The notes beneath the pieces were generated by a model. That model did not search any database, was not told where the DNA came from, and was given only the letters and a program-made list of their open reading frames with translations. A DNA stretch of 64,000 bases from Streptomyces spectabilis (GTDB lineage Bacteria > Actinomycetota > Actinomycetes > Streptomycetales > Streptomycetaceae), in NCBI RefSeq assembly GCF_008704795.1, contig NZ_CP023690.1, positions 620,001-684,000 on the forward strand, given 5' to 3'. Every line of letters begins with the position of its first letter. Within the stretch, counting starts at the first letter, position 1. This document shows, piece after piece, positions 1 to 64,000 of the stretch. The position numbers and the translations under genes were made by a program.

Positions 1-567
1 TCCAGTGTCGAAGGGGGGCTGCGGGTCGTACTCGGTGTACAGCTGGATCGCCTGCGCGGTCACCTCGTCGGTGAGCAGCGCGGCCAGCTGGACGGCCATG
101 TCGATGCCGGAGGAGACCCCGGCCGAGGTGATCACACGGTCGTGCCGGACGACCCGGTCGGGGGTGTACTCGGCTCCGTACGACTCCAGTTGGGCGGCCG
201 CGTCCCAGTGGGTGGTGGCGGTCAGGCCGTCCAGAAGACCGGCCGCGCCGAGCACCAGGGAACCGGTGCAGACGGAGGTGGTGAAGCGGGTGCCCGCGTG
301 CATCCGCCGCACCCAGTCGAGGAAGTCGGGGCTCTCCGCCATGGTCCGGGCGCTGCCCCCGCCCGGGATCAACAGGACGTCGCAGCGCTCCACCTCGGCG
401 TACCCGGTCGCGACGTGCACGGGCAGGGAGCCCAGCGTGTCCTGCACGAGCCCGGGTGCGGAGCCGACGAACCGCACGGTGGCACCGGGGAGGTACGCGA
501 GGATCTCGTAGGGACCGATGGCGTCGAGCGGCTCGAAGTCGTCGAAGAGCGGGATCACTATGTCCAT
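1..567 (-). CDS. DJ-1/PfpI family protein (3' end beyond the window)
   Basis: Predicted cytoplasmic DJ-1/PfpI-superfamily protein; relatives are annotated as isonitrile-hydratase-like or as uncharacterised GATase1-like proteins. The visible 189 residues hold a Rossmann-like core, an IPGGG turn (about residues 67-71), and the nucleophile elbow SVCTGSLVLGAAG with Cys100, followed by the TTHWDAA segment usual in this family. The gene reads off the left edge, so the C-terminus is missing. ATG at 567 begins directly with the first strand (MDIVIPLF); an in-frame ATG at 579 is possible. It is divergent from an AraC-type regulator, a common pairing. The substrate cannot be inferred. Confidence 0.85.
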   Translation of the reverse strand, partial: MDIVIPLFDDFEPLDAIGPYEILAYLPGATVRFVGSAPGLVQDTLGSLPVHVATGYAEVERCDVLLIPGGGSARTMAESPDFLDWVRRMHAGTRFTTSVCTGSLVLGAAGLLDGLTATTHWDAAAQLESYGAEYTPDRVVRHDRVITSAGVSSGIDMAVQLAALLTDEVTAQAIQLYTEYDPQPPFDTG

Positions 568-807
568 GCGCCGCAGCATAACCACCGCCCGGCGGGCCTC
601 AGCGGGGCCACGGATGCGGCGTCGCGGGAGTCCGTATTCCTGACGCCCCACCCCATGAGGACGAGCGCGAGCAGGCCCGGGCCGCCCGGCTCTTCGTCCC
701 GCGCCCAGGAGTTGGCAGGGCGGCGCACAACCCGCCGGGGTCCGTGGTCCGCGGGGAGCCGCAGGTCAGAGAGGGGCGGAAACGGGGGCCCGTGGGATGC
801 TGGGCGC

Positions 808-1323
808 ATGAACCTGGAGGACCTGAGGCGGCTGCGCCGCGCGAAGGACGTGATGGACCGCCGCTACGCGGAGCCGCTGGACGTCCCGGCGCTCGCGAAG
901 GTCGCCCTGATGTCGTCCGGCCACTTCTCGCGCAGCTTCCGTGCGGCCTACGGGGAGACGCCGTACAACTACTTGATGACCCGCCGCATCGAGCGGGCGA
1001 AGGCGCTGCTGCGGCGCGGCGACATGAGCGTCACCGAGGTGTGCTTCGCGGTCGGCTGTACGTCACTGGGGTCCTTCAGCTCGCGCTTCACCGAGCTGGT
1101 CGGTGAGTCGCCGAGCGCGTACCGGGCCCGGGACCACGAGGCGGGCGCCGCGATCCCGGCGTGCGTCGCCAAGGTCCACACGCGGCCGCTCAGGAACGGG
1201 GGGCCGGCGCGCGAGCAGGGCGCGGCCGAGGGGTCTGACCTGGCCGGGCGCGGGAACGGCGCTTCGCGGGCCGCCGGGAATCCCGTCAGGATCGGAGAAG
1301 CGGATTCGGGCGGCGCCTCGTAG
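808..1323 (+). CDS. AraC-family transcriptional regulator (DNA-binding domain only)
   Basis: This 171-residue protein is almost entirely an AraC/XylS DNA-binding domain. A first helix-turn-helix lies near residues 26-47 (DVPALAKVALMSSGHFSRSF) and a second near 74-97 (VTEVCFAVGCTSLGSFSSRF), followed by the family signature G-SPSAYR. There is no N-terminal effector domain, and the last ~60 residues are low-complexity and probably disordered. The gene lies 9 bp upstream of a VOC protein and is probably co-transcribed with it. It is divergent from the DJ-1-like gene, which may be a target (inference). Confidence 0.85.
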   Translation: MNLEDLRRLRRAKDVMDRRYAEPLDVPALAKVALMSSGHFSRSFRAAYGETPYNYLMTRRIERAKALLRRGDMSVTEVCFAVGCTSLGSFSSRFTELVGESPSAYRARDHEAGAAIPACVAKVHTRPLRNGGPAREQGAAEGSDLAGRGNGASRAAGNPVRIGEADSGGAS

Positions 1324-1332
1324 CGTCGAGGC

Positions 1333-1746
1333 ATGGACATCAAGCTCTCGCAGTGCTTCATCGCAGTCGACGACCACGACAAGGCGCTCGCCTTCTACCG
1401 CGACGTCCTCGGCATGGAGGTGCGCAACGACGTCGCCTTCGAGGGGATGCGCTGGGTGACCGTCGGTTCCCCCGCCCAGGACGTGGAGATCGTCCTGGAG
1501 CCGCCGCTCGCCGACCCCAACGCCGCCCCGGCCGACCGGCAGGCGATGGCGGAGCTGCTCGCCAAGGGCCTGCTGCGCGGCGTGATCTTCACGACCGACG
1601 ACGTCGACGCCACCTTCGAACGCGTCCAGGCCGCGGGCGCCGACGTGCTCCAGGAGCCCATGGACCAGCCCTACGGCGTGCGCGACTGCGCCTTCCGCGA
1701 CCCGGCGGGCAACATGCTCCGCTTCAACCAGCCCCGCAAGCAGTAG
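1333..1746 (+). CDS. VOC (glyoxalase/dioxygenase) superfamily protein
   Basis: This 137-residue single-module vicinal-oxygen-chelate protein has two beta-alpha-beta-beta-beta repeats. The first contains DKALAFYRDVLGMEV (about residues 17-31) and the second DDVDATFERVQAAGADVLQ, ending in FRDPAGNMLRFNQP, the usual C-terminal VOC strand. The family uses a divalent metal in glyoxalases, dioxygenases and antibiotic-binding proteins; which applies here cannot be told. A GAGG Shine-Dalgarno precedes the ATG, and the gene starts 9 bp after the AraC stop, so the pair is probably one operon. Confidence 0.85.
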   Translation: MDIKLSQCFIAVDDHDKALAFYRDVLGMEVRNDVAFEGMRWVTVGSPAQDVEIVLEPPLADPNAAPADRQAMAELLAKGLLRGVIFTTDDVDATFERVQAAGADVLQEPMDQPYGVRDCAFRDPAGNMLRFNQPRKQ

Positions 1747-1873
1747 AACCCCGCCGAAGCCCCCTGCGGTAGGGTCCCGGCCCATCGCCGCGGGAGGCTC
1801 CGCCGATCGGATCGCGCAAGGCGACAGGGGCGGAGGCCGCGCGGGCGGCCCCGCGGAGACACATGGAGACACG

Positions 1874-4270
<2,397 letters not shown>

Positions 4271-4276
4271 CGCCGG

Positions 4277-5032
4277 TCAACCGCCCGCGTGCGGGCGGGA
4301 GTCGAGCGGCGCGTACGGCGGGACGCGCGCCTCGCCCGCCGCCTCCCGCAGCACGTCCCGCAGCATCGCCGGGGTCAGCCGGCCGGTGAACGTGTTGCGC
4401 TGGCTGACGTGGAAGCAGCCGTACAGGGTGATCTGCCCCGGACCGTCAGCGCCCGGTGTCCCGCGCTCCAAGGTGACGCGGGCGCCGTGCGCGAACCTCG
4501 GGCGCGGCCTGGGCACCCGCCACCCGGCCGCAGCGAACGCGGGCAGGGCCGCCTGCCACCCGAACGCCCCGAGGACCACCGCCGCCCGCAGCCGGGGCGC
4601 GAGCACCTCCAGCTCCTGGACCAGCCAGGGCCGGCAGGTGTCCCGCTCCCCCGGCGTGGGCTTGTTCTCCGGCGGCGCGCAGTGCACCGGCGAGGTCACG
4701 CGTACGCCGCGCAGCGTCAGCCCGTCGTCCAGGGACACCGACAGCGGACTCGACGCGAGCCCCAGCTCGTACAGCGCCGCGTACAGGACGTCTCCGGAGC
4801 GGTCGCCGGTGAACATCCGGCCCGTCCGGTTGCCGCCGTGCGCGGCGGGCGCGAGCCCGATGACGAGGAGCGAGGCGTCCGGCGGCCCGAACCCGGGCAC
4901 CGGCCGCGCCCAGTACGTCCAGTCCTGGTACGCGGCCCGCTTCACCCGCCCGACTTCCTCGCGCCACGCCACAAGACGCGGGCAGGCCGCGCACTCCGTG
5001 ACACGGGCGTCCAGTTCAGCCAGGGGTTCCAT
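4277..5032 (-). CDS. uracil-DNA glycosylase, family 5 (UDGb type)
   Basis: Base-excision repair enzyme expected to remove uracil and some other deaminated bases from DNA. The protein (251 residues) shows the family-5 motif GLAPAAHGGNRTGRMFTG near residues 59-76 and the C-terminal HVSQRN motif. Four cysteines typical of the 4Fe-4S cluster are present: CAAC near residues 14-17 plus the VHC and DTC cysteines. ATG at 5032 matches the usual N-terminus and overlaps the 3' end of the hydrolase gene upstream by 17 bp, so it is the last gene of a TetR-hydrolase-UDG operon. Confidence 0.9.
   Translation of the reverse strand: MEPLAELDARVTECAACPRLVAWREEVGRVKRAAYQDWTYWARPVPGFGPPDASLLVIGLAPAAHGGNRTGRMFTGDRSGDVLYAALYELGLASSPLSVSLDDGLTLRGVRVTSPVHCAPPENKPTPGERDTCRPWLVQELEVLAPRLRAAVVLGAFGWQAALPAFAAAGWRVPRPRPRFAHGARVTLERGTPGADGPGQITLYGCFHVSQRNTFTGRLTPAMLRDVLREAAGEARVPPYAPLDSRPHAGG
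4281..4298. terminator. bidirectional hairpin between convergent UvrA-like and UDG genes
   Basis: A perfect 8-bp stem (CCGCCCGC / GCGGGCGG) with a 2-nt loop lies 10 bp after the UvrA-like stop and inside the last codons of the convergent glycosylase gene. It is likely to terminate rightward transcription; there is no T-tract, as is usual in high-GC actinomycetes. Confidence 0.55.
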
Positions 5033-5882
5033 ACCGCGCACCTTCCAGGAACGGGACGATCGCGTCGCGGAAGTGGTCGTTCCGGTCGCCCGCCACCATG
5101 TGCCCGGCGCCGGCCACGTCGACGCGCCGGGCGAGCGGGACCTCGGAGCAGAACTCCTCGGCGACGTCCTCGCGCACCACGTCACTGATGCCGCCGCGCA
5201 CGAGCAGCAGGGGCACGGCGGCGCGGCGCGCGGCGGCGAGGACCCGCTCGGCCCTGCCGGGCGGGTCCATCCGGCCCTCGAAGCAGTCCAGGATCCGGGG
5301 GTCCCAGTGCCAGACCCAGCGATCGCCGTGGCGGCGCAGGTTCTTCCGCAGCGTTTCGGGATCGTCCGGAGGCGGGCGGTGCGGGAGGTAGGCGGACACC
5401 GCCGCGGCCGCCTCCCCGACGCTGGCGAATCCGTCCGGCCTGCCGCGCATGAACTCGACGATCCGGCGGACCCCACGGCCGTCGGGCCGGTGGGCGACGT
5501 CGACGAGCACCAGCGCGCGCACCGCCGCCCTGGGCGGCTCTCCGGCGGCGAGCAGCGCGCTCAGGCCGCCGAGCGAGGCGCCGACGATCACGGGCCGTCC
5601 GCCGAGCGCGGCGACGAGCGCCCGTACGTCGTCGGCGAACAGGTCGAGGTCGTAGTCGCCGTCGGCCGACCACTCACTGGTGCCGTGCCCGCGCAGGTCG
5701 GGGGCGATGACCTGCCACCCGAGGGCGGCCAGGTGCGGGCCCGTCCGGTCCCAGGCGTGCCGTGTCTGGCCACCGCCGTGCAGCAGGAGGAGGGGCGGTG
5801 ATGACGCCTCGCCCCACACGTCGGCCGTGAGCCCGATTCCGCCGCGGCCCGCGAACCTCCGGGACAGGGCGCCGGACGTCAC
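5016..5882 (-). CDS. alpha/beta-fold hydrolase
   Basis: Cytoplasmic alpha/beta hydrolase of 288 residues. Visible elements are LLLLHGGGQTRHAW (oxyanion HG region), the nucleophile elbow VGASLGGLSAL (Ser in GASLG), the acid region around LLLVRGGISDVV, and the catalytic His in GAGHMVAGD. The start is GTG at 5882, which overlaps the stop of the upstream TetR gene (GTGA), so translation is coupled. The substrate is unknown; being coupled to a TetR regulator suggests induction by the compound it processes (inference). Confidence 0.87.
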   Translation of the reverse strand: MTSGALSRRFAGRGGIGLTADVWGEASSPPLLLLHGGGQTRHAWDRTGPHLAALGWQVIAPDLRGHGTSEWSADGDYDLDLFADDVRALVAALGGRPVIVGASLGGLSALLAAGEPPRAAVRALVLVDVAHRPDGRGVRRIVEFMRGRPDGFASVGEAAAAVSAYLPHRPPPDDPETLRKNLRRHGDRWVWHWDPRILDCFEGRMDPPGRAERVLAAARRAAVPLLLVRGGISDVVREDVAEEFCSEVPLARRVDVAGAGHMVAGDRNDHFRDAIVPFLEGARYGTPG

Positions 5883-6499
5883 CGTGCGCCCCTGGTCCGC
5901 AGCGGCGACAGGAGTTCGTCGCGGTGGGCGTCGGTGGCCGCCGCGGCGAGTACGACGTCCAGGGCGAACAGGGCACGTGCGAGGAACCGGTCGTCGTCGA
6001 TCAGGGCGGCGACCCACTGGTGCAGTGCGCCCACGCACGAGGTGCCGACGGCGGAGGCCAGCGCGTCCGTGTCGACGTCGTCGCGCAGGAGGCCCTGCGT
6101 CCGGGCGTCCGCCAGCGCCCGGCGGAGCTGGACGAGCGGACTGCGGGCGAACACCAGGCCACTCGCCTCCCATTCGCGCACCATGCGCCGCGACACGACC
6201 GGATCGCCCACGAACAGCTCGACGGTCGTGGTGACCACCTCCCTCGGGCCGCCGCCCGACGCCTCCAGACGGCGCTCCAACTCGTCCGTGAAGCCGTCGG
6301 CGAGCGCCTCCCAGATCTTGTCGCGCGGTCCGATCAGGTTGTACACGGTGGCCGGGGCGACCTCCGCCCGCTCGGCGATCCGCTCGGTGCCGATCACCGA
6401 ATCCGGGCCGTCCCGGAGGAGTTCGCGCGTGGCTTCGAGGATCCGGCTGCGCCGCTGGGCCTTGTGCCGCTCGCGGAGCCCCCCTTCGACCGGCCGCAT
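5879..6499 (-). CDS. TetR-family transcriptional repressor
   Basis: This 206-residue TetR-type regulator has an N-terminal helix-turn-helix, residues about 13-60 (SRILEATRELL... IGTERIAERAEVAPATVYN), and an all-helical C-terminal ligand domain. ATG at 6499 is chosen because GGAAGGGG lies about 10 nt upstream and MRPVEGG leads into the HTH; upstream ATGs at 6544 and nearby sit in a short tandem repeat. It heads the TetR-hydrolase-UDG operon. Its promoter carries a palindrome over the -10 element, so autorepression is likely (inference). Confidence 0.88.
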   Translation of the reverse strand: MRPVEGGLRERHKAQRRSRILEATRELLRDGPDSVIGTERIAERAEVAPATVYNLIGPRDKIWEALADGFTDELERRLEASGGGPREVVTTTVELFVGDPVVSRRMVREWEASGLVFARSPLVQLRRALADARTQGLLRDDVDTDALASAVGTSCVGALHQWVAALIDDDRFLARALFALDVVLAAAATDAHRDELLSPLRTRGAR

Positions 6500-6525
6500 A
6501 CGCACACGCCCCTTCCCCACGCCTG

Positions 6526-6555
6526 AGCTTCCATGAGCTCCCATGAACTTCCATA
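6526..6555. repeat. three 10-bp tandem near-repeats in the tetR leader
   Basis: AGCTTCCATG, AGCTCCCATG and AACTTCCATA lie head to tail between the operator and the TetR start. On the gene strand each unit carries an ATG with a different reading frame, because the period is 10 bp. Function unknown. Confidence 0.6.
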
Positions 6556-6556
6556 A

Positions 6557-6572
6557 TTAGAGCCTTCTCTAA
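6557..6572. promoter_or_regulatory. TetR-type operator (16-bp palindrome overlapping the -10)
   Basis: TTAGAG-CCTT-CTCTAA is a perfect 6-bp inverted repeat in a notably AT-rich patch. It touches the -10 hexamer and covers the predicted transcription start of the TetR operon, the classic position for a self-repressing TetR operator. Confidence 0.55.
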
Positions 6573-6600
6573 ATTTAGGGATGCCTCTGGAGACGGTCAA
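6572..6600 (-). promoter_or_regulatory. promoter of the TetR-hydrolase-UDG operon
   Basis: On the minus strand TTGACC (6600-6595) is separated by exactly 17 bp from TAAATT (6577-6572), a near-consensus housekeeping promoter. Transcription would begin close to 6565, giving a leader of about 65 nt before the ATG at 6499. Confidence 0.6.
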
Positions 6601-6732
6601 GCATCGCTCCCGCGCAACGCTCTGACCAGGCAGGGAGCGGAGGGATCGGCCACTCGGCCGTATCGGCACATCGGCCTGGGAAGCCGGGCGGCGAAAGGGA
6701 ACGCACCCCTCCTTTCCACCGTCCTCCCAGCC

Positions 6733-8007
6733 ATGACCACTGCAACCCGCCGGGCGGCGCACCTCACGGCCGCCTCCGCCGCCTTCGCTCTGACGCTCGC
6801 CTGCGGCACCGCCGCCGCTCAGGCGGCGGCCCCCGGCAAGCCCGCATCGCCGCGACAGGCCACCACCGCCGGGACCACGAGCAACGCGGCGAGCCTGACC
6901 AGCTATCGGCTCGCCCCCGGCCTCCTCAAGATCACCGGCGGCCGGACGGCGGGCAACCCGTCCCAGGTCCACGGCGTGCTCGGGATGCCCAAGGGCAAGG
7001 GGCCCCACCCGGTCGTCGTCGTCCTGCACGGCACCCACCACAACTGCGTGACCACGAAGGACGCGTCCGACGTCGTCGCCCGCCGGCCCGTGAAGACCCA
7101 CTGGCCGCTGGTCTGCGCCAAGCCCGGGAAGCCGGAGCGCGGCCTCGGACCGGACTATCTGCGGCAGAACGTGGGCCTGTCGCACGTCGTGCAGGCGCTC
7201 ACGCGCAAGGGGTTCGTCGCCGTCTCCATCGACGTCGTGTCCCCGGAGAACTGGTGGGGCGGCGAGACCGACCCCACCAAGGGCTACACCGATCTGGTCA
7301 GCGCCCATCTGCGGCTCCTCTCCGACCTCAACAAGGGAATCGACCACGGTCTGAAGATCCCCGGGGTCAAGGGGCGGATCGACACCTCCCGCGTCGGCCT
7401 GGTCGGGCACAGCCGGGGCGGCGGCTACGTCCTGTCCCCCAAGGCGGCCCAGCGCGCCGGGCTCTTCGGCACCGTGGCCATCGAGCCCGCCGAGAACGCC
7501 GAGCCCGCTCCGCACAAGGTCCCGGTCCTCAACATCCGGGGCGCCTGCGACGAGGACGTCGACCCGCAGGCCGGGCGTTCGACGATGAAGGCGCTCGCGA
7601 AGTCGGGCTCGACCAAGGTCGCGGCGGACGTGCTCCTCGCGGGGACAGGACACCGGATGATCAACACCAATCTCGCCCCCACCGACAAGGGCGGCGGCAT
7701 CGGCCCCTGCAAGCCCTCCAAGGTCGCGTCACCGGCCGCCGCCCGCGCCCAGGCCGCACAGCTGACCGCCGCGTTCCTGGAGCAGGCGCTGCGCAAGGCC
7801 CCCTCCTACCGGCTCCCCGCCCTGAGCAGCCTCGCCCCCAAGGGCGGCAACCTGCGCAAGGGCGGCCCCGGCCTCACCTTCCACCCCGCCCGCCCGGAGA
7901 CGTTCACCGACCCCCGCACCATCCGTGAGGTCTCGTCGAAGCAGCGGCTGCTGCCCGCCATTCCCAAGAACCTGAAGGTCAACAAGCGGCCGGACGACGG
8001 GATCTGA
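6733..8007 (+). CDS. secreted alpha/beta hydrolase
   Basis: This 424-residue protein has a Sec-type signal peptide (basic TRRAAH, then a hydrophobic stretch ending near AAAQAAAP, residues ~1-36), so it is exported. The catalytic domain shows VVVVLHGTHHNC (oxyanion region), the nucleophile elbow GHSRGGG, an acid region near RGACDEDVD and a late GTGHRMIN histidine. It resembles secreted dienelactone-hydrolase/PET-hydrolase-like lipases, but the substrate is not determinable. No strong ribosome-binding site is visible before the ATG. A long GC-rich hairpin follows the stop. Confidence 0.85.
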   Translation: MTTATRRAAHLTAASAAFALTLACGTAAAQAAAPGKPASPRQATTAGTTSNAASLTSYRLAPGLLKITGGRTAGNPSQVHGVLGMPKGKGPHPVVVVLHGTHHNCVTTKDASDVVARRPVKTHWPLVCAKPGKPERGLGPDYLRQNVGLSHVVQALTRKGFVAVSIDVVSPENWWGGETDPTKGYTDLVSAHLRLLSDLNKGIDHGLKIPGVKGRIDTSRVGLVGHSRGGGYVLSPKAAQRAGLFGTVAIEPAENAEPAPHKVPVLNIRGACDEDVDPQAGRSTMKALAKSGSTKVAADVLLAGTGHRMINTNLAPTDKGGGIGPCKPSKVASPAAARAQAAQLTAAFLEQALRKAPSYRLPALSSLAPKGGNLRKGGPGLTFHPARPETFTDPRTIREVSSKQRLLPAIPKNLKVNKRPDDGI

Positions 8008-8015
8008 CGTACGAA

Positions 8016-8060
8016 GGCCGCGGCGTCCGCCCTCGGGAAACCCGGGCGGCCGCCGCGGCC
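8016..8060 (+). terminator. strong GC-rich terminator hairpin
   Basis: GGCCGCGGCG (8016-8025) pairs perfectly with CGCCGCGGCC (8051-8060), with a further inner CCGCCC/GGGCGG helix. It lies 9 bp after the hydrolase stop. Confidence 0.65.
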
Positions 8061-8287
8061 ACGGCATGCGCCGCGTCCCGGCGCGCCGGAGGCCACCACT
8101 GGCCGTCGCTCACCCTTCGGGCGGGCGGACGGTCGTTCGACAACAGTTCAGTCACGCGTCCGCCCAGCCCCTTCGATTGCGCCTTTCCGGTACGTCTGCG
8201 GCAAGGAAATGCTCGGACCTGGCGGGTATCACTACCGTATGCATGGTCCTTGACCGGCACTGCCGTGTACCTCCGGAAGGCACCGCC

Positions 8288-8659
8288 ATGGCCGCCGCCT
8301 CACCCTCGTCCCTGCACGTGGACATCGTCTCGGGGTTCGACCCCGCCCTGGTGCGCGTACACGGAGATCTGGACATCGCCAGCGCGCCCTCGCTGCGGGC
8401 CGCCCTGGCGCCCCTGCTGCACCGCCGCGTGGAGCTGGACCTGACCGACGTCGCCTTCATCGACTCGTCCGGGATCAACGCCCTGACCGCGCACCATCGG
8501 CACTGCGGCCTCGCGGGCGGCCGCATCACCGTGATCGAGTCCTCGCGGCCGGTCCAGCGGGTGCTGCACATCACGGGAGTCGACGCGATCCTGACGCACC
8601 CGCGTGATCCGGAGGACCCGGACCGCGGCCGACGCGAGGATCCGCCGCGCACGCCCTGA
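8288..8659 (+). CDS. STAS-domain anti-sigma factor antagonist
   Basis: This 123-residue protein is a single STAS domain (SpoIIAA/RsbV type). GDLDIASAPSLRAAL leads into LDLTDVAFIDSSGINAL; the second Ser of DSSG is the residue phosphorylated by partner-switch kinases in this family. The C-terminal tail is charged and disordered. The start at 8288 is set by GGAAGG seven bases upstream. No anti-sigma kinase gene is adjacent, so the partner must be elsewhere. Confidence 0.85.
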   Translation: MAAASPSSLHVDIVSGFDPALVRVHGDLDIASAPSLRAALAPLLHRRVELDLTDVAFIDSSGINALTAHHRHCGLAGGRITVIESSRPVQRVLHITGVDAILTHPRDPEDPDRGRREDPPRTP

Positions 8660-8981
8660 GCCGGGAGAGCCAGGACCGGAGCGCGTACGAGTCGTCGCAG
8701 CGGGCGGCCATCAGGCCATAACGCGCGCGGGCGGTCAGGCGACCATCACGCCGTCCTGGCCGTCACGCGTCGAGGCCCTCACCATGAAGCGCCCGCCGCC
8801 CCGGCCCTGCGCCAACTCCCCCTGTCCTGACGCGATCTGACGGTACGAAACACAACCATTACCGCACCCCTTCCAACACACTCGAACACGCTCTACCGTA
8901 ATCCCACACTGCCGACAGGCAGCTGACGTCACTCCACGTTCGCCGGGCCAGAGACTTCTCCTCACCCCCCTGGAGCGCCCC
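8660..8981. other. 322-bp intergenic region with possible promoter of the GH35 gene
   Basis: No convincing gene. TTCCAA (8871-8876), a 17-bp spacer and TACCGT (8894-8899) form a plausible promoter for the downstream beta-galactosidase, and a TGACGTCA palindrome lies at 8924-8931 just downstream of it as a possible operator. Both are weak calls. Confidence 0.3.
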
Positions 8982-11309
8982 ATGGATCGACGCGACTTCC
9001 TGATCATCAGCGCCCTCACCCCGCTCGCCGCCACCTGGGCCACCGAGGGCCACGCCGCCGCCCGGGGCTCCGGGGCCGCCGCGGGCCACACGTTCGGATT
9101 CTCCGCGGACGGCAGCCAGTTCCTGCTCGACAAGGAGCCCTTCCAGATCCGCAGCGGTGAACTGCACCCGTGCCGCATCCCCGTGCCGTACTGGCGCCAC
9201 CGCATCCGGATGGCCAAGGCGATGGGCCTGAACACCATCGGCGTGTACCTCATGTGGAACTACCTGGAGGAGCGTCCGGGCGTCTTCGACCTGACCACCG
9301 ACCGGCGCGACTTCGCCGCGTTCGTCCGGCTGTGCCAGGACGAGGGCATGTGGGTGCTGTTACGCCCGGGGCCCTATGTGTGCGCCGAGTGGGACCTGGG
9401 CGGACTGCCCGCCTGGCTGCTCCAGGACCCCGAGGCCGAGATCCGCGTACGGGCCGCGGCCGACCCGCGCTACATGGCGGCGGTCCGCCGCTACGTCAAG
9501 AAGATCGCACCGGTCGTGAGACCCCTCCTCGTCGCCAACGGCGGCCCCGTCCTCATGGTGCAGATCGAGAACGAGTACGGCTCGTTCGGCGACGACGCCA
9601 CGTACGTCGACGAGATCCGCAGGGCCTGGCTGGACGCGGGCGTTCCCGGGCCGTTCTACACCCAGGACGGCCTGGCGCAGGTCAAGGCCAACCGCACCAA
9701 CGTGCCCGGCGGAGCCATCGGCCTGTCCGACGGGGACGCCGCCGCCATCGCCGACTGCCGCCGCGCCTTCCCCGCGGTACCGGCGTTCATCGGCGAGTCC
9801 TGGGCCGGCTGGTTCACGGCGTGGGGCGACAGCGGGTTCGGCGGCATCGGCAAGGACAAGTCGCCGATCCTGCGCGGCCTCATGCAGGCCAAGCTGTCGT
9901 TCAACATCTACATGATCCACGGGGGCACCAGCTTCGGCTACTGGGCCGGGGCCAACTCCGCGGACGACGGCAGCGGTTACACCCCCGACATCACCAGCTA
10001 CGACTACAGCGCGGCGATCACCGAGCAGGGCCGCCCGACCGCGAGCTACACCGCGTACCGCTCCCTCATCGACAGCTACCTGGACGAACCGCTGCCCCCG
10101 CTCCCGGCGGCCGTCGCCACCATCACCCCGAGCCCGGTGACACCCAGGGCGTACGCCTCGCTGTGGGACAACCTCCCCCCGGCACTGCCCGCGTCCCGTA
10201 CGGTCACCGCCCAGCCCATGGAGACCTATGGGCAGAACTCGGGGTTCGTCCTCTACCGCCGCCCGCTGTCCGGGTACACCGGCGCGACCCTGCACGTCAC
10301 CGGCGTGCACGACTACGCCACGGTGTTCCTCGACGGCGCCTACCAGGGCGGCTTCAGCCGGGTCGCCCTCTGGCCGTCGTACGCCGGACCGCTGAAGGTC
10401 ACCACCGGCAGCAGCCTGCCCCTCGGCGACGCGGGCACGACCCCGACGCTCGACATCCTCGTGGCGGGCCTGGGCCGGGTGAACTTCGGGCACTACGTCG
10501 ACCGCAAGGGCATCACCGGGCAGGTGTCGCTGTCCGACGCGGGTGCGCTCGACGGCCCGCTCACCCGGTGGCAGACCCACTCGCTGCCCGTCGACGAGAA
10601 GTTCGTGGCCTCGCTGCGCCCGGCCATCAGCGACCGCGACAGGGGCGGCCTCTTCTTCCGCGCCGCCCTCACCCTCGACCGGACCGGCGACACCTACCTG
10701 GACATGTCCGCCTGGACCAAGGGCGTGGTCTTCGTCAACGGCCACAATCTCGGCCGCTACTGGTCGATCGGCCCGCAGCAGCGCCTGTACTGCCCCGCCC
10801 CATGGCTGCGGACCGGTCGCAACGAGATCGTCGTCTTCGACCTGCACCGGACGGCACCCGAGCCCATCGGCTTCGCCGCCGCCCTGCAGAGCGCGTACGT
10901 CCTCACCAACCGGCGCAGCGGCAAGGTCCTCGACGTTCCCGACGAGTCGACCGCACAAGGCGTCCAGCTCATCCAGTGGCCCCGCCACGGCAAGGCCAAC
11001 CAGCAGTGGCGCCGCACCACGCTGTCCCACGGGCTCACGACCTTCGCCAACTCCCTTTCAGGGCACCACATCGACGTCCACAGCGAGTCCACGACCCCCG
11101 GCGCACCCGTCATCCAATGGCCCGCCACCCGCGGCGCCAACCAGCAGTGGCGCCTCGCCGACACCGGCGGCGGCTACGTGAAACTCGTCAACGTCCACAG
11201 CGGCAAGGTGCTCGGGGTCGAAGCCGACTCCACCGCGGACGGAGCGAAGATCGTCCAGCAGAACGACACGGACGCCACCAGCCAGCACTGGCACCTCGAC
11301 GAGGTCTAG
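8982..11309 (+). CDS. secreted GH35 beta-galactosidase with C-terminal ricin-type lectin domain
   Basis: This 775-residue exported glycosidase begins MDRRDFLIIS, a twin-arginine-like signal peptide. The GH35 barrel follows: SGELHPCRIP near residue 58, LRPGPYVCAEWDLGGLPAWL near 127-146, the acid/base Glu198 in QIENEYG and the probable nucleophile Glu272 in FIGESW. Beta-sandwich domains follow. The last ~130 residues form a ricin-B beta-trefoil with three QxW repeats (QQW, QQW, QHW), expected to bind galactosides. The protein probably degrades beta-galactosyl glycans outside the cell. Monocistronic. Confidence 0.92.
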   Translation: MDRRDFLIISALTPLAATWATEGHAAARGSGAAAGHTFGFSADGSQFLLDKEPFQIRSGELHPCRIPVPYWRHRIRMAKAMGLNTIGVYLMWNYLEERPGVFDLTTDRRDFAAFVRLCQDEGMWVLLRPGPYVCAEWDLGGLPAWLLQDPEAEIRVRAAADPRYMAAVRRYVKKIAPVVRPLLVANGGPVLMVQIENEYGSFGDDATYVDEIRRAWLDAGVPGPFYTQDGLAQVKANRTNVPGGAIGLSDGDAAAIADCRRAFPAVPAFIGESWAGWFTAWGDSGFGGIGKDKSPILRGLMQAKLSFNIYMIHGGTSFGYWAGANSADDGSGYTPDITSYDYSAAITEQGRPTASYTAYRSLIDSYLDEPLPPLPAAVATITPSPVTPRAYASLWDNLPPALPASRTVTAQPMETYGQNSGFVLYRRPLSGYTGATLHVTGVHDYATVFLDGAYQGGFSRVALWPSYAGPLKVTTGSSLPLGDAGTTPTLDILVAGLGRVNFGHYVDRKGITGQVSLSDAGALDGPLTRWQTHSLPVDEKFVASLRPAISDRDRGGLFFRAALTLDRTGDTYLDMSAWTKGVVFVNGHNLGRYWSIGPQQRLYCPAPWLRTGRNEIVVFDLHRTAPEPIGFAAALQSAYVLTNRRSGKVLDVPDESTAQGVQLIQWPRHGKANQQWRRTTLSHGLTTFANSLSGHHIDVHSESTTPGAPVIQWPATRGANQQWRLADTGGGYVKLVNVHSGKVLGVEADSTADGAKIVQQNDTDATSQHWHLDEV

Positions 11310-11351
11310 TCGTCGCGGCCCGGGACCGCGCGTCGGCATCAATCGTCCCAA

Positions 11352-11443
11352 CCTACTCCTGTTCACTGCCCGTCCGGGCGGGCTCGGCCCTACTGGACGA
11401 GGCCGAGCCGAACAGTCGTGGCCGGGCGGGCCGCAGGAGTAGG
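11352..11443. ncRNA. candidate structured RNA or complex terminator
   Basis: CCTACTCCTG (11352-11361) is perfectly complementary to CAGGAGTAGG (11434-11443), closing an ~92-nt region. Inside is a 9-bp perfect hairpin, GGCTCGGCC/GGCCGAGCC (11381-11409), with smaller helices either side (GCCC/GGGC and GGCC/GGCC). An alternative CTGTTC/GAACAG pairing competes with the outer stem. It lies just after the GH35 gene and about 800 bp before the STAS/ANTAR block. It may be an elaborate terminator, a regulatory RNA or an attenuator; the strand is not determined. Confidence 0.4.
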
Positions 11444-11548
11444 ATCCCAGTCATCGAGAGCGTTTCTTGACCGCCTTCCCCTGCCGGTCGCTCTCTCGGT
11501 GAAGAGCACCGGGCTCGGCACCTTCGGGTTCGGGGACAGGCCGACACC

Positions 11549-11704
11549 ATGACGGTGATCACCTCACGACCTCCGCCGCCCCAGCCTGACGTTCCCGCCC
11601 CAGGCCCCGCACGCTCCCGCTTCTCGTTCGAACTTCCTTCCCCGTGGTCAGCGCTGCTCGGCGACGCCCTGGTCGCGCCCGTCGCCGTGACGGGCCGCGG
11701 GTGA
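11549..11704 (+). CDS. possible small ORF or gene remnant (51 aa)
   Basis: A 51-codon frame starts with ATG at 11549. It has a Pro-rich N-terminus and a protein-like FELPSPWSALLGDALVAPV segment, ending in TGA. The ribosome-binding site is weak. It lies in an ~890-bp stretch (11310-12195) otherwise without a clear gene. Short coding-like patches in other frames follow (for example ALERGLTHAITTKRRDVRG near 12081-12140), so the region may be a decayed coding sequence. I do not recognise it. Confidence 0.25.
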   Translation: MTVITSRPPPPQPDVPAPGPARSRFSFELPSPWSALLGDALVAPVAVTGRG

Positions 11705-12195
11705 TGCGCCCGTGGACGCCGAGGCCGTCCTCACCGCCGCTCGCCCGCGCCCGTCGCGACGGCCGCGACGGAGGCCGTGCGCGGCCGCGCGCGCTGCGGT
11801 GCGAGGTCACGCGGGCACCGGTAGGCCGACGGTCGACACCCTGCTGAAACGCCTGCCGACACCGCCGTCGCGCACCCGGCCTCCCGGCCACAGATCGCAG
11901 GCACGTCGTACCCATACCAGCGAGACGGCCCATCCCTGAGCCGTCCCCCTGCCCGGCCCTTGCCCCCGGCCGTGTTCCCCGGAACCGAGGTCAAGGAGTC
12001 CAGATGTCCGGCAGCGCGGTCCCGCAGGCCACCGAGCCCGCGGCGGACGACAGGTCGTCCCGCTCCCCAGAGACGACGACTCAGCGCTGGAGCGCGGGCT
12101 CACCCACGCCATCACCACCAAGCGCCGCGACGTGCGCGGGCCCGCCGTGCCCGACTCCTCCTGCGCCCACCTCACCGCCCCCGAAGGAGACCGTC
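11705..12195. other. intergenic stretch, possible decayed coding sequence
   Basis: No intact gene is supported. An AAGGAG ribosome-binding site 7 nt before ATG at 12004 opens a frame running into the DUF5994 gene. Codon quality in that frame falls off after about 20 codons while another frame becomes protein-like, as expected of a frameshifted remnant. The DUF5994 start is instead placed at 12196. Confidence 0.25.
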
Positions 12196-12588
12196 ATGAC
12201 CGCGCCCCTCACCAGCCCCCGCCCCCACTCCCTCACCAGGCTGCGCCTGGCTCCCGCCGGTGGCGGTCCCCGCAGCATCGACGGCGTCTGGTGGCCCCAC
12301 ACCGACGACCTGGTCACCGAGCTTCCCCAGCTGCTGCGCGCGCTGCCGCACACCTGGGCCCGGATCGTCCACGTCACCGTGCGCAGCGCCACCTGGTCCG
12401 CTTTTCCCGGCCGGATGCTCTGCGCGGGCCACGTGCTCCATCTGCACGGCAGCACCGCCGTACACGCCCCTGCCACGGTCTGTCTGCTCGCGCCCGGCGC
12501 CGGGCGATGGGACCTGCTGGTCGTACCCCATCTGGCCGACGATGCGGAAGGGCCGCGGCTGATGGCCGCCGCCTTCACGGAAGAGTGA
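12196..12588 (+). CDS. DUF5994 family protein
   Basis: This 130-residue cytoplasmic protein has the DUF5994 layout: an RLRLAP strand, GVWWPHTDDLVTELPQLL (residues ~32-49), an IVHVTVRSATW core and a C-terminal GRWDLLVVPHLAD segment ending in RLMAAA. No biochemical function is known for the family. AAGGAG sits 6 nt before ATG at 12196. It is next to STAS and GAF-ANTAR genes, and a paralogue lies at 18147-18632; the two flank the regulatory block, suggesting a shared stress or signalling role (inference). Confidence 0.75.
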   Translation: MTAPLTSPRPHSLTRLRLAPAGGGPRSIDGVWWPHTDDLVTELPQLLRALPHTWARIVHVTVRSATWSAFPGRMLCAGHVLHLHGSTAVHAPATVCLLAPGAGRWDLLVVPHLADDAEGPRLMAAAFTEE

Positions 12589-12730
12589 AGACTGCGCCGA
12601 TACGGCCCCGCGCGCCCAGTACGCTCGCCACACGGTCGCCCCAGACCCGGCCCTCTCCGTGGAAGCCGTCCAGCGCAACAGAGGCTCTGCGCAACACGAA
12701 GCACCACCCTGCCTTCAGGAGATGGCGCGG

Positions 12731-13162
12731 ATGCGCCCCAAACCCAACCTGCCGGAGTCGTCCGGCCAGCCCTCTCTTCCCCTTCTGTTCGACGACTGCC
12801 GTCTGGTCCGCGCCCACGGCGAGCTGGACCTGACCACCGTCGCGCCGCTGACACGTGACCTGCGCCTGGCCCGCGCCGGCGCCGGACGGCTCTGCCTCAT
12901 CGTGGATCTCAGCGACGTGACCTTCATGGACGGAAGCGTCCTGGGGCCGCTGAACGAGGCCTGGGCCGACTGCCGGGTGCGGCACGGCTGGATCCGGCTC
13001 GTGTACACGGGTTCGGCGACCCGCCTCGTCTTCCGGGCCTGTGGGCTCATCGACCGGTTCCCCGGGTACGCGAGCGCCCAGGACGCCTGGCAGGGTACGC
13101 CCGTCCACCCAGGTCCGAGCTGCCGAGCCGGTCGGGACGGTGAGCGGAGCGGAGACCGGTGA
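12731..13162 (+). CDS. STAS-domain protein, first gene of a coupled STAS/ANTAR operon
   Basis: This ~143-residue STAS domain has AHGELDLTTVAPLTRDL, then LIVDLSDVTFMDGSVLGPL. The phospho-acceptor loop reads DGSVLG rather than DSSGL, but the Ser position is kept. CAGGAG fits ATG at 12731 with 9-nt spacing; ATG at 12722 is also in frame. Its TGA overlaps the GTG of the next gene (GTGA), coupling translation to the first GAF-ANTAR protein. A role as an anti-sigma antagonist or partner-switch input is likely. Confidence 0.8.
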   Translation: MRPKPNLPESSGQPSLPLLFDDCRLVRAHGELDLTTVAPLTRDLRLARAGAGRLCLIVDLSDVTFMDGSVLGPLNEAWADCRVRHGWIRLVYTGSATRLVFRACGLIDRFPGYASAQDAWQGTPVHPGPSCRAGRDGERSGDR

Positions 13163-13911
13163 CCAGCGACGGCATGGCCGAAGTGCTGCGGTCCCTCCGG
13201 CCGGGAAGCGGCAGCGATCCCGCGGAGGCCGGCGTGCGGGCACTGGGGGTCGTGGGCGTCGCCGTGTCCGTCTACCCCGAGTCCTCGGCAACCGTGAACG
13301 GCACCCGTACGCCGGAACCACTGTGGTGCTTCCCTCGGCTGAGCCTGCGGTTCGAGGAGTTGCAGTTCACCCTCGGCGAGGGCCCGGGCCCGGACGCCGC
13401 ACACGCCGGAGTGCCCGTACTGGAACCGGTCCTGGACCGCGTACGCCCCGACCGCTGGCCCGCGCTGCTGCCCGCGGCGCTGCGACTCGGGGTGGGCGGA
13501 GTGGGCTGCTTCCCCCTCAGCCTGGGCGCCGTACGGCTCGGCATGCTGACCCTGCTCTGCGACGGGCAGCGCGCCTTCAGCGACCAGCAGCTCATGGACG
13601 CGAACACGCTGTCCGCCGCCCTGACGGCGGCCCTGCTGAACGGGCACGGCCCGACGAACGGCAACGGCACGCGCGGCGGCGAGGCGGTGTGGCCGCCCGA
13701 CGGGCTGCACCGTGCGGTCGTGCACCAGGCGACCGGCATGATCAGCGTCCAGCTCGGCGTCACCTTGGTGGAAGCGCTGGTGCGGCTGCGTGGGTTCGCC
13801 TTCGGCAGTGAGCGCCCCCTCGGTGACGTAGCGGAGGATGTCGTAGCCCGACGGCTGCGATTCGACGACGATGGAAACGGGCCTCATTCGCCCGACGGTG
13901 GAGAGGGATGA
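13159..13911 (+). CDS. GAF-ANTAR domain regulator 1
   Basis: This 250-residue protein has an N-terminal GAF-like sensor domain (about residues 20-165) and a C-terminal ANTAR domain (about 185-235). The ANTAR reads HRAVVHQATGMISVQLGVTLVEALVRLRG, then PLGDVAEDVV. ANTAR domains bind paired hexaloop stem-loops in RNA and prevent transcription termination, so this is a candidate antitermination factor. GTG start at 13159 overlaps the STAS stop, and its own TGA overlaps the next ATG (ATGA), so three regulators are translated as a unit. Confidence 0.82.
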   Translation: MTSDGMAEVLRSLRPGSGSDPAEAGVRALGVVGVAVSVYPESSATVNGTRTPEPLWCFPRLSLRFEELQFTLGEGPGPDAAHAGVPVLEPVLDRVRPDRWPALLPAALRLGVGGVGCFPLSLGAVRLGMLTLLCDGQRAFSDQQLMDANTLSAALTAALLNGHGPTNGNGTRGGEAVWPPDGLHRAVVHQATGMISVQLGVTLVEALVRLRGFAFGSERPLGDVAEDVVARRLRFDDDGNGPHSPDGGEG

Positions 13912-14657
13912 TCGGCATGGCCCGGGAACAGCGTCTCGCGAGGGTGTTCGTCGAGATCGCGGACTCACTCATCGACGACTTCGACGTCCTCGACCTGCTA
14001 CAGCGCCTTTCGACGCGCTGCGTGGAGCTCCTGGACGTCTCCGCCGCGGGCATTCTGCTCGCCGACGCCCAAGGTGAACTCCAGGTCATCGCCGCCTCGG
14101 ACGAGCACACCCGCCTCCTCGAACTGTTCGCCCGGCAGCACGACCAGGGCCCTTGCGTGGAGTGCTTCCGCGTCGGCGCGGCCCGTACGAACATCGACCT
14201 CGGGCGGCCCGAAGCGGCTGCCGCCTGGCCCCGCTTCACGCCACGGGCCCGCGAGACCGGATTCGTGACCACGCACGCCATCCCGCTGCGGCTGCGGGAC
14301 CGGGTGGTGGGCGCCCTGAACCTCTTCCAGACCTCCGTGCACCGCCTGGACGAGGACGAGATCGCGCTCGCCCAGGCGCTCGCCGACGTGGCCACCATCG
14401 CGATTCTGCAGCAGCGCACGCTCGAGCGGTCCCACGTGGAGAACACCCAGCTGAACCACGCGCTCGCCAGCCGGATCCTGGTGGAGCAGGTCAAGGGGGT
14501 GCTCGCCGAGCGCTGGGACACCTCGGTCGACGAGGCGTTCGTCGCGTTCCGCTCGTACGCCCGTTCCCAGCACCTACGCCTGACAGACCTGGCCCGGCGC
14601 ATCGTCGACGGCACGTTCGACACCTCCGTCATACCGGCTCCCGAAACCCACGTGTGA
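13908..14657 (+). CDS. GAF-ANTAR domain regulator 2
   Basis: This 249-residue protein has a GAF domain (about residues 15-165; ASDEHTRLLELFARQHDQGP and AIPLRLRDRVVGALNLF are typical). It is followed by an ANTAR domain from ~185 (ASRILVEQVKGVLAERW... VDEAFVAFRSYARSQ... LTDLARRIVDG). The GAF module probably senses a small ligand or redox state and the ANTAR module binds RNA hairpins. It is coupled by ATGA overlap to regulator 1. Its last 84 bp overlap the convergent desaturase gene. Confidence 0.87.
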   Translation: MIGMAREQRLARVFVEIADSLIDDFDVLDLLQRLSTRCVELLDVSAAGILLADAQGELQVIAASDEHTRLLELFARQHDQGPCVECFRVGAARTNIDLGRPEAAAAWPRFTPRARETGFVTTHAIPLRLRDRVVGALNLFQTSVHRLDEDEIALAQALADVATIAILQQRTLERSHVENTQLNHALASRILVEQVKGVLAERWDTSVDEAFVAFRSYARSQHLRLTDLARRIVDGTFDTSVIPAPETHV

Positions 14658-15734
14658 CGGGAGGGCGTGCCGCAGCACGCGGCCCCACATCGACGCGTAC
14701 TGGCGCCACAGCGGCCCGGTGACGTAGGGCAGTCCGTAGCGGGCGCAGATCTCGCGTACGCGCGGGGCGAGTCGGGCGTAGCGGTTGCTCGGCAGATCGG
14801 GGTAGATGTGGTGCTCGATCTGGTGGCTGAGGTTGCCGGCCAGGACGTGCAGGAGCGGGCCGCCCTCGATGTTCGCGGAGCCCTGGATCTGCCGCTCGTA
14901 CCACTCGCCACGGGTCTCGCCGTCGAGCCGCTCCTCGGTGAAGGTCCGCACGTCGCCGGGGAAGTGGCCGCAGAAGATGACCGTGTGCGCCCAGACGTTG
15001 CGGGCGGTGTTGGCGGTGAGGGTGCCCAGGAGGCAGGGCAGGGCGGAAGGACCCGCGAGGAGCGGGAACAGGACGTAGTCCTTGGCCCCTTGGCGCACCG
15101 CCTTGCGCGCCGTGGCCGACGCGTCGCGGAGGAAGGCGCGCACGCTCTTGCGTCCCTGCGTCACCGCGTCGGCCTCCAGGTCGTACAGGGCGATCCCCCA
15201 CTCGAAGACCGGCGCGAGCAGCGCGGTGTACAGCGGCTGGAGCGCGTGGTGCGGGCGCCAGGGCTGGTCCGGGCTCATGCGCAGGATCGTGTAGCCGAGG
15301 TCGCGGTCGCGGCCGACGACGTTGGTGTACGTGTGGTGCAGATGGTTGTGGGTGCGCTTCCAGGCGTCGGCGGGGCTGACGAAGTCCCACTCCCAGGTGG
15401 TGGAGTGGATCGCCGGGTCGGCCAGCCAGTCCCACTGGCCGTGCAGGATGTTGTGGCCCAGCTCCATGTTCTCCAGCGTCTTGGCGACCGCGAGCAGGGC
15501 GGTGCCCGCGATCCAGGCGGGCGGGAAGAGGGACACGGCGAGGGCGGCCCGGCCGCCGGCCTCACAGCCGCGCTGCACGGCGATCACCGTACGGATGTAC
15601 CGGGCGTCGTCCGCGCCGCGTGCCGCGACGACCTCGGCGCGCAGCCGGTCGAGTTCCCGCCCCAGCTCTTCGGTGCGGTCGGCGTCCGGCGTCGCGGGTG
15701 CGGAACCACCGGGGGCAGCGGCAGTCGTGGGCAT
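14574..15734 (-). CDS. membrane fatty acid desaturase
   Basis: Integral membrane desaturase of 386 residues with three histidine boxes: HNILHG, HNHLHH and QIEHHIY. These bind the di-iron centre of the acyl-lipid/acyl-CoA desaturase family, with hydrophobic segments between them. It introduces a double bond into fatty acyl chains using electrons from a ferredoxin reductase. ATG at 15734 has GGAGA 5 nt upstream; an upstream ATG at 15776 is less likely. The electron-transfer gene lies immediately upstream (72 bp gap). The 3' end overlaps the convergent ANTAR gene by 84 bp. Confidence 0.9.
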   Translation of the reverse strand: MPTTAAAPGGSAPATPDADRTEELGRELDRLRAEVVAARGADDARYIRTVIAVQRGCEAGGRAALAVSLFPPAWIAGTALLAVAKTLENMELGHNILHGQWDWLADPAIHSTTWEWDFVSPADAWKRTHNHLHHTYTNVVGRDRDLGYTILRMSPDQPWRPHHALQPLYTALLAPVFEWGIALYDLEADAVTQGRKSVRAFLRDASATARKAVRQGAKDYVLFPLLAGPSALPCLLGTLTANTARNVWAHTVIFCGHFPGDVRTFTEERLDGETRGEWYERQIQGSANIEGGPLLHVLAGNLSHQIEHHIYPDLPSNRYARLAPRVREICARYGLPYVTGPLWRQYASMWGRVLRHALPSHVGFGSRYDGGVERAVDDAPGQVCQA

Positions 15735-15806
15735 GATGTCTCCATGAGGTGGCATGCGGCCCGGCGGACCGCTCATCGGTCGGATCTCCTCGGGGAACCG
15801 GACGGG

Positions 15807-16949
15807 TCACAGGTCGAGGACGAGGGGGCCTGCGGCCGCGTTGACGCAGGTCTGGATCATCTCGCCTGGACCGCCGTGCACTTGGCCGGTCCGCAGGTCA
15901 CGCACGTTCCCCTCGGCGAGCGGAGCGAGGCAGCCGAAGCAGATGCCTCGGCGGCACCCGTACGGCATCGTCACACCGGCCGTCTCACCGACATCGAGAA
16001 GCGGCACGGAGGGGCCCGCGGCCGCCTCCACGCCACTGCGGCCGAACAGGACCGGCACGCCGACGGCGCCGCTTCCCCGGGGCGGGAGGGGCGCGAGCCG
16101 GAAGCGCTCCAGCCGCAGCCGTTCCCGTACGCCTGCTCCTTCCCAGCTCCTCTCGGCCGCGTCGAGCAGCCCGGAAGGGCCGCACACCCAGGCGTCCCGT
16201 CGGCGCCAGTCCGGGCAGAGCGCCGCGATGCGGTCCGGGGTGAGCCGTCCGTCCGTTCGCGTGTACGTCAGGTGGACGTCCAGCCACGGCGTCCGGGCTT
16301 CCATGACGGCGAGTTCGGCCCGGAAGAGGCACTCCTCCGGGCGCGGCGCGCTGTGCAGGAGCAGGGTGGGAGGTACGGGGCCGGGGTGTCCGGCCAGGGT
16401 GCGCAGCATGCCCATGACGGGGGTGATGCCGCTGCCCGCCGTCACGAACAGCAGCCGGTCGGGCAGCGGCCGGGGCAGCACGAACTCGCCCTGTGCCGGG
16501 CCGAGTCGGAGCACGGTGCCGGGCCTGGTGCGGTGGACCAGGTGCGGGGACACCCGGCCGCCCCGCAGCGCCTTCACCGTGATGGTCGGCGCGTCGGCGG
16601 CCGATGAGGTGATCGAGTACGTACGCCAGTGCCGCACGCCGTCGATCTCGACGCCGACCGGCAGGTACTGACCGGCCCGGTGCCCGTGCCAGCCCCGGCC
16701 CGGCCGGATCACCAGCGTGGCCGCCGCGGGGCCTTCCGGGAGCACGGCGGTGACCCGGCCCGCGGGGTGCCGTGCCGACCACAGCGGATCGAGCAGGCCG
16801 AGGTAGTCGTCCGGCGAGAGCGGGCTGGTCAGCCAGGACACGGCCGTCATGGCCTGGCGTGCGGATCGCCCGTCGGCCCACGCGGTCGGCCGGGAGGCGA
16901 CGGCGGGCGGCGGGGACGACGGCGGCGACGAGCGAGGGTTCACGGACAC
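15807..16949 (-). CDS. ferredoxin reductase with C-terminal 2Fe-2S domain (desaturase partner)
   Basis: This 380-residue electron-transfer protein has an FAD-binding beta-barrel with HWRTYSITSSA and an NAD(P)-binding domain with FVTAGSGITPVMGML. At the C-terminus is a plant-type ferredoxin domain (PYGCRRGICFGCLAPL, then a final Cys in MIQTCVN). It probably passes electrons from NAD(P)H to the desaturase encoded 72 bp downstream. GTG at 16949 is chosen because GGAGGGG lies 8 nt upstream; the frame stays open further upstream, but that sequence is low-complexity. Confidence 0.9.
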   Translation of the reverse strand: MSVNPRSSPPSSPPPAVASRPTAWADGRSARQAMTAVSWLTSPLSPDDYLGLLDPLWSARHPAGRVTAVLPEGPAAATLVIRPGRGWHGHRAGQYLPVGVEIDGVRHWRTYSITSSAADAPTITVKALRGGRVSPHLVHRTRPGTVLRLGPAQGEFVLPRPLPDRLLFVTAGSGITPVMGMLRTLAGHPGPVPPTLLLHSAPRPEECLFRAELAVMEARTPWLDVHLTYTRTDGRLTPDRIAALCPDWRRRDAWVCGPSGLLDAAERSWEGAGVRERLRLERFRLAPLPPRGSGAVGVPVLFGRSGVEAAAGPSVPLLDVGETAGVTMPYGCRRGICFGCLAPLAEGNVRDLRTGQVHGGPGEMIQTCVNAAAGPLVLDL

Positions 16950-17251
16950 GGGGACACCCCTCCCCTGTGGGTCTGGGCTCCGGCCGGGGCGGCGTCTGGA
17001 CGGTCCGCCCGGCCCCGACGACCCGCCGTCTTCGCCGGGCCGTCGGGCCCGAGCGAAGCACACCGCGCGGCGGACCACACCGTCGCCGGGAGGCTTTGCG
17101 CCATCCGGCACACCGTTCCTGCCAGCGGAGACGCACCGGCGTCCAGGGTGCGGCACGGAGGGCTCGCCGGAGGACGGCCGGATGGCGACGCCGCCCATGT
17201 CCACGGGGGGCGTGAATCATCCGGTCCGGCGGCATCCGAACGAACGGACGC
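16950..17251. other. 302-bp intergenic region, nothing recognised
   Basis: It lies upstream of the ferredoxin reductase and after the stop of the GNAT-like gene. No gene, clear promoter or strong hairpin was seen. Confidence 0.4.
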
Positions 17252-17818
17252 TCACACGTCGAGGAGCAGGATGCGGCACGGGCCGCACAGCGGTCCGCCG
17301 TAGGGGGCGGCCGCGACATCCCGCCAGCCCCAGGACCGCAGCGCAACCAGGGTCCGCGTGTCGGACCGGCGCGCGACCGTGATGCCGGTGACGCCTCCGT
17401 GGTCGGTGAGGAGACGGCGTTGCAGCCGCCGGGCCAGGTTCCAGTCGCGGTCCGGGAACTGCTGCCGCACCCGAGGGCGTACGACGATCTCCCGTATCGC
17501 GAAGAGCCGTGCGCTGAGGGGGAATCCATAGGCACACGCCGTCGTCGCCGCGTTCTCCGCGATCAGCAGGGAGAATCCGGGACGCCGCATGTCGAGGCGC
17601 AGACGCCACAGGAAGGCCCGGCTCAGCTGGCTCCCTTCCCAGGGACCGGTGCCGGAGTTGGCGGCATACAGCGCGCCCAGCTCGGGAAAGTGGTCGGTGA
17701 CCTGGCACCGGGTCAACGGGCGGACCCGCTCCGCTTCCCAGGGAGAGGGCCCCTGCTGCCGCACCCGCGAACGGGGCCGTTCGCGGAGCGGCCGGAGCGC
17801 ATGCTCGGTCATCGTCAT
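17252..17818 (-). CDS. GNAT-like N-acetyltransferase
   Basis: This 188-residue protein contains a GNAT-like core: GFSLLIAENAATTACAYGFP (strands 2-4), FAIREIVVRPRVR, a RRLQRRLL helix and ITVARRSDTRTLVALRSWGW near the C-terminus. The acetyl-CoA loop (Q/RxxGxG/A) is poorly conserved, so catalytic activity is uncertain. ATG at 17818 has only a weak upstream GGG. It is on the same strand as the desaturase pair but 302 bp away. Confidence 0.65.
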   Translation of the reverse strand: MTMTEHALRPLRERPRSRVRQQGPSPWEAERVRPLTRCQVTDHFPELGALYAANSGTGPWEGSQLSRAFLWRLRLDMRRPGFSLLIAENAATTACAYGFPLSARLFAIREIVVRPRVRQQFPDRDWNLARRLQRRLLTDHGGVTGITVARRSDTRTLVALRSWGWRDVAAAPYGGPLCGPCRILLLDV

Positions 17819-18146
17819 GTGACGCACCCTGCCCCGAGCACCGCGGCGGCGGACCCGGCGTCGTCGATCCCCGAGAACGGCACGGGCGCCGGAGCCGATG
17901 CCGGGGAACCCTCGGTTCCCGCACCCTACTCCAGGCCGGGACGGCCGCTGCCGGGCGAAGCCGATCCGTGATCCCGACACGGACGGAGGCCTCGCCCCGG
18001 GCGCGGAGGGCGAGCCGCGGGAACCCGGAGCGCGCGGAGTACCTTGGAATTACCGGGAGTTCACCGGGTGCCGTTCCGTCGGCAACGCTCCCGCCGCACC
18101 ACGACGCCGGGCCGCCACGCGGCCGCCCGGGGACAGGGACCGCGCC
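17819..18146. other. 328-bp divergent intergenic region
   Basis: It separates the GNAT-like gene (minus) from the second DUF5994 gene (plus) and must hold both promoters. TTGGAATTACC near 18044 is locally AT-rich, but no convincing -35/-10 pair was found. Confidence 0.35.
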
Positions 18147-18632
18147 ATGGACGCGCCCACCGCCCGCAACCGGCCCCCGACGCACCCGCGCATCCCCGCC
18201 CCACCGCCGCCCGCCCGGCTCGCCCTGCGCCCGCCCAGCTTCCCGCCCGGACCCGTGTGCGGTGCCTGGTGGCCCCGCTCCGACGACCTGGAAGCCGAAC
18301 TGCCCGGCCTCGCCGAGGCGTTCGCCGACCAGAAGAGCCGGGTGACCCGCATAGCCTCCCACCGCGAAACCTGGTCGACGGCGCCCCGCACCCTGCGCGT
18401 ACCCGGCCACACCGTGCAGGCCGCCTGGCTCGTGTCCGGGTGCGATCCGCACTCGATCCGGCTCTTCTCCCGCAATCTGCGCCGCTGGGACCTTCTGGTC
18501 ATCCCGCCCGACACCGTCGACACCACCGCCGCCCGGCTCATGACCGCCGCGGCCGATCCCACGAACCACCTCACCGCGAGCGCGCTCATGGCGGCGGAGC
18601 GACGACGTCTGCCGGGGAACGACACGCAGTGA
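18147..18632 (+). CDS. DUF5994 family protein (second copy)
   Basis: This 161-residue paralogue of the protein at 12196-12588 shares the GAWWPRSDDLEAELPGL block, VTRIASHRETW, and RRWDLLVIPPDTVD followed by ARLMTAA. A Pro-rich N-terminus and a short charged C-terminal tail differ. The function is unknown. The two copies bracket the STAS/ANTAR/desaturase region, which may mark a conserved gene neighbourhood (inference). Confidence 0.75.
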   Translation: MDAPTARNRPPTHPRIPAPPPPARLALRPPSFPPGPVCGAWWPRSDDLEAELPGLAEAFADQKSRVTRIASHRETWSTAPRTLRVPGHTVQAAWLVSGCDPHSIRLFSRNLRRWDLLVIPPDTVDTTAARLMTAAADPTNHLTASALMAAERRRLPGNDTQ

Positions 18633-18749
18633 ACCGGGCGCGGCCCACCACCTGCCCACCGCCTGGCCGCCATGAGGGAAGATCTTGGTGGGGCCGAAGT
18701 CACGCCCCGTCCAGCGACGTTGACCCAGCGAGAAATCAGGCAGGCAATC

Positions 18750-19187
18750 ATGAACACTCATGCGCAGACCCGGGTTTCGGCCTACGCCGTCGTGGTGGAG
18801 GACGGCCGGATGCTGCTGGCCCGGCTGTCCGACGCCTCACCCGTCTTCGCGCCGGGGCTCTGGCACCTGCCCGGCGGCGGCATCGACCCGGGTGAGCAGC
18901 CCGTGCAGGGGCTCGCGCGTGAGCTGCTCGAGGAGACCGGGCGCGAACTCCTCGACGCCAGGCTGCTGGACGCCCGCTCGTACGCGGTACGGCGTGGGGG
19001 CATCGACTGGCACCTCGTGGGGCTGTTCTACGCCGTCACCCTGAAGCCGGGGGCCGCAACGGTCGCGGAGACCGACGGCTCGACCGACGCCGCGCGCTGG
19101 CTGCCCCTGTCGGAGCTGCACCCCTCCACGCTGTCGCCGGCGGCGGCGGACGCGCTGCGGCTGGCGGACGGCACTGCGGTCCGCTGA
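18750..19187 (+). CDS. Nudix hydrolase
   Basis: This 145-residue protein has a canonical Nudix box, G-x5-E-x7-REL-x-EE-xG (GGIDPGEQPVQGLARELLEE then TG), about residues 48-70. It hydrolyses a nucleoside-diphosphate-linked substrate with Mg2+; the substrate is not predictable. ATG at 18750 leads directly into the first strand (VSAYAVVVEDGRMLLAR). It follows the DUF5994 gene by 117 bp in the same direction. Confidence 0.88.
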   Translation: MNTHAQTRVSAYAVVVEDGRMLLARLSDASPVFAPGLWHLPGGGIDPGEQPVQGLARELLEETGRELLDARLLDARSYAVRRGGIDWHLVGLFYAVTLKPGAATVAETDGSTDAARWLPLSELHPSTLSPAAADALRLADGTAVR

Positions 19188-19377
19188 GCGGAACACTCCC
19201 TTGTCCCCTGTTGCACTCCCGTGAATGCTGTGTGCACCCGCCCCCCGTGCCCGGCGTGTGCGCCCCTTGCCGGTGCGCCGGTCGGCCTCCACCCGGACGG
19301 GTTGCACCGCGTGCACCGTACCGATGACCCAACCACCGCCAGGCAGCATGGGTCTTCCCGGTCACAGGGAGGTTCTC

Positions 19378-20598
19378 ATGGTGAGACGCAGGAGACGCAC
19401 GGCACGCACGGCACGGATCACTCTGGCCGCCGTGGTGGCGGCGGTCTCGACGGTCGCGGCGAGCGGGCTCGCCGCGCCGTCCGCGCAGGCGGCGGCAGCC
19501 GACGCCCCGGACCGGGGGCACGCAGCGACCCGGGCCGCCGTGGACGCCGCCGTCGCGGGCGGCGTCCCGGGCGTCCTGGCGCAGGCGCACGACGCGCGCG
19601 GGACCTGGCACGGCACCGCCGGGCTCGCCGACCTCACCACGCGCCGCCCGCCCCTGCCGGGCGACCGGTTCCGGACGGGCAGCATCTCCAAGACGTTCAT
19701 CGCGACGGTCCTCCTCCAACTGGAGGCGGAGGGCGGACTGAGCCTGTCGGACACCGTGGAGAAGTGGCTGCCCGGGGTGGTCCGCGGCCACGGGCACGAC
19801 GGCCGCCGGATGACTCTCCGGCAGCTCCTCAACCACACCAGCGGCGTCTACGACTACACCGAGGACCCGGGCCTGCACCTCCAGGGCAAGGAGTATCTGG
19901 CCCACCGCTACGACACCTGGAGGCCCGAGCAGCTCGTGGCGCTCGCCATGCGGCACGAGCCGAAGTTCCCGCCCGGCACGAGCTGGGGCTACACCACCAC
20001 CGCGTACGTCCTCGCGGCGATGGTCGTCGAACGGGCGACGGGCCGCCCCTACGCGACGGAGGCCGAGCGGCGGATCCTCAGGCCGCTCGGCATGCACGCC
20101 ACCACGCTGCCCGGCACGTATCCCAGGATTCCCGCGCCGAGCGGGCGGATGTACACGACGTTCACCGACGACCCCGAGCACGAGGTCCACGACATCACGG
20201 AGTTCGATCCCTCCTGGGCCTGGTCCGCCGGGGAGGTCGTCACCAGCACCGCCGACCTCGACCGCTTCCTCGCGGCCCTGATGCGCGGAAAGCTGCTCCC
20301 GGCGGCCCAGCTCAAGGAGATGACGACCACCGTGCCCTCCCCCGGCTTCGGCGACGGCCAGGACGACGGCCTGGGGATCTTCCGCGCCAAGCTGCCCTGC
20401 GGCAAGGAGATCTGGGGTCACACCGGCTTCATGCCCGGCTCGCAGAGCATGGCCTACACCACCCGGGACGGCGGGCACCGCCTGGTGGCCAACTTCAACA
20501 CCGACTGGGCCGGAGGCACCGACGCCGCCGGACACGTGCTCCTGGCGGAGTTCTGCGGCACGGCCCCGCCCGCATCGCCCGCATCGCCCGCTCGATGA
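19378..20598 (+). CDS. secreted R61-like serine DD-peptidase/beta-lactamase-fold hydrolase
   Basis: This 406-residue protein resembles Streptomyces R61 DD-carboxypeptidase across its length. It has a signal peptide rich in Arg at the N-terminus, with cleavage near AQAAAA. Ser102-x-x-Lys105 (GSISK) is the first catalytic motif; the second, Tyr-x-Asn in R61, here reads YTT in WGYTTTAY; and the third is HTG in WGHTGFMPG. The substrate is probably a D-Ala-D-Ala peptidoglycan stem peptide or a related D-amino-acid ester. AGGGAGG 6 nt upstream fixes the start at 19378. Confidence 0.88.
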   Translation: MVRRRRRTARTARITLAAVVAAVSTVAASGLAAPSAQAAAADAPDRGHAATRAAVDAAVAGGVPGVLAQAHDARGTWHGTAGLADLTTRRPPLPGDRFRTGSISKTFIATVLLQLEAEGGLSLSDTVEKWLPGVVRGHGHDGRRMTLRQLLNHTSGVYDYTEDPGLHLQGKEYLAHRYDTWRPEQLVALAMRHEPKFPPGTSWGYTTTAYVLAAMVVERATGRPYATEAERRILRPLGMHATTLPGTYPRIPAPSGRMYTTFTDDPEHEVHDITEFDPSWAWSAGEVVTSTADLDRFLAALMRGKLLPAAQLKEMTTTVPSPGFGDGQDDGLGIFRAKLPCGKEIWGHTGFMPGSQSMAYTTRDGGHRLVANFNTDWAGGTDAAGHVLLAEFCGTAPPASPASPAR

Positions 20599-20611
20599 CA
20601 GCATCGTCATC
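20594..20611. promoter_or_regulatory. inverted repeat GATGAC-N6-GTCATC
   Basis: A 6-bp perfect dyad overlaps the stop of the DD-peptidase gene and lies 105 bp before the propeller gene. It could be an operator or a weak terminator. Confidence 0.25.
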
Positions 20612-20715
20612 CGGCCAGAAGGACAGCCCACGCCGGCGGGTGGCGTCGGCTGTGGTTCCGTAAGCCCGTCGGCCGCGCCGCAGCCGGCCGACCCCACCGC
20701 GGAAGGACGTACGCC

Positions 20716-21687
20716 ATGGCAGATCACGTCTCCGGCACCTCACGCCGAAGGGTTCTCGGCGCCGGCGCCGCCCTGGGCGCGCTCGCCGCGCTCGGGCCGC
20801 TCACCACGGCGGCCGACGCCGCAGGGGCCTCCTGGCCCACGGAGTTCCCGCTGCCGGACGGCTTCCGGCCCGAGGGCATCGCCATCGGGCCGGGGCCTTA
20901 CGCCTGGTTCGGCTCGCTCGGCGGCGGATCCCTGTACCGCGCGAGCCTCGCCACCGGGCGCGGCGAGACCATCGAGACGGGCACGGACGCGATGAGCGTC
21001 GGCCTCAAGAGCGACAGACGCGGCCGCCTCTTCATCGCCGGCGGCGGCTCGCGCGAGCTGCGCGTCGTCGAGGGCCGCAGCGGGCGCGTTCTCGCCGCGT
21101 ACGAGGTCGGCAGGCCCGCCACCGTCGTCAACGACGTCGTCCTCACGCCCCGCGCCGCCTGGTTCACCGACTCCACCCAGCAGCAGCTGTACGGCCTGCC
21201 CCTGGGGCCCAAGGGCGAGCTGCCTCCCGCCCGGGACGTCGTGACGCTGCCGCTGGGCGGGGAGTGGATCGAGGCCCCGGCCGAGGGCTTCACCACCAAC
21301 GGCCTGGAGCGCACGCCGGACGGCCGCGGCCTCCTCGTCATCAACGTCCACGCGCACGGCGGCAGTCTCTACCGCGTGGACGTGCGCAGCGGCGACGCCC
21401 GCCGCGTCGACCTCGGCGGCAACAAGCTCCCCGACGGCGATGGCGCCCTCCTCCTCGGCCGCACGCTGTACGTCGTCCAGCAGGTCCAGAACGCCGTGGA
21501 CGTGTTCCACCTGGACGCCTCGGGCCTGCGCGGCACGGCAATCGCGCGGATCACCGATCCCCGCTTCCGCGTCCCCACCACCGTGGCCGCCTTCGGCAAC
21601 CGCCTCTACCTGCCCAACTCCCGCTTCACCGAGCCCCCCACACCGACGACCGACTACAACGCGGTGGCGGTGCGCCAGGTGCGCTGA
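20716..21687 (+). CDS. Tat-exported SMP-30/gluconolactonase-like beta-propeller protein
   Basis: This 323-residue protein begins with a twin-arginine leader (SRRRVLGAGAALGALAAL, residues ~9-26), so it is exported folded. The mature part has repeated beta-propeller blades such as PEGIAIGPG, GRLFIAGG, VNDVVLTPRAAWFTDS and TNGLERTPDGRGLLVIN, like SMP-30/strictosidine-synthase-type proteins. Enzymatic activity is not assured. It ends 5 bp before the convergent reductase stop. Confidence 0.8.
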   Translation: MADHVSGTSRRRVLGAGAALGALAALGPLTTAADAAGASWPTEFPLPDGFRPEGIAIGPGPYAWFGSLGGGSLYRASLATGRGETIETGTDAMSVGLKSDRRGRLFIAGGGSRELRVVEGRSGRVLAAYEVGRPATVVNDVVLTPRAAWFTDSTQQQLYGLPLGPKGELPPARDVVTLPLGGEWIEAPAEGFTTNGLERTPDGRGLLVINVHAHGGSLYRVDVRSGDARRVDLGGNKLPDGDGALLLGRTLYVVQQVQNAVDVFHLDASGLRGTAIARITDPRFRVPTTVAAFGNRLYLPNSRFTEPPTPTTDYNAVAVRQVR

Positions 21688-21692
21688 ACGGC

Positions 21693-22559
21693 TCAGCCGC
21701 GCAGCAGTTCGGCGACGTGAGCGTAGGAGGCGTCCCCGTAGCCGGCCGTCATGCCCCGCTCGGCGATCTCGTGGGCGGCGGAGATGACCGTACTGTCGAT
21801 CCCCCGGCTGCGCGATGCGTCCAGGACGTGGGACATGATGACCGCCGCCGAACGGAGGTTGGAGCCCCCGGCGGGGTAGCTGCCGGTGTCGACCTGCTGG
21901 GCGAACGCGTCGATCACGTCGGGCAGGAGACCGGCGACCCCCTTGGCGTAGGGGGCCAGGTCGCGGGGGGAGACGCCCTCGGCCCCCGCGAGGGCGAAGG
22001 CGTGGACGACGCCGGTCAGCGCGGTCCAGAAGATGTCGAGCAGCGCGACGTCGTGCGCCCCCGCGCGGCCCGGGTCCGTACCCAGGTGCGCACAAGTGCC
22101 GCCGACGGCCTGGAGGGTGGCGCGGTGGCGTTCGTACAGATCGGCCGGGCCGCTGTGCAGGACCAGGGTGGACGGGCCGCCGACGAGGTACGTCGGCACC
22201 ATGATCGCACCGTCGAGGTAGCCGATGCCGTGCGAGGCGGCCCACTCGGCGGTCACGCGAGCGTCGTCGGGAGTGCCCGCGGTGAGGTTGGCCAGGGTGC
22301 GGCCCTTGAGCGCGGCGGTGTGCGGGCCGGTGACGGCGCGGACGGCGTGGTAGTCCAGCACGCAGACCACCACGAGTTCGCTCGCCGCGATCGCCTCCGC
22401 GGCGGTCGCGGCTTCGACGGCACCGTTCTCCACCAGGCCTTCGGCCCGGCCCGGGGTACGGTTCCACACGGTGGTCGGATGGCCCGCGGCAAGGAACGCG
22501 GAGGCCAGGGCCCGGCCCATGGGGCCGAGGCCGAGCACAGTGACGGGGGAAGCAGACAT
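21693..22559 (-). CDS. NAD(P)-dependent 6PGDH/imine-reductase-like oxidoreductase
   Basis: This 288-residue protein has an N-terminal Rossmann domain (VTVLGLGPMGRALASAFLAAGH, then TVWNRTPGRAEGL) and an all-alpha C-terminal domain. It resembles beta-hydroxyacid dehydrogenase-related proteins and bacterial imine reductases; the LTAGTPDDAR segment and GAIMVPTYLVG match that group better than 6-phosphogluconate dehydrogenase. GGAG 6 nt upstream supports ATG at 22559. That start shares a CATG with the divergent HxlR gene, which is likely to regulate it. Confidence 0.85.
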   Translation of the reverse strand: MSASPVTVLGLGPMGRALASAFLAAGHPTTVWNRTPGRAEGLVENGAVEAATAAEAIAASELVVVCVLDYHAVRAVTGPHTAALKGRTLANLTAGTPDDARVTAEWAASHGIGYLDGAIMVPTYLVGGPSTLVLHSGPADLYERHRATLQAVGGTCAHLGTDPGRAGAHDVALLDIFWTALTGVVHAFALAGAEGVSPRDLAPYAKGVAGLLPDVIDAFAQQVDTGSYPAGGSNLRSAAVIMSHVLDASRSRGIDSTVISAAHEIAERGMTAGYGDASYAHVAELLRG

Positions 22560-22959
22560 GGGGAACTCCGAGATCGTGACGGTGACCGATCCGCACACGT
22601 GCGGGATGGCGGTCGCCGTCGGAGCGTTCGAGGGCAAGTGGAAGTCGTTCATCATGTGGGCGCTGGCCGACGGCCCGCGCCGTTTCGGACAGACCAGACG
22701 ACTGGTCACCGGCATCAGCGAGAAGGTGCTGACCCAGCAGCTCCGGGAACTCCAGGCCGACGGAATCGTGCACCGGGAAGACCACGAAGAGGTGCCGCCC
22801 CGGGTCGAGTACTCACTGACCGACCGGGGCCGTCGGCTCTACGAACTGCTGGAACTGCTCTCCACCTGGGGCCAGGAACACCTGGCCGCGAAGGAAGGGT
22901 CGATGACGGACGGGGGACTTGGCGCGCCTCGATCAGACTCCCCCGGCGCCGACTCTTGA
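22558..22959 (+). CDS. HxlR-family transcriptional regulator
   Basis: This 133-residue winged-helix protein has the HxlR/DUF24 signature FEGKWKSFIMWALADGPRRFGQ, then LTQQLRELQADGIVHRE and VEYSLTDRGRRL. An N-terminal Cys (HTCGM) is at the position used by redox- or electrophile-sensing family members. ATG at 22558 has GGGGGAAG upstream and overlaps the divergent reductase start; GTG at 22576 or 22582 would be alternatives. It probably represses the adjacent reductase in the absence of an inducer. Confidence 0.85.
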   Translation: MGNSEIVTVTDPHTCGMAVAVGAFEGKWKSFIMWALADGPRRFGQTRRLVTGISEKVLTQQLRELQADGIVHREDHEEVPPRVEYSLTDRGRRLYELLELLSTWGQEHLAAKEGSMTDGGLGAPRSDSPGADS

Positions 22960-22983
22960 TCAAGTACGTACCTTCAGGTACGT
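22955..22983. promoter_or_regulatory. two adjacent palindromes between convergent HxlR and P450 genes
   Basis: CTTGATCAAG (22955-22964, containing the HxlR stop codon) is followed by ACGTACCT-TC-AGGTACGT (22966-22983), an 8-bp perfect dyad. The sequence is AT-richer than its surroundings. It may be a bidirectional terminator or a regulator-binding site. Confidence 0.35.
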
Positions 22984-22987
22984 GCCG

Positions 22988-24298
22988 CTACCCGGCGAGC
23001 GACGCGGGAGTCGGCCCGTCGGGGCGGACGGTGATGCTGTACGCGGACTTCTCCGGGACGGAGTGGAAGCGCGGGGTGTGGGCGGGCAGCAGGTGTTCGA
23101 GGAGCGCGGTCGACTCCCGGAGGGCGAACTGCAGGCCCAGACAGGCGCGGGCGCCGAGACCGAAGGGGTAGTAGCCGCCCGGGTGGGTGGGGCGTCGTCC
23201 GGGGGTGGTGAAGCGCTCCGGGTCGAAGCGCTCGGGGTCCTCCCAGAGGGCGGGGTCCCGGTGGGTGAGATAGGGGCAGACCAGGATGTCGGTGTCGGCC
23301 GCCACCTCGTACCCGGCGATGACGTCGTCCTCCGTCGCACAGCGCGGCAGGATCCAGGCGGACGGGTAGAAACGCAGCGTCTCGTGGACCAACGCCTGGA
23401 CCGCCTCGCGCCGTTGGGGCGAGCCCTCCGCGCCCGCGGCGAGGGCCCGCTCCCGCGCTGCCGGGTGGCGGTCCAGGAGGAGGTAGAGCCAGGTCAGGGT
23501 GGTGGCGGTGGTCTCGTGGCCCGCGACGAGAAGCGTGACCAGCTCGTCGCGGATCAGGCGGTCGGTGTACTCCGGTCGCGTACCCGCCGCTTCGACCAGG
23601 ACGTGCAGCAGGCCGGGTCCTTCGGGACCGGGCTCGTCGTCGCGTGCGGCGGCGATGGCGCGGGCGGCCACGGCGTCGATGCGGGCGAGGTCCTCGGCGA
23701 CGGCCCCCTGGGCGGCGGCGCTGTCGGCGGGCAGGCTGGGCAGCGCGGCCACCACCGCGGGGACGGACATCAGTTCCCGCTCCGTCCCGGGGTCGAGGGG
23801 ATGCCCGGTCAGGGAGCGCCAGATGGTGTCCAGGGCGAAGCGGCGCATCTCCTCGCCGACGTCGAGGACCTCCCCGGTGCGGGCGTAACCGGCCCAGCGG
23901 TCCGCGGTGGTCCGGGCGGCCCGGGTGATCCGCTCCTCGTAGCGGCGCATGCCCCGGCCGGTGAACTGGCTCTGCAACAGGCGTCGTTGCCGCTGCCACG
24001 CCTCGCCCGTCGCGGCCAGGACGCCGTCGCCGATCAGCAGTCGGGCGCGGTGCGAGCGCTTGACGTACCGGTCGGGGTGGAGCGCGAGCACGTGCTGCAC
24101 GGCCTGGGGCTCGGTGACCAGGACGGTGGGGCGCGGGCCGAGCCTGAACGCGGCGACGCCGCCGAGCTGTTCGCGCGCCCGGGTGAAGAGGTCGACGAGT
24201 TCCCCTCCTCCGGCCTGCCACTCCCGGACGACGGCGGGTTCGAGCTCGGGGATCCGGCGGCCTGTCGGGGACGTGCCGGGGCGGGCGTGGGTGGCCAC
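22988..24298 (-). CDS. cytochrome P450
   Basis: This soluble P450 (436 residues) has the I-helix oxygen-activation motif AGHETTATT, the K-helix ETLR, and the heme-binding loop PFGLGARACLG with the axial Cys. The N-terminal RQRRLLQSQFTGRGM region is like the C-helix of fatty-acid and terpene-hydroxylating P450s. The start is placed at GTG 24298, which has AGGAG 7 nt upstream; a longer frame from GTG 24352 lacks a ribosome-binding site. No ferredoxin gene is adjacent, so redox partners are encoded elsewhere. The substrate is unknown. Confidence 0.9.
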   Translation of the reverse strand: MATHARPGTSPTGRRIPELEPAVVREWQAGGGELVDLFTRAREQLGGVAAFRLGPRPTVLVTEPQAVQHVLALHPDRYVKRSHRARLLIGDGVLAATGEAWQRQRRLLQSQFTGRGMRRYEERITRAARTTADRWAGYARTGEVLDVGEEMRRFALDTIWRSLTGHPLDPGTERELMSVPAVVAALPSLPADSAAAQGAVAEDLARIDAVAARAIAAARDDEPGPEGPGLLHVLVEAAGTRPEYTDRLIRDELVTLLVAGHETTATTLTWLYLLLDRHPAARERALAAGAEGSPQRREAVQALVHETLRFYPSAWILPRCATEDDVIAGYEVAADTDILVCPYLTHRDPALWEDPERFDPERFTTPGRRPTHPGGYYPFGLGARACLGLQFALRESTALLEHLLPAHTPRFHSVPEKSAYSITVRPDGPTPASLAG

Positions 24299-24434
24299 GG
24301 GGCTGCTCCTGTTCAGCGGCTCTACGCCGACGCGGGCGGGTGCGGGCTTCACGCACTGTAGGGGAGCGCGAGCGGTGGGCGACAGCCCGCCCCCGGTGCG
24401 GCCCCCTGGCCTGAAGCCCCCCGCGGGCCCGGTC

Positions 24435-25661
24435 CTAGGCGTCCTCCTCGTCCCACAAACCGGTGCCGCGCGCCCGTACGACAGCGCCGACGCGGGCGAG
24501 TACGTCGCCGTGCGACCGGGGGCCGAACCGCCGTCCGTCGCGCAGGCGCAGCGAGACGTGGTCGGCGGCGGCTTCCTTGGGGCCGATGACCGCTTGGTAC
24601 GGAACGAGCCGGGCCTGCCGGACGCGGGCGCCTAGGCTGCCGTGCTCCGGGCCGAACACCTCGGCGCGCAGGCCCTGTTCGGCGCAGCGTCCGGCGAAGG
24701 CGCGGGCATGGGGCAGCTCGGCGTCGGTGAGGGGCAGGACCGCAAGCTGGGTGGGGGCGAGCCAGGCGGGGAAGGCGCCGCCGTGCCGCTCGATGAGGTG
24801 GGCGACGGCCCGCTCCACGCTGCCGATGATGCTGCGGTGGACCATGACCGGGCGGTGCTTGGCGCCGTCCGGGCCGATGTAGTGCAGGTCGAACTGCTCG
24901 GGCTGGTGGAAGTCGACCTGCACGGTGGACAGGGTGGACTCGCGTCCGGCGCTGTCGGTGACCTGGACGTCGATCTTGGGGCCGTAGAACGCGGCCTCCC
25001 CCTCGGCCGCCTCGTAGGAAAGGCCCGAGCGGTCGAGCACGTCGGTCAGCAGGGCGGTGGCGCGCTCCCACTTCTCGGGCGCGGCCACGTACTTGCCGCC
25101 GGGGCCGGGGAGGGAGAGGCGGTGGCGGGCCGGGGTGATCCCGAGCGCCTCGTACGCACGGCGGATCAGGTCCAGGGCCGCGGACGCCTCCTCCGCGACC
25201 TGCTCCAGGGTGCAGAAGATGTGCGCGTCGTTGAGCTGGATGGCGCGCACCCGGGTCAGTCCGCCGAGCACGCCGGAGAGCTCCGAGCGGTACATGCCGC
25301 CGAGTTCGGCCATCCGCAGCGGCAGTTCGCGGTAGCTGTGGGAGCGGGACCGGTAGATCACCGCGTGGTGCGGGCACAGGCTCGGCCGCAGCACGACCTG
25401 CTCGCCGCCGAGGTCCATCGGCGGGAACATGTCGTCGCTGTAGTGCGCCCAGTGCCCGGAGATCTCGTACAGCTCGCGCTTGCCGAGCACGGGTGAGTAG
25501 ACGTGCCGGTAGCCCGCCCGCCGCTCGGCGTCGCGGATGTACTCCTCCACGGTGTGCCGCAGCACCGCGCCGTCGGGTAGCCAGTACGGAAGTCCCGCGC
25601 CGATGAGCGGGTCGGTGTCGAACAGGCCGAGCTCGCGGCCGAGTCTGCGGTGGTCGGGCAT
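24435..25661 (-). CDS. thrS: stand-alone threonyl-tRNA synthetase (catalytic and anticodon domains only)
   Basis: This 408-residue class II synthetase charges tRNA-Thr. It keeps the zinc/active-site Cys (RPSLCPHH), HSYRELPLRMAELG, motif 2 (MYRSELSGVLGGLTRVR, then NDAHIF), motif 3 (GSVERAVAHLIE) and an anticodon-binding domain (AVLPLTDAEL onward). It lacks the ~240-residue N-terminal TGS and editing domains of housekeeping ThrRS. Such extra copies can confer resistance to ThrRS inhibitors or supply a pathway with Thr-tRNA (inference). ATG at 25661 has GAGGAG 7 nt upstream. A Thr-rich leader peptide and terminator-like hairpin precede it. Confidence 0.9.
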   Translation of the reverse strand: MPDHRRLGRELGLFDTDPLIGAGLPYWLPDGAVLRHTVEEYIRDAERRAGYRHVYSPVLGKRELYEISGHWAHYSDDMFPPMDLGGEQVVLRPSLCPHHAVIYRSRSHSYRELPLRMAELGGMYRSELSGVLGGLTRVRAIQLNDAHIFCTLEQVAEEASAALDLIRRAYEALGITPARHRLSLPGPGGKYVAAPEKWERATALLTDVLDRSGLSYEAAEGEAAFYGPKIDVQVTDSAGRESTLSTVQVDFHQPEQFDLHYIGPDGAKHRPVMVHRSIIGSVERAVAHLIERHGGAFPAWLAPTQLAVLPLTDAELPHARAFAGRCAEQGLRAEVFGPEHGSLGARVRQARLVPYQAVIGPKEAAADHVSLRLRDGRRFGPRSHGDVLARVGAVVRARGTGLWDEEDA

Positions 25662-25701
25662 GGCGGTCTCCTCGCGGACGGGAGGGCGGGTGACCACAGG
25701 A

Positions 25702-25733
25702 CGAAGCCCCGGGGCACTCACCCCGGGGCTTCG
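25702..25733 (-). terminator. attenuator hairpin upstream of thrS
   Basis: A 13-bp perfect stem (CGAAGCCCCGGGG / CCCCGGGGCTTCG) with a 6-nt loop begins 14 nt after the leader-peptide stop and ends about 40 nt before the thrS start. It has the position and strength of a leader attenuator. Confidence 0.7.
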
Positions 25734-25747
25734 GATCAAGACGTCTG

Positions 25748-25801
25748 TCAGCGCGCCGGGACACTCTCCGGCGTCGTCGTCATGTCAGCGGCGCGCTTCA
25801 T
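25748..25801 (-). CDS. threonine leader peptide of the thrS attenuator
   Basis: A 17-residue reading frame, MKRAADMTTTPESVPAR, ends with TGA at 25748. It contains three consecutive ACG Thr codons (25780-25772). These directly abut a small hairpin, CGCCGG-N8-CCGGCG (25754-25773), ahead of the 13-bp hairpin. The arrangement predicts ribosome stalling when charged tRNA-Thr is scarce, altering folding so that thrS is transcribed. No ribosome-binding site precedes the ATG, but a -10-like TAGCGT (25814-25809) would place the transcript start at the ATG, giving a leaderless mRNA. Established for amino-acid biosynthetic operons in actinobacteria; inferred here. Confidence 0.6.
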   Translation of the reverse strand: MKRAADMTTTPESVPAR

Positions 25802-25808
25802 GTGCAGG

Positions 25809-25814
25809 ACGCTA
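25809..25814 (-). promoter_or_regulatory. possible -10 element for a leaderless thrS leader transcript
   Basis: TAGCGT on the minus strand lies 7 nt before the leader-peptide ATG. The -35 region is poor. Confidence 0.35.
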
Positions 25815-25956
25815 GCAAGCCGTGATGACACCCGCACCGCCTTTTCCCGCCCGGGGCCACACCCCGGGCCGCACTAGGTGGCAGCCCGCTTCAGCGAAAG
25901 GCTCGATGTGGCGCGCGGCTGGGCCGTCGCGTCGGGGAGCCGTCGGGCCGGGGCGC

Positions 25957-27051
25957 TCAGCGCGGCGCGATGCGTACGCGCTCGCTGTCCTGGTCCGAGA
26001 GGAACGCCGAAAGGGCGCTGCCCTCCTCGGTGACGGCGGTGCGCTCGGCGCGCGAGAAGGGGCGCAGCGGGGTCACCGTCACGGTGTCGTCCGCCACGGT
26101 CCACGTCGCCGCGACCCGGCCGTCGACCAGGACGACGCGTTCACCGGCGACCGACAGGCCGCGATGGGCGTCGTCGATGATCCGGCCCCGGTCCTGGTAG
26201 CCGAGGATCGCGTTGTCGAACGCGGGCAGGAACCGCACCGGCGCGGGCGTGTCGGGGTCCGGGCGCGGCGCGTCGGGCAGGTCGAGCAGTTCGCGGCCCC
26301 GCTCGTCGCGGAAGGCGACGAGTTCCCCGCGGACGGCGGCGACCGCGGCCGGGAGCCCCGCGACACCGCTCCAGGCGCGCAGGTCGGCCGTGGCGGCCGG
26401 GCCGAAAGCCGCCAGATAGCGGCGTACCAGCGTCTGGCCGACCGGATCGGAGCCCGCAGGGGACAGCGGCGCGATCTCGCGCCCGAGCCACGTGGCGAGC
26501 GGGAGGTTGCGTACGCCGCCCTTGGTACGCCACAGGCCGCGCGGCGGCACCTGGGCCATCGGTACGAGGGCTGCGATCAGCATCTCCCCCAGCGCGCGCG
26601 GCGGCGTGTCCGGCCAGCGGTCGGCGACCGCGCGCGTCAGCTCGGCCATGGTGCGGGGCTCGCCGTCAGCCAGCGTTTCCCGGCCCGCCGCGGCGAGTTC
26701 GCCGAGGTCGACCCCGTTCAACTCGGCGCGGTAGACGCCGAGGACCTTCTGGCGCAGCATCGCGTCGTGCCGGGACCGCCAGGCCAGGGCGTCGTCGGCC
26801 GTGACGAGGTGGACCGTACGGCGCATGAGGTGCGTGCGCACCACGCGCCGCTCGACGAGCAGGTCCGAGAGCTCTCCCGGCGCGAAGGCGCGAATCCGTG
26901 ACCAGAGTCCGACGAAGGGCTCCTGCGGCTCCTGCGCCTGGAGGCCGCCGAGGTGCGCGACGGCGCCGAGGGTCGAGAGGTCCGCTCGGTCGAGGAGCAG
27001 CTGCCGGGCGAGCGTCGCGCGGCCGAGGGTGCGGGTGTCGAGCACGGTCAC
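25957..27051 (-). CDS. AlkZ-like (HTH_42) DNA glycosylase
   Basis: This 364-residue winged-helix protein is of the family containing AlkZ and YcaQ. The N-terminus has VAHLGGLQAQEP, giving a Gln-Ala-Gln (Q-phi-Q, residues 38-40) catalytic motif as in AlkZ, rather than the Q-phi-D of YcaQ. MRRTVHLVTADDALAW and the C-terminal VLVDGRVAATWTV block are family landmarks. AlkZ excises bulky azinomycin adducts and unhooks interstrand crosslinks; the lesion here is unknown. GTG at 27051 has GGAGG 8 nt upstream. Possibly a self-protection gene. Confidence 0.85.
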   Translation of the reverse strand: MTVLDTRTLGRATLARQLLLDRADLSTLGAVAHLGGLQAQEPQEPFVGLWSRIRAFAPGELSDLLVERRVVRTHLMRRTVHLVTADDALAWRSRHDAMLRQKVLGVYRAELNGVDLGELAAAGRETLADGEPRTMAELTRAVADRWPDTPPRALGEMLIAALVPMAQVPPRGLWRTKGGVRNLPLATWLGREIAPLSPAGSDPVGQTLVRRYLAAFGPAATADLRAWSGVAGLPAAVAAVRGELVAFRDERGRELLDLPDAPRPDPDTPAPVRFLPAFDNAILGYQDRGRIIDDAHRGLSVAGERVVLVDGRVAATWTVADDTVTVTPLRPFSRAERTAVTEEGSALSAFLSDQDSERVRIAPR

Positions 27052-27813
27052 CGGGTCGCCTCCGGGCGCTCGGCGAGCGGCTGCGGGAGTCGGCGGTTCC
27101 CTGGCGTCGAGGTGTCCGAGTGGTCCCGGCCGACGTGGTGTCCGGTACGGCCGCGCGTACGCGTCTTCACTGCTTGGTCCTCGATTCGGCATCGCGGGGC
27201 GGGCGTCGTCGCGGCGCTCACCCCACGCGTCTGTTCGGTCGATGGTCACAGTGCCAGGAGTTGCGGTCAGGCCGTGTCCGCTACGCGCGCCTCCGTCGCC
27301 ACACGGCCGTAGTAACCGCCGTTCTCGTCCCGGCCGGGAGTGAGGCATCGGAATGAGGCCGTGCGTGAGGCACCCGTCGAGGCGGACTTGGCGGAGTCAC
27401 GGCGCAGGCTCCGCTGACGGCCCGGTGGCGGTGGGGCGAGCGTTGCCTGCTGGGTCTGCCGCTGGACGGGAGGTGCGAGTCGGTCCGGCGACGACCGGGC
27501 GGCAGCATGCGAGTTCCACGGCCACGCACGCACCGGGACGCTGCGGGATCCGCCGCCGACACGGCGGCGGACTGCTCGGTGGCCAGGGCGTTTCATGCGG
27601 CGGCCGAAGGCGGCCGGGCCGCCGGAGCCGGTCCGGCGGCATGTCGGCGGTGCCCTTACAGAATCTCTCGCGGCGTCAAGGACGCCCGTGCGCTTCCCGT
27701 CGTGCTCAGCCTGGCGGCTTCGCACTCTGCTACGGATCCGCGACGCCTGACAACGTGGATGCTCACCGGCGGTAACCCGACCGCCGCCCAGAGTCAGGGA
27801 AAGGAAGGCGACG
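27052..27813. other. 762-bp region without a supported gene
   Basis: Long stop-poor frames cross it on both strands but have low-complexity Arg/Pro/Gly compositions and poor starts. A protein-like tail (GRDENGGYYGRVATEAR) ends at 27267 on the minus strand and may be a remnant. No RNA gene or repeat was recognised. Confidence 0.35.
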
Positions 27814-28281
27814 ATGCCTCCGATTCCGGTGAAGCCCGGTGTCTACCGCTTCTACGCCCACATCATCGGACCGCCGGCCCTCATCACCGCTCGGGAACAC
27901 GCCGTCGAACACGGCCTCCCCGTCAACACCGACCGTCCGCTGTACCCGCCGATCCTCCAGGAGTGGGCCATCCAGCCCGCCGAGCCCGTCCCCGGAGCAC
28001 CGTACGTGATCTCCCTGGCCGACGACTTCGACGAGGACGCCTCGACGAACCCCGGGCTCGTCGTCACCGACCAGAAGCTCTGGGCCAACAACGTCAACCG
28101 GGACCAGTGGACGAAGTGGACCTTCGCGCCGGGCATCGGCGGCCTTCAGATCATCGACGAGAAGGACCAGCTCGCCCTCAAGGCTGGTCACTTCGGCCAG
28201 CAGATCGAACTCGTCACCCCGCACAAGGCCGACTTCCACCAGATCTGGACGCTGGACTTCCTGCGCCCGATCGACGGGTAG
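27814..28281 (+). CDS. small beta-trefoil-like protein, possibly I66-type protease inhibitor
   Basis: This 155-residue protein has no signal peptide. It begins PVKPGVYRFYAHI and has repeating blocks such as ISLADDF, DQWTKWTFAPGIGGLQI and FHQIWTLDFLRP, a pattern typical of small beta-trefoil folds such as the clitocypin-like I66 inhibitors or lectins. The assignment is by pattern only. AAGGAAGG 5 nt before the ATG fixes the start, and a strong terminator follows, so it is monocistronic. Confidence 0.55.
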   Translation: MPPIPVKPGVYRFYAHIIGPPALITAREHAVEHGLPVNTDRPLYPPILQEWAIQPAEPVPGAPYVISLADDFDEDASTNPGLVVTDQKLWANNVNRDQWTKWTFAPGIGGLQIIDEKDQLALKAGHFGQQIELVTPHKADFHQIWTLDFLRPIDG

Positions 28282-28314
28282 GCACCAAGTCCTCCACATG
28301 ACCTGGCACACGCA

Positions 28315-28347
28315 GGGCCGCATCCCCGTCCGGGAGGGGTGCGGCCC
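28315..28347 (+). terminator. strong hairpin terminator
   Basis: GGGCCGCA pairs with TGCGGCCC, then CCCC with GGGG after a 1-nt bulge, around an 8-nt loop. It lies 34 bp after the beta-trefoil-like gene. Confidence 0.65.
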
Positions 28348-28397
28348 TCGCCGTGCCCACGCGCCTCGGCAACCGCGATTCCGGCGACCTCCAAGAC

Positions 28398-28997
28398 CTA
28401 GCGCACCCGGTACACCTGCCCCGTCTGCGCCCCTTCGACGGCGCGGACGTACGCCGTCGCGACGCGCGCCGCCGGGACGGGCTCCATGCCCGCGAAGAAC
28501 GGCCCGTAGGCGGGCAGGGACTCCTCGGCCACCGTCGGGCTCACCGCGTTGATCCGCTGCGGCGGCAGCTCGATCGCGGCGGCGCGTACGAACGCCTCGA
28601 CCGCGCCGTTGGCCGCGGACGCGGCGGCCCCTGCCACGATCGGCTCCTCGGTGAGGACGCCGCTGACCAGCGTGAACGAACCGGTCGCGGCCACGTGCCG
28701 GGCGCCCTGGCGGACCAGCTCCAGCTGGCTGAGGGCCTTGCCGCGGAAGGTCGCCGCGAAGTCGTCCGCGGCGAGGTCGGCCAGCGGCTTGAAGACGGCG
28801 TCGCCCGCCGCGACGGCGACCGCGTCCAGGGGACCGGCCTGTGCGTACAGCCGGGCCACGGCCGCCGGATCACTGACGTCGCCGATCAGGTCCCCGCTCG
28901 TGCGGCCCACGCCGATCACCTCGTGGCCGCGCTCCGCGAGCGCCTCGCGTACCGCGGAGCCCAGCGTGCCGCCCGCGCCGACCAGAAGAATCCTCAC
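28398..28997 (-). CDS. short-chain dehydrogenase-like protein without YxxxK
   Basis: This 199-residue SDR-fold protein has the cofactor loop LLVGAGGTLGSAVREAL and a Rossmann core. At the position of the catalytic Tyr-x-x-x-Lys it reads GAAASAANGAVEAF, so the usual Tyr and Lys are absent; this is also true of a recognised subgroup of ~200-residue SDRs. NAD(P) binding is likely but catalysis is uncertain. GTG start at 28997. It is divergent from a LysR regulator that probably controls it. Confidence 0.82.
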   Translation of the reverse strand: MRILLVGAGGTLGSAVREALAERGHEVIGVGRTSGDLIGDVSDPAAVARLYAQAGPLDAVAVAAGDAVFKPLADLAADDFAATFRGKALSQLELVRQGARHVAATGSFTLVSGVLTEEPIVAGAAASAANGAVEAFVRAAAIELPPQRINAVSPTVAEESLPAYGPFFAGMEPVPAARVATAYVRAVEGAQTGQVYRVR

Positions 28998-29139
28998 AGC
29001 TCACCATCCGATGCTTCGAAGAGGTACCCCCGAGACCGCGTCAGGAGGGAAGCCGGGTGGCTCACCCGGCGCATCCGACGCTACGGATCGCGCTCCGCCC
29101 CCGGAAATGCCGTCTGGGCAGCGACTATGCTTCCCGCGC

Positions 29140-30003
29140 ATGGATGTGGAACTGCGTCACCTCAAGGCCCTGGCCGCCATCGCCGATGCGGGCACCGTCA
29201 CCGCCGCGGCCGCGCTCCTGCACATGACGCAGCCCGCGCTCTCCCGCACGCTCGCCCAGCTGGAGGCGCGCGTGGGGGTCCGCCTCGTGGACCGCTCCTC
29301 CCGGCATCTGGATCTCACCCCGGCCGGGGCGACCCTCCTGGGGCACGGGCGCGCCATCCTCGCGCACCTGGACGCGGCCCTCGCCGACGCCCGGGCGGTC
29401 GACCGGCCGCTGCGGCTCGGCTACACGTGCGCGGTCCTCGGGCAGCAGACCGTCCCGCTGCTGCGCTCGTGGCGCCGGGGGCAGCCGCACGCCCCGCTCG
29501 AAGTCGTACGGCAGGACAACAGCACCGCGGGCCTGGCCACCGGCGACACCGACGTGGCGGTGCTGCGCACCGTGCCCGCCGACCCGCGCATCCGCACCGA
29601 GGCCCTCTACACCGAGGACCGGGTCGCCGCCCTTCCCGACGACCATCCGCTCGCGGCCCGCGCCCGGGTGCGCCTCGCGGAGCTGACCGCGGGCCCGGCC
29701 CTGCCCCTGGCCCTGTGGCCGGACACCGGCACCGCGTCGGTGGAGCTCTGGCCCCCGGCACAGCGCCCGCACCGCACGGTCGAGGTGCGCAACGTCGACG
29801 AGTGGCTGAACCTCATCGCCACGGGCGGCGCGTTCGGTGTCGGCGCGGCGGGCACGGCGGAGAGCCACAGCCACCCCGGGGTGCGCTTCGTCCCGATCGA
29901 CGACGCGCCCGCCGCCACGGTCTATCTCGCCCGCCCGGCCCACCCCACGCACCCCCGCACGGAGGAGTTCCTGGCGGCGGTGCGCGAGGTGGTCAGCGCC
30001 TAG
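29140..30003 (+). CDS. LysR-family transcriptional regulator
   Basis: This 287-residue protein has an N-terminal LysR winged helix, residues ~2-60 (ELRHLKALAAIADAGTVTAAAALLHMTQPALSRTLAQLE), and a periplasmic-binding-protein-like effector domain. ATG at 29140 gives the standard family start. It is divergent from the SDR-like gene across 142 bp, the classic LysR/target arrangement, so it probably activates or represses that gene with an unknown ligand. Confidence 0.9.
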   Translation: MDVELRHLKALAAIADAGTVTAAAALLHMTQPALSRTLAQLEARVGVRLVDRSSRHLDLTPAGATLLGHGRAILAHLDAALADARAVDRPLRLGYTCAVLGQQTVPLLRSWRRGQPHAPLEVVRQDNSTAGLATGDTDVAVLRTVPADPRIRTEALYTEDRVAALPDDHPLAARARVRLAELTAGPALPLALWPDTGTASVELWPPAQRPHRTVEVRNVDEWLNLIATGGAFGVGAAGTAESHSHPGVRFVPIDDAPAATVYLARPAHPTHPRTEEFLAAVREVVSA

Positions 30004-30039
30004 GTCCGACCTGTAATACCCAACCCTCAGACTCACTCC

Positions 30040-30045
30040 TATACT
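30040..30045 (+). promoter_or_regulatory. -10 element of a leaderless GNAT transcript
   Basis: TATACT ends 6 nt before the ATG at 30052, so transcription should begin at or next to the start codon. No ribosome-binding site is present, consistent with leaderless translation. Confidence 0.5.
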
Positions 30046-30051
30046 GCGGAC

Positions 30052-30540
30052 ATGCAGGTGACGACCATCAGACGCGCCGTTGGGCGGGACGCGGAGCCCC
30101 TGACCGCCCTGGTCCAGGGCTCCAGCGCCTACCGGGGCCGGTACGCCCCGATGATCTCGGGCTACCGGGTCACCGGCGACTACATCGCTCGGCATGAGGT
30201 CTTCGCAGCGGTCGGCCCGGCCAGTCGTACGGCCAGTGGTGCGACCGGTGGTGCAACCGGTCAACTCCTGGGTTTCTACGCCCTGATCCTCGATCCTCCG
30301 GAGCTGGACCTGATGTTCGTGGCGGACGCCGCGCAGGGGCTTGGCGTCGGGCGCCTCCTGGTGGAGCACATGAAGGGGCGCGCCGCGGAGGCCGGGGTGA
30401 CCGACGTGCGGGTCGTCTCCCACCCCCCGGCCGAGCGGTTCTACCGCCGCCTGGGAGCGGAGCCGGTCGGAACAGTCGCTCCGCTGCCGCCGAAGGTCAC
30501 CTGGGAGCGGCCGGAACTGCGCTTCGCCATCGCCCGGTGA
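30052..30540 (+). CDS. GNAT N-acetyltransferase
   Basis: This 162-residue acetyltransferase has strand 4 LDLMFVADAAQGLGVGRLLVEHM, whose QGLGVG forms the acetyl-CoA pyrophosphate loop. It is followed by VTDVRVVSHPPAERFYRRLGAEPVG, the usual C-terminal block. The acceptor is unknown. A short Ala/Thr/Gly stretch near residues 57-69 (SRTASGATGGATG) interrupts the N-terminal half. It is probably transcribed as a leaderless mRNA from its own TATACT promoter and is followed by a hairpin. Confidence 0.87.
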   Translation: MQVTTIRRAVGRDAEPLTALVQGSSAYRGRYAPMISGYRVTGDYIARHEVFAAVGPASRTASGATGGATGQLLGFYALILDPPELDLMFVADAAQGLGVGRLLVEHMKGRAAEAGVTDVRVVSHPPAERFYRRLGAEPVGTVAPLPPKVTWERPELRFAIAR

Positions 30541-30541
30541 G

Positions 30542-30559
30542 GCACGGCCCGAGCCGTGC
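30542..30559 (+). terminator. hairpin terminator after the GNAT gene
   Basis: GCACGGC-CCGA-GCCGTGC, a 7-bp perfect stem directly after the stop. Confidence 0.55.
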
Positions 30560-30589
30560 GGCCGCGAACGCCGTGGCGCAGACGGCCCG

Positions 30590-30772
30590 TCAGCGGTAGG
30601 CGGCCACCACGGAGACGTAGAGCGCGCAGGCGCTGCCCGTGGCCCCGCCGCCGATGAGGAGGGCGTGGGCCACGGGGGTGCCGCCACGCCAAGCGGTGAA
30701 GGCCGCCGCGCCGCCGAGGTGGAGCGCGGCGGAGAAGGCCAGGAGGAGCGCGAGGAGTTGCGTGGCTGACAT
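30590..30772 (-). CDS. small membrane protein (60 aa)
   Basis: MSATQLLALLLAFSAALHLG begins a 60-residue protein with two hydrophobic segments (about residues 4-27 and 35-58), so probably two transmembrane helices joined by a short WRGGTP loop. GGAAGGA 7-8 nt upstream supports ATG at 30772. Function unknown. Confidence 0.65.
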   Translation of the reverse strand: MSATQLLALLLAFSAALHLGGAAAFTAWRGGTPVAHALLIGGGATGSACALYVSVVAAYR

Positions 30773-31044
30773 CGGGTGGTCCTTCCGTCGGCGCCCCTGG
30801 CTTACGGGGCTTCGCGGTGCTCGGTCGGGAGACCCCGTCGCCCCGAGGCCGGGCTGGGGCTGAGGGCTTGAAGGTCTGAAGGCACACTGCGTGTCGAGAG
30901 ACCTGTCCGGCTGCCCTCCGCACGGAATCCGCCGACCGGGCTGCACACCCACTGGTGGGGAGCCTAGGCTTCGGGCATCCGGTGGTGTCCGTTCACGACG
31001 GTCCGGCCGGTCGGTGACGGCAACGGCAAGCGGGGGCGGGCCGG

Positions 31045-33633
31045 TTGGAGGACGTGTTCACGCGGCTGCGCCGGGTCGGCGCGCTCAAGCGTCACCACCT
31101 GGGCGGCGAGCCCTCGGACCGCCGCCTCGCCCGGGCCGCCGGGGTGTCGCACGGAACGCCGGGCGCGTGGCTCGACGGTCGGCAGCTTCCGCAACGCGTC
31201 GATCCGCTCCTCGCGGTGCTCGACGAGATCCGGGCGGAGGCAGCGCGCAGGGGGCTGCTGGCGACGCGGGCCGACGCCCTGAGCGCGGACACCGTGGGCG
31301 AGTTGCTCGACGAGCGGCGCTGGCGCGCCGCCTTCGAGGCCGAGCGGGGGCGCCGCACCGAGCGCTCCCGGATCGAGGCGGAGCGCCAGCGGGCGCGGGC
31401 CGCCCTGGAGCATGACGGGCTGCGGGCCCTTCAGGCCGCGCTGCCGGACCGGCCACGGCCGCTACGGGCCTGGCCCGCGGGGCGGTTGGGCGTCCACCCG
31501 GCCATCCCCGGCCAACACCATGGCCCGGCGGGCGCGGACGCCGACCGCTTCGTCCTGCCCCGCTATGTGCCCCGGCAGCACGACGTACGCCTGCAACGCC
31601 TCCTCGCCGCAGCCACCACCACCGGCACCGACGAGGCCCGCCCGGTCCTGGTCGTGGTGCAAGGCCCGTCGTGCACGGGAAAGACCCGCACCGCCTACGA
31701 AGCCCTCCACGCGGCCGTACCGGAGGACTTCGACCTGCTCTTTCCGGCCGACGCCGACAGCCTGCTCGCCGTCCTGGCGGCGGCCGCCCTCCCACCGCGC
31801 ACGGTGCTGTGGCTCAACGAGGCACAGGACTACCTCGCCGACGCCCGCGGCGAGGCCGCGGCGGCCGCGCTGCTCCGCAGGCTCGACGGCGAGGGCCCGC
31901 TCCTCGTGATCGCCACGCTGTGGCCCGAGCACGCGGAGGCCCTCACCCGCCCGGCGACCCACGCCAGGGACGCCCACCGGCACGCGCGGGCCCTGCTCGC
32001 CCAGGCCCACTGGGTGGACCTGCCGCGGTCGTTCGCCGGTGACCTGGACGCGGCCCGTGCCGCCGCGGCCGAGGACCCGTCACTCGCCGAGGCCGTGGCC
32101 GCCGGGGCGGCCGAACTGACCCAGGTGCTCGCCGCGGGGCCGGACCTCGTCCGCCACTACGAGCGCGCCGCGGGACCGCACGGCCCGCACGGCAGCGCGC
32201 TGATCAGCGCGGCGATGGACGCCCACCGGCTCGGCGGACTCGGCGCCCTCCCCCTGGCCTTCCTCGAAGCGGCGGCCGTCGGCTACCTCACCGCCGCCGA
32301 ACGCGCCCGCGCCCGCCCCGACTGGTTCGGCCACGCCCTGGCCCGCGCCCGCACCCTGATCAAGCACACCACCCGTCCCCTCCAGGACGTCCCTCACCCG
32401 ACCGCCATAGGAAGGCTCCCCGGCACGGCACGCCTCGCGGACTACCTCCAGCACCACGGCCGCCACGCCCGCCGCTTCCGCTGCCCGCCCGACTCGTTCT
32501 GGAACGCGGCGCACGAGCACCTCACGCACCCCGAAACCCCTCGCGAAGGGCTGCTCCGCCTCGGCGACGCGGCACGGCGGAGAGCCCGGTACGCCCATGC
32601 CGTGCGCCTCTACGACGCCGCCGCCGAGGCCGGGGAGTCGTACGCCCTGATCCGCCTCGGGCAGATGCGGCAGGACAACTGCGACATGGAGGAAGCCGAG
32701 AAGCTCTACCAACTGGCCGCCGACGCCGGGAACACCGACGGCCTCCTCTACCAGGCGGCCCTGTGGGAGGACGCCTGGGCCTGGGAGGAGGCCGAGAAGC
32801 TCTATCTGCGGGCCTCGGCGGCGGGGGTCGACGACGCGCTCGCGTACGCGGGCCTCATGTGGGACGGGGCGGGTGAGCCCGGCAAGGCCTGGGCCTACTA
32901 CGAGCAGGCCCTGCGGGCGGGCCACACCGACGTGCTCGTCTTCATGGCGCAGTCACGGCGGCGCGAGGGCTCACCGGAGCAGGCCGCCGACCTCTACCGG
33001 CGCGCGGCCGACGCCGGGCACGCGAACGCGCTCCGGCAACTGGTGTGCCTGTGGGAGGAGACCGGGCGGCAAGAGCAAGCGGACCGGCAGCTCCACCGCT
33101 TCGCCGACGAGGGCGACACCGAATCATTGATCCTCGTGGCCCACCTGATGGGCCGGTCGGGCCGACCGGAGCGCGCGGAGCTGCTCTTCCAGCAGGCCGC
33201 GTCGGCGGGCGACCACCACGCCTGGTTCCTGCTCGCGTTCATGTGGGAGAAGGCCGGCGACCCCGAGAAGGCCGAGTCGTCCTTCCGGAAGGCCGTGGAG
33301 TCCGGGGACCTCTCCGCACTGCGCCAAGTCGCCCGGATGCGGGAGGCGGCCGGGGACACCGCCGAAGCCGAGGCCCTCTACTGGCAGGCCGTCGAAGCCG
33401 AAGCCGACACGGACGCGCTGTCGTGCCTGGCCCGCATCCGGGAGGCAGCGGGCGACCGCGAACGAGCCGAGCAATTGCACCTCATGGCGGCCGACACCGG
33501 CGACGCGGAAGTGTCCTCGTCCGTACTCTCGCTGGCGCGTCTGCGGGGCGCGGAGGAGGAGACGTATCTGCGGTTCGGCCTGGCGGCCGACGGATCCGCG
33601 AGCGATCCGTGGGACTGGCCGCTGCTTCCCTGA
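31045..33633 (+). CDS. HTH / P-loop NTPase / TPR-Sel1 repeat regulator-like protein
   Basis: This 862-residue multidomain protein has a putative Xre-like helix-turn-helix at residues ~24-62 (SDRRLARAAGVSHGTPGAWL) and a charged linker. A P-loop ATPase follows, with Walker A QGPSCTGKT (206-214) and a Walker B-like VLWLNEAQD (254-262). From ~525 to the end there are about eight TPR/Sel1-like repeats (for example EEAEKLYQLAADAGNTDGLL). The plan recalls STAND-type signal-transduction ATPases, where repeats sense and the NTPase switches. The start is probably TTG at 31045 with a weak GGCGGG site. Target and signal unknown. Confidence 0.7.
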   Translation: MEDVFTRLRRVGALKRHHLGGEPSDRRLARAAGVSHGTPGAWLDGRQLPQRVDPLLAVLDEIRAEAARRGLLATRADALSADTVGELLDERRWRAAFEAERGRRTERSRIEAERQRARAALEHDGLRALQAALPDRPRPLRAWPAGRLGVHPAIPGQHHGPAGADADRFVLPRYVPRQHDVRLQRLLAAATTTGTDEARPVLVVVQGPSCTGKTRTAYEALHAAVPEDFDLLFPADADSLLAVLAAAALPPRTVLWLNEAQDYLADARGEAAAAALLRRLDGEGPLLVIATLWPEHAEALTRPATHARDAHRHARALLAQAHWVDLPRSFAGDLDAARAAAAEDPSLAEAVAAGAAELTQVLAAGPDLVRHYERAAGPHGPHGSALISAAMDAHRLGGLGALPLAFLEAAAVGYLTAAERARARPDWFGHALARARTLIKHTTRPLQDVPHPTAIGRLPGTARLADYLQHHGRHARRFRCPPDSFWNAAHEHLTHPETPREGLLRLGDAARRRARYAHAVRLYDAAAEAGESYALIRLGQMRQDNCDMEEAEKLYQLAADAGNTDGLLYQAALWEDAWAWEEAEKLYLRASAAGVDDALAYAGLMWDGAGEPGKAWAYYEQALRAGHTDVLVFMAQSRRREGSPEQAADLYRRAADAGHANALRQLVCLWEETGRQEQADRQLHRFADEGDTESLILVAHLMGRSGRPERAELLFQQAASAGDHHAWFLLAFMWEKAGDPEKAESSFRKAVESGDLSALRQVARMREAAGDTAEAEALYWQAVEAEADTDALSCLARIREAAGDRERAEQLHLMAADTGDAEVSSSVLSLARLRGAEEETYLRFGLAADGSASDPWDWPLLP

Positions 33634-33715
33634 GGCCACGCCGATGGCCAACCAGCCACCCGGACTGCCTGATTGACGGCCGTCCCCACCTGCGATAGGA
33701 ACGCCACGCGACATC

Positions 33716-33729
33716 TGACAGCGTTGTCA
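33716..33729. promoter_or_regulatory. operator-like palindrome upstream of the GH85 gene
   Basis: TGACA-GCGT-TGTCA is a 5-bp dyad with a CG centre, resembling sites of LacI-type sugar regulators. It lies 26 bp before the GH85 start and may control it. Confidence 0.4.
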
Positions 33730-33755
33730 TCACTGCGGTGTGAGGAGAGACGGCC

Positions 33756-35903
33756 ATGGAAGCCAGACCGGCGGCAGCTCCCGTTGAGCGGCGTGCGTTC
33801 CTGAAGATGCTCGGTGCCGCGGGGGTGACGGTGGGCCTGGCCGGGACGGTGTCGCTCGCCGGGGCCGCCGGGGTCGCGTTCGCCGCCGAGGAGGGGCGGG
33901 CCCGCGCGCCCCACCAGCCGTACATGCACGGTTACAACGCGGCCGGTCTCAAGTCCTGGACACCCGAGTCGGATCCGTACGCGCGCCACTTCCGCTCGCG
34001 GGTGCCGCTCGCCTCCCGCATCGCGCCCTTCGCCGCGACCCAGGCACGGCCCGCCCTGGCCTCCGAGGCCCAGGTGATGAACATGTCCTACGACTACGAC
34101 AACGCCTTCTTCACGGCCTACCGCCACAACGACCAGTACGCGCGCAGGCTGTTGAGGTTCTGGCAGTACAGCGACCTGTACAGCTCCTGGCACGGCATGC
34201 CGGTGGCGGGCTCGTCCACGACCGACCCCGAGCACGGACTCATCAACCTGCCCAACCCGGCGTACACCGACGCCGCGCACCGCAACGGGGTCAAATCGCT
34301 CGCGGGGTGGTTCTGGCCGCGGAACGGATCGTTCTCCGCCTATCTGGAGCAGCGGTCCGACGGCTCCTTCCCCGTCGCCGACAAGCTGCTGGAGATGGCC
34401 GACTACTTCGGTTTCGACGGCTACTTCATCAACCAGGAGGCGTCCATATCCCGTACGGACGCGACACGGTTGATGGCGTTCCTGAAGTACCTGCGGGCCA
34501 AGGCCCCGGCGGGCTTCCACCTGCAGTGGTACGACTCACTGACCACGAGCGGTCAGCTCGCCTACCAGAACCAGTTCAACGACGCCAACGCCCCCTGGGT
34601 GCGTCACCAGGACACCGCCGTCAACGACAGCATCTTCATCAACTACGCCTGGAACGCCTCTCGGGTGGCTGCTTCCGTCGCGACCGCGAAGCGGCTCGGC
34701 ATGAAGGTGTACGACGTGGTGTACCTCGGCACCGAGAACGAGAAGTACGGGTTCAACCCGCCCTACGACACCCGGCTCGTCTTCCCCGAGGGCGGCCGCG
34801 CGCAGACGAGTTGGGCCCTCTTCGGCACGCACATGGCCTGGGCGAACAACCCTGACCGCACCGACCCGGACAAGCAGGAGAACACCTTCGTGCGCGAGCG
34901 CCGCTACTGGTCGGGCCCCAACGAGGACCCCACCCGCACCGGCAGGACCGAGTACGTCCCCTGGCCCGACAACGGCCGGCCCAACGACCCCGACAACCAC
35001 CGCAAGTGGGACGGCGTCGCGCACTACATCGCGGAGCGGTCGGTGATCGGCTCCTTCCCGTTCGTCACCCGCTTCAACACCGGCCACGGCCGGGCGTTCT
35101 TCCTCGACGGAGTGCGCCGCTCCGACCGGGAGTGGAACAACGCCGGGGCCCAGGACCTGCTGCCCACCTGGCAGTGGTGGGTGCGCGGTGAGGGCGACGG
35201 CGCCCCGGCCACCGTCGACTACGACCCCTCGATCGCGTACGACGGCGGCTCGTCCCTGCTGGTCTCCGCGGCGCGCGGGGCCGCCCGCGCCACCACCGTC
35301 CGGCTCTTCAAGACGAGCCTTCGCGTCACGGGCGGCGAGCGCGCCCGCCTGGTGTTCCGCACCGAACGGCCGGGCCGGGACAGCGGCCTCGAACTGGGCC
35401 TTGTCTTCGAGGACGCCCCGGAGCGCACGTCGTGGCTCGCGGCCGGACCGGCGGCGGCATCCGGCTGGACCACGGTCACGCTGCCGCTGGAGGCCTTCCG
35501 GGGGCGGACCGTCGCGGCGCTGCACCTGCGGGTGTCGCCCCCGTCCACGGACGCGTACCGCCTGCACCTCGGAGAGCTGGCCCTGCTGCCCCCGGGCCCC
35601 TCCGAGGCCCCTGCCCGGCCGACCGGCTTCACGGTGGAGAAGACCCACCCGGACGCGGCGCGCACCCAGGCCGAGGTCTTCCTCGCCTGGGACCTCGCAG
35701 AGTCGGGCGTCTGGTACTACGACGTGTGGCGCCTGCGCCGGGACGAGACCCCGGAGCCGCTCGGCCGTGTCTACGACGACGTCCACTACGTCAAGTCCCT
35801 GACCCGCGAGGGCGACGAGACGACCACCACTCTGTCCCTGGTGGCCGTGGCCCCGGACGGCACCCGCTCGGCTCCGGCGACCGCGCGGGTGACCTGGGCC
35901 TAG
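33756..35903 (+). CDS. Tat-secreted GH85 endo-beta-N-acetylglucosaminidase
   Basis: This 715-residue exported enzyme is predicted to cleave the chitobiose core of N-glycans. A twin-arginine leader (ERRAFLKMLGAAG, residues 11-23) precedes the GH85 barrel: FWQYSDLYSSWHGMPV, then GVKSLAGWFWPRNGSF, and the catalytic pair Asn226/Glu228 in FDGYFINQE. LQWYDSLT and YQNQFND follow. The C-terminal third is beta-sandwich-like with a fibronectin-type end (PTGFTVEKTH onward). GGAGAG precedes the ATG. Its TAG stop overlaps the stop of the convergent small gene in a shared CTAG. Confidence 0.9.
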   Translation: MEARPAAAPVERRAFLKMLGAAGVTVGLAGTVSLAGAAGVAFAAEEGRARAPHQPYMHGYNAAGLKSWTPESDPYARHFRSRVPLASRIAPFAATQARPALASEAQVMNMSYDYDNAFFTAYRHNDQYARRLLRFWQYSDLYSSWHGMPVAGSSTTDPEHGLINLPNPAYTDAAHRNGVKSLAGWFWPRNGSFSAYLEQRSDGSFPVADKLLEMADYFGFDGYFINQEASISRTDATRLMAFLKYLRAKAPAGFHLQWYDSLTTSGQLAYQNQFNDANAPWVRHQDTAVNDSIFINYAWNASRVAASVATAKRLGMKVYDVVYLGTENEKYGFNPPYDTRLVFPEGGRAQTSWALFGTHMAWANNPDRTDPDKQENTFVRERRYWSGPNEDPTRTGRTEYVPWPDNGRPNDPDNHRKWDGVAHYIAERSVIGSFPFVTRFNTGHGRAFFLDGVRRSDREWNNAGAQDLLPTWQWWVRGEGDGAPATVDYDPSIAYDGGSSLLVSAARGAARATTVRLFKTSLRVTGGERARLVFRTERPGRDSGLELGLVFEDAPERTSWLAAGPAAASGWTTVTLPLEAFRGRTVAALHLRVSPPSTDAYRLHLGELALLPPGPSEAPARPTGFTVEKTHPDAARTQAEVFLAWDLAESGVWYYDVWRLRRDETPEPLGRVYDDVHYVKSLTREGDETTTTLSLVAVAPDGTRSAPATARVTWA

Positions 35904-36172
35904 CAGTGGCCGTAGGCCGACCGTCCGCTCCACTGTCCGCTCTTCGGCGCGACCCGTTCGCCGTCGCCCTGCCCGGACCGTCGGCACCATGCCGACGTCC
36001 CCGCCTCACCGGCGGGGGCCTGGGCGGCGGTCCGGCTCTCGTCGCTGCCCGTGCCGCTGACAGGAATCTGCCGGCGGTGCCCGGCCTCCGACGCCGAGGC
36101 CGGTCCCGGCGGCATGAATCCGACGGCCGCCAGTGCCACGGCCACGGTGAACCCCGCGATTCTCAGGCTCAT
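35900..36172 (-). CDS. small secreted protein (90 aa)
   Basis: MSLRIAGFTVAVALAAVGFM starts a Sec signal peptide with likely cleavage near ASA-SEA (residues 24-27). The mature ~65 residues are Gly/Ser/Arg-rich with two cysteines. GGGGAGG directly upstream gives strong support for ATG at 36172. Its stop codon overlaps that of the convergent GH85 gene. Function unknown. Confidence 0.65.
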   Translation of the reverse strand: MSLRIAGFTVAVALAAVGFMPPGPASASEAGHRRQIPVSGTGSDESRTAAQAPAGEAGTSAWCRRSGQGDGERVAPKSGQWSGRSAYGHC

Positions 36173-36393
36173 TCGCCCTCCCCCTAGGAATGGGTGATCC
36201 CGCGATGTGCGGGCCGGTGTCAGACTCATCGGCCCGCTCTCGGCCGCTCAAGGGCCTTCGTCCGTCCCGGACAGAGGGAGCCTGTCCGGCCTTGTCAGGG
36301 CCTCTGTCCGAGATCGAGCCGGACACCGCGGACCTGTTTTCCGCGCGGATCGCGCGGGTTGCGCGGCCGTCGGACCGACGCGACCATGCCCGC

Positions 36394-37320
36394 ATGGGGG
36401 AATCAGGGGGCTTACAGCCCGAACAAGCCACATCCATCGACGAGTTCGTCATCGCCCTGGGGCAGCTCAAGCGACGCTCGGGGCTGACCTATCGGCAACT
36501 GGAGCTGCGGGCAGCCGCGCGGGGCGACGTCCTGCCCCGCAGCACCCTCGCGGACGTTCTGGCCGGGAAGACCAGGCCGCGCCCCGAGCTGTTGGCCGCG
36601 TTCGTCCGGGCGTGCGGCGAGGAAGAGCGGACGGAGCGGTGGCTCGCGGCGTGGGACGGCCTCGCCGCACCGGCCGCGACAGCCCCCGAGGAGGCTCCGC
36701 CGAGCCGCTCCGGTCCTCGTACCGCTCGTACGCCGCGGTCTCGGAAGTGGCTGCTGTCCTGCTTGGCCGCGCTGTCGCTGGTGGGCGCGACCGCCTGGGT
36801 GGTCATCGCCTCGGGCGAACCGGAGGGAAGCGGGAGGGGTGCCGCCGCGTCCGTTTCCCGGAGCGGGGAGGACCGTCTTCCCGGGGGGCGGGTGGAGATC
36901 CGCCCCGCCCTTGCACCGCGCCTCTGTCTGACCGACGGCCGCGCACCCGGGTACGAGCCCTTGGTGGCCGTGCAGCGGCCCTGTGCGGACGTGGCGCCCC
37001 AGGAGACTCTTCTTGAGCCGGTCGGCGAGGGCGAGTACCGCATTCGCTGGTACCACCCCGATCACGGCAAGGCCTGCCTCAAGGCGCTGCGGGGCAAGCC
37101 CGCCGACGGGCTCCTGGAGCCCTGGGAGGCCTGCGAGCAGAGCAGCCGGTTCCTCATCACTCCCTACGGGGCCGACGGCAGCCGCCAGTTCGTGCTGCGC
37201 GTGGCCGGGCAGGGCTGCGTCACGGTGCGGGGCGCCGGGACGGCGGAGGGTGCCGCCGCGACGATGGAGCCGTGCCGGAAGAAGCACGGGCAGGTCTTCG
37301 TCATCGAACCCGCCCCCTGA
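36394..37320 (+). CDS. HTH-domain membrane protein with extracellular C-terminal domain
   Basis: This 308-residue protein has a cytoplasmic Xre-like helix-turn-helix near residues 13-80 (FVIALGQLKRRSGLTYRQLE, then LPRSTLADVLAG) and one transmembrane segment (KWLLSCLAALSLVGATAWVV, ~119-138). An extracellular domain of ~150 residues follows, with paired cysteines and a ricin-like pattern (ACLKAL, WEACEQSSRFLI). The topology recalls one-component membrane regulators that couple outside sensing to DNA binding. ATG at 36394 leads to the HTH; no strong ribosome-binding site. Confidence 0.7.
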   Translation: MGESGGLQPEQATSIDEFVIALGQLKRRSGLTYRQLELRAAARGDVLPRSTLADVLAGKTRPRPELLAAFVRACGEEERTERWLAAWDGLAAPAATAPEEAPPSRSGPRTARTPRSRKWLLSCLAALSLVGATAWVVIASGEPEGSGRGAAASVSRSGEDRLPGGRVEIRPALAPRLCLTDGRAPGYEPLVAVQRPCADVAPQETLLEPVGEGEYRIRWYHPDHGKACLKALRGKPADGLLEPWEACEQSSRFLITPYGADGSRQFVLRVAGQGCVTVRGAGTAEGAAATMEPCRKKHGQVFVIEPAP

Positions 37321-37330
37321 CGAGGAGCGC

Positions 37331-37720
37331 TCACGCCCGGCGCGAGGTCGCGGCCAGCGAGCCGAGGAGGGCGAGCGCCTCGCTGCTGGGTGAGGACGGC
37401 TCGGCGTGGTAGACGACGAGTTCCTGGCCCGGGGCCGAGCGGACGTCGAAGGTCTGCATGGTCAGCTTCAGCGGCCCGACGTCGCGGTGGTCGAAGCGCT
37501 TGCGCTCAAGGGCCTTGCCCCGGGCGTCGTGGCGGGCTCACATCTCGGTGAACTCAGGGCTGATGTCGAGGAGTTCGCCCAGCACCTGCCGCACGCACGG
37601 GTCGTCCGGCGCCGTGCCGTGGCCGAGCCGGAAACCGGCCACGCAGTGGCGCAGCCGCCCGAGGTCGACGTCAACGAGATCGTCGTACGCCCCGCCCACC
37701 AGCGCTGACACCACCCGCAC
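37331..37720 (-). pseudogene. MmyB-type Xre regulator remnant with in-frame TGA
   Basis: The minus strand encodes only the C-terminal ligand-binding region of an MmyB-like regulator. The frame reads LVGGAYDDLVDVDLGRLRHC to PEFTEM, then TGA (37540-37538), then continues as ARHDARGKALERKRFDH to SLAATSRRA. Aligned by eye with the intact paralogue at 46889-47761 (DEDFRRWWADQNV), the TGA falls at a Trp. The N-terminal HTH is missing as well. It is therefore a truncated pseudogene. Confidence 0.75.
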
Positions 37721-37825
37721 CCGCTGAAGCCCTTGAGGCCTCCTCGGCCGTGTCCGGCCGATCGACCGATCACGACCGAGGAGGCGCGGTTCCCACCAGG
37801 AGCTTGCGTGTCGCGACGGCTCGGG

Positions 37826-38810
37826 TCAGGAGGGGTTGAGCTTGATCGCGAAGGCGACCCAGACGACCCAGGAGGGGCGGTCCGACCACCCTCCGCGGAT
37901 GATTTCGTTGAGTTCCCGGGAGTCCGGGTGGTTGATGGTGATCACGGGGCCACCGCTGTCACCGCCGCGCGCGGCCGTGGCTCCGTCCTTCTGGACTCCG
38001 ACCGTCGTGAGGACTCCGGCATGGTCGAACTCGACGTTCGTGACGCGGATCCCGCACACCACCTTGGAGTTGTGGCCGAGCTGGCACACCTCGTCGTTGA
38101 CGAGGTTGCTGCGCACGCCGTTGAGGTATCGGGTGTAGCCGGTCGCGTCGAGGCCGTCCCAGGTGCTGACCGCCGGGATGCCGGACATGCAGCGCGCCTC
38201 GGGGTGGCCCGCGTTGTCGAGGGCCGCGCCCGCGTAGAAGGGCGGGGTCCGAGCCCCGCCGCTGCCCTTGCAGGACCTCGTAGCGCGGTGTGGTGCCGTT
38301 GGCCATGCGAGCCTCGGACGCGGCGGCGAAGTACGCGTCGGCCTTGGCGGCGTCGCTGGCCATGACCTTGATCGAGGTGCCGTCCACGGAGTGCCCGATG
38401 CCCTGGATCTCGAAGGGAAGCCCGGAGCCGAGGTTCTTGAGGCGGTTGATGTGCCGCAGGAGTTCCGTACGGGTCGACGGCGCGGACTTCACTTCGACGA
38501 GTCCGAGGTCGGCCTTGGGTGCGCGCGGCTTCACCTGGGCCAGGAACGCGTCCTTCTTGCCGGGGTCGGTGAGGAAGAGCTCCACGGTGCGGTGTCCGGG
38601 CGCGATGCGTACGCCCGTGAACCCGTCCTGGCGCTGTTCCCTGCCGACCTGCTGCGCGGTGCTGCCGACGAGCCGCAGCGGGTTGAGGATCGCGGCCTTC
38701 TGCCGGACCGTCAGTCGGTCCAGATCGGCCTGGGCCAGCGGAGCCCGGTCCGGGGTGCGCCAAAGGTGTGTCAGGGGTGCCGTAGTGGCGCATGAACCCC
38801 TGCCCCCCAT
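37826..38810 (-). pseudogene. frameshifted S1-family (chymotrypsin-like) protease
   Basis: The N-terminal part reads in one frame to RYEVLQG (about 38268), then continues one frame over as SGGARTPPFYAGAALDN to the C-terminus. Removing one G from a GGG run (38265-38267 on the plus strand) restores the frame. The catalytic Ser is present (AARGGDSGGPV). The sequence jumps from ARCMSG directly to IPAVSTWDG with no recognisable AHC segment, so the catalytic His region seems deleted. No signal peptide remains. Probably a decayed exported protease. Confidence 0.7.
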
Positions 38811-38825
38811 TGCCCTCTGTCCCCG

Positions 38826-39245
38826 TTACGGGCGGGCCCGTTCGTCGATCTCGGCGATCAGTGCGGTCACGCGGGAGCGGATCTCGTCACGGATGGGGCG
38901 TACGGCCTCGAGGCCCTGGCCCGCCGGGTCGTCGAGGGCCCAGTCGAGGTAGGTCTTGCCGGGGAAGACCGGGCAGGCGTCGCCACAGCCCATCGTGATG
39001 ACGTAGTCGGACGCCTCGACGGCCTCGGCGGTGAGGACCTTGGGCGCGGCGGAGGCGATGTCGACGCCGACTTCCCGCATGGCCTCGACGGCGGCCGGGT
39101 TGACCTGGTCGGCGGGCAGGGAGCCCGCGGAGCGGACGTCGACGCGGTCGCCCGCGAGATGAGCGAGGAATCCGGCGGCCATCTGCGAACGTCCGGCGTT
39201 GTGCACGCAGACGAACAGCACGGATGCGGCAGGGGTGGGAGACAT
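38826..39245 (-). CDS. arsC: arsenate reductase (low-molecular-weight phosphatase fold)
   Basis: This 139-residue protein has an N-terminal phosphate loop FVCVHNAGRSQMAAGF (Cys-x5-Arg-Ser), followed by SAGSLPADQVNPAAVEAM and the distal MGCGDACPVFPGKTYLDWALDDPAG. The distal CGDAC cysteines match the arsenate-reductase (thioredoxin- or mycothiol-dependent) subclass rather than protein phosphatases. It reduces arsenate to arsenite in the cytoplasm. ATG at 39245 has GGAAG upstream. It lies 50 bp downstream of arsR and is probably co-transcribed. Confidence 0.9.
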   Translation of the reverse strand: MSPTPAASVLFVCVHNAGRSQMAAGFLAHLAGDRVDVRSAGSLPADQVNPAAVEAMREVGVDIASAAPKVLTAEAVEASDYVITMGCGDACPVFPGKTYLDWALDDPAGQGLEAVRPIRDEIRSRVTALIAEIDERARP

Positions 39246-39295
39246 CGGGGCTTCCTTCGGTGGTTGCTTCGGTGCTTCCTTGGCTGCGGCCGGTG

Positions 39296-39658
39296 CTACG
39301 CCGAAGCGGTCAGCAGCTTCCCCATCGCCGCGAGCACGCTCGGCGCGACCCGGTAGTACACCCACGTACCGCGCCGCTCGGAGGTCAGAAGGCCCGCTTC
39401 CTTGAGCTTCTTCAGGTGGTGCGAGACGGTCGGCTGCGAGACCCCGACGTCGGAGATGTCGCACACGCACGCCTCCCCTCCCTCGTGGGAGGCGATCAGC
39501 GAGAACAGCCGCAGCCGCACGGGATCGCCGAGGGCCTTGAACATCCGCGCCGCCCGCTCGGCCTCGTCCGCGTCGAGCGGCCGCTCGGTCAGCGGCGGGC
39601 AGCACGGCGCCACCGCCTGGTCCACCAGCGGAAGCACCACCGCACTCGAATTCGACAT
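39296..39658 (-). CDS. arsR: ArsR-family metalloregulator
   Basis: This 120-residue winged-helix repressor has MFKALGDPVRLRLFSLIASH, a CVCD As(III)-binding motif (GEACVCDISD) and the recognition helix VSQPTVSHHLKKLKEAGLL. Binding of arsenite to the cysteines should release DNA. The first three codons (ATG TCG AAT) form one arm of a long inverted repeat, so the operator overlaps the start codon. No ribosome-binding site precedes it, suggesting a leaderless transcript. Confidence 0.92.
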   Translation of the reverse strand: MSNSSAVVLPLVDQAVAPCCPPLTERPLDADEAERAARMFKALGDPVRLRLFSLIASHEGGEACVCDISDVGVSQPTVSHHLKKLKEAGLLTSERRGTWVYYRVAPSVLAAMGKLLTASA

Positions 39659-39683
39659 ATGTCTATGTTGACAGATGTCGAAT
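39650..39683. promoter_or_regulatory. probable ArsR operator, long inverted repeat
   Basis: ATTCGACAT (39650-39658) and ATGTCGAAT (39675-39683) are perfect 9-bp arms 16 bp apart. A GACATATGTC palindrome lies at 39654-39663 and a TTGACA on the plus strand at 39668. It sits between arsR and the divergent ArsO-like gene and covers the arsR start codon. Confidence 0.6.
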
Positions 39684-39746
39684 CACGGAGGCAAGCTCAC
39701 TGTATCGACCGACATCGAATCAGCAGTATCGACGCCTCACCCCGCA

Positions 39747-39821
39747 CAGGAACACCCATCACCGGAACACCCCGTGCCGGAACACCCCGTACCGGAAGAT
39801 CCCATACCGAAAGATCCCGGA
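39747..39821. repeat. 15-bp tandem repeat, five units, ending at the ArsO-like ribosome-binding site
   Basis: Units of the type CCGGAACACCCCGTG are repeated five times with divergence; the last ends in CCCGGA, which supplies the GGAG Shine-Dalgarno of the gene at 39829. In one plus-strand frame the units would read PEHPV/PEDPI-like pentapeptides. Confidence 0.7.
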
Positions 39822-39828
39822 GCACTCC

Positions 39829-41178
39829 ATGACCGAGAGCACCACCCCCCTCCCCACCGTCGTCATCGGCGCCGGCCCCATCGGCCTGGCGGCCGCCGCC
39901 CATCTGATCGAGCGCGGCCTCGACCCACTGGTCCTGGAATCCGGCTCGGCCGCGGGGACCGCGGTGCGCGAGTGGTCGCATGTACGCCTCTTCTCCGCCT
40001 GGGCCGAGCTCATCGACCCGGCCGCGGAGAAGCTCCTCTCGCCCACCGGCTGGGCCCGACCCGACGGCAGGACGTATCCGACCGGCGGAGACTGGGTCGA
40101 GCGGTATCTGGAGCCGCTCGCCGACGCCCTCGGCGACACGGTCCGCTACGGCACGACCGTGACCGGCGTGGCCCGCGCCGGACGCGACCGGATCGTGGAC
40201 TCCGGCCGCGCGGACCAGCCCTTCACCGTGCACGTCAGCACCGCCGACGGCCGCGAGGAGCGCGTACTCGCCCGAGCCGTCGTCGACGCCTCCGGCACCT
40301 GGAGCTCCCCCGGCCCGCTCGGCGGCGACGGGCTGCCCGCCCTCGGCGAGCGGCGGGCCGCCGACCGGATCTCCTACCGCGTCCCGGACCTCGAGGACCC
40401 CGCCGTACGCGCCCGTTACGCGGGCAGGCGCACCGCCGTGGTGGGCTCCGGGGCCTCCGCCTTCACCGCCCTCGCATCGCTGGCCGACCTCGCCGCCAAG
40501 GAGCCGGGCACGCACGCGGTGTGGATCCTGCGTCGCGGTATGGGCGCGAGCACCTTCGGCGGCGGCGAAGCCGATCAGCTCCCCGCCCGCGGAGCCCTCG
40601 GCCTGCGCGCCAAGGCCGCGGTCGACAGCGGACTCGCCTCCGCGGTGACCGGCTTCCGCACCGAGGCCGTCGAGCGTGACAGTCAGGGGCGCCTGGTGCT
40701 GGTGGCCGAGGACGGCCGCCACCTCGAAGGAGTCGACGAAGTGGTCGTCCTCACCGGCTTCCGCCCCGACCTGTCCTTCCTCGACGAGATCCGTCTCGGC
40801 CTGGACGAACGCCTCCAGGCCCCCGTGGACCTCGCCCCGCTCATCGACCCGAACGTCCACTCCTGCGGCACCGTCTACCCGCACGGCGCGAAGGAGTTGT
40901 CCCACCCGGAGACAGATGTCTATCTGGTCGGCATGAAGTCGTACGGACGCGCCCCCACCTTCCTCGCCATGACGGGCTACGAGCAGACCCGCTCCGTCGC
41001 CGCCGCCCTGGCCGGGGACCGGGACGCCGCCGAACGGGTCGAGTTGACGCTCCCCGAGACCGGGGTGTGCGGCGGGCCCGGGCTCTTCGACCAACCCGAG
41101 GGCGACACGTCGGCCGGAGGCTGCTGCGCCGCTCCCACCACAGTCGCGCTCGACTCGCCCTCGCCTCGTGAAACGTGA
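39829..41178 (+). CDS. ArsO-like flavin-dependent monooxygenase
   Basis: This 449-residue FAD/NAD(P)-dependent oxidoreductase has the FAD-binding loop VVIGAGPIGLAAAAHL at residues ~11-26 and the NADP-binding loop AVVGSGASAFTAL in the second Rossmann domain. HVRLFSAW and VYLVGMKSYGRAPTFL are typical of the ars-associated ArsO group. The C-terminal tail is Cys-rich (GVCGG, then GGCCAAP), possibly for thiol or arsenic binding. It is divergent from arsR, whose operator lies between them. Its exact reaction in arsenic metabolism is not established. Confidence 0.8.
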   Translation: MTESTTPLPTVVIGAGPIGLAAAAHLIERGLDPLVLESGSAAGTAVREWSHVRLFSAWAELIDPAAEKLLSPTGWARPDGRTYPTGGDWVERYLEPLADALGDTVRYGTTVTGVARAGRDRIVDSGRADQPFTVHVSTADGREERVLARAVVDASGTWSSPGPLGGDGLPALGERRAADRISYRVPDLEDPAVRARYAGRRTAVVGSGASAFTALASLADLAAKEPGTHAVWILRRGMGASTFGGGEADQLPARGALGLRAKAAVDSGLASAVTGFRTEAVERDSQGRLVLVAEDGRHLEGVDEVVVLTGFRPDLSFLDEIRLGLDERLQAPVDLAPLIDPNVHSCGTVYPHGAKELSHPETDVYLVGMKSYGRAPTFLAMTGYEQTRSVAAALAGDRDAAERVELTLPETGVCGGPGLFDQPEGDTSAGGCCAAPTTVALDSPSPRET

Positions 41179-41271
41179 CCTCGCGCCCACGCGCACGCGC
41201 CTGACGTTCCCGGTCGGCCGCAACAGACCCTTCATCACGGTGAATTAGCGGCGATCCACCCCCTCACCGCT

Positions 41272-41287
41272 TCTACACTGATGTAGA
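41272..41287. promoter_or_regulatory. palindrome TCTACA-N4-TGTAGA upstream of TerD module 1
   Basis: A perfect 6-bp inverted repeat with spacer CTGA; TAGATT (41284-41289) at its right arm could be the -10 element. The same site recurs at 52435-52450 before the second module. Confidence 0.65.
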
Positions 41288-41321
41288 TTCCTTCGCGATT
41301 TCCCCCCGAAGGAAGAAGCCA

Positions 41322-41945
41322 GTGCCTCACGCCGAGATGTCGGAGAGTTCCGCCGCCCTTGAGCACACCCTCGAACAGGCCCTGCGGTCCAGAGAGTTCA
41401 GGGACGCGGCCCGCCGCATCAAGAACGTCCCCAGCGCCGTACAGCTCCGTACGCGAGCTCGCAGGGCGCGCCGCGCGATCCTGGCGAAGGCGGACGAGGA
41501 GTACACCCGCTACGTACGCGCCCGGGCCGCGGCCGATCGCTGTGGACCACGCAGGCGATGCGCCGGTGCGGTGTGCCGGGCGGGCGGCCGTGCCGCGCTC
41601 CTCTCCACGCTCGTGCCGGTGCTCTCGGCCGTCACCGCCGAGGTGCTCCTCCTCACCGGTCTGGCCCTGGCCACCTTCACCGAACGGCAGTACCTCCCGG
41701 AGGCCTTCATGACCGTGGGGCTGATCGCGGCGACCGTGGCCGTGGGGTCGGCCCTGCCGGACCTCGCCCGGTCGCCGGGGCGTACGACGCGTCGGCGCGC
41801 CGTCCCGGAGGCAGCCGCGCGCCCCGCGCCGGACCGCACCATCGAACAGGCCCGCGCCGCCTGGCACATGGCCCTCCTCGAACGCGGCGTCATGCCGTTC
41901 CTGCTCAGCTGCCTCACCGAACTCCGCCCCGAGGACACCGGGTAA
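41322..41945 (+). CDS. TerD-associated membrane protein, copy 1
   Basis: This 207-residue protein has a basic N-terminal cytoplasmic region (RTRARRARRAILAKADEEYTR etc.) and two hydrophobic segments (~92-115 and ~126-146). A conserved C-terminal block reads ARAAWHMALLERGVMPFL. A paralogue at 52543-53199 shares the EYxxYxRARAA motif, the two membrane segments and the C-terminal block, and is likewise followed by a terD gene. GTG start with GAAGGAAG upstream. Function unknown; probably works with TerD at the membrane (inference). Confidence 0.7.
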   Translation: MPHAEMSESSAALEHTLEQALRSREFRDAARRIKNVPSAVQLRTRARRARRAILAKADEEYTRYVRARAAADRCGPRRRCAGAVCRAGGRAALLSTLVPVLSAVTAEVLLLTGLALATFTERQYLPEAFMTVGLIAATVAVGSALPDLARSPGRTTRRRAVPEAAARPAPDRTIEQARAAWHMALLERGVMPFLLSCLTELRPEDTG

Positions 41946-41954
41946 CCGTACAGA

Positions 41955-41984
41955 GTTCGATACGTCGCCGTTCGATACGTCGCC
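41955..41984. repeat. perfect 15-bp tandem duplication
   Basis: GTTCGATACGTCGCC occurs twice head to tail between the membrane-protein gene and terD, followed by a partial third unit. Confidence 0.7.
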
Positions 41985-42072
41985 GGTCGACGCAACCCGG
42001 GTGGACCGCCAGGCGTCCTTGCCGGAGGACGACGCACAAACGCGCGCCGCGACAAGCGATGGAGGATGAGCA

Positions 42073-42648
42073 GTGGGTGTTTCCCTGTCCAAGGGTGGCA
42101 ACGTTTCGCTGAGCAAGGAGGCGCCCGGCCTGACCGCCGTTCTGGTCGGCCTCGGCTGGGACGTGCGGACCACGACGGGTACCGACTACGACCTCGACGC
42201 ATCGGCTCTGCTGTGCGACGACTCCGGCAAGGTGATCTCCGACCAGCACTTCATCTTCTACAACAACCTCACGAGCCCCGACGGCTCGGTCGAGCACACC
42301 GGTGACAACCTCACCGGCGAGGGCGAGGGCGACGACGAGGCCGTCAAGGTCAACCTCGCCACCGTCCCGGCCACCATCACCAAGATCGTCTTCCCGGTCT
42401 CCATCCACGACGCCGAGAACCGCGGCCAGAGCTTCGGCCAGGTCCGCAACGCCTTCATCCGCGTCGTCAACCAGGCCGACAACCAGGAGATCGCCCGCTA
42501 CGACCTCTCCGAGGACGCCTCCACCGAGACCGCCATGGTCTTCGGCGAGCTCTACCGCCACGGCACCGAGTGGAAGTTCCGCGCCGTCGGCCAGGGCTAC
42601 GCCTCCGGCCTGCGCGGCATCGCATCCGACTTCGGCGTCAACGTCTGA
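42073..42648 (+). CDS. terD: TerD-family tellurium-resistance/stress protein, copy 1
   Basis: This 191-residue TerD/CABP-fold protein starts [20 protein letters not shown], followed by [23 protein letters not shown] with the acidic residues that bind Ca2+ in the family. [15 protein letters not shown], then [10 protein letters not shown] and [13 protein letters not shown], are typical. The family functions in tellurite resistance, phage inhibition and stress or developmental signalling. GTG at 42073 has GGAGGA upstream. A 14-bp hairpin terminator follows. Confidence 0.92.
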
Positions 42649-42677
42649 GCACCGACACGCCCCAGCCGTAGCACCCC

Positions 42678-42712
42678 GGACCGGCCCACGCGCGTCATGC
42701 GTGGGCCGGTCC
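42678..42712 (+). terminator. strong terminator after terD copy 1
   Basis: GGACCGGCCCACGC / GCGTGGGCCGGTCC, a 14-bp perfect stem with a 7-nt loop, 29 bp after the stop. Confidence 0.75.
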
Positions 42713-42973
42713 TCGTATGACAGTGACGGTGACAGCGGCTGGGGGGGGCGGTGCCAGCGGCTGGGGGCGGTGCCAGCAGGTGGCGGTGGCGGTGGAACTC
42801 GGGCGCGATGACAATCGTTGCACTGGCACACACCCCAGCACGAGGAGCCACCCCTTGTCCGCCAGACCGACGGACCCCCCGGGGCACTGTCCCGGACCAT
42901 CCCGCCCCACCCCGGCCGCCACGCCCCCACCGGCTGACCCGGCCGACCGCGGCACCCCGCGGGATGGTGTTCG
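42713..42973. repeat. GC-rich low-complexity spacer with ~20-bp tandem repeats
   Basis: CAGCGGCTGGGGG-type units ending in CGGTGC are repeated about twice near 42735-42780 and run into GGTGGC triplets. No gene or promoter is recognised in the 325 bp between terD and the CNNM gene (42649-42973) apart from the terminator. Confidence 0.45.
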
Positions 42974-44332
42974 ATGAGTGCCGCGCTCGGCCTGCTCGCC
43001 GTCCTCGTCCTGACGGTGGGCACCGGCTATTTCGTCGCCCAGGAGTTCGCCTACGTCTCCGCCGACCGGCTCGCGCTCGCCCGCGAGGCCGAAGCGGGCG
43101 ACCGCCGCGCCGACCGCGCCCTGAAGGTCCTCGAACGGCTCTCCTTCATGCTGTCCGGCGCACAGCTCGGCATCACCGTGACCGGCCTCGTCGTCGGCTT
43201 CCTCGCCGAGCCGTCCGTGTCAGCGCTGCTCAAGCCGCTCCTGACCGGCATCGGCATCCCCGAAGGCGCCGTCACCGGCATCTCCGTCGCCCTCGCCTTC
43301 GCGCTCGCCACCGTCGTACAGATGGTCCTCGGCGAGCTGGCGCCGAAGAACCTCGCCCTCGCCGTGCCCGAGCGCCTCGCCAAGTCCCTCGCCGCCTCCA
43401 CCCTCGCCTATCTGAAGGTCGTCGGCCCCGTGGTGCGGATCTTCGACGGTGCCGCGAACCGGCTGCTGCGCCGCGCGGGCATCGAACCCGTCGAGGAGCT
43501 GCACCACGGCGCCACCCTCGAAGAGCTCGGCCACCTCATCGGGGAGTCCCACGAGCGGGGCGAGCTGCCCGAGGACACCGCCGCGCTCCTCGACCGCGCC
43601 CTGGAGTTCTCCGAGCGCACCCTAGGCGAGGTCCTGGTGCCGCGCGTCGACGCCGTCTTCGTCCGCAAAGAGGCCGGCGCCGCCGAGGCCGTCGGCCTCA
43701 TCGCCCGCCACGGCCACTCCAACTACCCGGTGCTCGGCGACCACCCCGACGACGTCACCGGCGTCCTGGGCGTGCGCGAGCTGATGCGGACCCCCGCCGA
43801 CCGCCTCCCGGAGGCGACCGCCGCCACCCTCGCCCGCCCCGCCCTGCTGCTCCCGGAGACCCTCGAACTGCCCGACGCCGTACGGCAGATGCGCGAGCGC
43901 GACGACGAGTTCGCCGTCGTCCTCGACGAGCACGGCGGCGTGGCGGGCATCGTGACGTACGAGGACATCGCCGAGGAACTCGTCGGGGACATCGCCGACG
44001 AGACCGACCAGGTCGTGCGCGTGGCGGTCCGCGACGGCCAGGGATGGCTCGTGGACGCGGGCCGACGGCTCGACGAGGTCGCCGACGCCACCGGCATCCA
44101 CCTGCCCGAGGAGGACGACTACGACACCGTGGCCGGGCTCGTCGTCGACCGGCTCGGCCGCTTCCCCGCCATCGGCGACCGCCTCGCCATCCCGCTGCCC
44201 GACGGCGCGAGCGTGGCCGTCGACGTCCGCACCCTGGACCGGCACGTCCCCGAGCGCGTGCGCCTGGAGGTACGGCCCGCCCCCGACGCCGGGGCCGACG
44301 GGCGGACACGCCCCGAGGAGACCCGTTCATGA
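42974..44332 (+). CDS. CNNM/CorC-family (HlyC-type) membrane transporter protein, long form
   Basis: This 452-residue protein has an N-terminal DUF21/CNNM domain with three to four membrane segments (LGLLAVLVLTVGTGYFVAQEF; LATVVQMVLGELAPKNLAL), two CBS motifs (~200-325) and a C-terminal CorC/HlyC domain (VVRVAVRDGQGWLVD to VDVRTL). Relatives transport or regulate Mg2+/Co2+. It overlaps the following shorter paralogue by ATGA (44329-44332), so the two form a coupled pair and possibly a heterodimer. Confidence 0.88.
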   Translation: MSAALGLLAVLVLTVGTGYFVAQEFAYVSADRLALAREAEAGDRRADRALKVLERLSFMLSGAQLGITVTGLVVGFLAEPSVSALLKPLLTGIGIPEGAVTGISVALAFALATVVQMVLGELAPKNLALAVPERLAKSLAASTLAYLKVVGPVVRIFDGAANRLLRRAGIEPVEELHHGATLEELGHLIGESHERGELPEDTAALLDRALEFSERTLGEVLVPRVDAVFVRKEAGAAEAVGLIARHGHSNYPVLGDHPDDVTGVLGVRELMRTPADRLPEATAATLARPALLLPETLELPDAVRQMRERDDEFAVVLDEHGGVAGIVTYEDIAEELVGDIADETDQVVRVAVRDGQGWLVDAGRRLDEVADATGIHLPEEDDYDTVAGLVVDRLGRFPAIGDRLAIPLPDGASVAVDVRTLDRHVPERVRLEVRPAPDAGADGRTRPEETRS

Positions 44333-45348
44333 GCTTCCCCATGGCGCTGTTCGTCACCGTACTGCTCCTCATCGGCAGCGGCTTCTTCGTCGCCGCCGAG
44401 TTCGCGCTCGTCGCCGCCCGCCGCCACCGCGTGGAGAAGGCAGCGGCCGAGGGCCGACGCGGCGCACAGGCCGTGCTCGCCGGCATGCGCGAGCTGTCGC
44501 TGATGCTGGCGGGCGCGCAGCTCGGCATCACCGTCTGCACCCTGGGCCTCGGCTCGGTCTCCAAACCCGCCATCTCCCACGAGCTCGACCCGCTGCTGCA
44601 CCGCCTCGGCCTGCCCAGCGGGGTCAGCTACGGCGTCTCCTTCGCCGTCGCGATGATCGTCGTGGTGTTCCTGCACATGGTGATCGGCGAGATGGCGCCC
44701 AAGTCCTGGGCCATCGCCCACCCCGAGCGCTCCGCGATGCTGCTCACCCCGGCTTTCCGTACGACGGTCAAGGCCGTACGCCCGCTCATCTGGGTCCTGA
44801 ACAAGGTGAGCAACGCCCTGGTGCGCCTGTGCCGGGTGGAGCCGCGCGACGAGCTGACGTCCGTGCACAACCGCGAGCAGCTCACCCACCTCGTCGCCGA
44901 GTCCCAGCGCCTCGGCCTGATCAGCCGCGACGACTCCGAGCTGATCACCCGCTCCCTCACCGAGCCGCTGACCCCGGTCGGCGACCTCCAGACCCCGGCC
45001 GCCGACATCACCGCCGTCGACGGATCGGCCGCGCCCGAGGACGTACTGCGCATCGCGGCGGAGCACGACCGCACCCGACTGCTGGTGCGCGACGGCGCCC
45101 GGGTGCTCGGCTCCGTCCACGCGCGCGACGCCCTGGTCGCCCGGACCCGGGGGCGCGGCACCAGCGCGCGGGAGCTGGCCCGGCCGCTGCCGGAGCTGTC
45201 GGCGGACACCACGCTCGCCCACGCGATCGAGCAGCTCCGCCAGCGGCGCGCCTCCCTCGCCGTGGTCTGCGACGACTCGGGCCGACTGACCGGCCTCGTC
45301 ACCCTGGACGACCTCCTGGCCCGCTACTTGCAGCCGAACCCGTCCTGA
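44329..45348 (+). CDS. CNNM/CorC-family membrane protein, short form
   Basis: This 339-residue paralogue of the upstream gene has the DUF21 transmembrane domain (MALFVTVLLLIGSGFFVAAEF; VVVFLHMVIGEMAPKSWAI) and two CBS motifs (ITAVDGSAAPEDVLRIA; ASLAVVCDDSGRLTGLVTLDDL). It stops before the CorC/HlyC domain. The ATG overlaps the preceding TGA. Tandem long/short pairs of this family are common in actinobacteria. A divalent-cation role is probable. Confidence 0.88.
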   Translation: MSFPMALFVTVLLLIGSGFFVAAEFALVAARRHRVEKAAAEGRRGAQAVLAGMRELSLMLAGAQLGITVCTLGLGSVSKPAISHELDPLLHRLGLPSGVSYGVSFAVAMIVVVFLHMVIGEMAPKSWAIAHPERSAMLLTPAFRTTVKAVRPLIWVLNKVSNALVRLCRVEPRDELTSVHNREQLTHLVAESQRLGLISRDDSELITRSLTEPLTPVGDLQTPAADITAVDGSAAPEDVLRIAAEHDRTRLLVRDGARVLGSVHARDALVARTRGRGTSARELARPLPELSADTTLAHAIEQLRQRRASLAVVCDDSGRLTGLVTLDDLLARYLQPNPS

Positions 45349-45404
45349 GAGTCGGTGAGTCGGCCGGAGCCCTTCTTGTGCGGGGTGGCGCCAAAGTGCT
45401 GCCG

Positions 45405-46682
45405 TCAGACTCGGATCAGGCTGTAGGTGCCGGTACCGTCCTGCCTGCCGCTGGAGTACTGGCGTATGAACTCCCCGTCCGCGTACCGGTCGTGGCCCAT
45501 CATGGAGCCGGTGTACTTGTTCTGGACACCGATCTTCGGGCTGCCGGGTACGTCGCGGTAGATGTAGAACCGCTGGAGGTCGTCCTCCGTGCAGGTGACC
45601 GTCGTCAGGGCCGCCCGTTCGGCGGCCGGGTTCTGCCCGGCGATGGTCGCGCACCCGCCGATGCCCCAGTTCCACAGGGACGCCTCGATGACTCCGTTGC
45701 GCTCCGTCACGTTGCACAGGCGCCAGTTGTCCAGGTGGGCGCTGAAGATGCTCGAGGGCCGCAGGCGGATGCCGTCGGCCGCCAGGATCGGTGCGCCCCA
45801 GGACAGGGGCTTGCCGGGTACGGCGATCTTGTAGACCTCGGCCTGGCAGTCCAGAGCGGCCCGCGTGCTGCGCCCGGTGGCCTTGGGCTGTCCGGCGGGC
45901 TTGCCGCTGGTGAGAGCCGGGGGCTGCACGAGGCGGTCCCGCTTCTGCTGCGCCGTCGGCGCCACCGCACCCGCCGGGTGCTCGGCCTTCGCGGCGGCCG
46001 AGCCGCAGTCGAGGAGGTCGCGGGCCTTGGCCATGACGCTGCCCGCGGGCACCTGGTCCTGGCAGCGCACCGCGCCTTCCTCAAGCGTGGTGTAGGTGGT
46101 GAAGTTGCCGCCCTCGGGCCCCTCGCTCCACTTCAACGCCCAGCTGCCGTCACCCTGCTGGACGCGGTTGCAGTTGAGGCTCGCGTAGGTGCCGGTGACC
46201 TTCTTGGTGCCCTTGTAGACGCCGTAGTAGCCGGGCTGGCCGAAGTTCCACGTGACCGAGTTCGACTCGCTGCTGGTGGAGGAGTAGTCGACCTTGACGT
46301 TCAGGCCCAGGCTCGCGCCGGCCTTGCTGAGGGTCTCGACGGCGAAACCGCCCTCGACATTGCCGTTGAGGCCGACGGAGACCGAGATGGTCGTCTGGGT
46401 GCTGGTGGTGATGGTCTGGTTGCCGGTGGTGCCCTCGGTGATGAACCAGCCCTTGAAGTGGGTGATCGTCGGGGACACTTCGGTGGTCTTGATGTACGGG
46501 TGGCGCGTGCCGAGGTCGGCCGCCGTGCAGGTGTCACCGGGCCGGACCGCCGCTGTGCCGGTGGGTGTTGCGGCAGCCGGTGAGGCGGCCAGGCTCATGG
46601 CGGTGACCGCCACCGCGGCCGCCGCGGCGGTCACCGCCATGCGTGATCTGCCGAGGTGGCTGACGGGTCCTATGAGACGCAT
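45405..46682 (-). CDS. secreted protein with aerolysin-like beta-strand region
   Basis: This 425-residue exported protein has a Sec signal peptide (MAVTAAAAAVAVTAMSLAAS, cleavage near AAA-TPT). Residues ~75-160 have long alternating Thr/Ser-hydrophobic strands (TTSTQTTISVSVGLN, VKVDYSSTSSESNSVTWNFG), like the insertion region of aerolysin/ETX-MTX2-type pore formers. The C-terminal ~160 residues have a beta-trefoil-like pattern with Cys pairs. I cannot place it in a family with certainty. It could also be a cell-wall or lectin-type protein. Confidence 0.55.
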   Translation of the reverse strand: MRLIGPVSHLGRSRMAVTAAAAAVAVTAMSLAASPAAATPTGTAAVRPGDTCTAADLGTRHPYIKTTEVSPTITHFKGWFITEGTTGNQTITTSTQTTISVSVGLNGNVEGGFAVETLSKAGASLGLNVKVDYSSTSSESNSVTWNFGQPGYYGVYKGTKKVTGTYASLNCNRVQQGDGSWALKWSEGPEGGNFTTYTTLEEGAVRCQDQVPAGSVMAKARDLLDCGSAAAKAEHPAGAVAPTAQQKRDRLVQPPALTSGKPAGQPKATGRSTRAALDCQAEVYKIAVPGKPLSWGAPILAADGIRLRPSSIFSAHLDNWRLCNVTERNGVIEASLWNWGIGGCATIAGQNPAAERAALTTVTCTEDDLQRFYIYRDVPGSPKIGVQNKYTGSMMGHDRYADGEFIRQYSSGRQDGTGTYSLIRV

Positions 46683-46888
46683 CGTTACCTGTTCCCCCTG
46701 GTCGTATGTGTGTCCGGTCGGGGGCGAATGTAGCGGCCACAGGGGGTGGCGGCGTGAGCCCCGAACTGGCCACACAGGGAGGCCTGTTCCTCCCTTGGCA
46801 CACACCATCACCGAGGGCCAAGGACAGCTGCGCCAGGGCGAGGCGCTGAGAGGCCGCCTTCCCTCGGCGTGGCATGACCGGCGGGCGT

Positions 46889-47761
46889 CTAGTGATCCGC
46901 GTGCTGCCCGTGTGAGGTCTCGGGCTGCTGTATCCACGCGGCCAGTAGCCGGAGCGCCTCTTCGGAGCTGGTGCCTGCCTCGGCGGTGTAGACACTCAGC
47001 CGCTGGTCCGGGTCGGCGGGCAGCGTGAGGGACTCGTAGTTGAGGGTGAGCGGGCCGACGATGGGGTGGTGGAAGTGTTTGCTGCCGTGCGTGTGCCGAT
47101 ACACGTTCTGGTCGGCCCACCAGCGGCGGAAGTCCTCATCCGTGATGGAGAGTTCGCCGACGAGTTCGGCAAGCAGCGGATCGTGGGGATGGCGTCCGGC
47201 GTCGCGCCGGAGCGAGGCGACGATGTCCTGGGCGTGGGTGTCCCAGTGGGGATAGAGCGAGCGGGCGGTCTCGTCGCAGAACATGAACCGCACCAGGTTC
47301 CGCTCGCGGTGCGGCAGCGCGTCGAAGTCCGTGAGCAGTGCGCGTGCCATCTCGTTGGACGCGAGTACGTCCAGTCGCCGCCCCAGCACAAGGGCGGGGG
47401 TGTGCTCGAGGATCCGGAGCAGGTCGCGCAGCCCCGGGCGGACCGGCTGCGGACGCGTCGCCGTGCGGCGGGGCCTGCCTGCGGCGGGCTTGGCGAGCTG
47501 GAACAGATGGGTGCGTTCGACGGGATCGAGGCGCAGCGCGCGGGAGAGGGCGTCAAGTACGGTCTCGGAGACGTTCAGTCGGCGTCCGCGTTCCAGGCGT
47601 ACGTAGTAGTCGACGCTCACGCCCGCCAGGTGCGCGACCTCTTCGCGGCGCAGTCCCGGCACGCGCCGAGAGCCGCCGTCGTCGGACAGGCCCGCCTGAC
47701 GCGGGGTGATCCGTGCCCGCCGAGAGCGGAGGAACTCACCGAGAGCTGTGTTGCGGTCCAT
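46889..47761 (-). CDS. MmyB-type Xre transcriptional regulator
   Basis: This 290-residue protein has an N-terminal Xre helix-turn-helix (VPGLRREEVAHLAGVSVDYY, then VRLERGRRLNVSETVLDAL) and a C-terminal MmyB-like ligand-binding domain (PALVLGRRLDVLASNEMARAL; GPLTLNYESLTLPADPDQRL). The MmyB region has been reported to bind fatty-acid-like ligands. ATG at 47761. Divergent from an SDR gene, a very common actinobacterial pairing, so it probably regulates it. It also provides the template that identifies the pseudogene at 37331-37720. Confidence 0.9.
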   Translation of the reverse strand: MDRNTALGEFLRSRRARITPRQAGLSDDGGSRRVPGLRREEVAHLAGVSVDYYVRLERGRRLNVSETVLDALSRALRLDPVERTHLFQLAKPAAGRPRRTATRPQPVRPGLRDLLRILEHTPALVLGRRLDVLASNEMARALLTDFDALPHRERNLVRFMFCDETARSLYPHWDTHAQDIVASLRRDAGRHPHDPLLAELVGELSITDEDFRRWWADQNVYRHTHGSKHFHHPIVGPLTLNYESLTLPADPDQRLSVYTAEAGTSSEEALRLLAAWIQQPETSHGQHADH

Positions 47762-47970
47762 GCCGTTCACGATAGGGCCCAAGATCGCCCCGACGGCCGG
47801 TGAGAGGGGGACTGGCAGTCCCCCGGTCCGGCCGTCCCCGGGGCGAGGCGGACCCCGCGGAAGCCGTTCAGCGGCCGATTCCGGTGCTGAAGTGGAACGC
47901 GTCGAGACCGGCCGTCGGGGGCCTCACCGCCCCGGCCGGCCTCTGTTCGCATCGTATGAAGGGAACTCCT

Positions 47971-48822
47971 GTGTCGGACACCAAGACATTTCTGATCACC
48001 GGCGTCAGCACCGGCCTGGGCCACGCACTCGCTCGCGCGGCGCTGGCCGCGGGCCACCGGGTGGTGGGAACGGTGCGCACGCCCGCCGACGCACGGGCCT
48101 TTGAGGCGCTCGCCGGCGACGCGCACGCCCGCATCCTGGACGTGACCGACCATGACGCGGTGGACACGGTCGTGGACGAGACCGAGCGCGACCTGGGCCC
48201 GGTCGACGTACTCGTCGCCAACGCCGGGTACGGCCTTGACGGCCTGTTCGAGGAGTCGTCGATGGACGACCTTCGCCGTCAGTTCGAGGTGAACGTCTAT
48301 GGAACCGTGGCGGTGATCAAGGCCGTGCTGCCACACATGCGGGAGCGCCGATCGGGCCACATCATCGCCGTCACCTCGATGGGCGGGCTGATCACCATGC
48401 CGGGCCTCAGCTTCTACCACGGCAGCAAGTTCGCGGTGGAGGGCATCCTCGAAACGCTCGGCAAGGAGGTCGCCGATTTCGGCATCCATGTCACCGCCGT
48501 CGAGCCGGGCAGTTTCCGGACCGACTGGGCCGGCCGCTCGATGATCCGCGCACCCCGTGCGATCGCCGACTACGACGAGCTGTTCGAGCCGCTGCGCGCC
48601 CGGCGTACCCGCGGCAGCGGCCACCAGCCGGGCGACCCGGACAAGGCCGCGGCCGCGGTGCTGCGCGTCGTGGCGGCCGACCAGCCGCCGACGCGCCTGC
48701 TGCTCGGCACCGACGCGCTTCGGCTCGTGAAGGCCGGACGCGACGCCTTCGAGCGCGACATGCTGGCATGGGCCGAGCTGTCGGCCTCCACCGACTTCGA
48801 CGACGTCAGCCGCTCCGCCTGA
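47971..48822 (+). CDS. short-chain dehydrogenase/reductase
   Basis: This 283-residue classical SDR has the NAD(P) loop FLITGVSTGLGHALARAAL, NAG at VLVANAGYG, the catalytic Ser in AVTSMGGL and Tyr-x-x-x-Lys in FYHGSKFAVEG. GTG at 47971 has AAGGGA 6 nt upstream; ATG at 47956 is a second option. It is divergent from the MmyB-type regulator. A carbonyl-reductase role toward an unknown xenobiotic or metabolite is likely. Confidence 0.92.
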   Translation: MSDTKTFLITGVSTGLGHALARAALAAGHRVVGTVRTPADARAFEALAGDAHARILDVTDHDAVDTVVDETERDLGPVDVLVANAGYGLDGLFEESSMDDLRRQFEVNVYGTVAVIKAVLPHMRERRSGHIIAVTSMGGLITMPGLSFYHGSKFAVEGILETLGKEVADFGIHVTAVEPGSFRTDWAGRSMIRAPRAIADYDELFEPLRARRTRGSGHQPGDPDKAAAAVLRVVAADQPPTRLLLGTDALRLVKAGRDAFERDMLAWAELSASTDFDDVSRSA

Positions 48823-48831
48823 CGTCACCCG

Positions 48832-48862
48832 CCGTCGGGCCCCCACCGCGGGGGCCCGGCGG
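48832..48862 (+). terminator. strong hairpin after the SDR gene
   Basis: CCGTCGGGCCCCC pairs with GGGGGCCCGGCGG (one G-T wobble) around a 5-nt loop, 9 bp after the stop. Confidence 0.7.
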
Positions 48863-49074
48863 CGGCCGTCACCACCAAGGCGGCCCGCTCTCGGTCCACC
48901 CCAGCCGGACCTGCTTGTAGCCGGTCACGCCCCCCACCCCCGAGCCGACCCTGAGACGACCCGGATCCTTCCCTGAGAAGTGTCAGCAGTCTTTGACACC
49001 TCGTCGGGCCTACGGTCAGCCTTTCCCTACCGGCTTTCTTTAGCGGCACGAGGAAGGAGGAAGGAGGACGCGAC

Positions 49075-49386
49075 GTGAACGGACAACGGGTGACGCTCGC
49101 CGAGGCCGAGTGGGTCGCGGGCGTGGGCGCCGCCGGCTTCTTCCTCCTGGCGATCGTGATCGTCTGGCAGCTCGCCATCACCTGGCGGGCAAGGATGCTC
49201 GCGGCCCGCGAGGAGCGGTACAAGGAACTCACCCACCGGTACGCGCAGTTGCTCGAGGACAATGTGGAGCTGCACAGACGCTCGCTCGACGAGCTCCAGC
49301 AGACCCGCGAGGAGCTGACCAGGACCCGCCACTCGGTCGGCTCGATGGAGAACTCGATGGAGAAGATGAGGCGCGAGGTCGAATAG
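49075..49386 (+). CDS. small membrane-anchored coiled-coil protein
   Basis: This 103-residue protein has one transmembrane helix near residues 16-37 (VGAAGFFLLAIVIVWQLAIT). A highly charged heptad-like helix follows (YKELTHRYAQLLEDNVELHR, RSLDELQQTREELTRTRHSV), so a cytoplasmic coiled coil is likely. GTG start with a strong, repeated GAAGGAGGAAGGAGG upstream. Function unknown; it could be a scaffold or envelope-associated protein. Confidence 0.7.
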   Translation: MNGQRVTLAEAEWVAGVGAAGFFLLAIVIVWQLAITWRARMLAAREERYKELTHRYAQLLEDNVELHRRSLDELQQTREELTRTRHSVGSMENSMEKMRREVE

Positions 49387-49513
49387 CGCCCGCGAGGCAG
49401 GACCGGTTCCCCGTACGGAGTACCGCTCCCAGGATTCCCCCGCTCGCACAGGGGCAGGTGTGCCACGATACCGAGCCTCAGTAGCTCAAAGGGGGGCCTG
49501 GGAGGGATGGTTC

Positions 49514-49963
49514 ATGCGTGCCAACCTGCTGAGCGCGTGGCTCGCCCCGAGCCGCGGCGCCCCCGAGCAGGACAGCGAGGCGATCCGCGTGACGGCCCTC
49601 GCGCCCGCGACCCCGCACGCGCCCGCCGCCGTCGCCCTGCACCTGGAGCGGGGCCTCCTCATCGGCCAGGTCGACTTCCGCCTCTGCCACGCCTGCCGCA
49701 CCGGACGCGTCCAGCGGATCTGGGTCAACGAGACATGGCAGCGGCAGGGGCTCGGCCGCCAGGCCCTGCACTCCGCCCTCGTGCAAGCTCCCGACTACCG
49801 GTGGACCACGACGCTGCAGTCCCGGCAGGGACGCGCCTTCTTCCGCGCCATGGCCACGGAGACCGGCGCGGACCTCACCTCGCGGACCCCGCCGTGCCCC
49901 CACCTCATGAGCCGCTACGGCCGCCTGTGGCGCCGAGTGTGCCGGGCGTGGCGGCGCGCCTGA
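49514..49963 (+). CDS. GNAT-like protein (149 aa)
   Basis: The central motif RIWVNETWQRQGLGRQALHSAL contains the QRQGLG acetyl-CoA loop of GNAT enzymes. It is preceded by strands AAVALHLERGLLIGQVDFRLC. The C-terminal SRQGRAFFRAMATETGADL replaces the usual YxxxGF block. A CxxC-type pair (CHAC) is near the middle. GGGAGG supports ATG at 49514. The acceptor is unknown. Confidence 0.7.
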   Translation: MRANLLSAWLAPSRGAPEQDSEAIRVTALAPATPHAPAAVALHLERGLLIGQVDFRLCHACRTGRVQRIWVNETWQRQGLGRQALHSALVQAPDYRWTTTLQSRQGRAFFRAMATETGADLTSRTPPCPHLMSRYGRLWRRVCRAWRRA

Positions 49964-50005
49964 GCTCCCCGTCCGATTCCGTCAAGCCATCAATCCGCCA
50001 CTCCG

Positions 50006-50242
50006 TCAATCCGTCGGCTCATGGGGCTCGGGGTGCTCCGGATGCACCGTGGTGGAGCCCTCCTCCCCACGACGCCGGGCACCGGGCTCGTCCGTGCCCG
50101 GCACGTCCTCGGGCTCCCCGTGGTCCTCGTGCTCCCCGTCGTCCCCCGACAGCTCGTCCCCGCCGTCGGCCTGCTGATCGGGGAGATCCCTCGGGACAGG
50201 GTGCGGGCTCTCCCCCGGCGTTTCGTTCCTGCGATCGGTCAC
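50006..50242 (-). CDS. small acidic, probably disordered protein (78 aa)
   Basis: The GTG start has AAGGAG 6 nt upstream. The composition is extreme: Asp, Glu, His, Pro and Gly dominate (GDDGEHEDHGEPEDVPG), with no hydrophobic core or membrane segment, so it is expected to be intrinsically disordered. The strong ribosome-binding site argues that it is real. Function unknown. Confidence 0.55.
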   Translation of the reverse strand: MTDRRNETPGESPHPVPRDLPDQQADGGDELSGDDGEHEDHGEPEDVPGTDEPGARRRGEEGSTTVHPEHPEPHEPTD

Positions 50243-50425
50243 GACGTGCTCCTTCTTCGGCTCGACACCCTCGTGCGCCCTGGCGCACGCCTGCTCGGGT
50301 TACCACGTCAGCGCTCCCCGAAACTGCCGCCACGCCCGCCCTGCGCCCGCCTGGCAGCACCGTGAGGATGAATCCACGCGGCGTCGGTGTTGAACCGCGC
50401 GACACAGTCCGTACACGACGACGGG

Positions 50426-50881
50426 ATGAACCCGATGCCTCTTGAGGGCGAGTACGAGCCGAGTCCGGCGCAGTGGGTGCGCGAGCAGGTCGAGTTGTAC
50501 GAGAGTTCGGGCGGCACACAGGGAACGACGCTCTGGGACACGGGTCTGCCCGTCGTCATCCTCACGGTGCTCGGCGCCAGGAGCGGCAAGATCCGCAAGG
50601 TTCCGCTGATGCGCGTGGAGCACGAGGGGCGCTACGCGGCCGTGGCCTCGAAGGGCGGCTTCCCCCGCCACCCGGTCTGGTACTTCAACCTCCGGTCCGA
50701 GCCGCACGTGGAGCTCCAGGACGGTTCCGTACGCCAGGACATGACGGCCCGTGAGGTCACCGGGGACGAGAAGGCCGAGTGGTGGGAGCGTGCGGTCGCC
50801 GCGTTCCCGCCGTACGCCGAGTACCAGGAGAAGACCGACCGCGTGATCCCCGTCTTCGTGCTGGATCCCGTGCGGGAATAG
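50426..50881 (+). CDS. deazaflavin (F420)-dependent nitroreductase family protein
   Basis: This 151-residue split-barrel protein of the Ddn/DUF385 group has [20 protein letters not shown], then [20 protein letters not shown] and [12 protein letters not shown], all typical of F420H2-dependent quinone/nitro reductases. It probably binds coenzyme F420, which Streptomyces makes. ATG at 50426 is in the expected position but has only a weak upstream site. Confidence 0.88.
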
Positions 50882-50926
50882 GCCCCCGCTCCCGCCGTCA
50901 CCCGAATAAGTGAACGACTGCTCGGC

Positions 50927-51862
50927 TCACAGCGGCGTCGCCGCGTGCAGGATCAGCACCATCGTCACCGTCGAGTTCGCCGAGGACATGGCCGAGGCCA
51001 CGGTCCCCACCGCCGCCGTCCACGCGGCGAGTCCCACGGAGGTGAACACCGAGGGCCAGCTGCGGGCCGCGGGCGCCGGGCGCAGCAGGGCCGCGACCCT
51101 GCGGGGGACGGGCCCCGGAGCGGCGAGCCCGGCGAGGGTCGGGGCCGGGGCACCCTTGGAGACCAGCGCGGCCTTGCCGATCGCGAGCGCCACGGCCCGG
51201 CGGTCGCCCACCGCCTGGGCCGCCTCCTCGTCGGCCCACCGCTCGGTGGTGTACGACACGGCGGTCCGCAGCGGGCGCAGGAAGGGATTGGCGCGGGCCG
51301 CGAGCTGAACCGCCAGCAGATGCCGGTGGTGGCGGGCGGCGAGGTGCGCCCGTTCGTGGGCGAACAGAGCCCGGCGCTGCGGAGCCTGGAGGCAGGACAG
51401 CAGCCCCTCGGACACCACGATCCGGTCGCGGGCCCTGCCGCCCGGCAGTGCGTACGCGTACGGGACGCGGTCGTTCAGGACCACCACGGTGGTGCCGGGT
51501 GTCCCGACGAGCGCCCGGTGAGCCCGGCGGCGCACCCGGTGGTGGCGCCACACGGTGCGCCCGCAGCCCGCGGCCACCATGAGGAGGACGGGGATGGCCA
51601 CCTTGCCGACGACCTCCTCGCCGGGGACGGCCTCGCGCACCTCGGGGTCCGACCAGCCGTCGGGCAGCGGGTTGCCGGGCAGTTGTGCCGTGCCCACCAC
51701 CATCAGCAGGCCCAGGCTGACCGTGCTGCAGGTGGCCATCACCACGGCCACCCCCGTGAGCAGTCGCGTGGCCAGTCGCGGGTGCAGCCGCTGCTCGGCG
51801 AGGCGTGCCACCGGCCAGGCCGTCAGCGGCAGCACCAGCGGCAGAAAAATGAAGACCCCCAT
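50927..51862 (-). CDS. M56-family membrane metallopeptidase (BlaR1-like sensor without PBP domain)
   Basis: This 311-residue integral membrane protein has about four hydrophobic segments (GVFIFLPLVLPLTAW; LLTGVAVVMATCSTVSLGLL; and others) and a cytoplasmic zinc motif HERAH in LFAHERAHLAARHH, with a downstream ERWADEEA Glu ligand. In BlaR1/MecR1 this domain cleaves the repressor; here no penicillin-binding domain is present. It follows blaI by 6 bp, forming the usual BlaI-M56 operon. Confidence 0.88.
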   Translation of the reverse strand: MGVFIFLPLVLPLTAWPVARLAEQRLHPRLATRLLTGVAVVMATCSTVSLGLLMVVGTAQLPGNPLPDGWSDPEVREAVPGEEVVGKVAIPVLLMVAAGCGRTVWRHHRVRRRAHRALVGTPGTTVVVLNDRVPYAYALPGGRARDRIVVSEGLLSCLQAPQRRALFAHERAHLAARHHRHLLAVQLAARANPFLRPLRTAVSYTTERWADEEAAQAVGDRRAVALAIGKAALVSKGAPAPTLAGLAAPGPVPRRVAALLRPAPAARSWPSVFTSVGLAAWTAAVGTVASAMSSANSTVTMVLILHAATPL

Positions 51863-51868
51863 CAGGCG

Positions 51869-52273
51869 TCAGTCTTCCCGCCCCGTCTCGGCGTCGCGCA
51901 GCAGATCCCGCAACACCCGCTCGTCCTCGGCGGACAGGGTGGTGACGAAGCTGGCCAGGACCGCTTCGCGGTCCTGTTCACCGTCGAGCACCTTGCGCAT
52001 CTTGTGCGCGGCGAGCCCCGCCTCGTCCGAGGCGGGGGTCCACACGAACGACCGGCCCACGCGCTCCCTGGTCACCGCCCCCTTGGCGAGCAGCCGGGTG
52101 AGGATCGTGATCACGGTCGTGTACGCGAGGTCGCCGCCGAGGCGGTCCTTGACCCAGGCCGCGCTCACCGCCTCGCCGGCCTCGCGCAGCGACGACAGGA
52201 CGAGCAGTTCCAGCTCGCCCTGGCCGCGCCGCCGGTGGCGCGCTTCGGGTTGACCGCGTCCGCCGTCCGCCAT
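51869..52273 (-). CDS. blaI: BlaI/MecI-family transcriptional repressor
   Basis: This 134-residue winged-helix repressor has GELELLVLSSLREAGEAVSA, VKDRLGGDLAYTTVITILTR (recognition helix) and LLAKGAVTRERVGRSFVWTP. A C-terminal dimerisation domain (VLASFVTTLSAEDERVLRDL) follows. The M56 protease encoded 6 bp downstream probably cleaves it on signal. GGGAG supports ATG at 52273. It is divergent from the second membrane-protein/TerD module; a TACA/TGTA palindrome lies in between and is a possible binding site. Confidence 0.9.
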   Translation of the reverse strand: MADGGRGQPEARHRRRGQGELELLVLSSLREAGEAVSAAWVKDRLGGDLAYTTVITILTRLLAKGAVTRERVGRSFVWTPASDEAGLAAHKMRKVLDGEQDREAVLASFVTTLSAEDERVLRDLLRDAETGRED

Positions 52274-52434
52274 GCTCAGCTCCCTTCGGCCCCGGGCCCG
52301 TGTGCGTACCCGTACCCGTGCCGGTACGCGTGCTTCCCGGGGCGCGCGCACATCGTACTGATCCACCGGAGGGCGGCAGGGGTGCCGAGGCCGGATTCCG
52401 CCACGGGTGGCCGCCCGTCGCCTCACTCATCACT

Positions 52435-52450
52435 TCTACATTGCTGTAGA
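52435..52450. promoter_or_regulatory. palindrome TCTACA-N4-TGTAGA upstream of TerD module 2
   Basis: A perfect 6-bp inverted repeat with spacer TTGC. TAGATT (52447-52452) at its right arm could be a -10. It has the same arms, spacing and flanking TTC as the site at 41272-41287 before module 1. Confidence 0.65.
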
Positions 52451-52507
52451 TTCTTGTGCCCGGGGCCGGCCCACCATGCCGTCGGCCGTTCAACTGGGGA
52501 GTGGACC

Positions 52508-52546
52508 ATGGGAGTTTCGCCGTGCGGAGGCGGTAGCCGGACGTGA
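52508..52546 (+). CDS. possible 12-codon upstream ORF coupled to module 2
   Basis: ATG at 52508 with GGGGAG upstream opens MGVSPCGGGSRT and ends in a TGA overlapping the GTG start of the membrane-protein gene (GTGA). It could couple translation or be fortuitous. Confidence 0.3.
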   Translation: MGVSPCGGGSRT

Positions 52547-53199
52547 CCCTTCGCCTGCGCCCGGAGGACCGGGCCGACTTCGCGTGGGTCCTCGCCCTCG
52601 CCCTGGACGTCACGGAGATCCGTACCGCACTCGCCCGGTCCCCGGTCACGCCCGACACGGCCCGGCTCAGGGCCCGCGCGCTGGCCGACGCGGACGGGAT
52701 AGCGGCCACGGCCGCCGACGAGTACCGGACCTATCTGCGCGCCCGCGCGGCCGTGATGCCGTCGCACGCGACCACCGCTCCGCCCGCCGGGATACCACCG
52801 ATCGGCAGCGGCAGCGGAGCGACCGGCCAGGGCGCCGGAGCCCTCCTGCCCGCCCTCGGCGTGCTCACCCCGCTCATCTCGGCGGTCGCGGCCACGGTGT
52901 TCCTGCTGTTCGGGTACGGGCTCCGCTTCGCCACGCCCCGGAGTCAGGCGGCGACGACGCTGGTCACCGCCGGTTGGGTGTGCGCGCTCGCGATGGCGGT
53001 CAGCACCGGCATCGGGCTCTGCGCCCTGCTGGCCACGGCGCTGCGCAGCCGGGCACGGCCACCGTCCGGCCACTCCCTGCCCCTGCGCAACCCGGAAGCC
53101 GAGCGGGCCCGCTCCGCCTGGCACCAAGCGCTCCTGGAGCGCGGTCTGCTCCCCTACCTGCGCCGCGAACTCACTGTCAGCCCGCCCCACGCGGACTGA
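52543..53199 (+). CDS. TerD-associated membrane protein, copy 2
   Basis: This 218-residue paralogue of the protein at 41322-41945 has a cytoplasmic N-terminus with DEYRTYLRARAA. Two long hydrophobic segments follow (LGVLTPLISAVAATVFLLFG; TAGWVCALAMAVSTGIGLCA), then a C-terminal ARSAWHQALLERGLLPYL block. GTG start at 52543; the GGAGG upstream is rather distant, so coupling to the short upstream frame is possible. It is followed 50 bp later by terD copy 2. Function unknown. Confidence 0.7.
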   Translation: MTLRLRPEDRADFAWVLALALDVTEIRTALARSPVTPDTARLRARALADADGIAATAADEYRTYLRARAAVMPSHATTAPPAGIPPIGSGSGATGQGAGALLPALGVLTPLISAVAATVFLLFGYGLRFATPRSQAATTLVTAGWVCALAMAVSTGIGLCALLATALRSRARPPSGHSLPLRNPEAERARSAWHQALLERGLLPYLRRELTVSPPHAD

Positions 53200-53249
53200 C
53201 TTCGTACATCCGCAATCCTCAACTCCATCGACGAAAGGCGGCACTCTCC

Positions 53250-53843
53250 ATGTCCACACCCGTGAACCTGTCCAAGGGCCAGCAGATCAGCCTCAGCAAG
53301 GCCGACGGGGGCGCGCTCACCGCCGTCCGCATGGGACTCGGCTGGCAGGCCGCGCCCCGCAAGGGGTTCCTGGCGAAGCTCACCGGCAGCCGCGAGATCG
53401 ATCTCGACGCCTCGGCGGTGCTGTTCAGCGCGGAGGGGCAGCCGGTCGACGTCGTCTTCTTCCAGCACCTCGTGAGCGATGACGGCTCGATCCGCCACAC
53501 CGGCGACAACCTGGTCGGCGGCGCGGGGCAGGGCGGCGACGACGAGGCGATCCTGGTCGACCTCGCCCGCGTGCCCGGCCACGTCCACCAGATCGTGTTC
53601 ACCGTCAACTCCTTCACCGGGCAGACGTTCGCCGAGGTGGCGAACGCCTTCTGCCGTCTGATCGACGAGACCACCGGGCACGAGCTGGCCCGCTACACCC
53701 TCACCGGCGGCGGCAGCCACACCGCCCAGATCATGGCGAAGGTCCACCGCACCCCCTCCGGCTGGCAGCTCAAGGCCATCGGCGAGCCCGCGTCCGGGCG
53801 CACCTTCCAGGACCTGCTGCCGACGGTCGCGCAGCATCTGTGA
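53250..53843 (+). CDS. terD: TerD-family tellurium-resistance/stress protein, copy 2
   Basis: This 197-residue TerD-family protein has VNLSKGQQISLSKADGGAL, REIDLDASAVLF (Ca2+-site acidic residues), HTGDNLVGGAGQGGDDE and IVFTVNSFTGQTFAEVANAF. It is more divergent than copy 1, with an inserted basic loop (PRKGFLAKLTGSRE). It is the second gene of module 2, after the membrane protein. Expected role in stress or tellurite response and Ca2+ binding; exact function unknown. Confidence 0.92.
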   Translation: MSTPVNLSKGQQISLSKADGGALTAVRMGLGWQAAPRKGFLAKLTGSREIDLDASAVLFSAEGQPVDVVFFQHLVSDDGSIRHTGDNLVGGAGQGGDDEAILVDLARVPGHVHQIVFTVNSFTGQTFAEVANAFCRLIDETTGHELARYTLTGGGSHTAQIMAKVHRTPSGWQLKAIGEPASGRTFQDLLPTVAQHL

Positions 53844-53903
53844 GCCACCCCGCTTGACGGGGTCACCGCAAGTCGGGTCGGTGCTCATGGCAGAGTCCTC
53901 CGC

Positions 53904-54455
53904 ATGGGGACATCAAGATCGAGACACATGGCCGGGGCCCTCTTCCTGGGCACCGCTCTGGCCCTGACCGCCTGTGGTCAGCAGGGCACCGTCCCGGCGG
54001 CGTCCGGCTCCGCCGCCGGTCCCGCGCCGGGCAACGTCGAGCCCGACTCCCACGGCGGAGCCCCGCACCACGGCGAGAACAACGGCTTCAAGGTCCCCAA
54101 GGAGATGTCCCGCGGCGGCGAGAAGGCGGCCCGGAAGGAAGCCGCCCGCATCGAACCCGTCCTCAAACGGCTCTGGAAGGCCAAGATCTGGGATCCCAAG
54201 CGGGTGCGCGCGGCGCTGGTCGCATCGGGCTACCGGAACGTCGGCTCCGAGCAGAAGCCCGGCACGCTCACCGTGCAGACCATGGACTCACGCTTCGAGA
54301 CCGACCACTACGTGACGCCCGAAGGCACCCTGATCGCCTTCCGGGTCCGCCGTGACGCCTGTGTCACGGCCTTCACCCAGCCGACCAACTATCAGGTCGC
54401 CGTCAACGGTCCGTACATGGAGACCGGCTGCTTCGAACCGAAGGGCGGCCACTGA
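53904..54455 (+). CDS. lipoprotein of unknown function
   Basis: This 183-residue lipoprotein has a signal peptide (GALFLGTALALTAC) with lipobox LTAC, so Cys24 should be lipidated and the protein anchored outside the membrane. The mature part is disordered for ~40 residues, then a small domain contains KAKIWDPKRVRAALVASGYR and a Cys pair. Similar small lipoproteins are common in Streptomyces and lack a known function. It is followed by a bidirectional terminator. Confidence 0.7.
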   Translation: MGTSRSRHMAGALFLGTALALTACGQQGTVPAASGSAAGPAPGNVEPDSHGGAPHHGENNGFKVPKEMSRGGEKAARKEAARIEPVLKRLWKAKIWDPKRVRAALVASGYRNVGSEQKPGTLTVQTMDSRFETDHYVTPEGTLIAFRVRRDACVTAFTQPTNYQVAVNGPYMETGCFEPKGGH

Positions 54456-54562
54456 GCCACTGAGCACCGGACACGAGCGGGCAACCACTCGCGGTCCCGT
54501 CGGTTAGTGACGCACGCCACTGGCTACTACGGACAGTGGTGGGTTCGGCAGTGAGCCCGCCT

Positions 54563-54594
54563 CCCGCTCCCCGTCGTCGACGACGGGGAGCGGG
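54563..54594. terminator. bidirectional terminator between lipoprotein and P450 genes
   Basis: A continuous 32-bp perfect palindrome centred on GTCGAC (half-site CCCGCTCCCCGTCGTC) between two convergent genes. Confidence 0.7.
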
Positions 54595-54610
54595 GCGCGA
54601 GGCGCGGGGC

Positions 54611-55840
54611 TCATGCGCGCAGGCGTACGGGCAGCTCCTTGTGGCCGTTGGAGATGAAGGAGGCCAAGGGGCGCAGATCCGCGGCCGGGACCGCCAGTTC
54701 GAGGTCAGGGAAGCGGTCGAAGAGGGCGCGCAGGGCCGTGGTGACCTCCAGGCGGGCGAGCGGGGCGCCCAGGCAGAAGTGGGCGCCGTGGCCGAAGGCC
54801 AGGTGGTCCTTCAGGGCGCGGGTGACGTCGAACGCGTCGGCGCTGGGGCCGTGCCAGGCGGGGTGGCGGTTGGCGGCGGCGTACGAGGCCAGGATCGCCT
54901 CGCCCGCCGCGATGGTGCCGCCGCCGGGCAGGGGGATGTCGGTGAGGGCGTAACGCAGGGGCAGATGGGCGACCGCCGGTTCGTGCCGCAGGGTCTCCTC
55001 GACGACGTCGCTCCAGCCTGCGCGGCCCGCGCGGATGTGGGCGAGCTGTTCGGGCCGGGTCAGGAGCGCGGTGACGGCCTGGTCGATGACGTTGACGGTG
55101 GTCTCGTACCCGGCGCTGATCATCAGGATCAGGGTGCCGCGCAGTTCGTCGTCGGACAGGCGGCTGCCGTCGCCCTCGTCGTCGCGGACGTCGATGAGCA
55201 GGGAGGTCATGTCGTCACCGGGGTCGGCCCGTTTGGCGGCGATCAGTTCGTCCACCGTCTCGTACAGGCGGGCGGCGTTGGCGGTGGCCTCCTCGGTGGT
55301 GAGGGTGGTGTCGAAGACGCCGTCGACCAGCGCGCGGAAGGCGGGGCGCCGGGCTTCGGGAACGCCCATGAGATGGCCGATGACGGCGATCGGCAACGGG
55401 TAGGCGAGGTGTTCGCGCAGGTCGACGACCGCGTCTCCGGGCATGTCGGCCGTGGCGGCCAAGTCGTCCATGAGGCCGGTGACGACGCCCTCGACGGCCG
55501 GGGCGAGCGCGGCGACGCGGCGCGCGCTGAAGGCCGGAGCGATCATGCGCCGCAGCCGCCGGTGATCGGCCCCATAGGCGGTGAACATGTTCTCCACGGC
55601 GATCCACAGCGCCAACGGCCAGGTCGCCACGGTCTTCTCGTACTCGGGCCAGTGCGAGCGGGCGTTCTTGGACACGTCAGGGCTGGTGAGCAGCGTCTTG
55701 AGCAGGTCGGGGTCGGTGACGGCCCAGGCCGTCACGCCGAGGACGTCCACGCGGACGGCGGGCCCGTGCGCGCGCAGGCGCCGATCCTCGGCGTGACGCT
55801 GGTTCCCGGTCGGGTCGAGCACGATCGGCTGGGCGGTCAT
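54611..55840 (-). CDS. cytochrome P450 (CYP105/107-like)
   Basis: This 409-residue soluble bacterial P450 has the I-helix LMISAGYETTVNV (Tyr where His is usual in AGHET), the K-helix ETLRHE and the heme loop FGHGAHFCLGAPLARLE. The N-terminal pattern is typical of actinobacterial CYP105/CYP107 enzymes that hydroxylate natural products or xenobiotics. ATG at 55840 has AAGGAG 7 nt upstream. No ferredoxin gene follows. Confidence 0.92.
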   Translation of the reverse strand: MTAQPIVLDPTGNQRHAEDRRLRAHGPAVRVDVLGVTAWAVTDPDLLKTLLTSPDVSKNARSHWPEYEKTVATWPLALWIAVENMFTAYGADHRRLRRMIAPAFSARRVAALAPAVEGVVTGLMDDLAATADMPGDAVVDLREHLAYPLPIAVIGHLMGVPEARRPAFRALVDGVFDTTLTTEEATANAARLYETVDELIAAKRADPGDDMTSLLIDVRDDEGDGSRLSDDELRGTLILMISAGYETTVNVIDQAVTALLTRPEQLAHIRAGRAGWSDVVEETLRHEPAVAHLPLRYALTDIPLPGGGTIAAGEAILASYAAANRHPAWHGPSADAFDVTRALKDHLAFGHGAHFCLGAPLARLEVTTALRALFDRFPDLELAVPAADLRPLASFISNGHKELPVRLRA

Positions 55841-55932
55841 ACCGGTCTCCTTCAGCGGCGGAAACGAGGCGCGAACGGCCAGGCTATGCCGCCCCGGCGA
55901 GGCGGTCACCCGCTCCCCCGGCCAGGGTGGCC

Positions 55933-55947
55933 GGGGGAGCATCCCCC
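55933..55947 (-). terminator. hairpin after the secreted peptidase gene
   Basis: GGGGGA-GCA-TCCCCC lies 27 bp beyond the stop of the 55974-57452 gene. Confidence 0.45.
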
Positions 55948-55973
55948 CTCGTCGGCTCGGACTTGACGACCGG

Positions 55974-57452
55974 TCAGTCCGTGCGGCCGAGGAGGTAGGC
56001 GTCGATCCTGCGCCGGGGCTCCGGGAGGCTGTACATCCAGTGGCCCACGGTGTTCACCGTGCGCAGCGACGCGTTCGGGAAGGACCGCGCCATGCGGCGC
56101 GCGCCCGCCAGGGGGGTCGCCTTGTCGTCCGTGGCGTTGACGACCAGGACCGGCGGCAGGTCGCCCTGGGCCCGGGCCGGCCGGGGCTTGGGCGGGACGG
56201 TCCAGCCCTGGCAGCCGAGGACGAGGTCCAGCGACTGGGAGTTGTGGCGGACGTGCGGGGCGGCCTTGGACACACGGGCGCGGATGGCCCGGTAGTGGGC
56301 GTAGTCGCGGATCCGGAAGTCGAAGTCCCGGCACAGCACGAGCCGGGCGGCGAGGTCACCCGGGCCGCTGATCCAGTTGACCTCGCCCTTCCCGGTGTGG
56401 AGCGCGGCGAGTCGGCGCGCGGTCGACTTCGGGTTCCAGCCGCTGAGTTCGCCGCTCAGGAACGTGGACAGCTGGTCGGCGTCGACCTTCTTCCGCGTCG
56501 GACCCGTCCGGCCCGGCTCGCGGAGGGTGCCCGCGTCGGCGCGGGCGAACAGCTCGTCGGTCACGGCCGCGAGGTCCTGACCCTTGAGGGCGCAGGCGGC
56601 GCTCCCGGCGCACCAGGCCGCAAGGCGCTTGAAGGTCCTGTTCACGGAGACGCTGCCGTCCTTGAGGTAACGCTCGGCGTCCGGCCGGTCCGGGTCCAGC
56701 GCGCTGTCGAGGGCCAGCGCGCGCAGCCTGCCGGGGAAGAGCCGGGCGTAGCGCTCGCCGAGGAACGTGCCGTAGGAGTGGCCGATGAAGCTGATCCGGC
56801 GTTCGCCGAGGGCGGCGCGGATCGCGTCCATGTCGCGGGCCACGCTCTCGCCGTCCATGTGGGCGGCGAGGGGCCCCGTGCGCCGCAGACAGCTCTGCGC
56901 CAGGCGGCCGTTGAGGGTGCGCAGGCGCTCGAACTCGGCCGCGGTGCGGGGGCGGGCCGGGATCTTGTCGAGGATCGACTCGTCGCAGCGGGCGCCCTCG
57001 CTGCGGCCGACGCCGCGCGGATCGAAGCCGATCATGTCGAAGCGTTCGCGGATGGCGGGGTCGTAGCCGTCGTACGGATCGTCCGCGTACAGCGCGTCAT
57101 CGGCACCCGGCGCCCCGGGACCGCCCGGGTTCGACATCAGGACGCCGATCCGCTTCGCCGGGTCGGCGGCCGGGTAGCGCGCGACGAAGAGGCCGATCTT
57201 CTCCCCCTTCGGCTTCGACCAGTCCAGCGGCACCTTGACGGTCGCGCACCGGGCCTTCGGGCTCGGGGGACGACCAGGCGGGTCACTGTCCTGGGGGCAA
57301 GGTCCCCAACTGATGGATACAGGCCGGGTGTTGACGTCGAAGGCGGCTTGGGCGACGGCCCCGTCGGGCGCAGCCAAAGAGACGGTGGCGGTGACGCCCA
57401 GGGTGAGGAGCGCGGGAAGCGCGCGCCGCCTCACGGGTGAGTGCGTGTTCAT
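55974..57452 (-). CDS. secreted alpha/beta hydrolase, tripeptidyl-aminopeptidase (SlpD/E) type
   Basis: This 492-residue exported hydrolase has a Sec signal peptide (RRRALPALLTLGVTATVSL, cleavage near AQA). SNPGGPGAPG and FDPRGVGRSEGARC are typical of this peptidase family. The nucleophile elbow is IGHSYGTFLG, and the C-terminal TAP-like domain ends with NATDDKATPLAGAR and VGHWMYSLPEP (catalytic His). It probably removes N-terminal di- or tripeptides outside the cell. ATG at 57452; no clear ribosome-binding site. Confidence 0.9.
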   Translation of the reverse strand: MNTHSPVRRRALPALLTLGVTATVSLAAPDGAVAQAAFDVNTRPVSISWGPCPQDSDPPGRPPSPKARCATVKVPLDWSKPKGEKIGLFVARYPAADPAKRIGVLMSNPGGPGAPGADDALYADDPYDGYDPAIRERFDMIGFDPRGVGRSEGARCDESILDKIPARPRTAAEFERLRTLNGRLAQSCLRRTGPLAAHMDGESVARDMDAIRAALGERRISFIGHSYGTFLGERYARLFPGRLRALALDSALDPDRPDAERYLKDGSVSVNRTFKRLAAWCAGSAACALKGQDLAAVTDELFARADAGTLREPGRTGPTRKKVDADQLSTFLSGELSGWNPKSTARRLAALHTGKGEVNWISGPGDLAARLVLCRDFDFRIRDYAHYRAIRARVSKAAPHVRHNSQSLDLVLGCQGWTVPPKPRPARAQGDLPPVLVVNATDDKATPLAGARRMARSFPNASLRTVNTVGHWMYSLPEPRRRIDAYLLGRTD

Positions 57453-57616
57453 GCGCGTCACTGTCACGGCTGCGCATGATGGGGCTTCTATGTCCTCATG
57501 ATGAGAACGTAACAACGCGTCGGCGTCGTACGGGCCTTGTGGGGGCGCGGCCGCATGGCACGGGCGGGACCACTTGGCCTTCGCACGGGGCGGGACCGCC
57601 CTCGCGCGGGGCGGAG

Positions 57617-57871
57617 CTAGTCCGTCTCGGCCGGCCAGTTCTGCCGCCAGAGCCCGCGCCCCACGATGTGCTGGATCTCCTGCACGAACTCCCGGCGCGC
57701 CTGCTCCGAGACGTGCCCGCGCGCGACCAGCCAGGTGAACCGCCCCCGGCTCTCCACCGGGATCACGACCCTGCCGCCCGGCAGCTGGTCCACGAACTCC
57801 ATGTCGAACTCCGCCAACGGCTCACCCGACTCGTCCGACTCACCGGCTCGCCGCACGTCCTCGTCTGCCAT
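57617..57871 (-). CDS. small conserved-type protein (84 aa)
   Basis: An 84-residue acidic protein with a compact core (FDMEFVDQLPGGRVVIPVES, TWLVARGHVSEQARREFVQE, QHIVGRGLWRQNW). No membrane segment or known motif. GAGGGG 6 nt before ATG at 57871 supports it. Function unknown. Confidence 0.6.
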   Translation of the reverse strand: MADEDVRRAGESDESGEPLAEFDMEFVDQLPGGRVVIPVESRGRFTWLVARGHVSEQARREFVQEIQHIVGRGLWRQNWPAETD

Positions 57872-58024
57872 CCCTAGCCCCTCACGGCCACGCTCGTCAC
57901 CGCCGCACGGCCGCGACCGTGAGCGGTTGGTATCCGACTGCGCCCCCCAGGCGGCGGATCACCGACTGTGCCACACCGGGCGCTCGGCGGGCCAGAGCGA
58001 GTCGCCGCGTACGAGCGCACCGCA

Positions 58025-58432
58025 CTACCCCGGCGCACCCTCGCTCCGCGCGCGCCTGCGGGCGAACGACTCCGCGATGTCGGCCAGTTGCCGCCGTTCG
58101 GCGTCCGTCATCTCCTCGATGTGCGCGGCCAGTACCCGCGTCGTACGGTCCTCGCTCCACACGTACGACGTCATGCCGAGGAACTGCGCCGCCGCGGCCT
58201 CCTGGAGCACGCGCAGCGGCAGTCCGAGCCCCACCGCCAAGGCGCGCAGGAGGGACGGGGGCGGGGCGTCGGTGGGCCGCCCCTTCTCCACCTTGGAGAT
58301 CCACCCGAACCGGGCCCGCTCACCGGTCTCCGGATCGACGGACCGGGCCTCCAGCTCCCGGAGGCTGATGCCAAGCTCGGCCCGGCGCTCGCGCACGAGG
58401 TCGTTGAAGTCCGTCCGCTCCTGCTCGCCCAT
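58025..58432 (-). CDS. Xre-family helix-turn-helix regulator
   Basis: This 135-residue protein has an N-terminal Xre HTH (FNDLVRERRAELGISLRELE, then RFGWISKVEKG... LLRALAVGLGLPLRVLQEA) and a C-terminal helical tail ending in charged residues. ATG at 58432 is preferred; ATG at 58441 is also in frame. It is divergent from a short winged-helix-like gene across 171 bp, resembling regulator/target pairs of integrated phages or conjugative elements. Confidence 0.82.
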   Translation of the reverse strand: MGEQERTDFNDLVRERRAELGISLRELEARSVDPETGERARFGWISKVEKGRPTDAPPPSLLRALAVGLGLPLRVLQEAAAAQFLGMTSYVWSEDRTTRVLAAHIEEMTDAERRQLADIAESFARRRARSEGAPG

Positions 58433-58603
58433 GAGGCCCATCCTGCCTGCTCGTCGGCCTGCCCATGCCCGTGCCGTGCGGCGCGGGAACACCACCCTCC
58501 GCACCATGGCGCGAATCCGCAAAGCTCTGTGCGCTTGCGTAGACATCATGTATACGAGAAGAGCACAGCTGAGGGGCAGCCAACGCCGACGAAAGAAGCG
58601 CCG

Positions 58604-58861
58604 ATGCCGTGGGCACAGTTCGATGCGCGGTTCCCATGGAACTGGAGGGTGCGGTTCCTGTCCGACGAGGCCTTCCGCCTCTACGTCTCCGCGGTCTGCT
58701 GGTCGGCGGAGAACCTCGCCGACGGCGTGATCACGCCGGGCGAGCTGAGACACGTGGTCGACACCCGGGCACCGCGCCGCCTCGCCGAGGAACTCGTAGC
58801 GGCCAAGCTCTTCGAGGAACTGCCCGGCGTGGGCTGGCGCATCCACGACTACCACGACTAA
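58604..58861 (+). CDS. short protein resembling a phage/ICE replication-type N-terminal domain, probably truncated
   Basis: This 85-residue protein (MPWAQFDARFPWNWRVRFLS, then AFRLYVSAVCWSAENLADGV, ending RIHDYHD) looks like the N-terminal winged-helix part of longer Streptomyces proteins found in integrative elements. It stops with TAA where homologues are expected to continue, and no matching frame follows, so it is probably truncated. A possible promoter (TGTGCG, 17 bp, TATACG) precedes it. It is paired with the divergent Xre gene. Confidence 0.55.
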   Translation: MPWAQFDARFPWNWRVRFLSDEAFRLYVSAVCWSAENLADGVITPGELRHVVDTRAPRRLAEELVAAKLFEELPGVGWRIHDYHD

Positions 58862-59158
58862 GCGCTCCGCTGGATGTGCCGGACCATGCCATCGGGTGCC
58901 TGCGGGTTCGTCGTGGCTGGTCGCGCCCGCGCGGCGGAGCCGCAGATGTGCACAGCCCCGCGCCCCTTCGGGGCACGGCCGAACCGCAGCGGACTTCACC
59001 AAGCCCGCTCAGCGCGCGTCGCTCCCTTCCGCCCTGCGCGCCGACCCGCCCGGGAACGACCGGACCGCGGCCGCGCCTCCCTCCGGGATCACCGAACGGC
59101 TGCATCCGGGGGCCCTGAGCCGCGCCGCACCCGCCCTGATCGCCTAGACTCGACGCCC
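58862..59158. other. 297-bp intergenic region with a small hairpin
   Basis: It contains CCCCGCGCCCCTTCGGGG-type sequence, a widespread Streptomyces intergenic pattern; GCCCC-TTC-GGGGC (58962-58974) can fold as a small terminator. No gene was seen. Confidence 0.4.
59145..59150 (+). promoter_or_regulatory. -10 element for a probably leaderless YrdC/Sua5 transcript
   Basis: TAGACT ends 8 nt before the ATG at 59159, and no ribosome-binding site is present. Confidence 0.45.
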
Positions 59159-59779
59159 ATGGCCAGGTACTTCGACGTGCATCCGGACAATCCCCAGCGG
59201 CGCAGCATCACCAGCGTGGTCGACGGCGTCCGCTCCGGTGCGCTCATCGCCTACCCGACGGACTCCTGCTACGCCCTGGGCTGCCAGCTGGGAAGCCGCG
59301 ACGGCATCGCGCGGATCCGGACCATCCGCAACCTCGACGACCGGCACCACTTCACGCTCGTCTGCGAGAGCTTCGCCCAGCTGGGGCAGTTCGTACGCCT
59401 CGACAACGACGTGTTCCGCGCCATCAAGGCGGCCACGCCGGGCAGCTACACCTTCATCCTGCCCGCCACCAAGGAAGTGCCGCGCCAGCTGCTGCACCCC
59501 AAGAAGAAGACCGTCGGGGTGCGCATCCCCGACCACTCCGTCACCCAGGCCCTCCTTGCCGAGCTGGGCGAGCCGCTGCTCTCCAGCACCCTGCTCCTGC
59601 CGGACGAGGAGGAGCCGCTCACCCAGGGCTGGGAGATCAAGGAGCGCCTCGACCACCAGGTCGACGTGGTCGTCGACTCCGGCGACTGCGGGACGGAACC
59701 GACGACCGTCATCGACTTCTCCGACGGTCAGGTGACGATCGTGCGCCGCGGGGCGGGCGACACCGCGCGCTTCGAGTAG
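59159..59779 (+). CDS. YrdC/Sua5-domain protein (L-threonylcarbamoyladenylate synthase family)
   Basis: This 206-residue YrdC/YciO/Sua5 fold protein has ITSVVDGVRSGALIAYPTDS, YALGCQLGSRDGIARIRTIR, FTLVCESFAQL and PGSYTFILPATKEVPR, all typical. The family makes threonylcarbamoyl-AMP for the t6A tRNA modification; the YciO-like subgroup may act on other substrates, and this shorter version is closer to YciO. Likely transcribed as a leaderless mRNA from the TAGACT promoter. Confidence 0.87.
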   Translation: MARYFDVHPDNPQRRSITSVVDGVRSGALIAYPTDSCYALGCQLGSRDGIARIRTIRNLDDRHHFTLVCESFAQLGQFVRLDNDVFRAIKAATPGSYTFILPATKEVPRQLLHPKKKTVGVRIPDHSVTQALLAELGEPLLSSTLLLPDEEEPLTQGWEIKERLDHQVDVVVDSGDCGTEPTTVIDFSDGQVTIVRRGAGDTARFE

Positions 59780-60021
59780 CACCAGGCACACCCGCCCGGG
59801 CGCGTCGGCCGCGTCCCGGGCGGATCCGAAGCCGCGGACGCGCCGGCCGAAAGGACGGATGTTCGACCGCCGCGGTCCTACGGTCGACCCCCGCTGAGCC
59901 GCGCCCGGCCCCTGTGGTCCCTGCGCCCCCGCCTGTGGTCCCGCGACCGTAGAGACGCGCGCGCTCGCTGTCGCGATGCTGCTGGCCTCCACCCGGACCT
60001 TTCCACGGATCGAGGCCATCC

Positions 60022-60657
60022 ATGACCGTGACGTATCAGGCGCGCCCTCACACCGCACCCGTCGCACCCGTCGCACCCGTCAAGGAGTACAAGGAGTACA
60101 AGGAGTACGCGGAACTCGGCGTGCTCGTGACCCGCTGCCGCGAAGGCGATCAGCGCGCGTGGAGTGAGCTCACCCACCGCTTCACTCCCCTGGTCCGGTC
60201 CGTCGCCCGTTCCTTCCGGCTCGGGGCCGCGGACTGCGAGGACGTGTGCCAGCTGACCTGGATGCAGATGGTCGAGGGAATCCGGTCGGTGCGGGAGCCC
60301 GACCGGCTGCGCGCGTGGATCGCGACGGTGGCGCGACGGGAGTCGATCAAGCATCTGGACCGCTCGCGCAGGCAGGTTCCGACGGGGAGCTGCCAGGACT
60401 TCGACGACCTGGCGGACGGCGGGGTCACGCCCGAGGAGAGGGCGATCAGGCAGGCCGAGGTGGCCCTTGTGCGCAACGCGGTCCGGCACCTGGAACCCGC
60501 CCACCAGACCCTGCTCCGGCTGCTGTTCACCGATCCGCCGGCCAGTTACGCCGACATCAGCGCCCAGTTGGGCCTGCCGCACGGCTCCATCGGGCCGACC
60601 CGGCGCCGTCTGCTGCTCCAGGTGAAGACACTCCTCGACGCGTCGTCCCAGGACTGA
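60022..60657 (+). CDS. sigma-70 family RNA polymerase sigma factor (ECF type)
   Basis: This 211-residue ECF-like sigma factor has region 2 at about 45-110 (FTPLVRSVARSFRLGAADCE DVCQLTWMQMV, then RLRAWIATVARRESIKHLDR) and region 4 at about 150-205 (VRHLEPAHQTLLRLLF, SYADISAQLGLPHGSIGPTR). The first ~30 residues are unusual: encoded by two blocks of 9-bp repeats, they read APVAPVAPV then KEYKEYKEY. No anti-sigma gene is adjacent. It lies immediately upstream of the ALDH operon and may drive it (inference). Confidence 0.88.
   Translation: MTVTYQARPHTAPVAPVAPVKEYKEYKEYAELGVLVTRCREGDQRAWSELTHRFTPLVRSVARSFRLGAADCEDVCQLTWMQMVEGIRSVREPDRLRAWIATVARRESIKHLDRSRRQVPTGSCQDFDDLADGGVTPEERAIRQAEVALVRNAVRHLEPAHQTLLRLLFTDPPASYADISAQLGLPHGSIGPTRRRLLLQVKTLLDASSQD
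60055..60108 (+). repeat. two in-frame triplicated 9-bp repeats in the sigma gene
   Basis: GCACCCGTC x3 (60055-60081) is followed directly by AAGGAGTAC x3 (60082-60108), coding for APV and KEY triplets. Repeat copy number could vary by slippage without breaking the frame. The second block also contains three AAGGAG Shine-Dalgarno-like sequences. Confidence 0.8.
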
Positions 60658-60762
60658 GAGGGAAATCCGCGCGCGGGCCGTGTATCTGGGAACCGCCGCG
60701 CGCGCACTGTCCCGTCGAGAAAGCCGAACAGCTCAATCGGAATGCGGGAGACAAGAGCCTTC

Positions 60763-62457
60763 ATGGCCACGAACGAGTATCCCGGTACCACGAATTCTGG
60801 GGCCCCCACCATCGAAACCGATATTCTCGCCCGTCTGCGGCGTGACAAAAGCCATCCGGTGCCCACGTATCCGTCCTACGTCAATGGCGAGGAAATCCAT
60901 TCGGAGAAGTACGCGTACACGGTCAGCGGCCGCGCGGCCCTTGAGGACGTCTTCGCGAGTCTGACGCTCAAACGACAGCTGGAGCAGGGACGCCTGGACG
61001 CGCGTGCGGCGCGTGGCAAGGTCGTGGGGCGGTGCGCTGTCGCCGATGCCGCGACCGTGGACGCCGCCGTGCGGGCCGCCGCCGACGCGGCACCGCGCTG
61101 GGCGGCCTTCCCGCTGGAGCGGCGCGTGCGGGCGGCGCGGCTCGTACGCGAACGATTGCGGCGCCACCGGGCCGAGTTGGTCGAGGTGCTCGTCGCGGAG
61201 GGCACTCCCCGGGCGCTCGCGCAGTGGCAGCTGGCCGGAATGGCCGAGGCGTCCGGCGACGAGACGGTGAACTGGTGCGCGGGACAGCTGCACCAGGAGT
61301 TCCGGCACGGCCCGCGGCGGCTCATCGTACGCCGGGTCGCCGACGGGGTGGTGTGCGTGAACCCGCCCCAGAACGCGCCCGCGGCCAGCGCCATGTTCGC
61401 CAGCACGGCGCTCCTCGCGGGCAACGCGCTGGTCGTGCGGGCACCGCGCAGCGGACCCCTCGGCGTCATGTACGTCCTGCGGGAGCTGGTGGCACCGGCC
61501 CTGGCGGACGTGGGCGCGCCTCCGGGCGTCCTGAACGTCTTCTGCGCCCGGCCGGGGCCCGTGCTGCGGTCCTGGCTGGACAGTCCGCTGGTGAACGACA
61601 TCTTCTACACCGGCGGTGTGGAACGGGGCCTTGAGCTTCAGGCCGAGTGCGTGGCCCGGGGCAAGAAGCCGGTCCTGGAACTCGCGGGCAACGACTGCGT
61701 GGTGGTCTGGCGGGACGCCGACCTCGACCTGGCCGCGGAGGCGCTCACCGAGGCCTTCTACGGCTCCGGGCAGATCTGCATGGTGCCCAACCAGGTCGTG
61801 GCGCACCCGGAGATCGCCGACGCCCTGCTGGAGCGCCTGCGTGCCGCGGCGGCCGCGCTGCGCCCCGGCTATCCGGAGGACGAGGGCGCGCTGCTCTCCC
61901 CGGTCCTGCGCAGCGAACGCTTCTTCGCTCACGTGCGTGACGCGGTGGCGCAGGGCGCGCGGCTCGTGCACGGCGCGCGCCGCCTGGAGGTCGACGGCAC
62001 GGTGTCGGACACCGGCCCCTTCCTCGAACCGACGGTGCTGCGGGTGGACGGCCTCGTCGCCTGCCGGGACGTCGCGGCGGTACGGGAGGAGACGTTCTTC
62101 CCCGTGCTGCCGGTCGTCGTCCCCGAACCCGGCAGCGACGAGGAGCTGCTGGAGGGGGTCATCGCCCACGTCAACGCCAACCGCTACGGCCTGCGCAACT
62201 CCTTGTGGGCCCGGGATGAGGGCGTGATCGAGGAGTTCGTCCGCCGGGTGGGCAACGGCGGCCTCCTGAAGGTCAACGACTCGCACATCGGCTTCCTGCC
62301 GTATCTGCCCACCCACGGCGGCACCGGTCTGACCGGGGGCGTGTACGGCGAGGCCAACTACCTGGCGCTGCGCACGTCCCATCTGCAAGGCGTCTCGATC
62401 GCCGACGGCGTACGGCCGCGGAGTGCCGTCCTCGACGCCTACGCCGCCCTCACCTGA
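60763..62457 (+). CDS. aldehyde dehydrogenase family protein
   Basis: This 564-residue NAD(P)-dependent dehydrogenase of the ALDH fold is longer than usual (about 500) because of an ~80-residue N-terminal extension. The catalytic Cys is in FYGSGQICMVPNQV and the general base Glu in PVLELAGNDC; NPPQNAPAAS stands at the cofactor-binding loop. It oxidises an aldehyde or reduces an acyl thioester as part of the following operon. ATG at 60763 chosen; ATG at 60742 is possible. Next gene 11 bp downstream. Confidence 0.87.
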   Translation: MATNEYPGTTNSGAPTIETDILARLRRDKSHPVPTYPSYVNGEEIHSEKYAYTVSGRAALEDVFASLTLKRQLEQGRLDARAARGKVVGRCAVADAATVDAAVRAAADAAPRWAAFPLERRVRAARLVRERLRRHRAELVEVLVAEGTPRALAQWQLAGMAEASGDETVNWCAGQLHQEFRHGPRRLIVRRVADGVVCVNPPQNAPAASAMFASTALLAGNALVVRAPRSGPLGVMYVLRELVAPALADVGAPPGVLNVFCARPGPVLRSWLDSPLVNDIFYTGGVERGLELQAECVARGKKPVLELAGNDCVVVWRDADLDLAAEALTEAFYGSGQICMVPNQVVAHPEIADALLERLRAAAAALRPGYPEDEGALLSPVLRSERFFAHVRDAVAQGARLVHGARRLEVDGTVSDTGPFLEPTVLRVDGLVACRDVAAVREETFFPVLPVVVPEPGSDEELLEGVIAHVNANRYGLRNSLWARDEGVIEEFVRRVGNGGLLKVNDSHIGFLPYLPTHGGTGLTGGVYGEANYLALRTSHLQGVSIADGVRPRSAVLDAYAALT

Positions 62458-62468
62458 AGGAGTGTCCC

Positions 62469-63605
62469 TTGCCCGTCATGGAAGCCGACAACGCGACGTG
62501 CGACGCCCTGCTGCCGGGCCTGCGCGAGAGCCTGTCGAAGAACTCCCTGGCCGTGCTGGAGGCCGAGAACGGTCCCGCGATCGGCCTCTTCCGGTGCTAC
62601 GGCGGCACCGGCCTGCTCGTCCCCTCCTCCTACGGCGGCACGGGGGCCACGGCGCAGGACGCCGCCCGTGTCGTCCGGGCGCTGGGAGCGGTCGCTCCGT
62701 CGATGACGGTGGCGACGATGATGCACCACTTCTCCATCGGCTCGCTCTTCGCCATCGCCAGAGCCGCGCCGAGCCCCGAGCTCGAGGCGGGACTCGGGCA
62801 CATCGCGGGCCAACGCGCGCTCGTCGCCTCGGGGTTCGCCGAGGGCGGCCTCGAGCGGGGCATCCTGAATCCGACGATCCGGGCCCGCCACGTCGACGGC
62901 GGCTATGTGATCTCGGGCGCGAAGAAGCCGTGCAGCCTGGCCCACTCCATGGACCTGCTCACCGCGAGCGTCGCGCTCCCCACTCCGTCGGGCGCGCCGG
63001 TCCTCGGCATGGCGCTGCTTCCGGCCGGTACCCCCGGTCTGACCGTCCACCCCTTCTGGTCGAGCCACGTCCTCGCCGGGGCAGAGAGCCACGAAGTGCG
63101 CCTGACGGAGGTCTTCGTACCCGAGGAGCAGATGCTCGCCCCGGTGCCCGAGCTCACCGGACGGCTCGCGCAGGCGCAGGCCATCGGGCTCACCTGGTTC
63201 CAGCTCATCGTCTGCGCGGCCTACACCGGAGTCGTCGGCAGGCTCGTGCGCCGCGTACAGGAGGGCGCCCGCGGCAGTACCGCGGACCGCACCGCCCTCG
63301 CGGTGCGCCTGGAGAGCGCCGCCGCGCTCACGGACGGCCTGGCCCGGCGCCTCGACGACGACAGCGGGGACAGCGACGCCGTCCTGGGGCATGCGCTGGT
63401 GACCCGCCGGGCCGTGCAGGACGCCGTTCTCGACTCGGCCGGACAGGCGGTGGAGCTGCTCGGCGGCATGGCGTACGTGTCCTCGTCGGAGCCCGCCTAT
63501 CTGCTGGCCGCCGCCCAGGCGATCGCCTTCCACCCGCCTTCGCGGTCCCGCGCGGTCGACAGCCTGGCCGCGTACTTCACGGGCCGCCCCGTCCTGACGC
63601 AGTGA
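62469..63605 (+). CDS. acyl-CoA dehydrogenase family protein
   Basis: This 378-residue flavoprotein of the acyl-CoA dehydrogenase fold has LLVPSSYGGTGATAQDAARV, VASGFAEGGLERGILNPTIR and YVISGAKKPCSLAHSMDLLT, then a C-terminal four-helix bundle. The normal catalytic Glu block is not clearly visible, so it may be an oxidase/desaturase variant acting on a carrier-bound substrate. The start is TTG at 62469, 6 nt after AAGGAG, with ATG at 62478 as alternative. It lies between ALDH and aminotransferase genes in one operon. Confidence 0.83.
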   Translation: MPVMEADNATCDALLPGLRESLSKNSLAVLEAENGPAIGLFRCYGGTGLLVPSSYGGTGATAQDAARVVRALGAVAPSMTVATMMHHFSIGSLFAIARAAPSPELEAGLGHIAGQRALVASGFAEGGLERGILNPTIRARHVDGGYVISGAKKPCSLAHSMDLLTASVALPTPSGAPVLGMALLPAGTPGLTVHPFWSSHVLAGAESHEVRLTEVFVPEEQMLAPVPELTGRLAQAQAIGLTWFQLIVCAAYTGVVGRLVRRVQEGARGSTADRTALAVRLESAAALTDGLARRLDDDSGDSDAVLGHALVTRRAVQDAVLDSAGQAVELLGGMAYVSSSEPAYLLAAAQAIAFHPPSRSRAVDSLAAYFTGRPVLTQ

Positions 63606-63636
63606 CGCGTACACCCATCGAGAGAGGAGCACCCGC

Positions 63637-64000
63637 ATGACGACCGCCACCGCTGACCGGCCGGACGGCCCCCGGGGACAGGAACCGCAGACGGAAGTGG
63701 CCGCGCGCACGGCCCGGCACTGGCGCCGTCACCTCAGCAACGGCCGGGTGGCGCTGGCCGAGATGATGGGCGGCGACACCGAGGTCGCCGCGGACGGCGC
63801 CTGGGTGCGCACCAGCGGCGGCCGCTCGCTGCTCAACTGCGGCGGCTACGGCGTGCTGATCACGGGCGCGAGGCACCCGAAGGTGGTCGCGGAGGTGCGC
63901 CGCGTCCTCGACACGAACCCCGTGGCCACCCGGCTGCTCCTGGAACCGGAAGTCGGCCGCGCCGCCGCCGAGCTCGTCTCGGTGGCCCCGGCAGGCCTCG
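63637..64000 (+). CDS. class III (acetylornithine-type) aminotransferase, N-terminal part only
   Basis: The first 121 residues of a PLP-dependent fold-type I aminotransferase are visible; the gene runs off the right edge. GAWVRTSGGRSLLNCGGYGV and HPKVVAEVRRVLDTNPVATR match the N-terminal domain of class III enzymes. The PLP lysine lies beyond the window. GAGAGGAG precedes ATG at 63637, 31 bp after the acyl-CoA dehydrogenase. The ALDH/ACAD/aminotransferase order suggests conversion of an acyl or aldehyde intermediate to an amine. Confidence 0.82.
   Translation, partial: MTTATADRPDGPRGQEPQTEVAARTARHWRRHLSNGRVALAEMMGGDTEVAADGAWVRTSGGRSLLNCGGYGVLITGARHPKVVAEVRRVLDTNPVATRLLLEPEVGRAAAELVSVAPAGL

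Follow-up and report, generated by a model that had tools for sequence, protein, structure and literature searches.

An auxiliary threonyl-tRNA synthetase gene and its neighbourhood

The window, a stretch of 64,000 nucleotides of Streptomyces spectabilis (contig NZ_CP023690.1, positions 620,001 to 684,000), carries a gene for a second threonyl-tRNA synthetase (ThrRS), preceded by a short leader reading frame, two hairpins (P1 and P2) and a conserved tail (Table 1). The encoded protein matches TIGR00418 with 426 bits (cut-off 383.65), and is short and without an editing domain. Exactly one other ThrRS, a full-length enzyme, is encoded in the S. spectabilis genome (9.8 Mb, one contig), and the two are 41% identical across the shared part. 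Full-length thrS is present in 60 of 61 genus genomes (59 of 59 among those of good quality), whereas the short form is patchy, being found in 175 of 392 genus genomes (E up to 1e-110), and in 62 of 394 class genomes and 17 of 137 genera (E up to 1e-105). Because the full-length gene is near-universal in the genus and the short one is not, the short ThrRS is an extra gene, as the first-pass annotation of this DNA had assumed. No run of Thr codons was seen on reading about 120 nt upstream of the main thrS of S. spectabilis.

The genes on either side of the ThrRS locus are a cytochrome P450 gene and a gene for an AlkZ-like protein, and close homologs of these two were found at 1 of 80 named loci (flanks up to 3 kb). 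As the neighbouring genes differ between loci, the leader and the ThrRS gene together constitute the conserved unit. The P450 has a close homolog (93%) only at L033 among the 80 named loci, and its pairing with ThrRS is local. In viral contigs, two stretches fit the search pattern, and no ThrRS relative was confirmed there.

Table 1. Positions of genes and RNA features at the ThrRS locus, numbered from the first base of the window
Feature	Position	Strand	Remark
Cytochrome P450 gene	22988-24352	-	directly downstream of the ThrRS gene, same strand
Second threonyl-tRNA synthetase gene	24435..25661	-	408 aa; catalytic and anticodon-binding domains only
ThrRS start codon	25661	-	read from sequence
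Shine-Dalgarno GAGGAG of the ThrRS gene	25668..25673	-	read from sequence
Conserved tail GGTCACCCGCC, pairing with the P2 loop (candidate pseudoknot)	25685..25695	-	covariation across relatives
P2, 13-bp perfect hairpin, loop TGAGTG (25715-25720)	25702..25733	-	candidate terminator without U-tract
CCGGGG in the P2 5' arm, partner of the antiterminator strand	25721..25726	-	sequence and folding
Leader stop codon	25748-25750	-	14 nt before P2
Leader ORF MKRAADMTTTPESVPAR-stop, 17 codons	25748..25801	-	family M(K/Q)RA..TTTP..PAR
P1 hairpin CGCCGG-N8-CCGGCG; 3' half is region 2 of the putative switch	25754..25773	-	sequence almost invariant
UCCCGG, candidate antiterminator strand, partner 25721-25726	25756..25761	-	sequence and folding
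Control codons ACG ACG ACG (Thr)	25772..25780	-	ACGACGACG in 192/198 distinct leaders
-10 box TAGCGT, 7 nt before the leader ATG	25809..25814	-	leaderless start expected
AlkZ-like DNA glycosylase domain protein	25957-27348	-	upstream of the ThrRS locus

The leader reading frame and its near-invariant core

The minus-strand frame with three consecutive ACG codons, the small hairpin that abuts them, and the stop codon placed before a perfect hairpin, all proposed in the first-pass annotation, are present in the window. The annotation had further held that the leader, its Thr codons and the hairpin should recur in relatives, and all of them are conserved. Upstream regions were compared in two sets, of 110 and 109 loci, with species overlap between the sets. 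The leader peptides of the relatives follow the form M(K/Q)RA…TTTP…PAR, and the core ACGACGCCGG-N5-GTCCCGGCGCGCTGA is nearly invariant. It is shared by 108 of 110 upstream regions of the first set; the exceptions are L085, a Dactylosporangium MAG with only 102 nt upstream, in which part of the core is nonetheless visible, and L103, which has no leader. A short ORF with three adjacent Thr is found in 105 of 109 regions of the second set, the others being L163 (110 nt upstream only), L185 (no leader), and L201 and L221, where just two Thr are adjacent. The ORF that the script listed for L169 is not the true leader, which was read separately. An NCBIfam scan of three leader peptides gave no match.

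Among the upstream regions of the first set, named holders of the leader include Streptomyces, Kitasatospora, Streptacidiphilus, Embleya, Streptosporangium, Microbispora, Microtetraspora, Sphaerisporangium, Amycolatopsis, Saccharopolyspora, Goodfellowiella, Actinocrispum and Nocardia. A search of the 394 class genomes for the core, with one mismatch allowed, gave a single site in each of 52 genomes (50 of the sites exact) and none for the reversed control. These 52 genomes span 14 genera and five family labels. All except one belong to the 62 genomes with a short ThrRS (51/52); in the exception, G345, the core lies at contig bases 164-193 and points off the contig end. Eleven ThrRS-bearing class genomes are without the strict core, and those that were read have small core changes or too little upstream sequence. 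At L170-L172, where ThrRS identity is only 54-61%, TTTPG is kept and the full core is absent, and in G629 the core is still present though ThrRS identity is down to 65%.

The core is almost unchanged at synonymous positions, which argues that the RNA, and not the peptide alone, is under constraint. The second and third Thr codons are nearly always ACG, with ACT or ACC at the first codon only (5/198); this preference possibly reflects a requirement for the tRNA that reads ACG. The P1 pairing does not need all bases of Thr codons 2 and 3.

L103 and L185 keep P2 and the tail without leader ORF or core, and would represent a lineage in which the sensor was lost or new upstream sequence was gained.

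A promoter box adjoining the leader start codon

The TAGCGT box, put forward earlier as the -10 element of a leaderless transcript, has counterparts across the relatives. All 198 distinct leaders have a TANNNT hexamer 6-8 nt ahead of an in-frame start (5-9 nt allowed), 165 of them at 7 nt; of 2139 other start codons taken from these sequences as background, 6 have one. The leader start codon is ATG in 190 and GTG in 8. With a -10 box right before the leader start, a leaderless transcript is expected, and the spacing in the relatives fits the leaderless start published for thrL of S. lividans from RNA-seq (PMC8079986).

Alternative pairings of region 2

The predicted complementarity between the antiterminator strand UCCCGG and CCGGGG of the P2 5' arm is borne out, with one G-U pair. 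The spacing from stop codon to hairpin, which the annotation had singled out, is likewise kept, at 13-17 nt in 159 of 186 leaders. Folds were predicted with ViennaRNA for 186 distinct leaders from 219 regions (18 identical ones dropped, 15 skipped). Eight were skipped as having no core recognizable by regular expression (L085, L096, L103, L109, L163, L185, L197 and L221, of which L096, L109, L197 and L221 do have leaders), and seven as having no stem of 7 bp (L104, L111, L122, L158, L171, L172 and L184). The ribosome was represented by a mask reaching from 15 nt before the A-site codon to 12 nt after it, a choice of our own; the folded RNA ended after the P2 loop, and the antiterminator was scored where region 2 and the P2 5' arm shared at least five pairs.

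The antiterminator is predicted in 174/186 leaders when the first Thr codon occupies the A site, in 161/186 for the second, and in 119/186 for the third. The window sequence itself forms the antiterminator with the first Thr codon in the A site and not with the third. When the stop codon is in the A site, the antiterminator is formed in 0/186, which is true by construction since region 2 then lies under the mask. With no ribosome on the RNA, region 2 is found in P1-type pairing in 159/186 and in the antiterminator in 25/186. In five sequences folded with P2 complete (that of the window and four relatives, each with the ribosome at Thr1, at Thr3, at the stop codon, or absent), P2 is the best structure in every state, so that any antitermination must be kinetic.

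The P2 hairpin and the missing U-tract

The median energy of P2 is -32.7 kcal/mol. For this stem, the covariation called for by the annotation is seen: its pairs vary with compensation in 48 distinct hairpins as parsed, of which a few are misplaced. As in ribosome-mediated attenuators of the trp/his type, the codon run of the leader matches the downstream gene product, Thr for ThrRS. Their intrinsic terminator, made of a hairpin and a U-tract, is absent in the window, where no U-tract follows P2. Among 179 loci, the 9 nt past the 9-bp GC core contain no T run longer than 2 in 159, a longest run of 3 in 17, and one of ≥4 in 3. The last three, L111, L132 and L252, are the only loci with T runs of 4-6 after P2, and by sequence these look like ordinary intrinsic terminators at the place of P2. 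L252, which is the same place as L197, carries TTTTTT after its counterpart of P2, where most relatives have no terminator of this kind.

Without a U-tract in the window and in nearly all relatives, classical transcription termination is unproven, and the element is not filed as a classical attenuator. The S. lividans thrL is likewise described with a single hairpin without a U-rich stretch, and termination is called 'not clear' in that report (PMC8079986). Rfam covariance models, including the T-box riboswitch, gave no gathering-level match in the window; sub-threshold matches in 25550-25950, all below the gathering score, were judged to be chance.

Covariation between the P2 loop and a downstream tail

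Downstream of P2 lies a tail with the consensus GGTCACTCGCC, most commonly starting 8 nt past the 11-nt arm (96/189). The P2 loop CGAGTG has its complement in CACTCG of this tail, and changes in one are matched in the other: CAAGTG with CACTTG, CGGGTG with CACCCG, CGAGCG with CGCTCG, and also CGAATG with CATTCG (L111), CGAACG with CGTTCG (L167), and CGCACG with TGTGCG (L148). Covariation was counted by scripts of our own, because a MAFFT alignment of 56 sequences (of 59, with L044, L247 and L250 left out for a misplaced tail or hairpin) did not line up the tails.

The final count used a ThrRS tree of 157 sequences, with L044, L247, L249 and L250 left out. Loop-tail cells in register are standard pairs in 93.4%, versus 32-48% when the tail is slid by 1-3 positions, and double changes that keep the pair fall on 10 branches, versus 0-2 in the slid controls, which have 5-7 pairs compared with 8 in register. 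The number of independent compensatory events is about 6, as four of the ten belong to the CAAGTG loop type, probably with one origin, and the tail of L087 is doubtful. Collapsing weak tree nodes left the count the same, and may not have taken effect. An earlier count took 160 sequences, left after 6 duplicates were removed from the 166 with a 6-nt loop among 179 parsed, and gave 92.7% paired and 11 events versus 0-2, with one event due to the misparsed L247 and five, scattered by the tree, at one loop position.

Shuffling points the same way: over 110 distinct rows, loops and their own tails form on average 6.98 pairs, and shuffled ones 6.36 (sd 0.07). Of 69 unusual loops (L247, L249 and L250 left out), 39 can pair along their whole length with the stretch downstream of them, a number that averages 23 and peaks at 32 under shuffling. 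This comparison is not decisive by itself, since G-U pairs would let the common loop CGAGTG fit 44 of the 69. The pairing has exceptions, with A-C at one pair in 19 of 160 rows and C-A at another in 7 of 160, and the CGAGCG loop occurs six times with the mismatched CACTCG and five times with CGCTCG. In the window, the 6-bp helix UGAGUG/CACCCG contains one A-C mismatch and one U-G pair. Taken together, the sequences suggest that the P2 loop and the downstream tail form a conserved pseudoknot, imperfect in the window itself. To judge by the spacing, the distance from P2 is too great for the tail to act on termination there, and the pseudoknot most likely has its role in the read-through RNA.

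A probable threonine-responsive switch and its alternatives

The leader, the Thr run, the spacing, the hairpins, the leaderless promoter and the extra ThrRS are all conserved, and threonine-responsive control mediated by the ribosome is the best reading of them. The locus is probably an attenuator of the auxiliary ThrRS. Of the leader-peptide attenuator claimed in the first-pass annotation, the ribosome-mediated, threonine-responsive part is well supported, while P2, lacking a U-tract, is no more than a candidate terminator. Transcription would start at the leader ATG. When charged Thr-tRNA is ample, the ribosome would reach UGA and cover region 2 (GUCCCGGCGCGC), P2 would fold, and expression would stop, most likely via an early end of transcription. 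When charged Thr-tRNA is short, by lack of threonine or because the main ThrRS is poisoned or starved of zinc, the ribosome would wait at ACG-ACG-ACG and leave region 2 free to pair with the emerging P2 5' arm, so that P2 would be delayed and RNA polymerase would reach the ThrRS gene. The P2 loop would also pair with the tail, which usually starts about 10-20 nt downstream of P2, and the pseudoknot may tune the read-through RNA. Against such an attenuator stand the missing U-tract, the stability of P2 once complete, the failure of the window sequence to form the antiterminator with Thr3 in the A site, and L103 and L185 with P2 and tail but no leader.

The same sensor might have a translational output, the leader controlling translation of the ThrRS mRNA and not termination, which we regard as unlikely. 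P2 with the tail pseudoknot would lie about 10 nt upstream of the Shine-Dalgarno site, and in the absence of the pseudoknot the tail (CUCGC) could cover GCGAGG of the Shine-Dalgarno region. Such an output would account for the lack of a U-tract after P2 and for the conservation of a loop-tail helix that, by its spacing, is too far downstream for termination at P2; it also has a parallel in the LEU elements of leuA, where a leader-peptide pseudoknot involves the Shine-Dalgarno box (PMC1262725). The complementarity of each tail to its own Shine-Dalgarno region exceeds all 500 shuffles, but slightly (4.50 versus a mean of 4.32, sd 0.04), and the pairing is short, with ≤3 pairs in 26 of 110 rows, so that the support from tail pairing is marginal. 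The polarity is awkward as well, since it is under ample threonine that P2 with its pseudoknot would make the Shine-Dalgarno site accessible, and a few relatives have real U-tracts. A wider proposal, tentative and on balance doubtful, is a distinct class of switch, in which the hairpin is one half of a pseudoknot and not a U-tract terminator, the loop captures a tail upstream of the ribosome-binding site, and stalling at the Thr codons decides whether the pseudoknot forms; it would couple Thr-tRNA charging to both read-through and translation in several actinobacterial families.

ThrRS of E. coli binds a leader hairpin and represses its own gene, and here, too, the gene encodes ThrRS and P2 is strongly conserved; but autoregulation leaves the Thr codon run, the leaderless promoter and the conserved stop spacing unexplained, the P2 loop covaries with a downstream tail, and there is no Rfam match, which makes it highly improbable. 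The loop-tail complementarity could instead be a protein-bound inverted repeat in DNA, as GGCGAGTG and CACTCGCC form a dyad and an operator would also show compensatory change. We consider this very unlikely, for one half sits exactly in the loop of a perfect hairpin, and the distance between the halves varies, reaching tens of nt in L044 and L091. Finally, the leader might have no regulatory role and be conserved by descent beside a recently spread gene, in keeping with the origin of most sequences in one genus and the patchy spread of the gene. The near-invariance of the core at synonymous sites in spite of the divergence of ThrRS, as in G629, and the variation of flanking sequence and leader length render this scarcely credible.

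Possible uses of a spare synthetase

The three zinc ligands are kept in 179/179 ThrRS relatives. Ahead of the conserved core, the segment usually has four residues, but at least 10 in 22 of the 160 relatives with a start found (L057, L025, L255, L243, L245 and others); several of these longer segments are rich in His and Asp, for example MHDHAHDHAHDHDHDHDH, and could bind zinc, on a zinc enzyme. From the borrelidin-contact residues listed in PMC4389257, M411 (human numbering; site placed by our alignment) is Ser in 175/179 relatives and Met in the main ThrRS. In E. coli numbering, G463 is unchanged in 179/179 relatives, and L489 is Gln in 177/179 and also in the main ThrRS. Resistance of the auxiliary ThrRS to borrelidin or obafluorin is only suggested by these residues. 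In Anabaena, a second ThrRS is induced by low zinc (PMC4787780). The leader would sense the charging of Thr-tRNA, whatever lowers it.

If this reading is right, the element senses Thr-tRNA charging, is widespread and nearly invariant, and keeps back a spare synthetase that may help against natural inhibitors of ThrRS or when zinc is scarce. It would serve as a model for attenuation without U-tract terminators in high-GC bacteria, and its covarying loop-tail helix leaves the output directly open to compensatory mutation.

Comparison with known leader-controlled synthetase genes

In E. coli, pheST encodes a housekeeping synthetase and has an ordinary U-tract terminator; its attenuation resembles the present case in that a cognate leader peptide regulates a synthetase. 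According to Vecchione and Sello, trpS1 of S. coelicolor reportedly encodes an auxiliary, antibiotic-resistant synthetase with leader-peptide attenuation, and the 2010 study of Lopatovskaya et al. on attenuation of aminoacyl-tRNA operons may already mention thrS.

Leader-regulated synthetase genes are also treated in PMC1262725, which names pheST and describes Streptomyces trpS and leuS attenuators with cognate codons before a tRNA synthetase gene. The codons there are for Trp and Leu, whereas here they are for Thr, without a U-tract and with a conserved candidate loop-tail pseudoknot. The LEU element of actinobacterial leuA in the same source combines a leader peptide with a pseudoknot near the gene start, but pairs the codon run with the Shine-Dalgarno box, where here the P2 loop would pair with the tail; on reading the window sequence, no pairing of the codon run with the Shine-Dalgarno box was evident.

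The closest relative belongs to the same family. The first-pass annotation took a Thr leader on a stand-alone ThrRS to be no standard example, and in this it needs amending, as thrL before thrS has already been reported in S. lividans TK24 (PMC8079986, Table 4), with the leader MKRVRPFLETTPGFVPAR, a leaderless start and one hairpin without a U-rich stretch; exactly this peptide is encoded at L221 (genome G136). That description, in its accessible part, concerns one strain and two Thr, and does not include conservation, alternative pairing or loop-tail pairing. The kind of element is not new; what is new, as far as the open-access literature shows, is its breadth, the near-invariant RNA and the covarying loop-tail pseudoknot.
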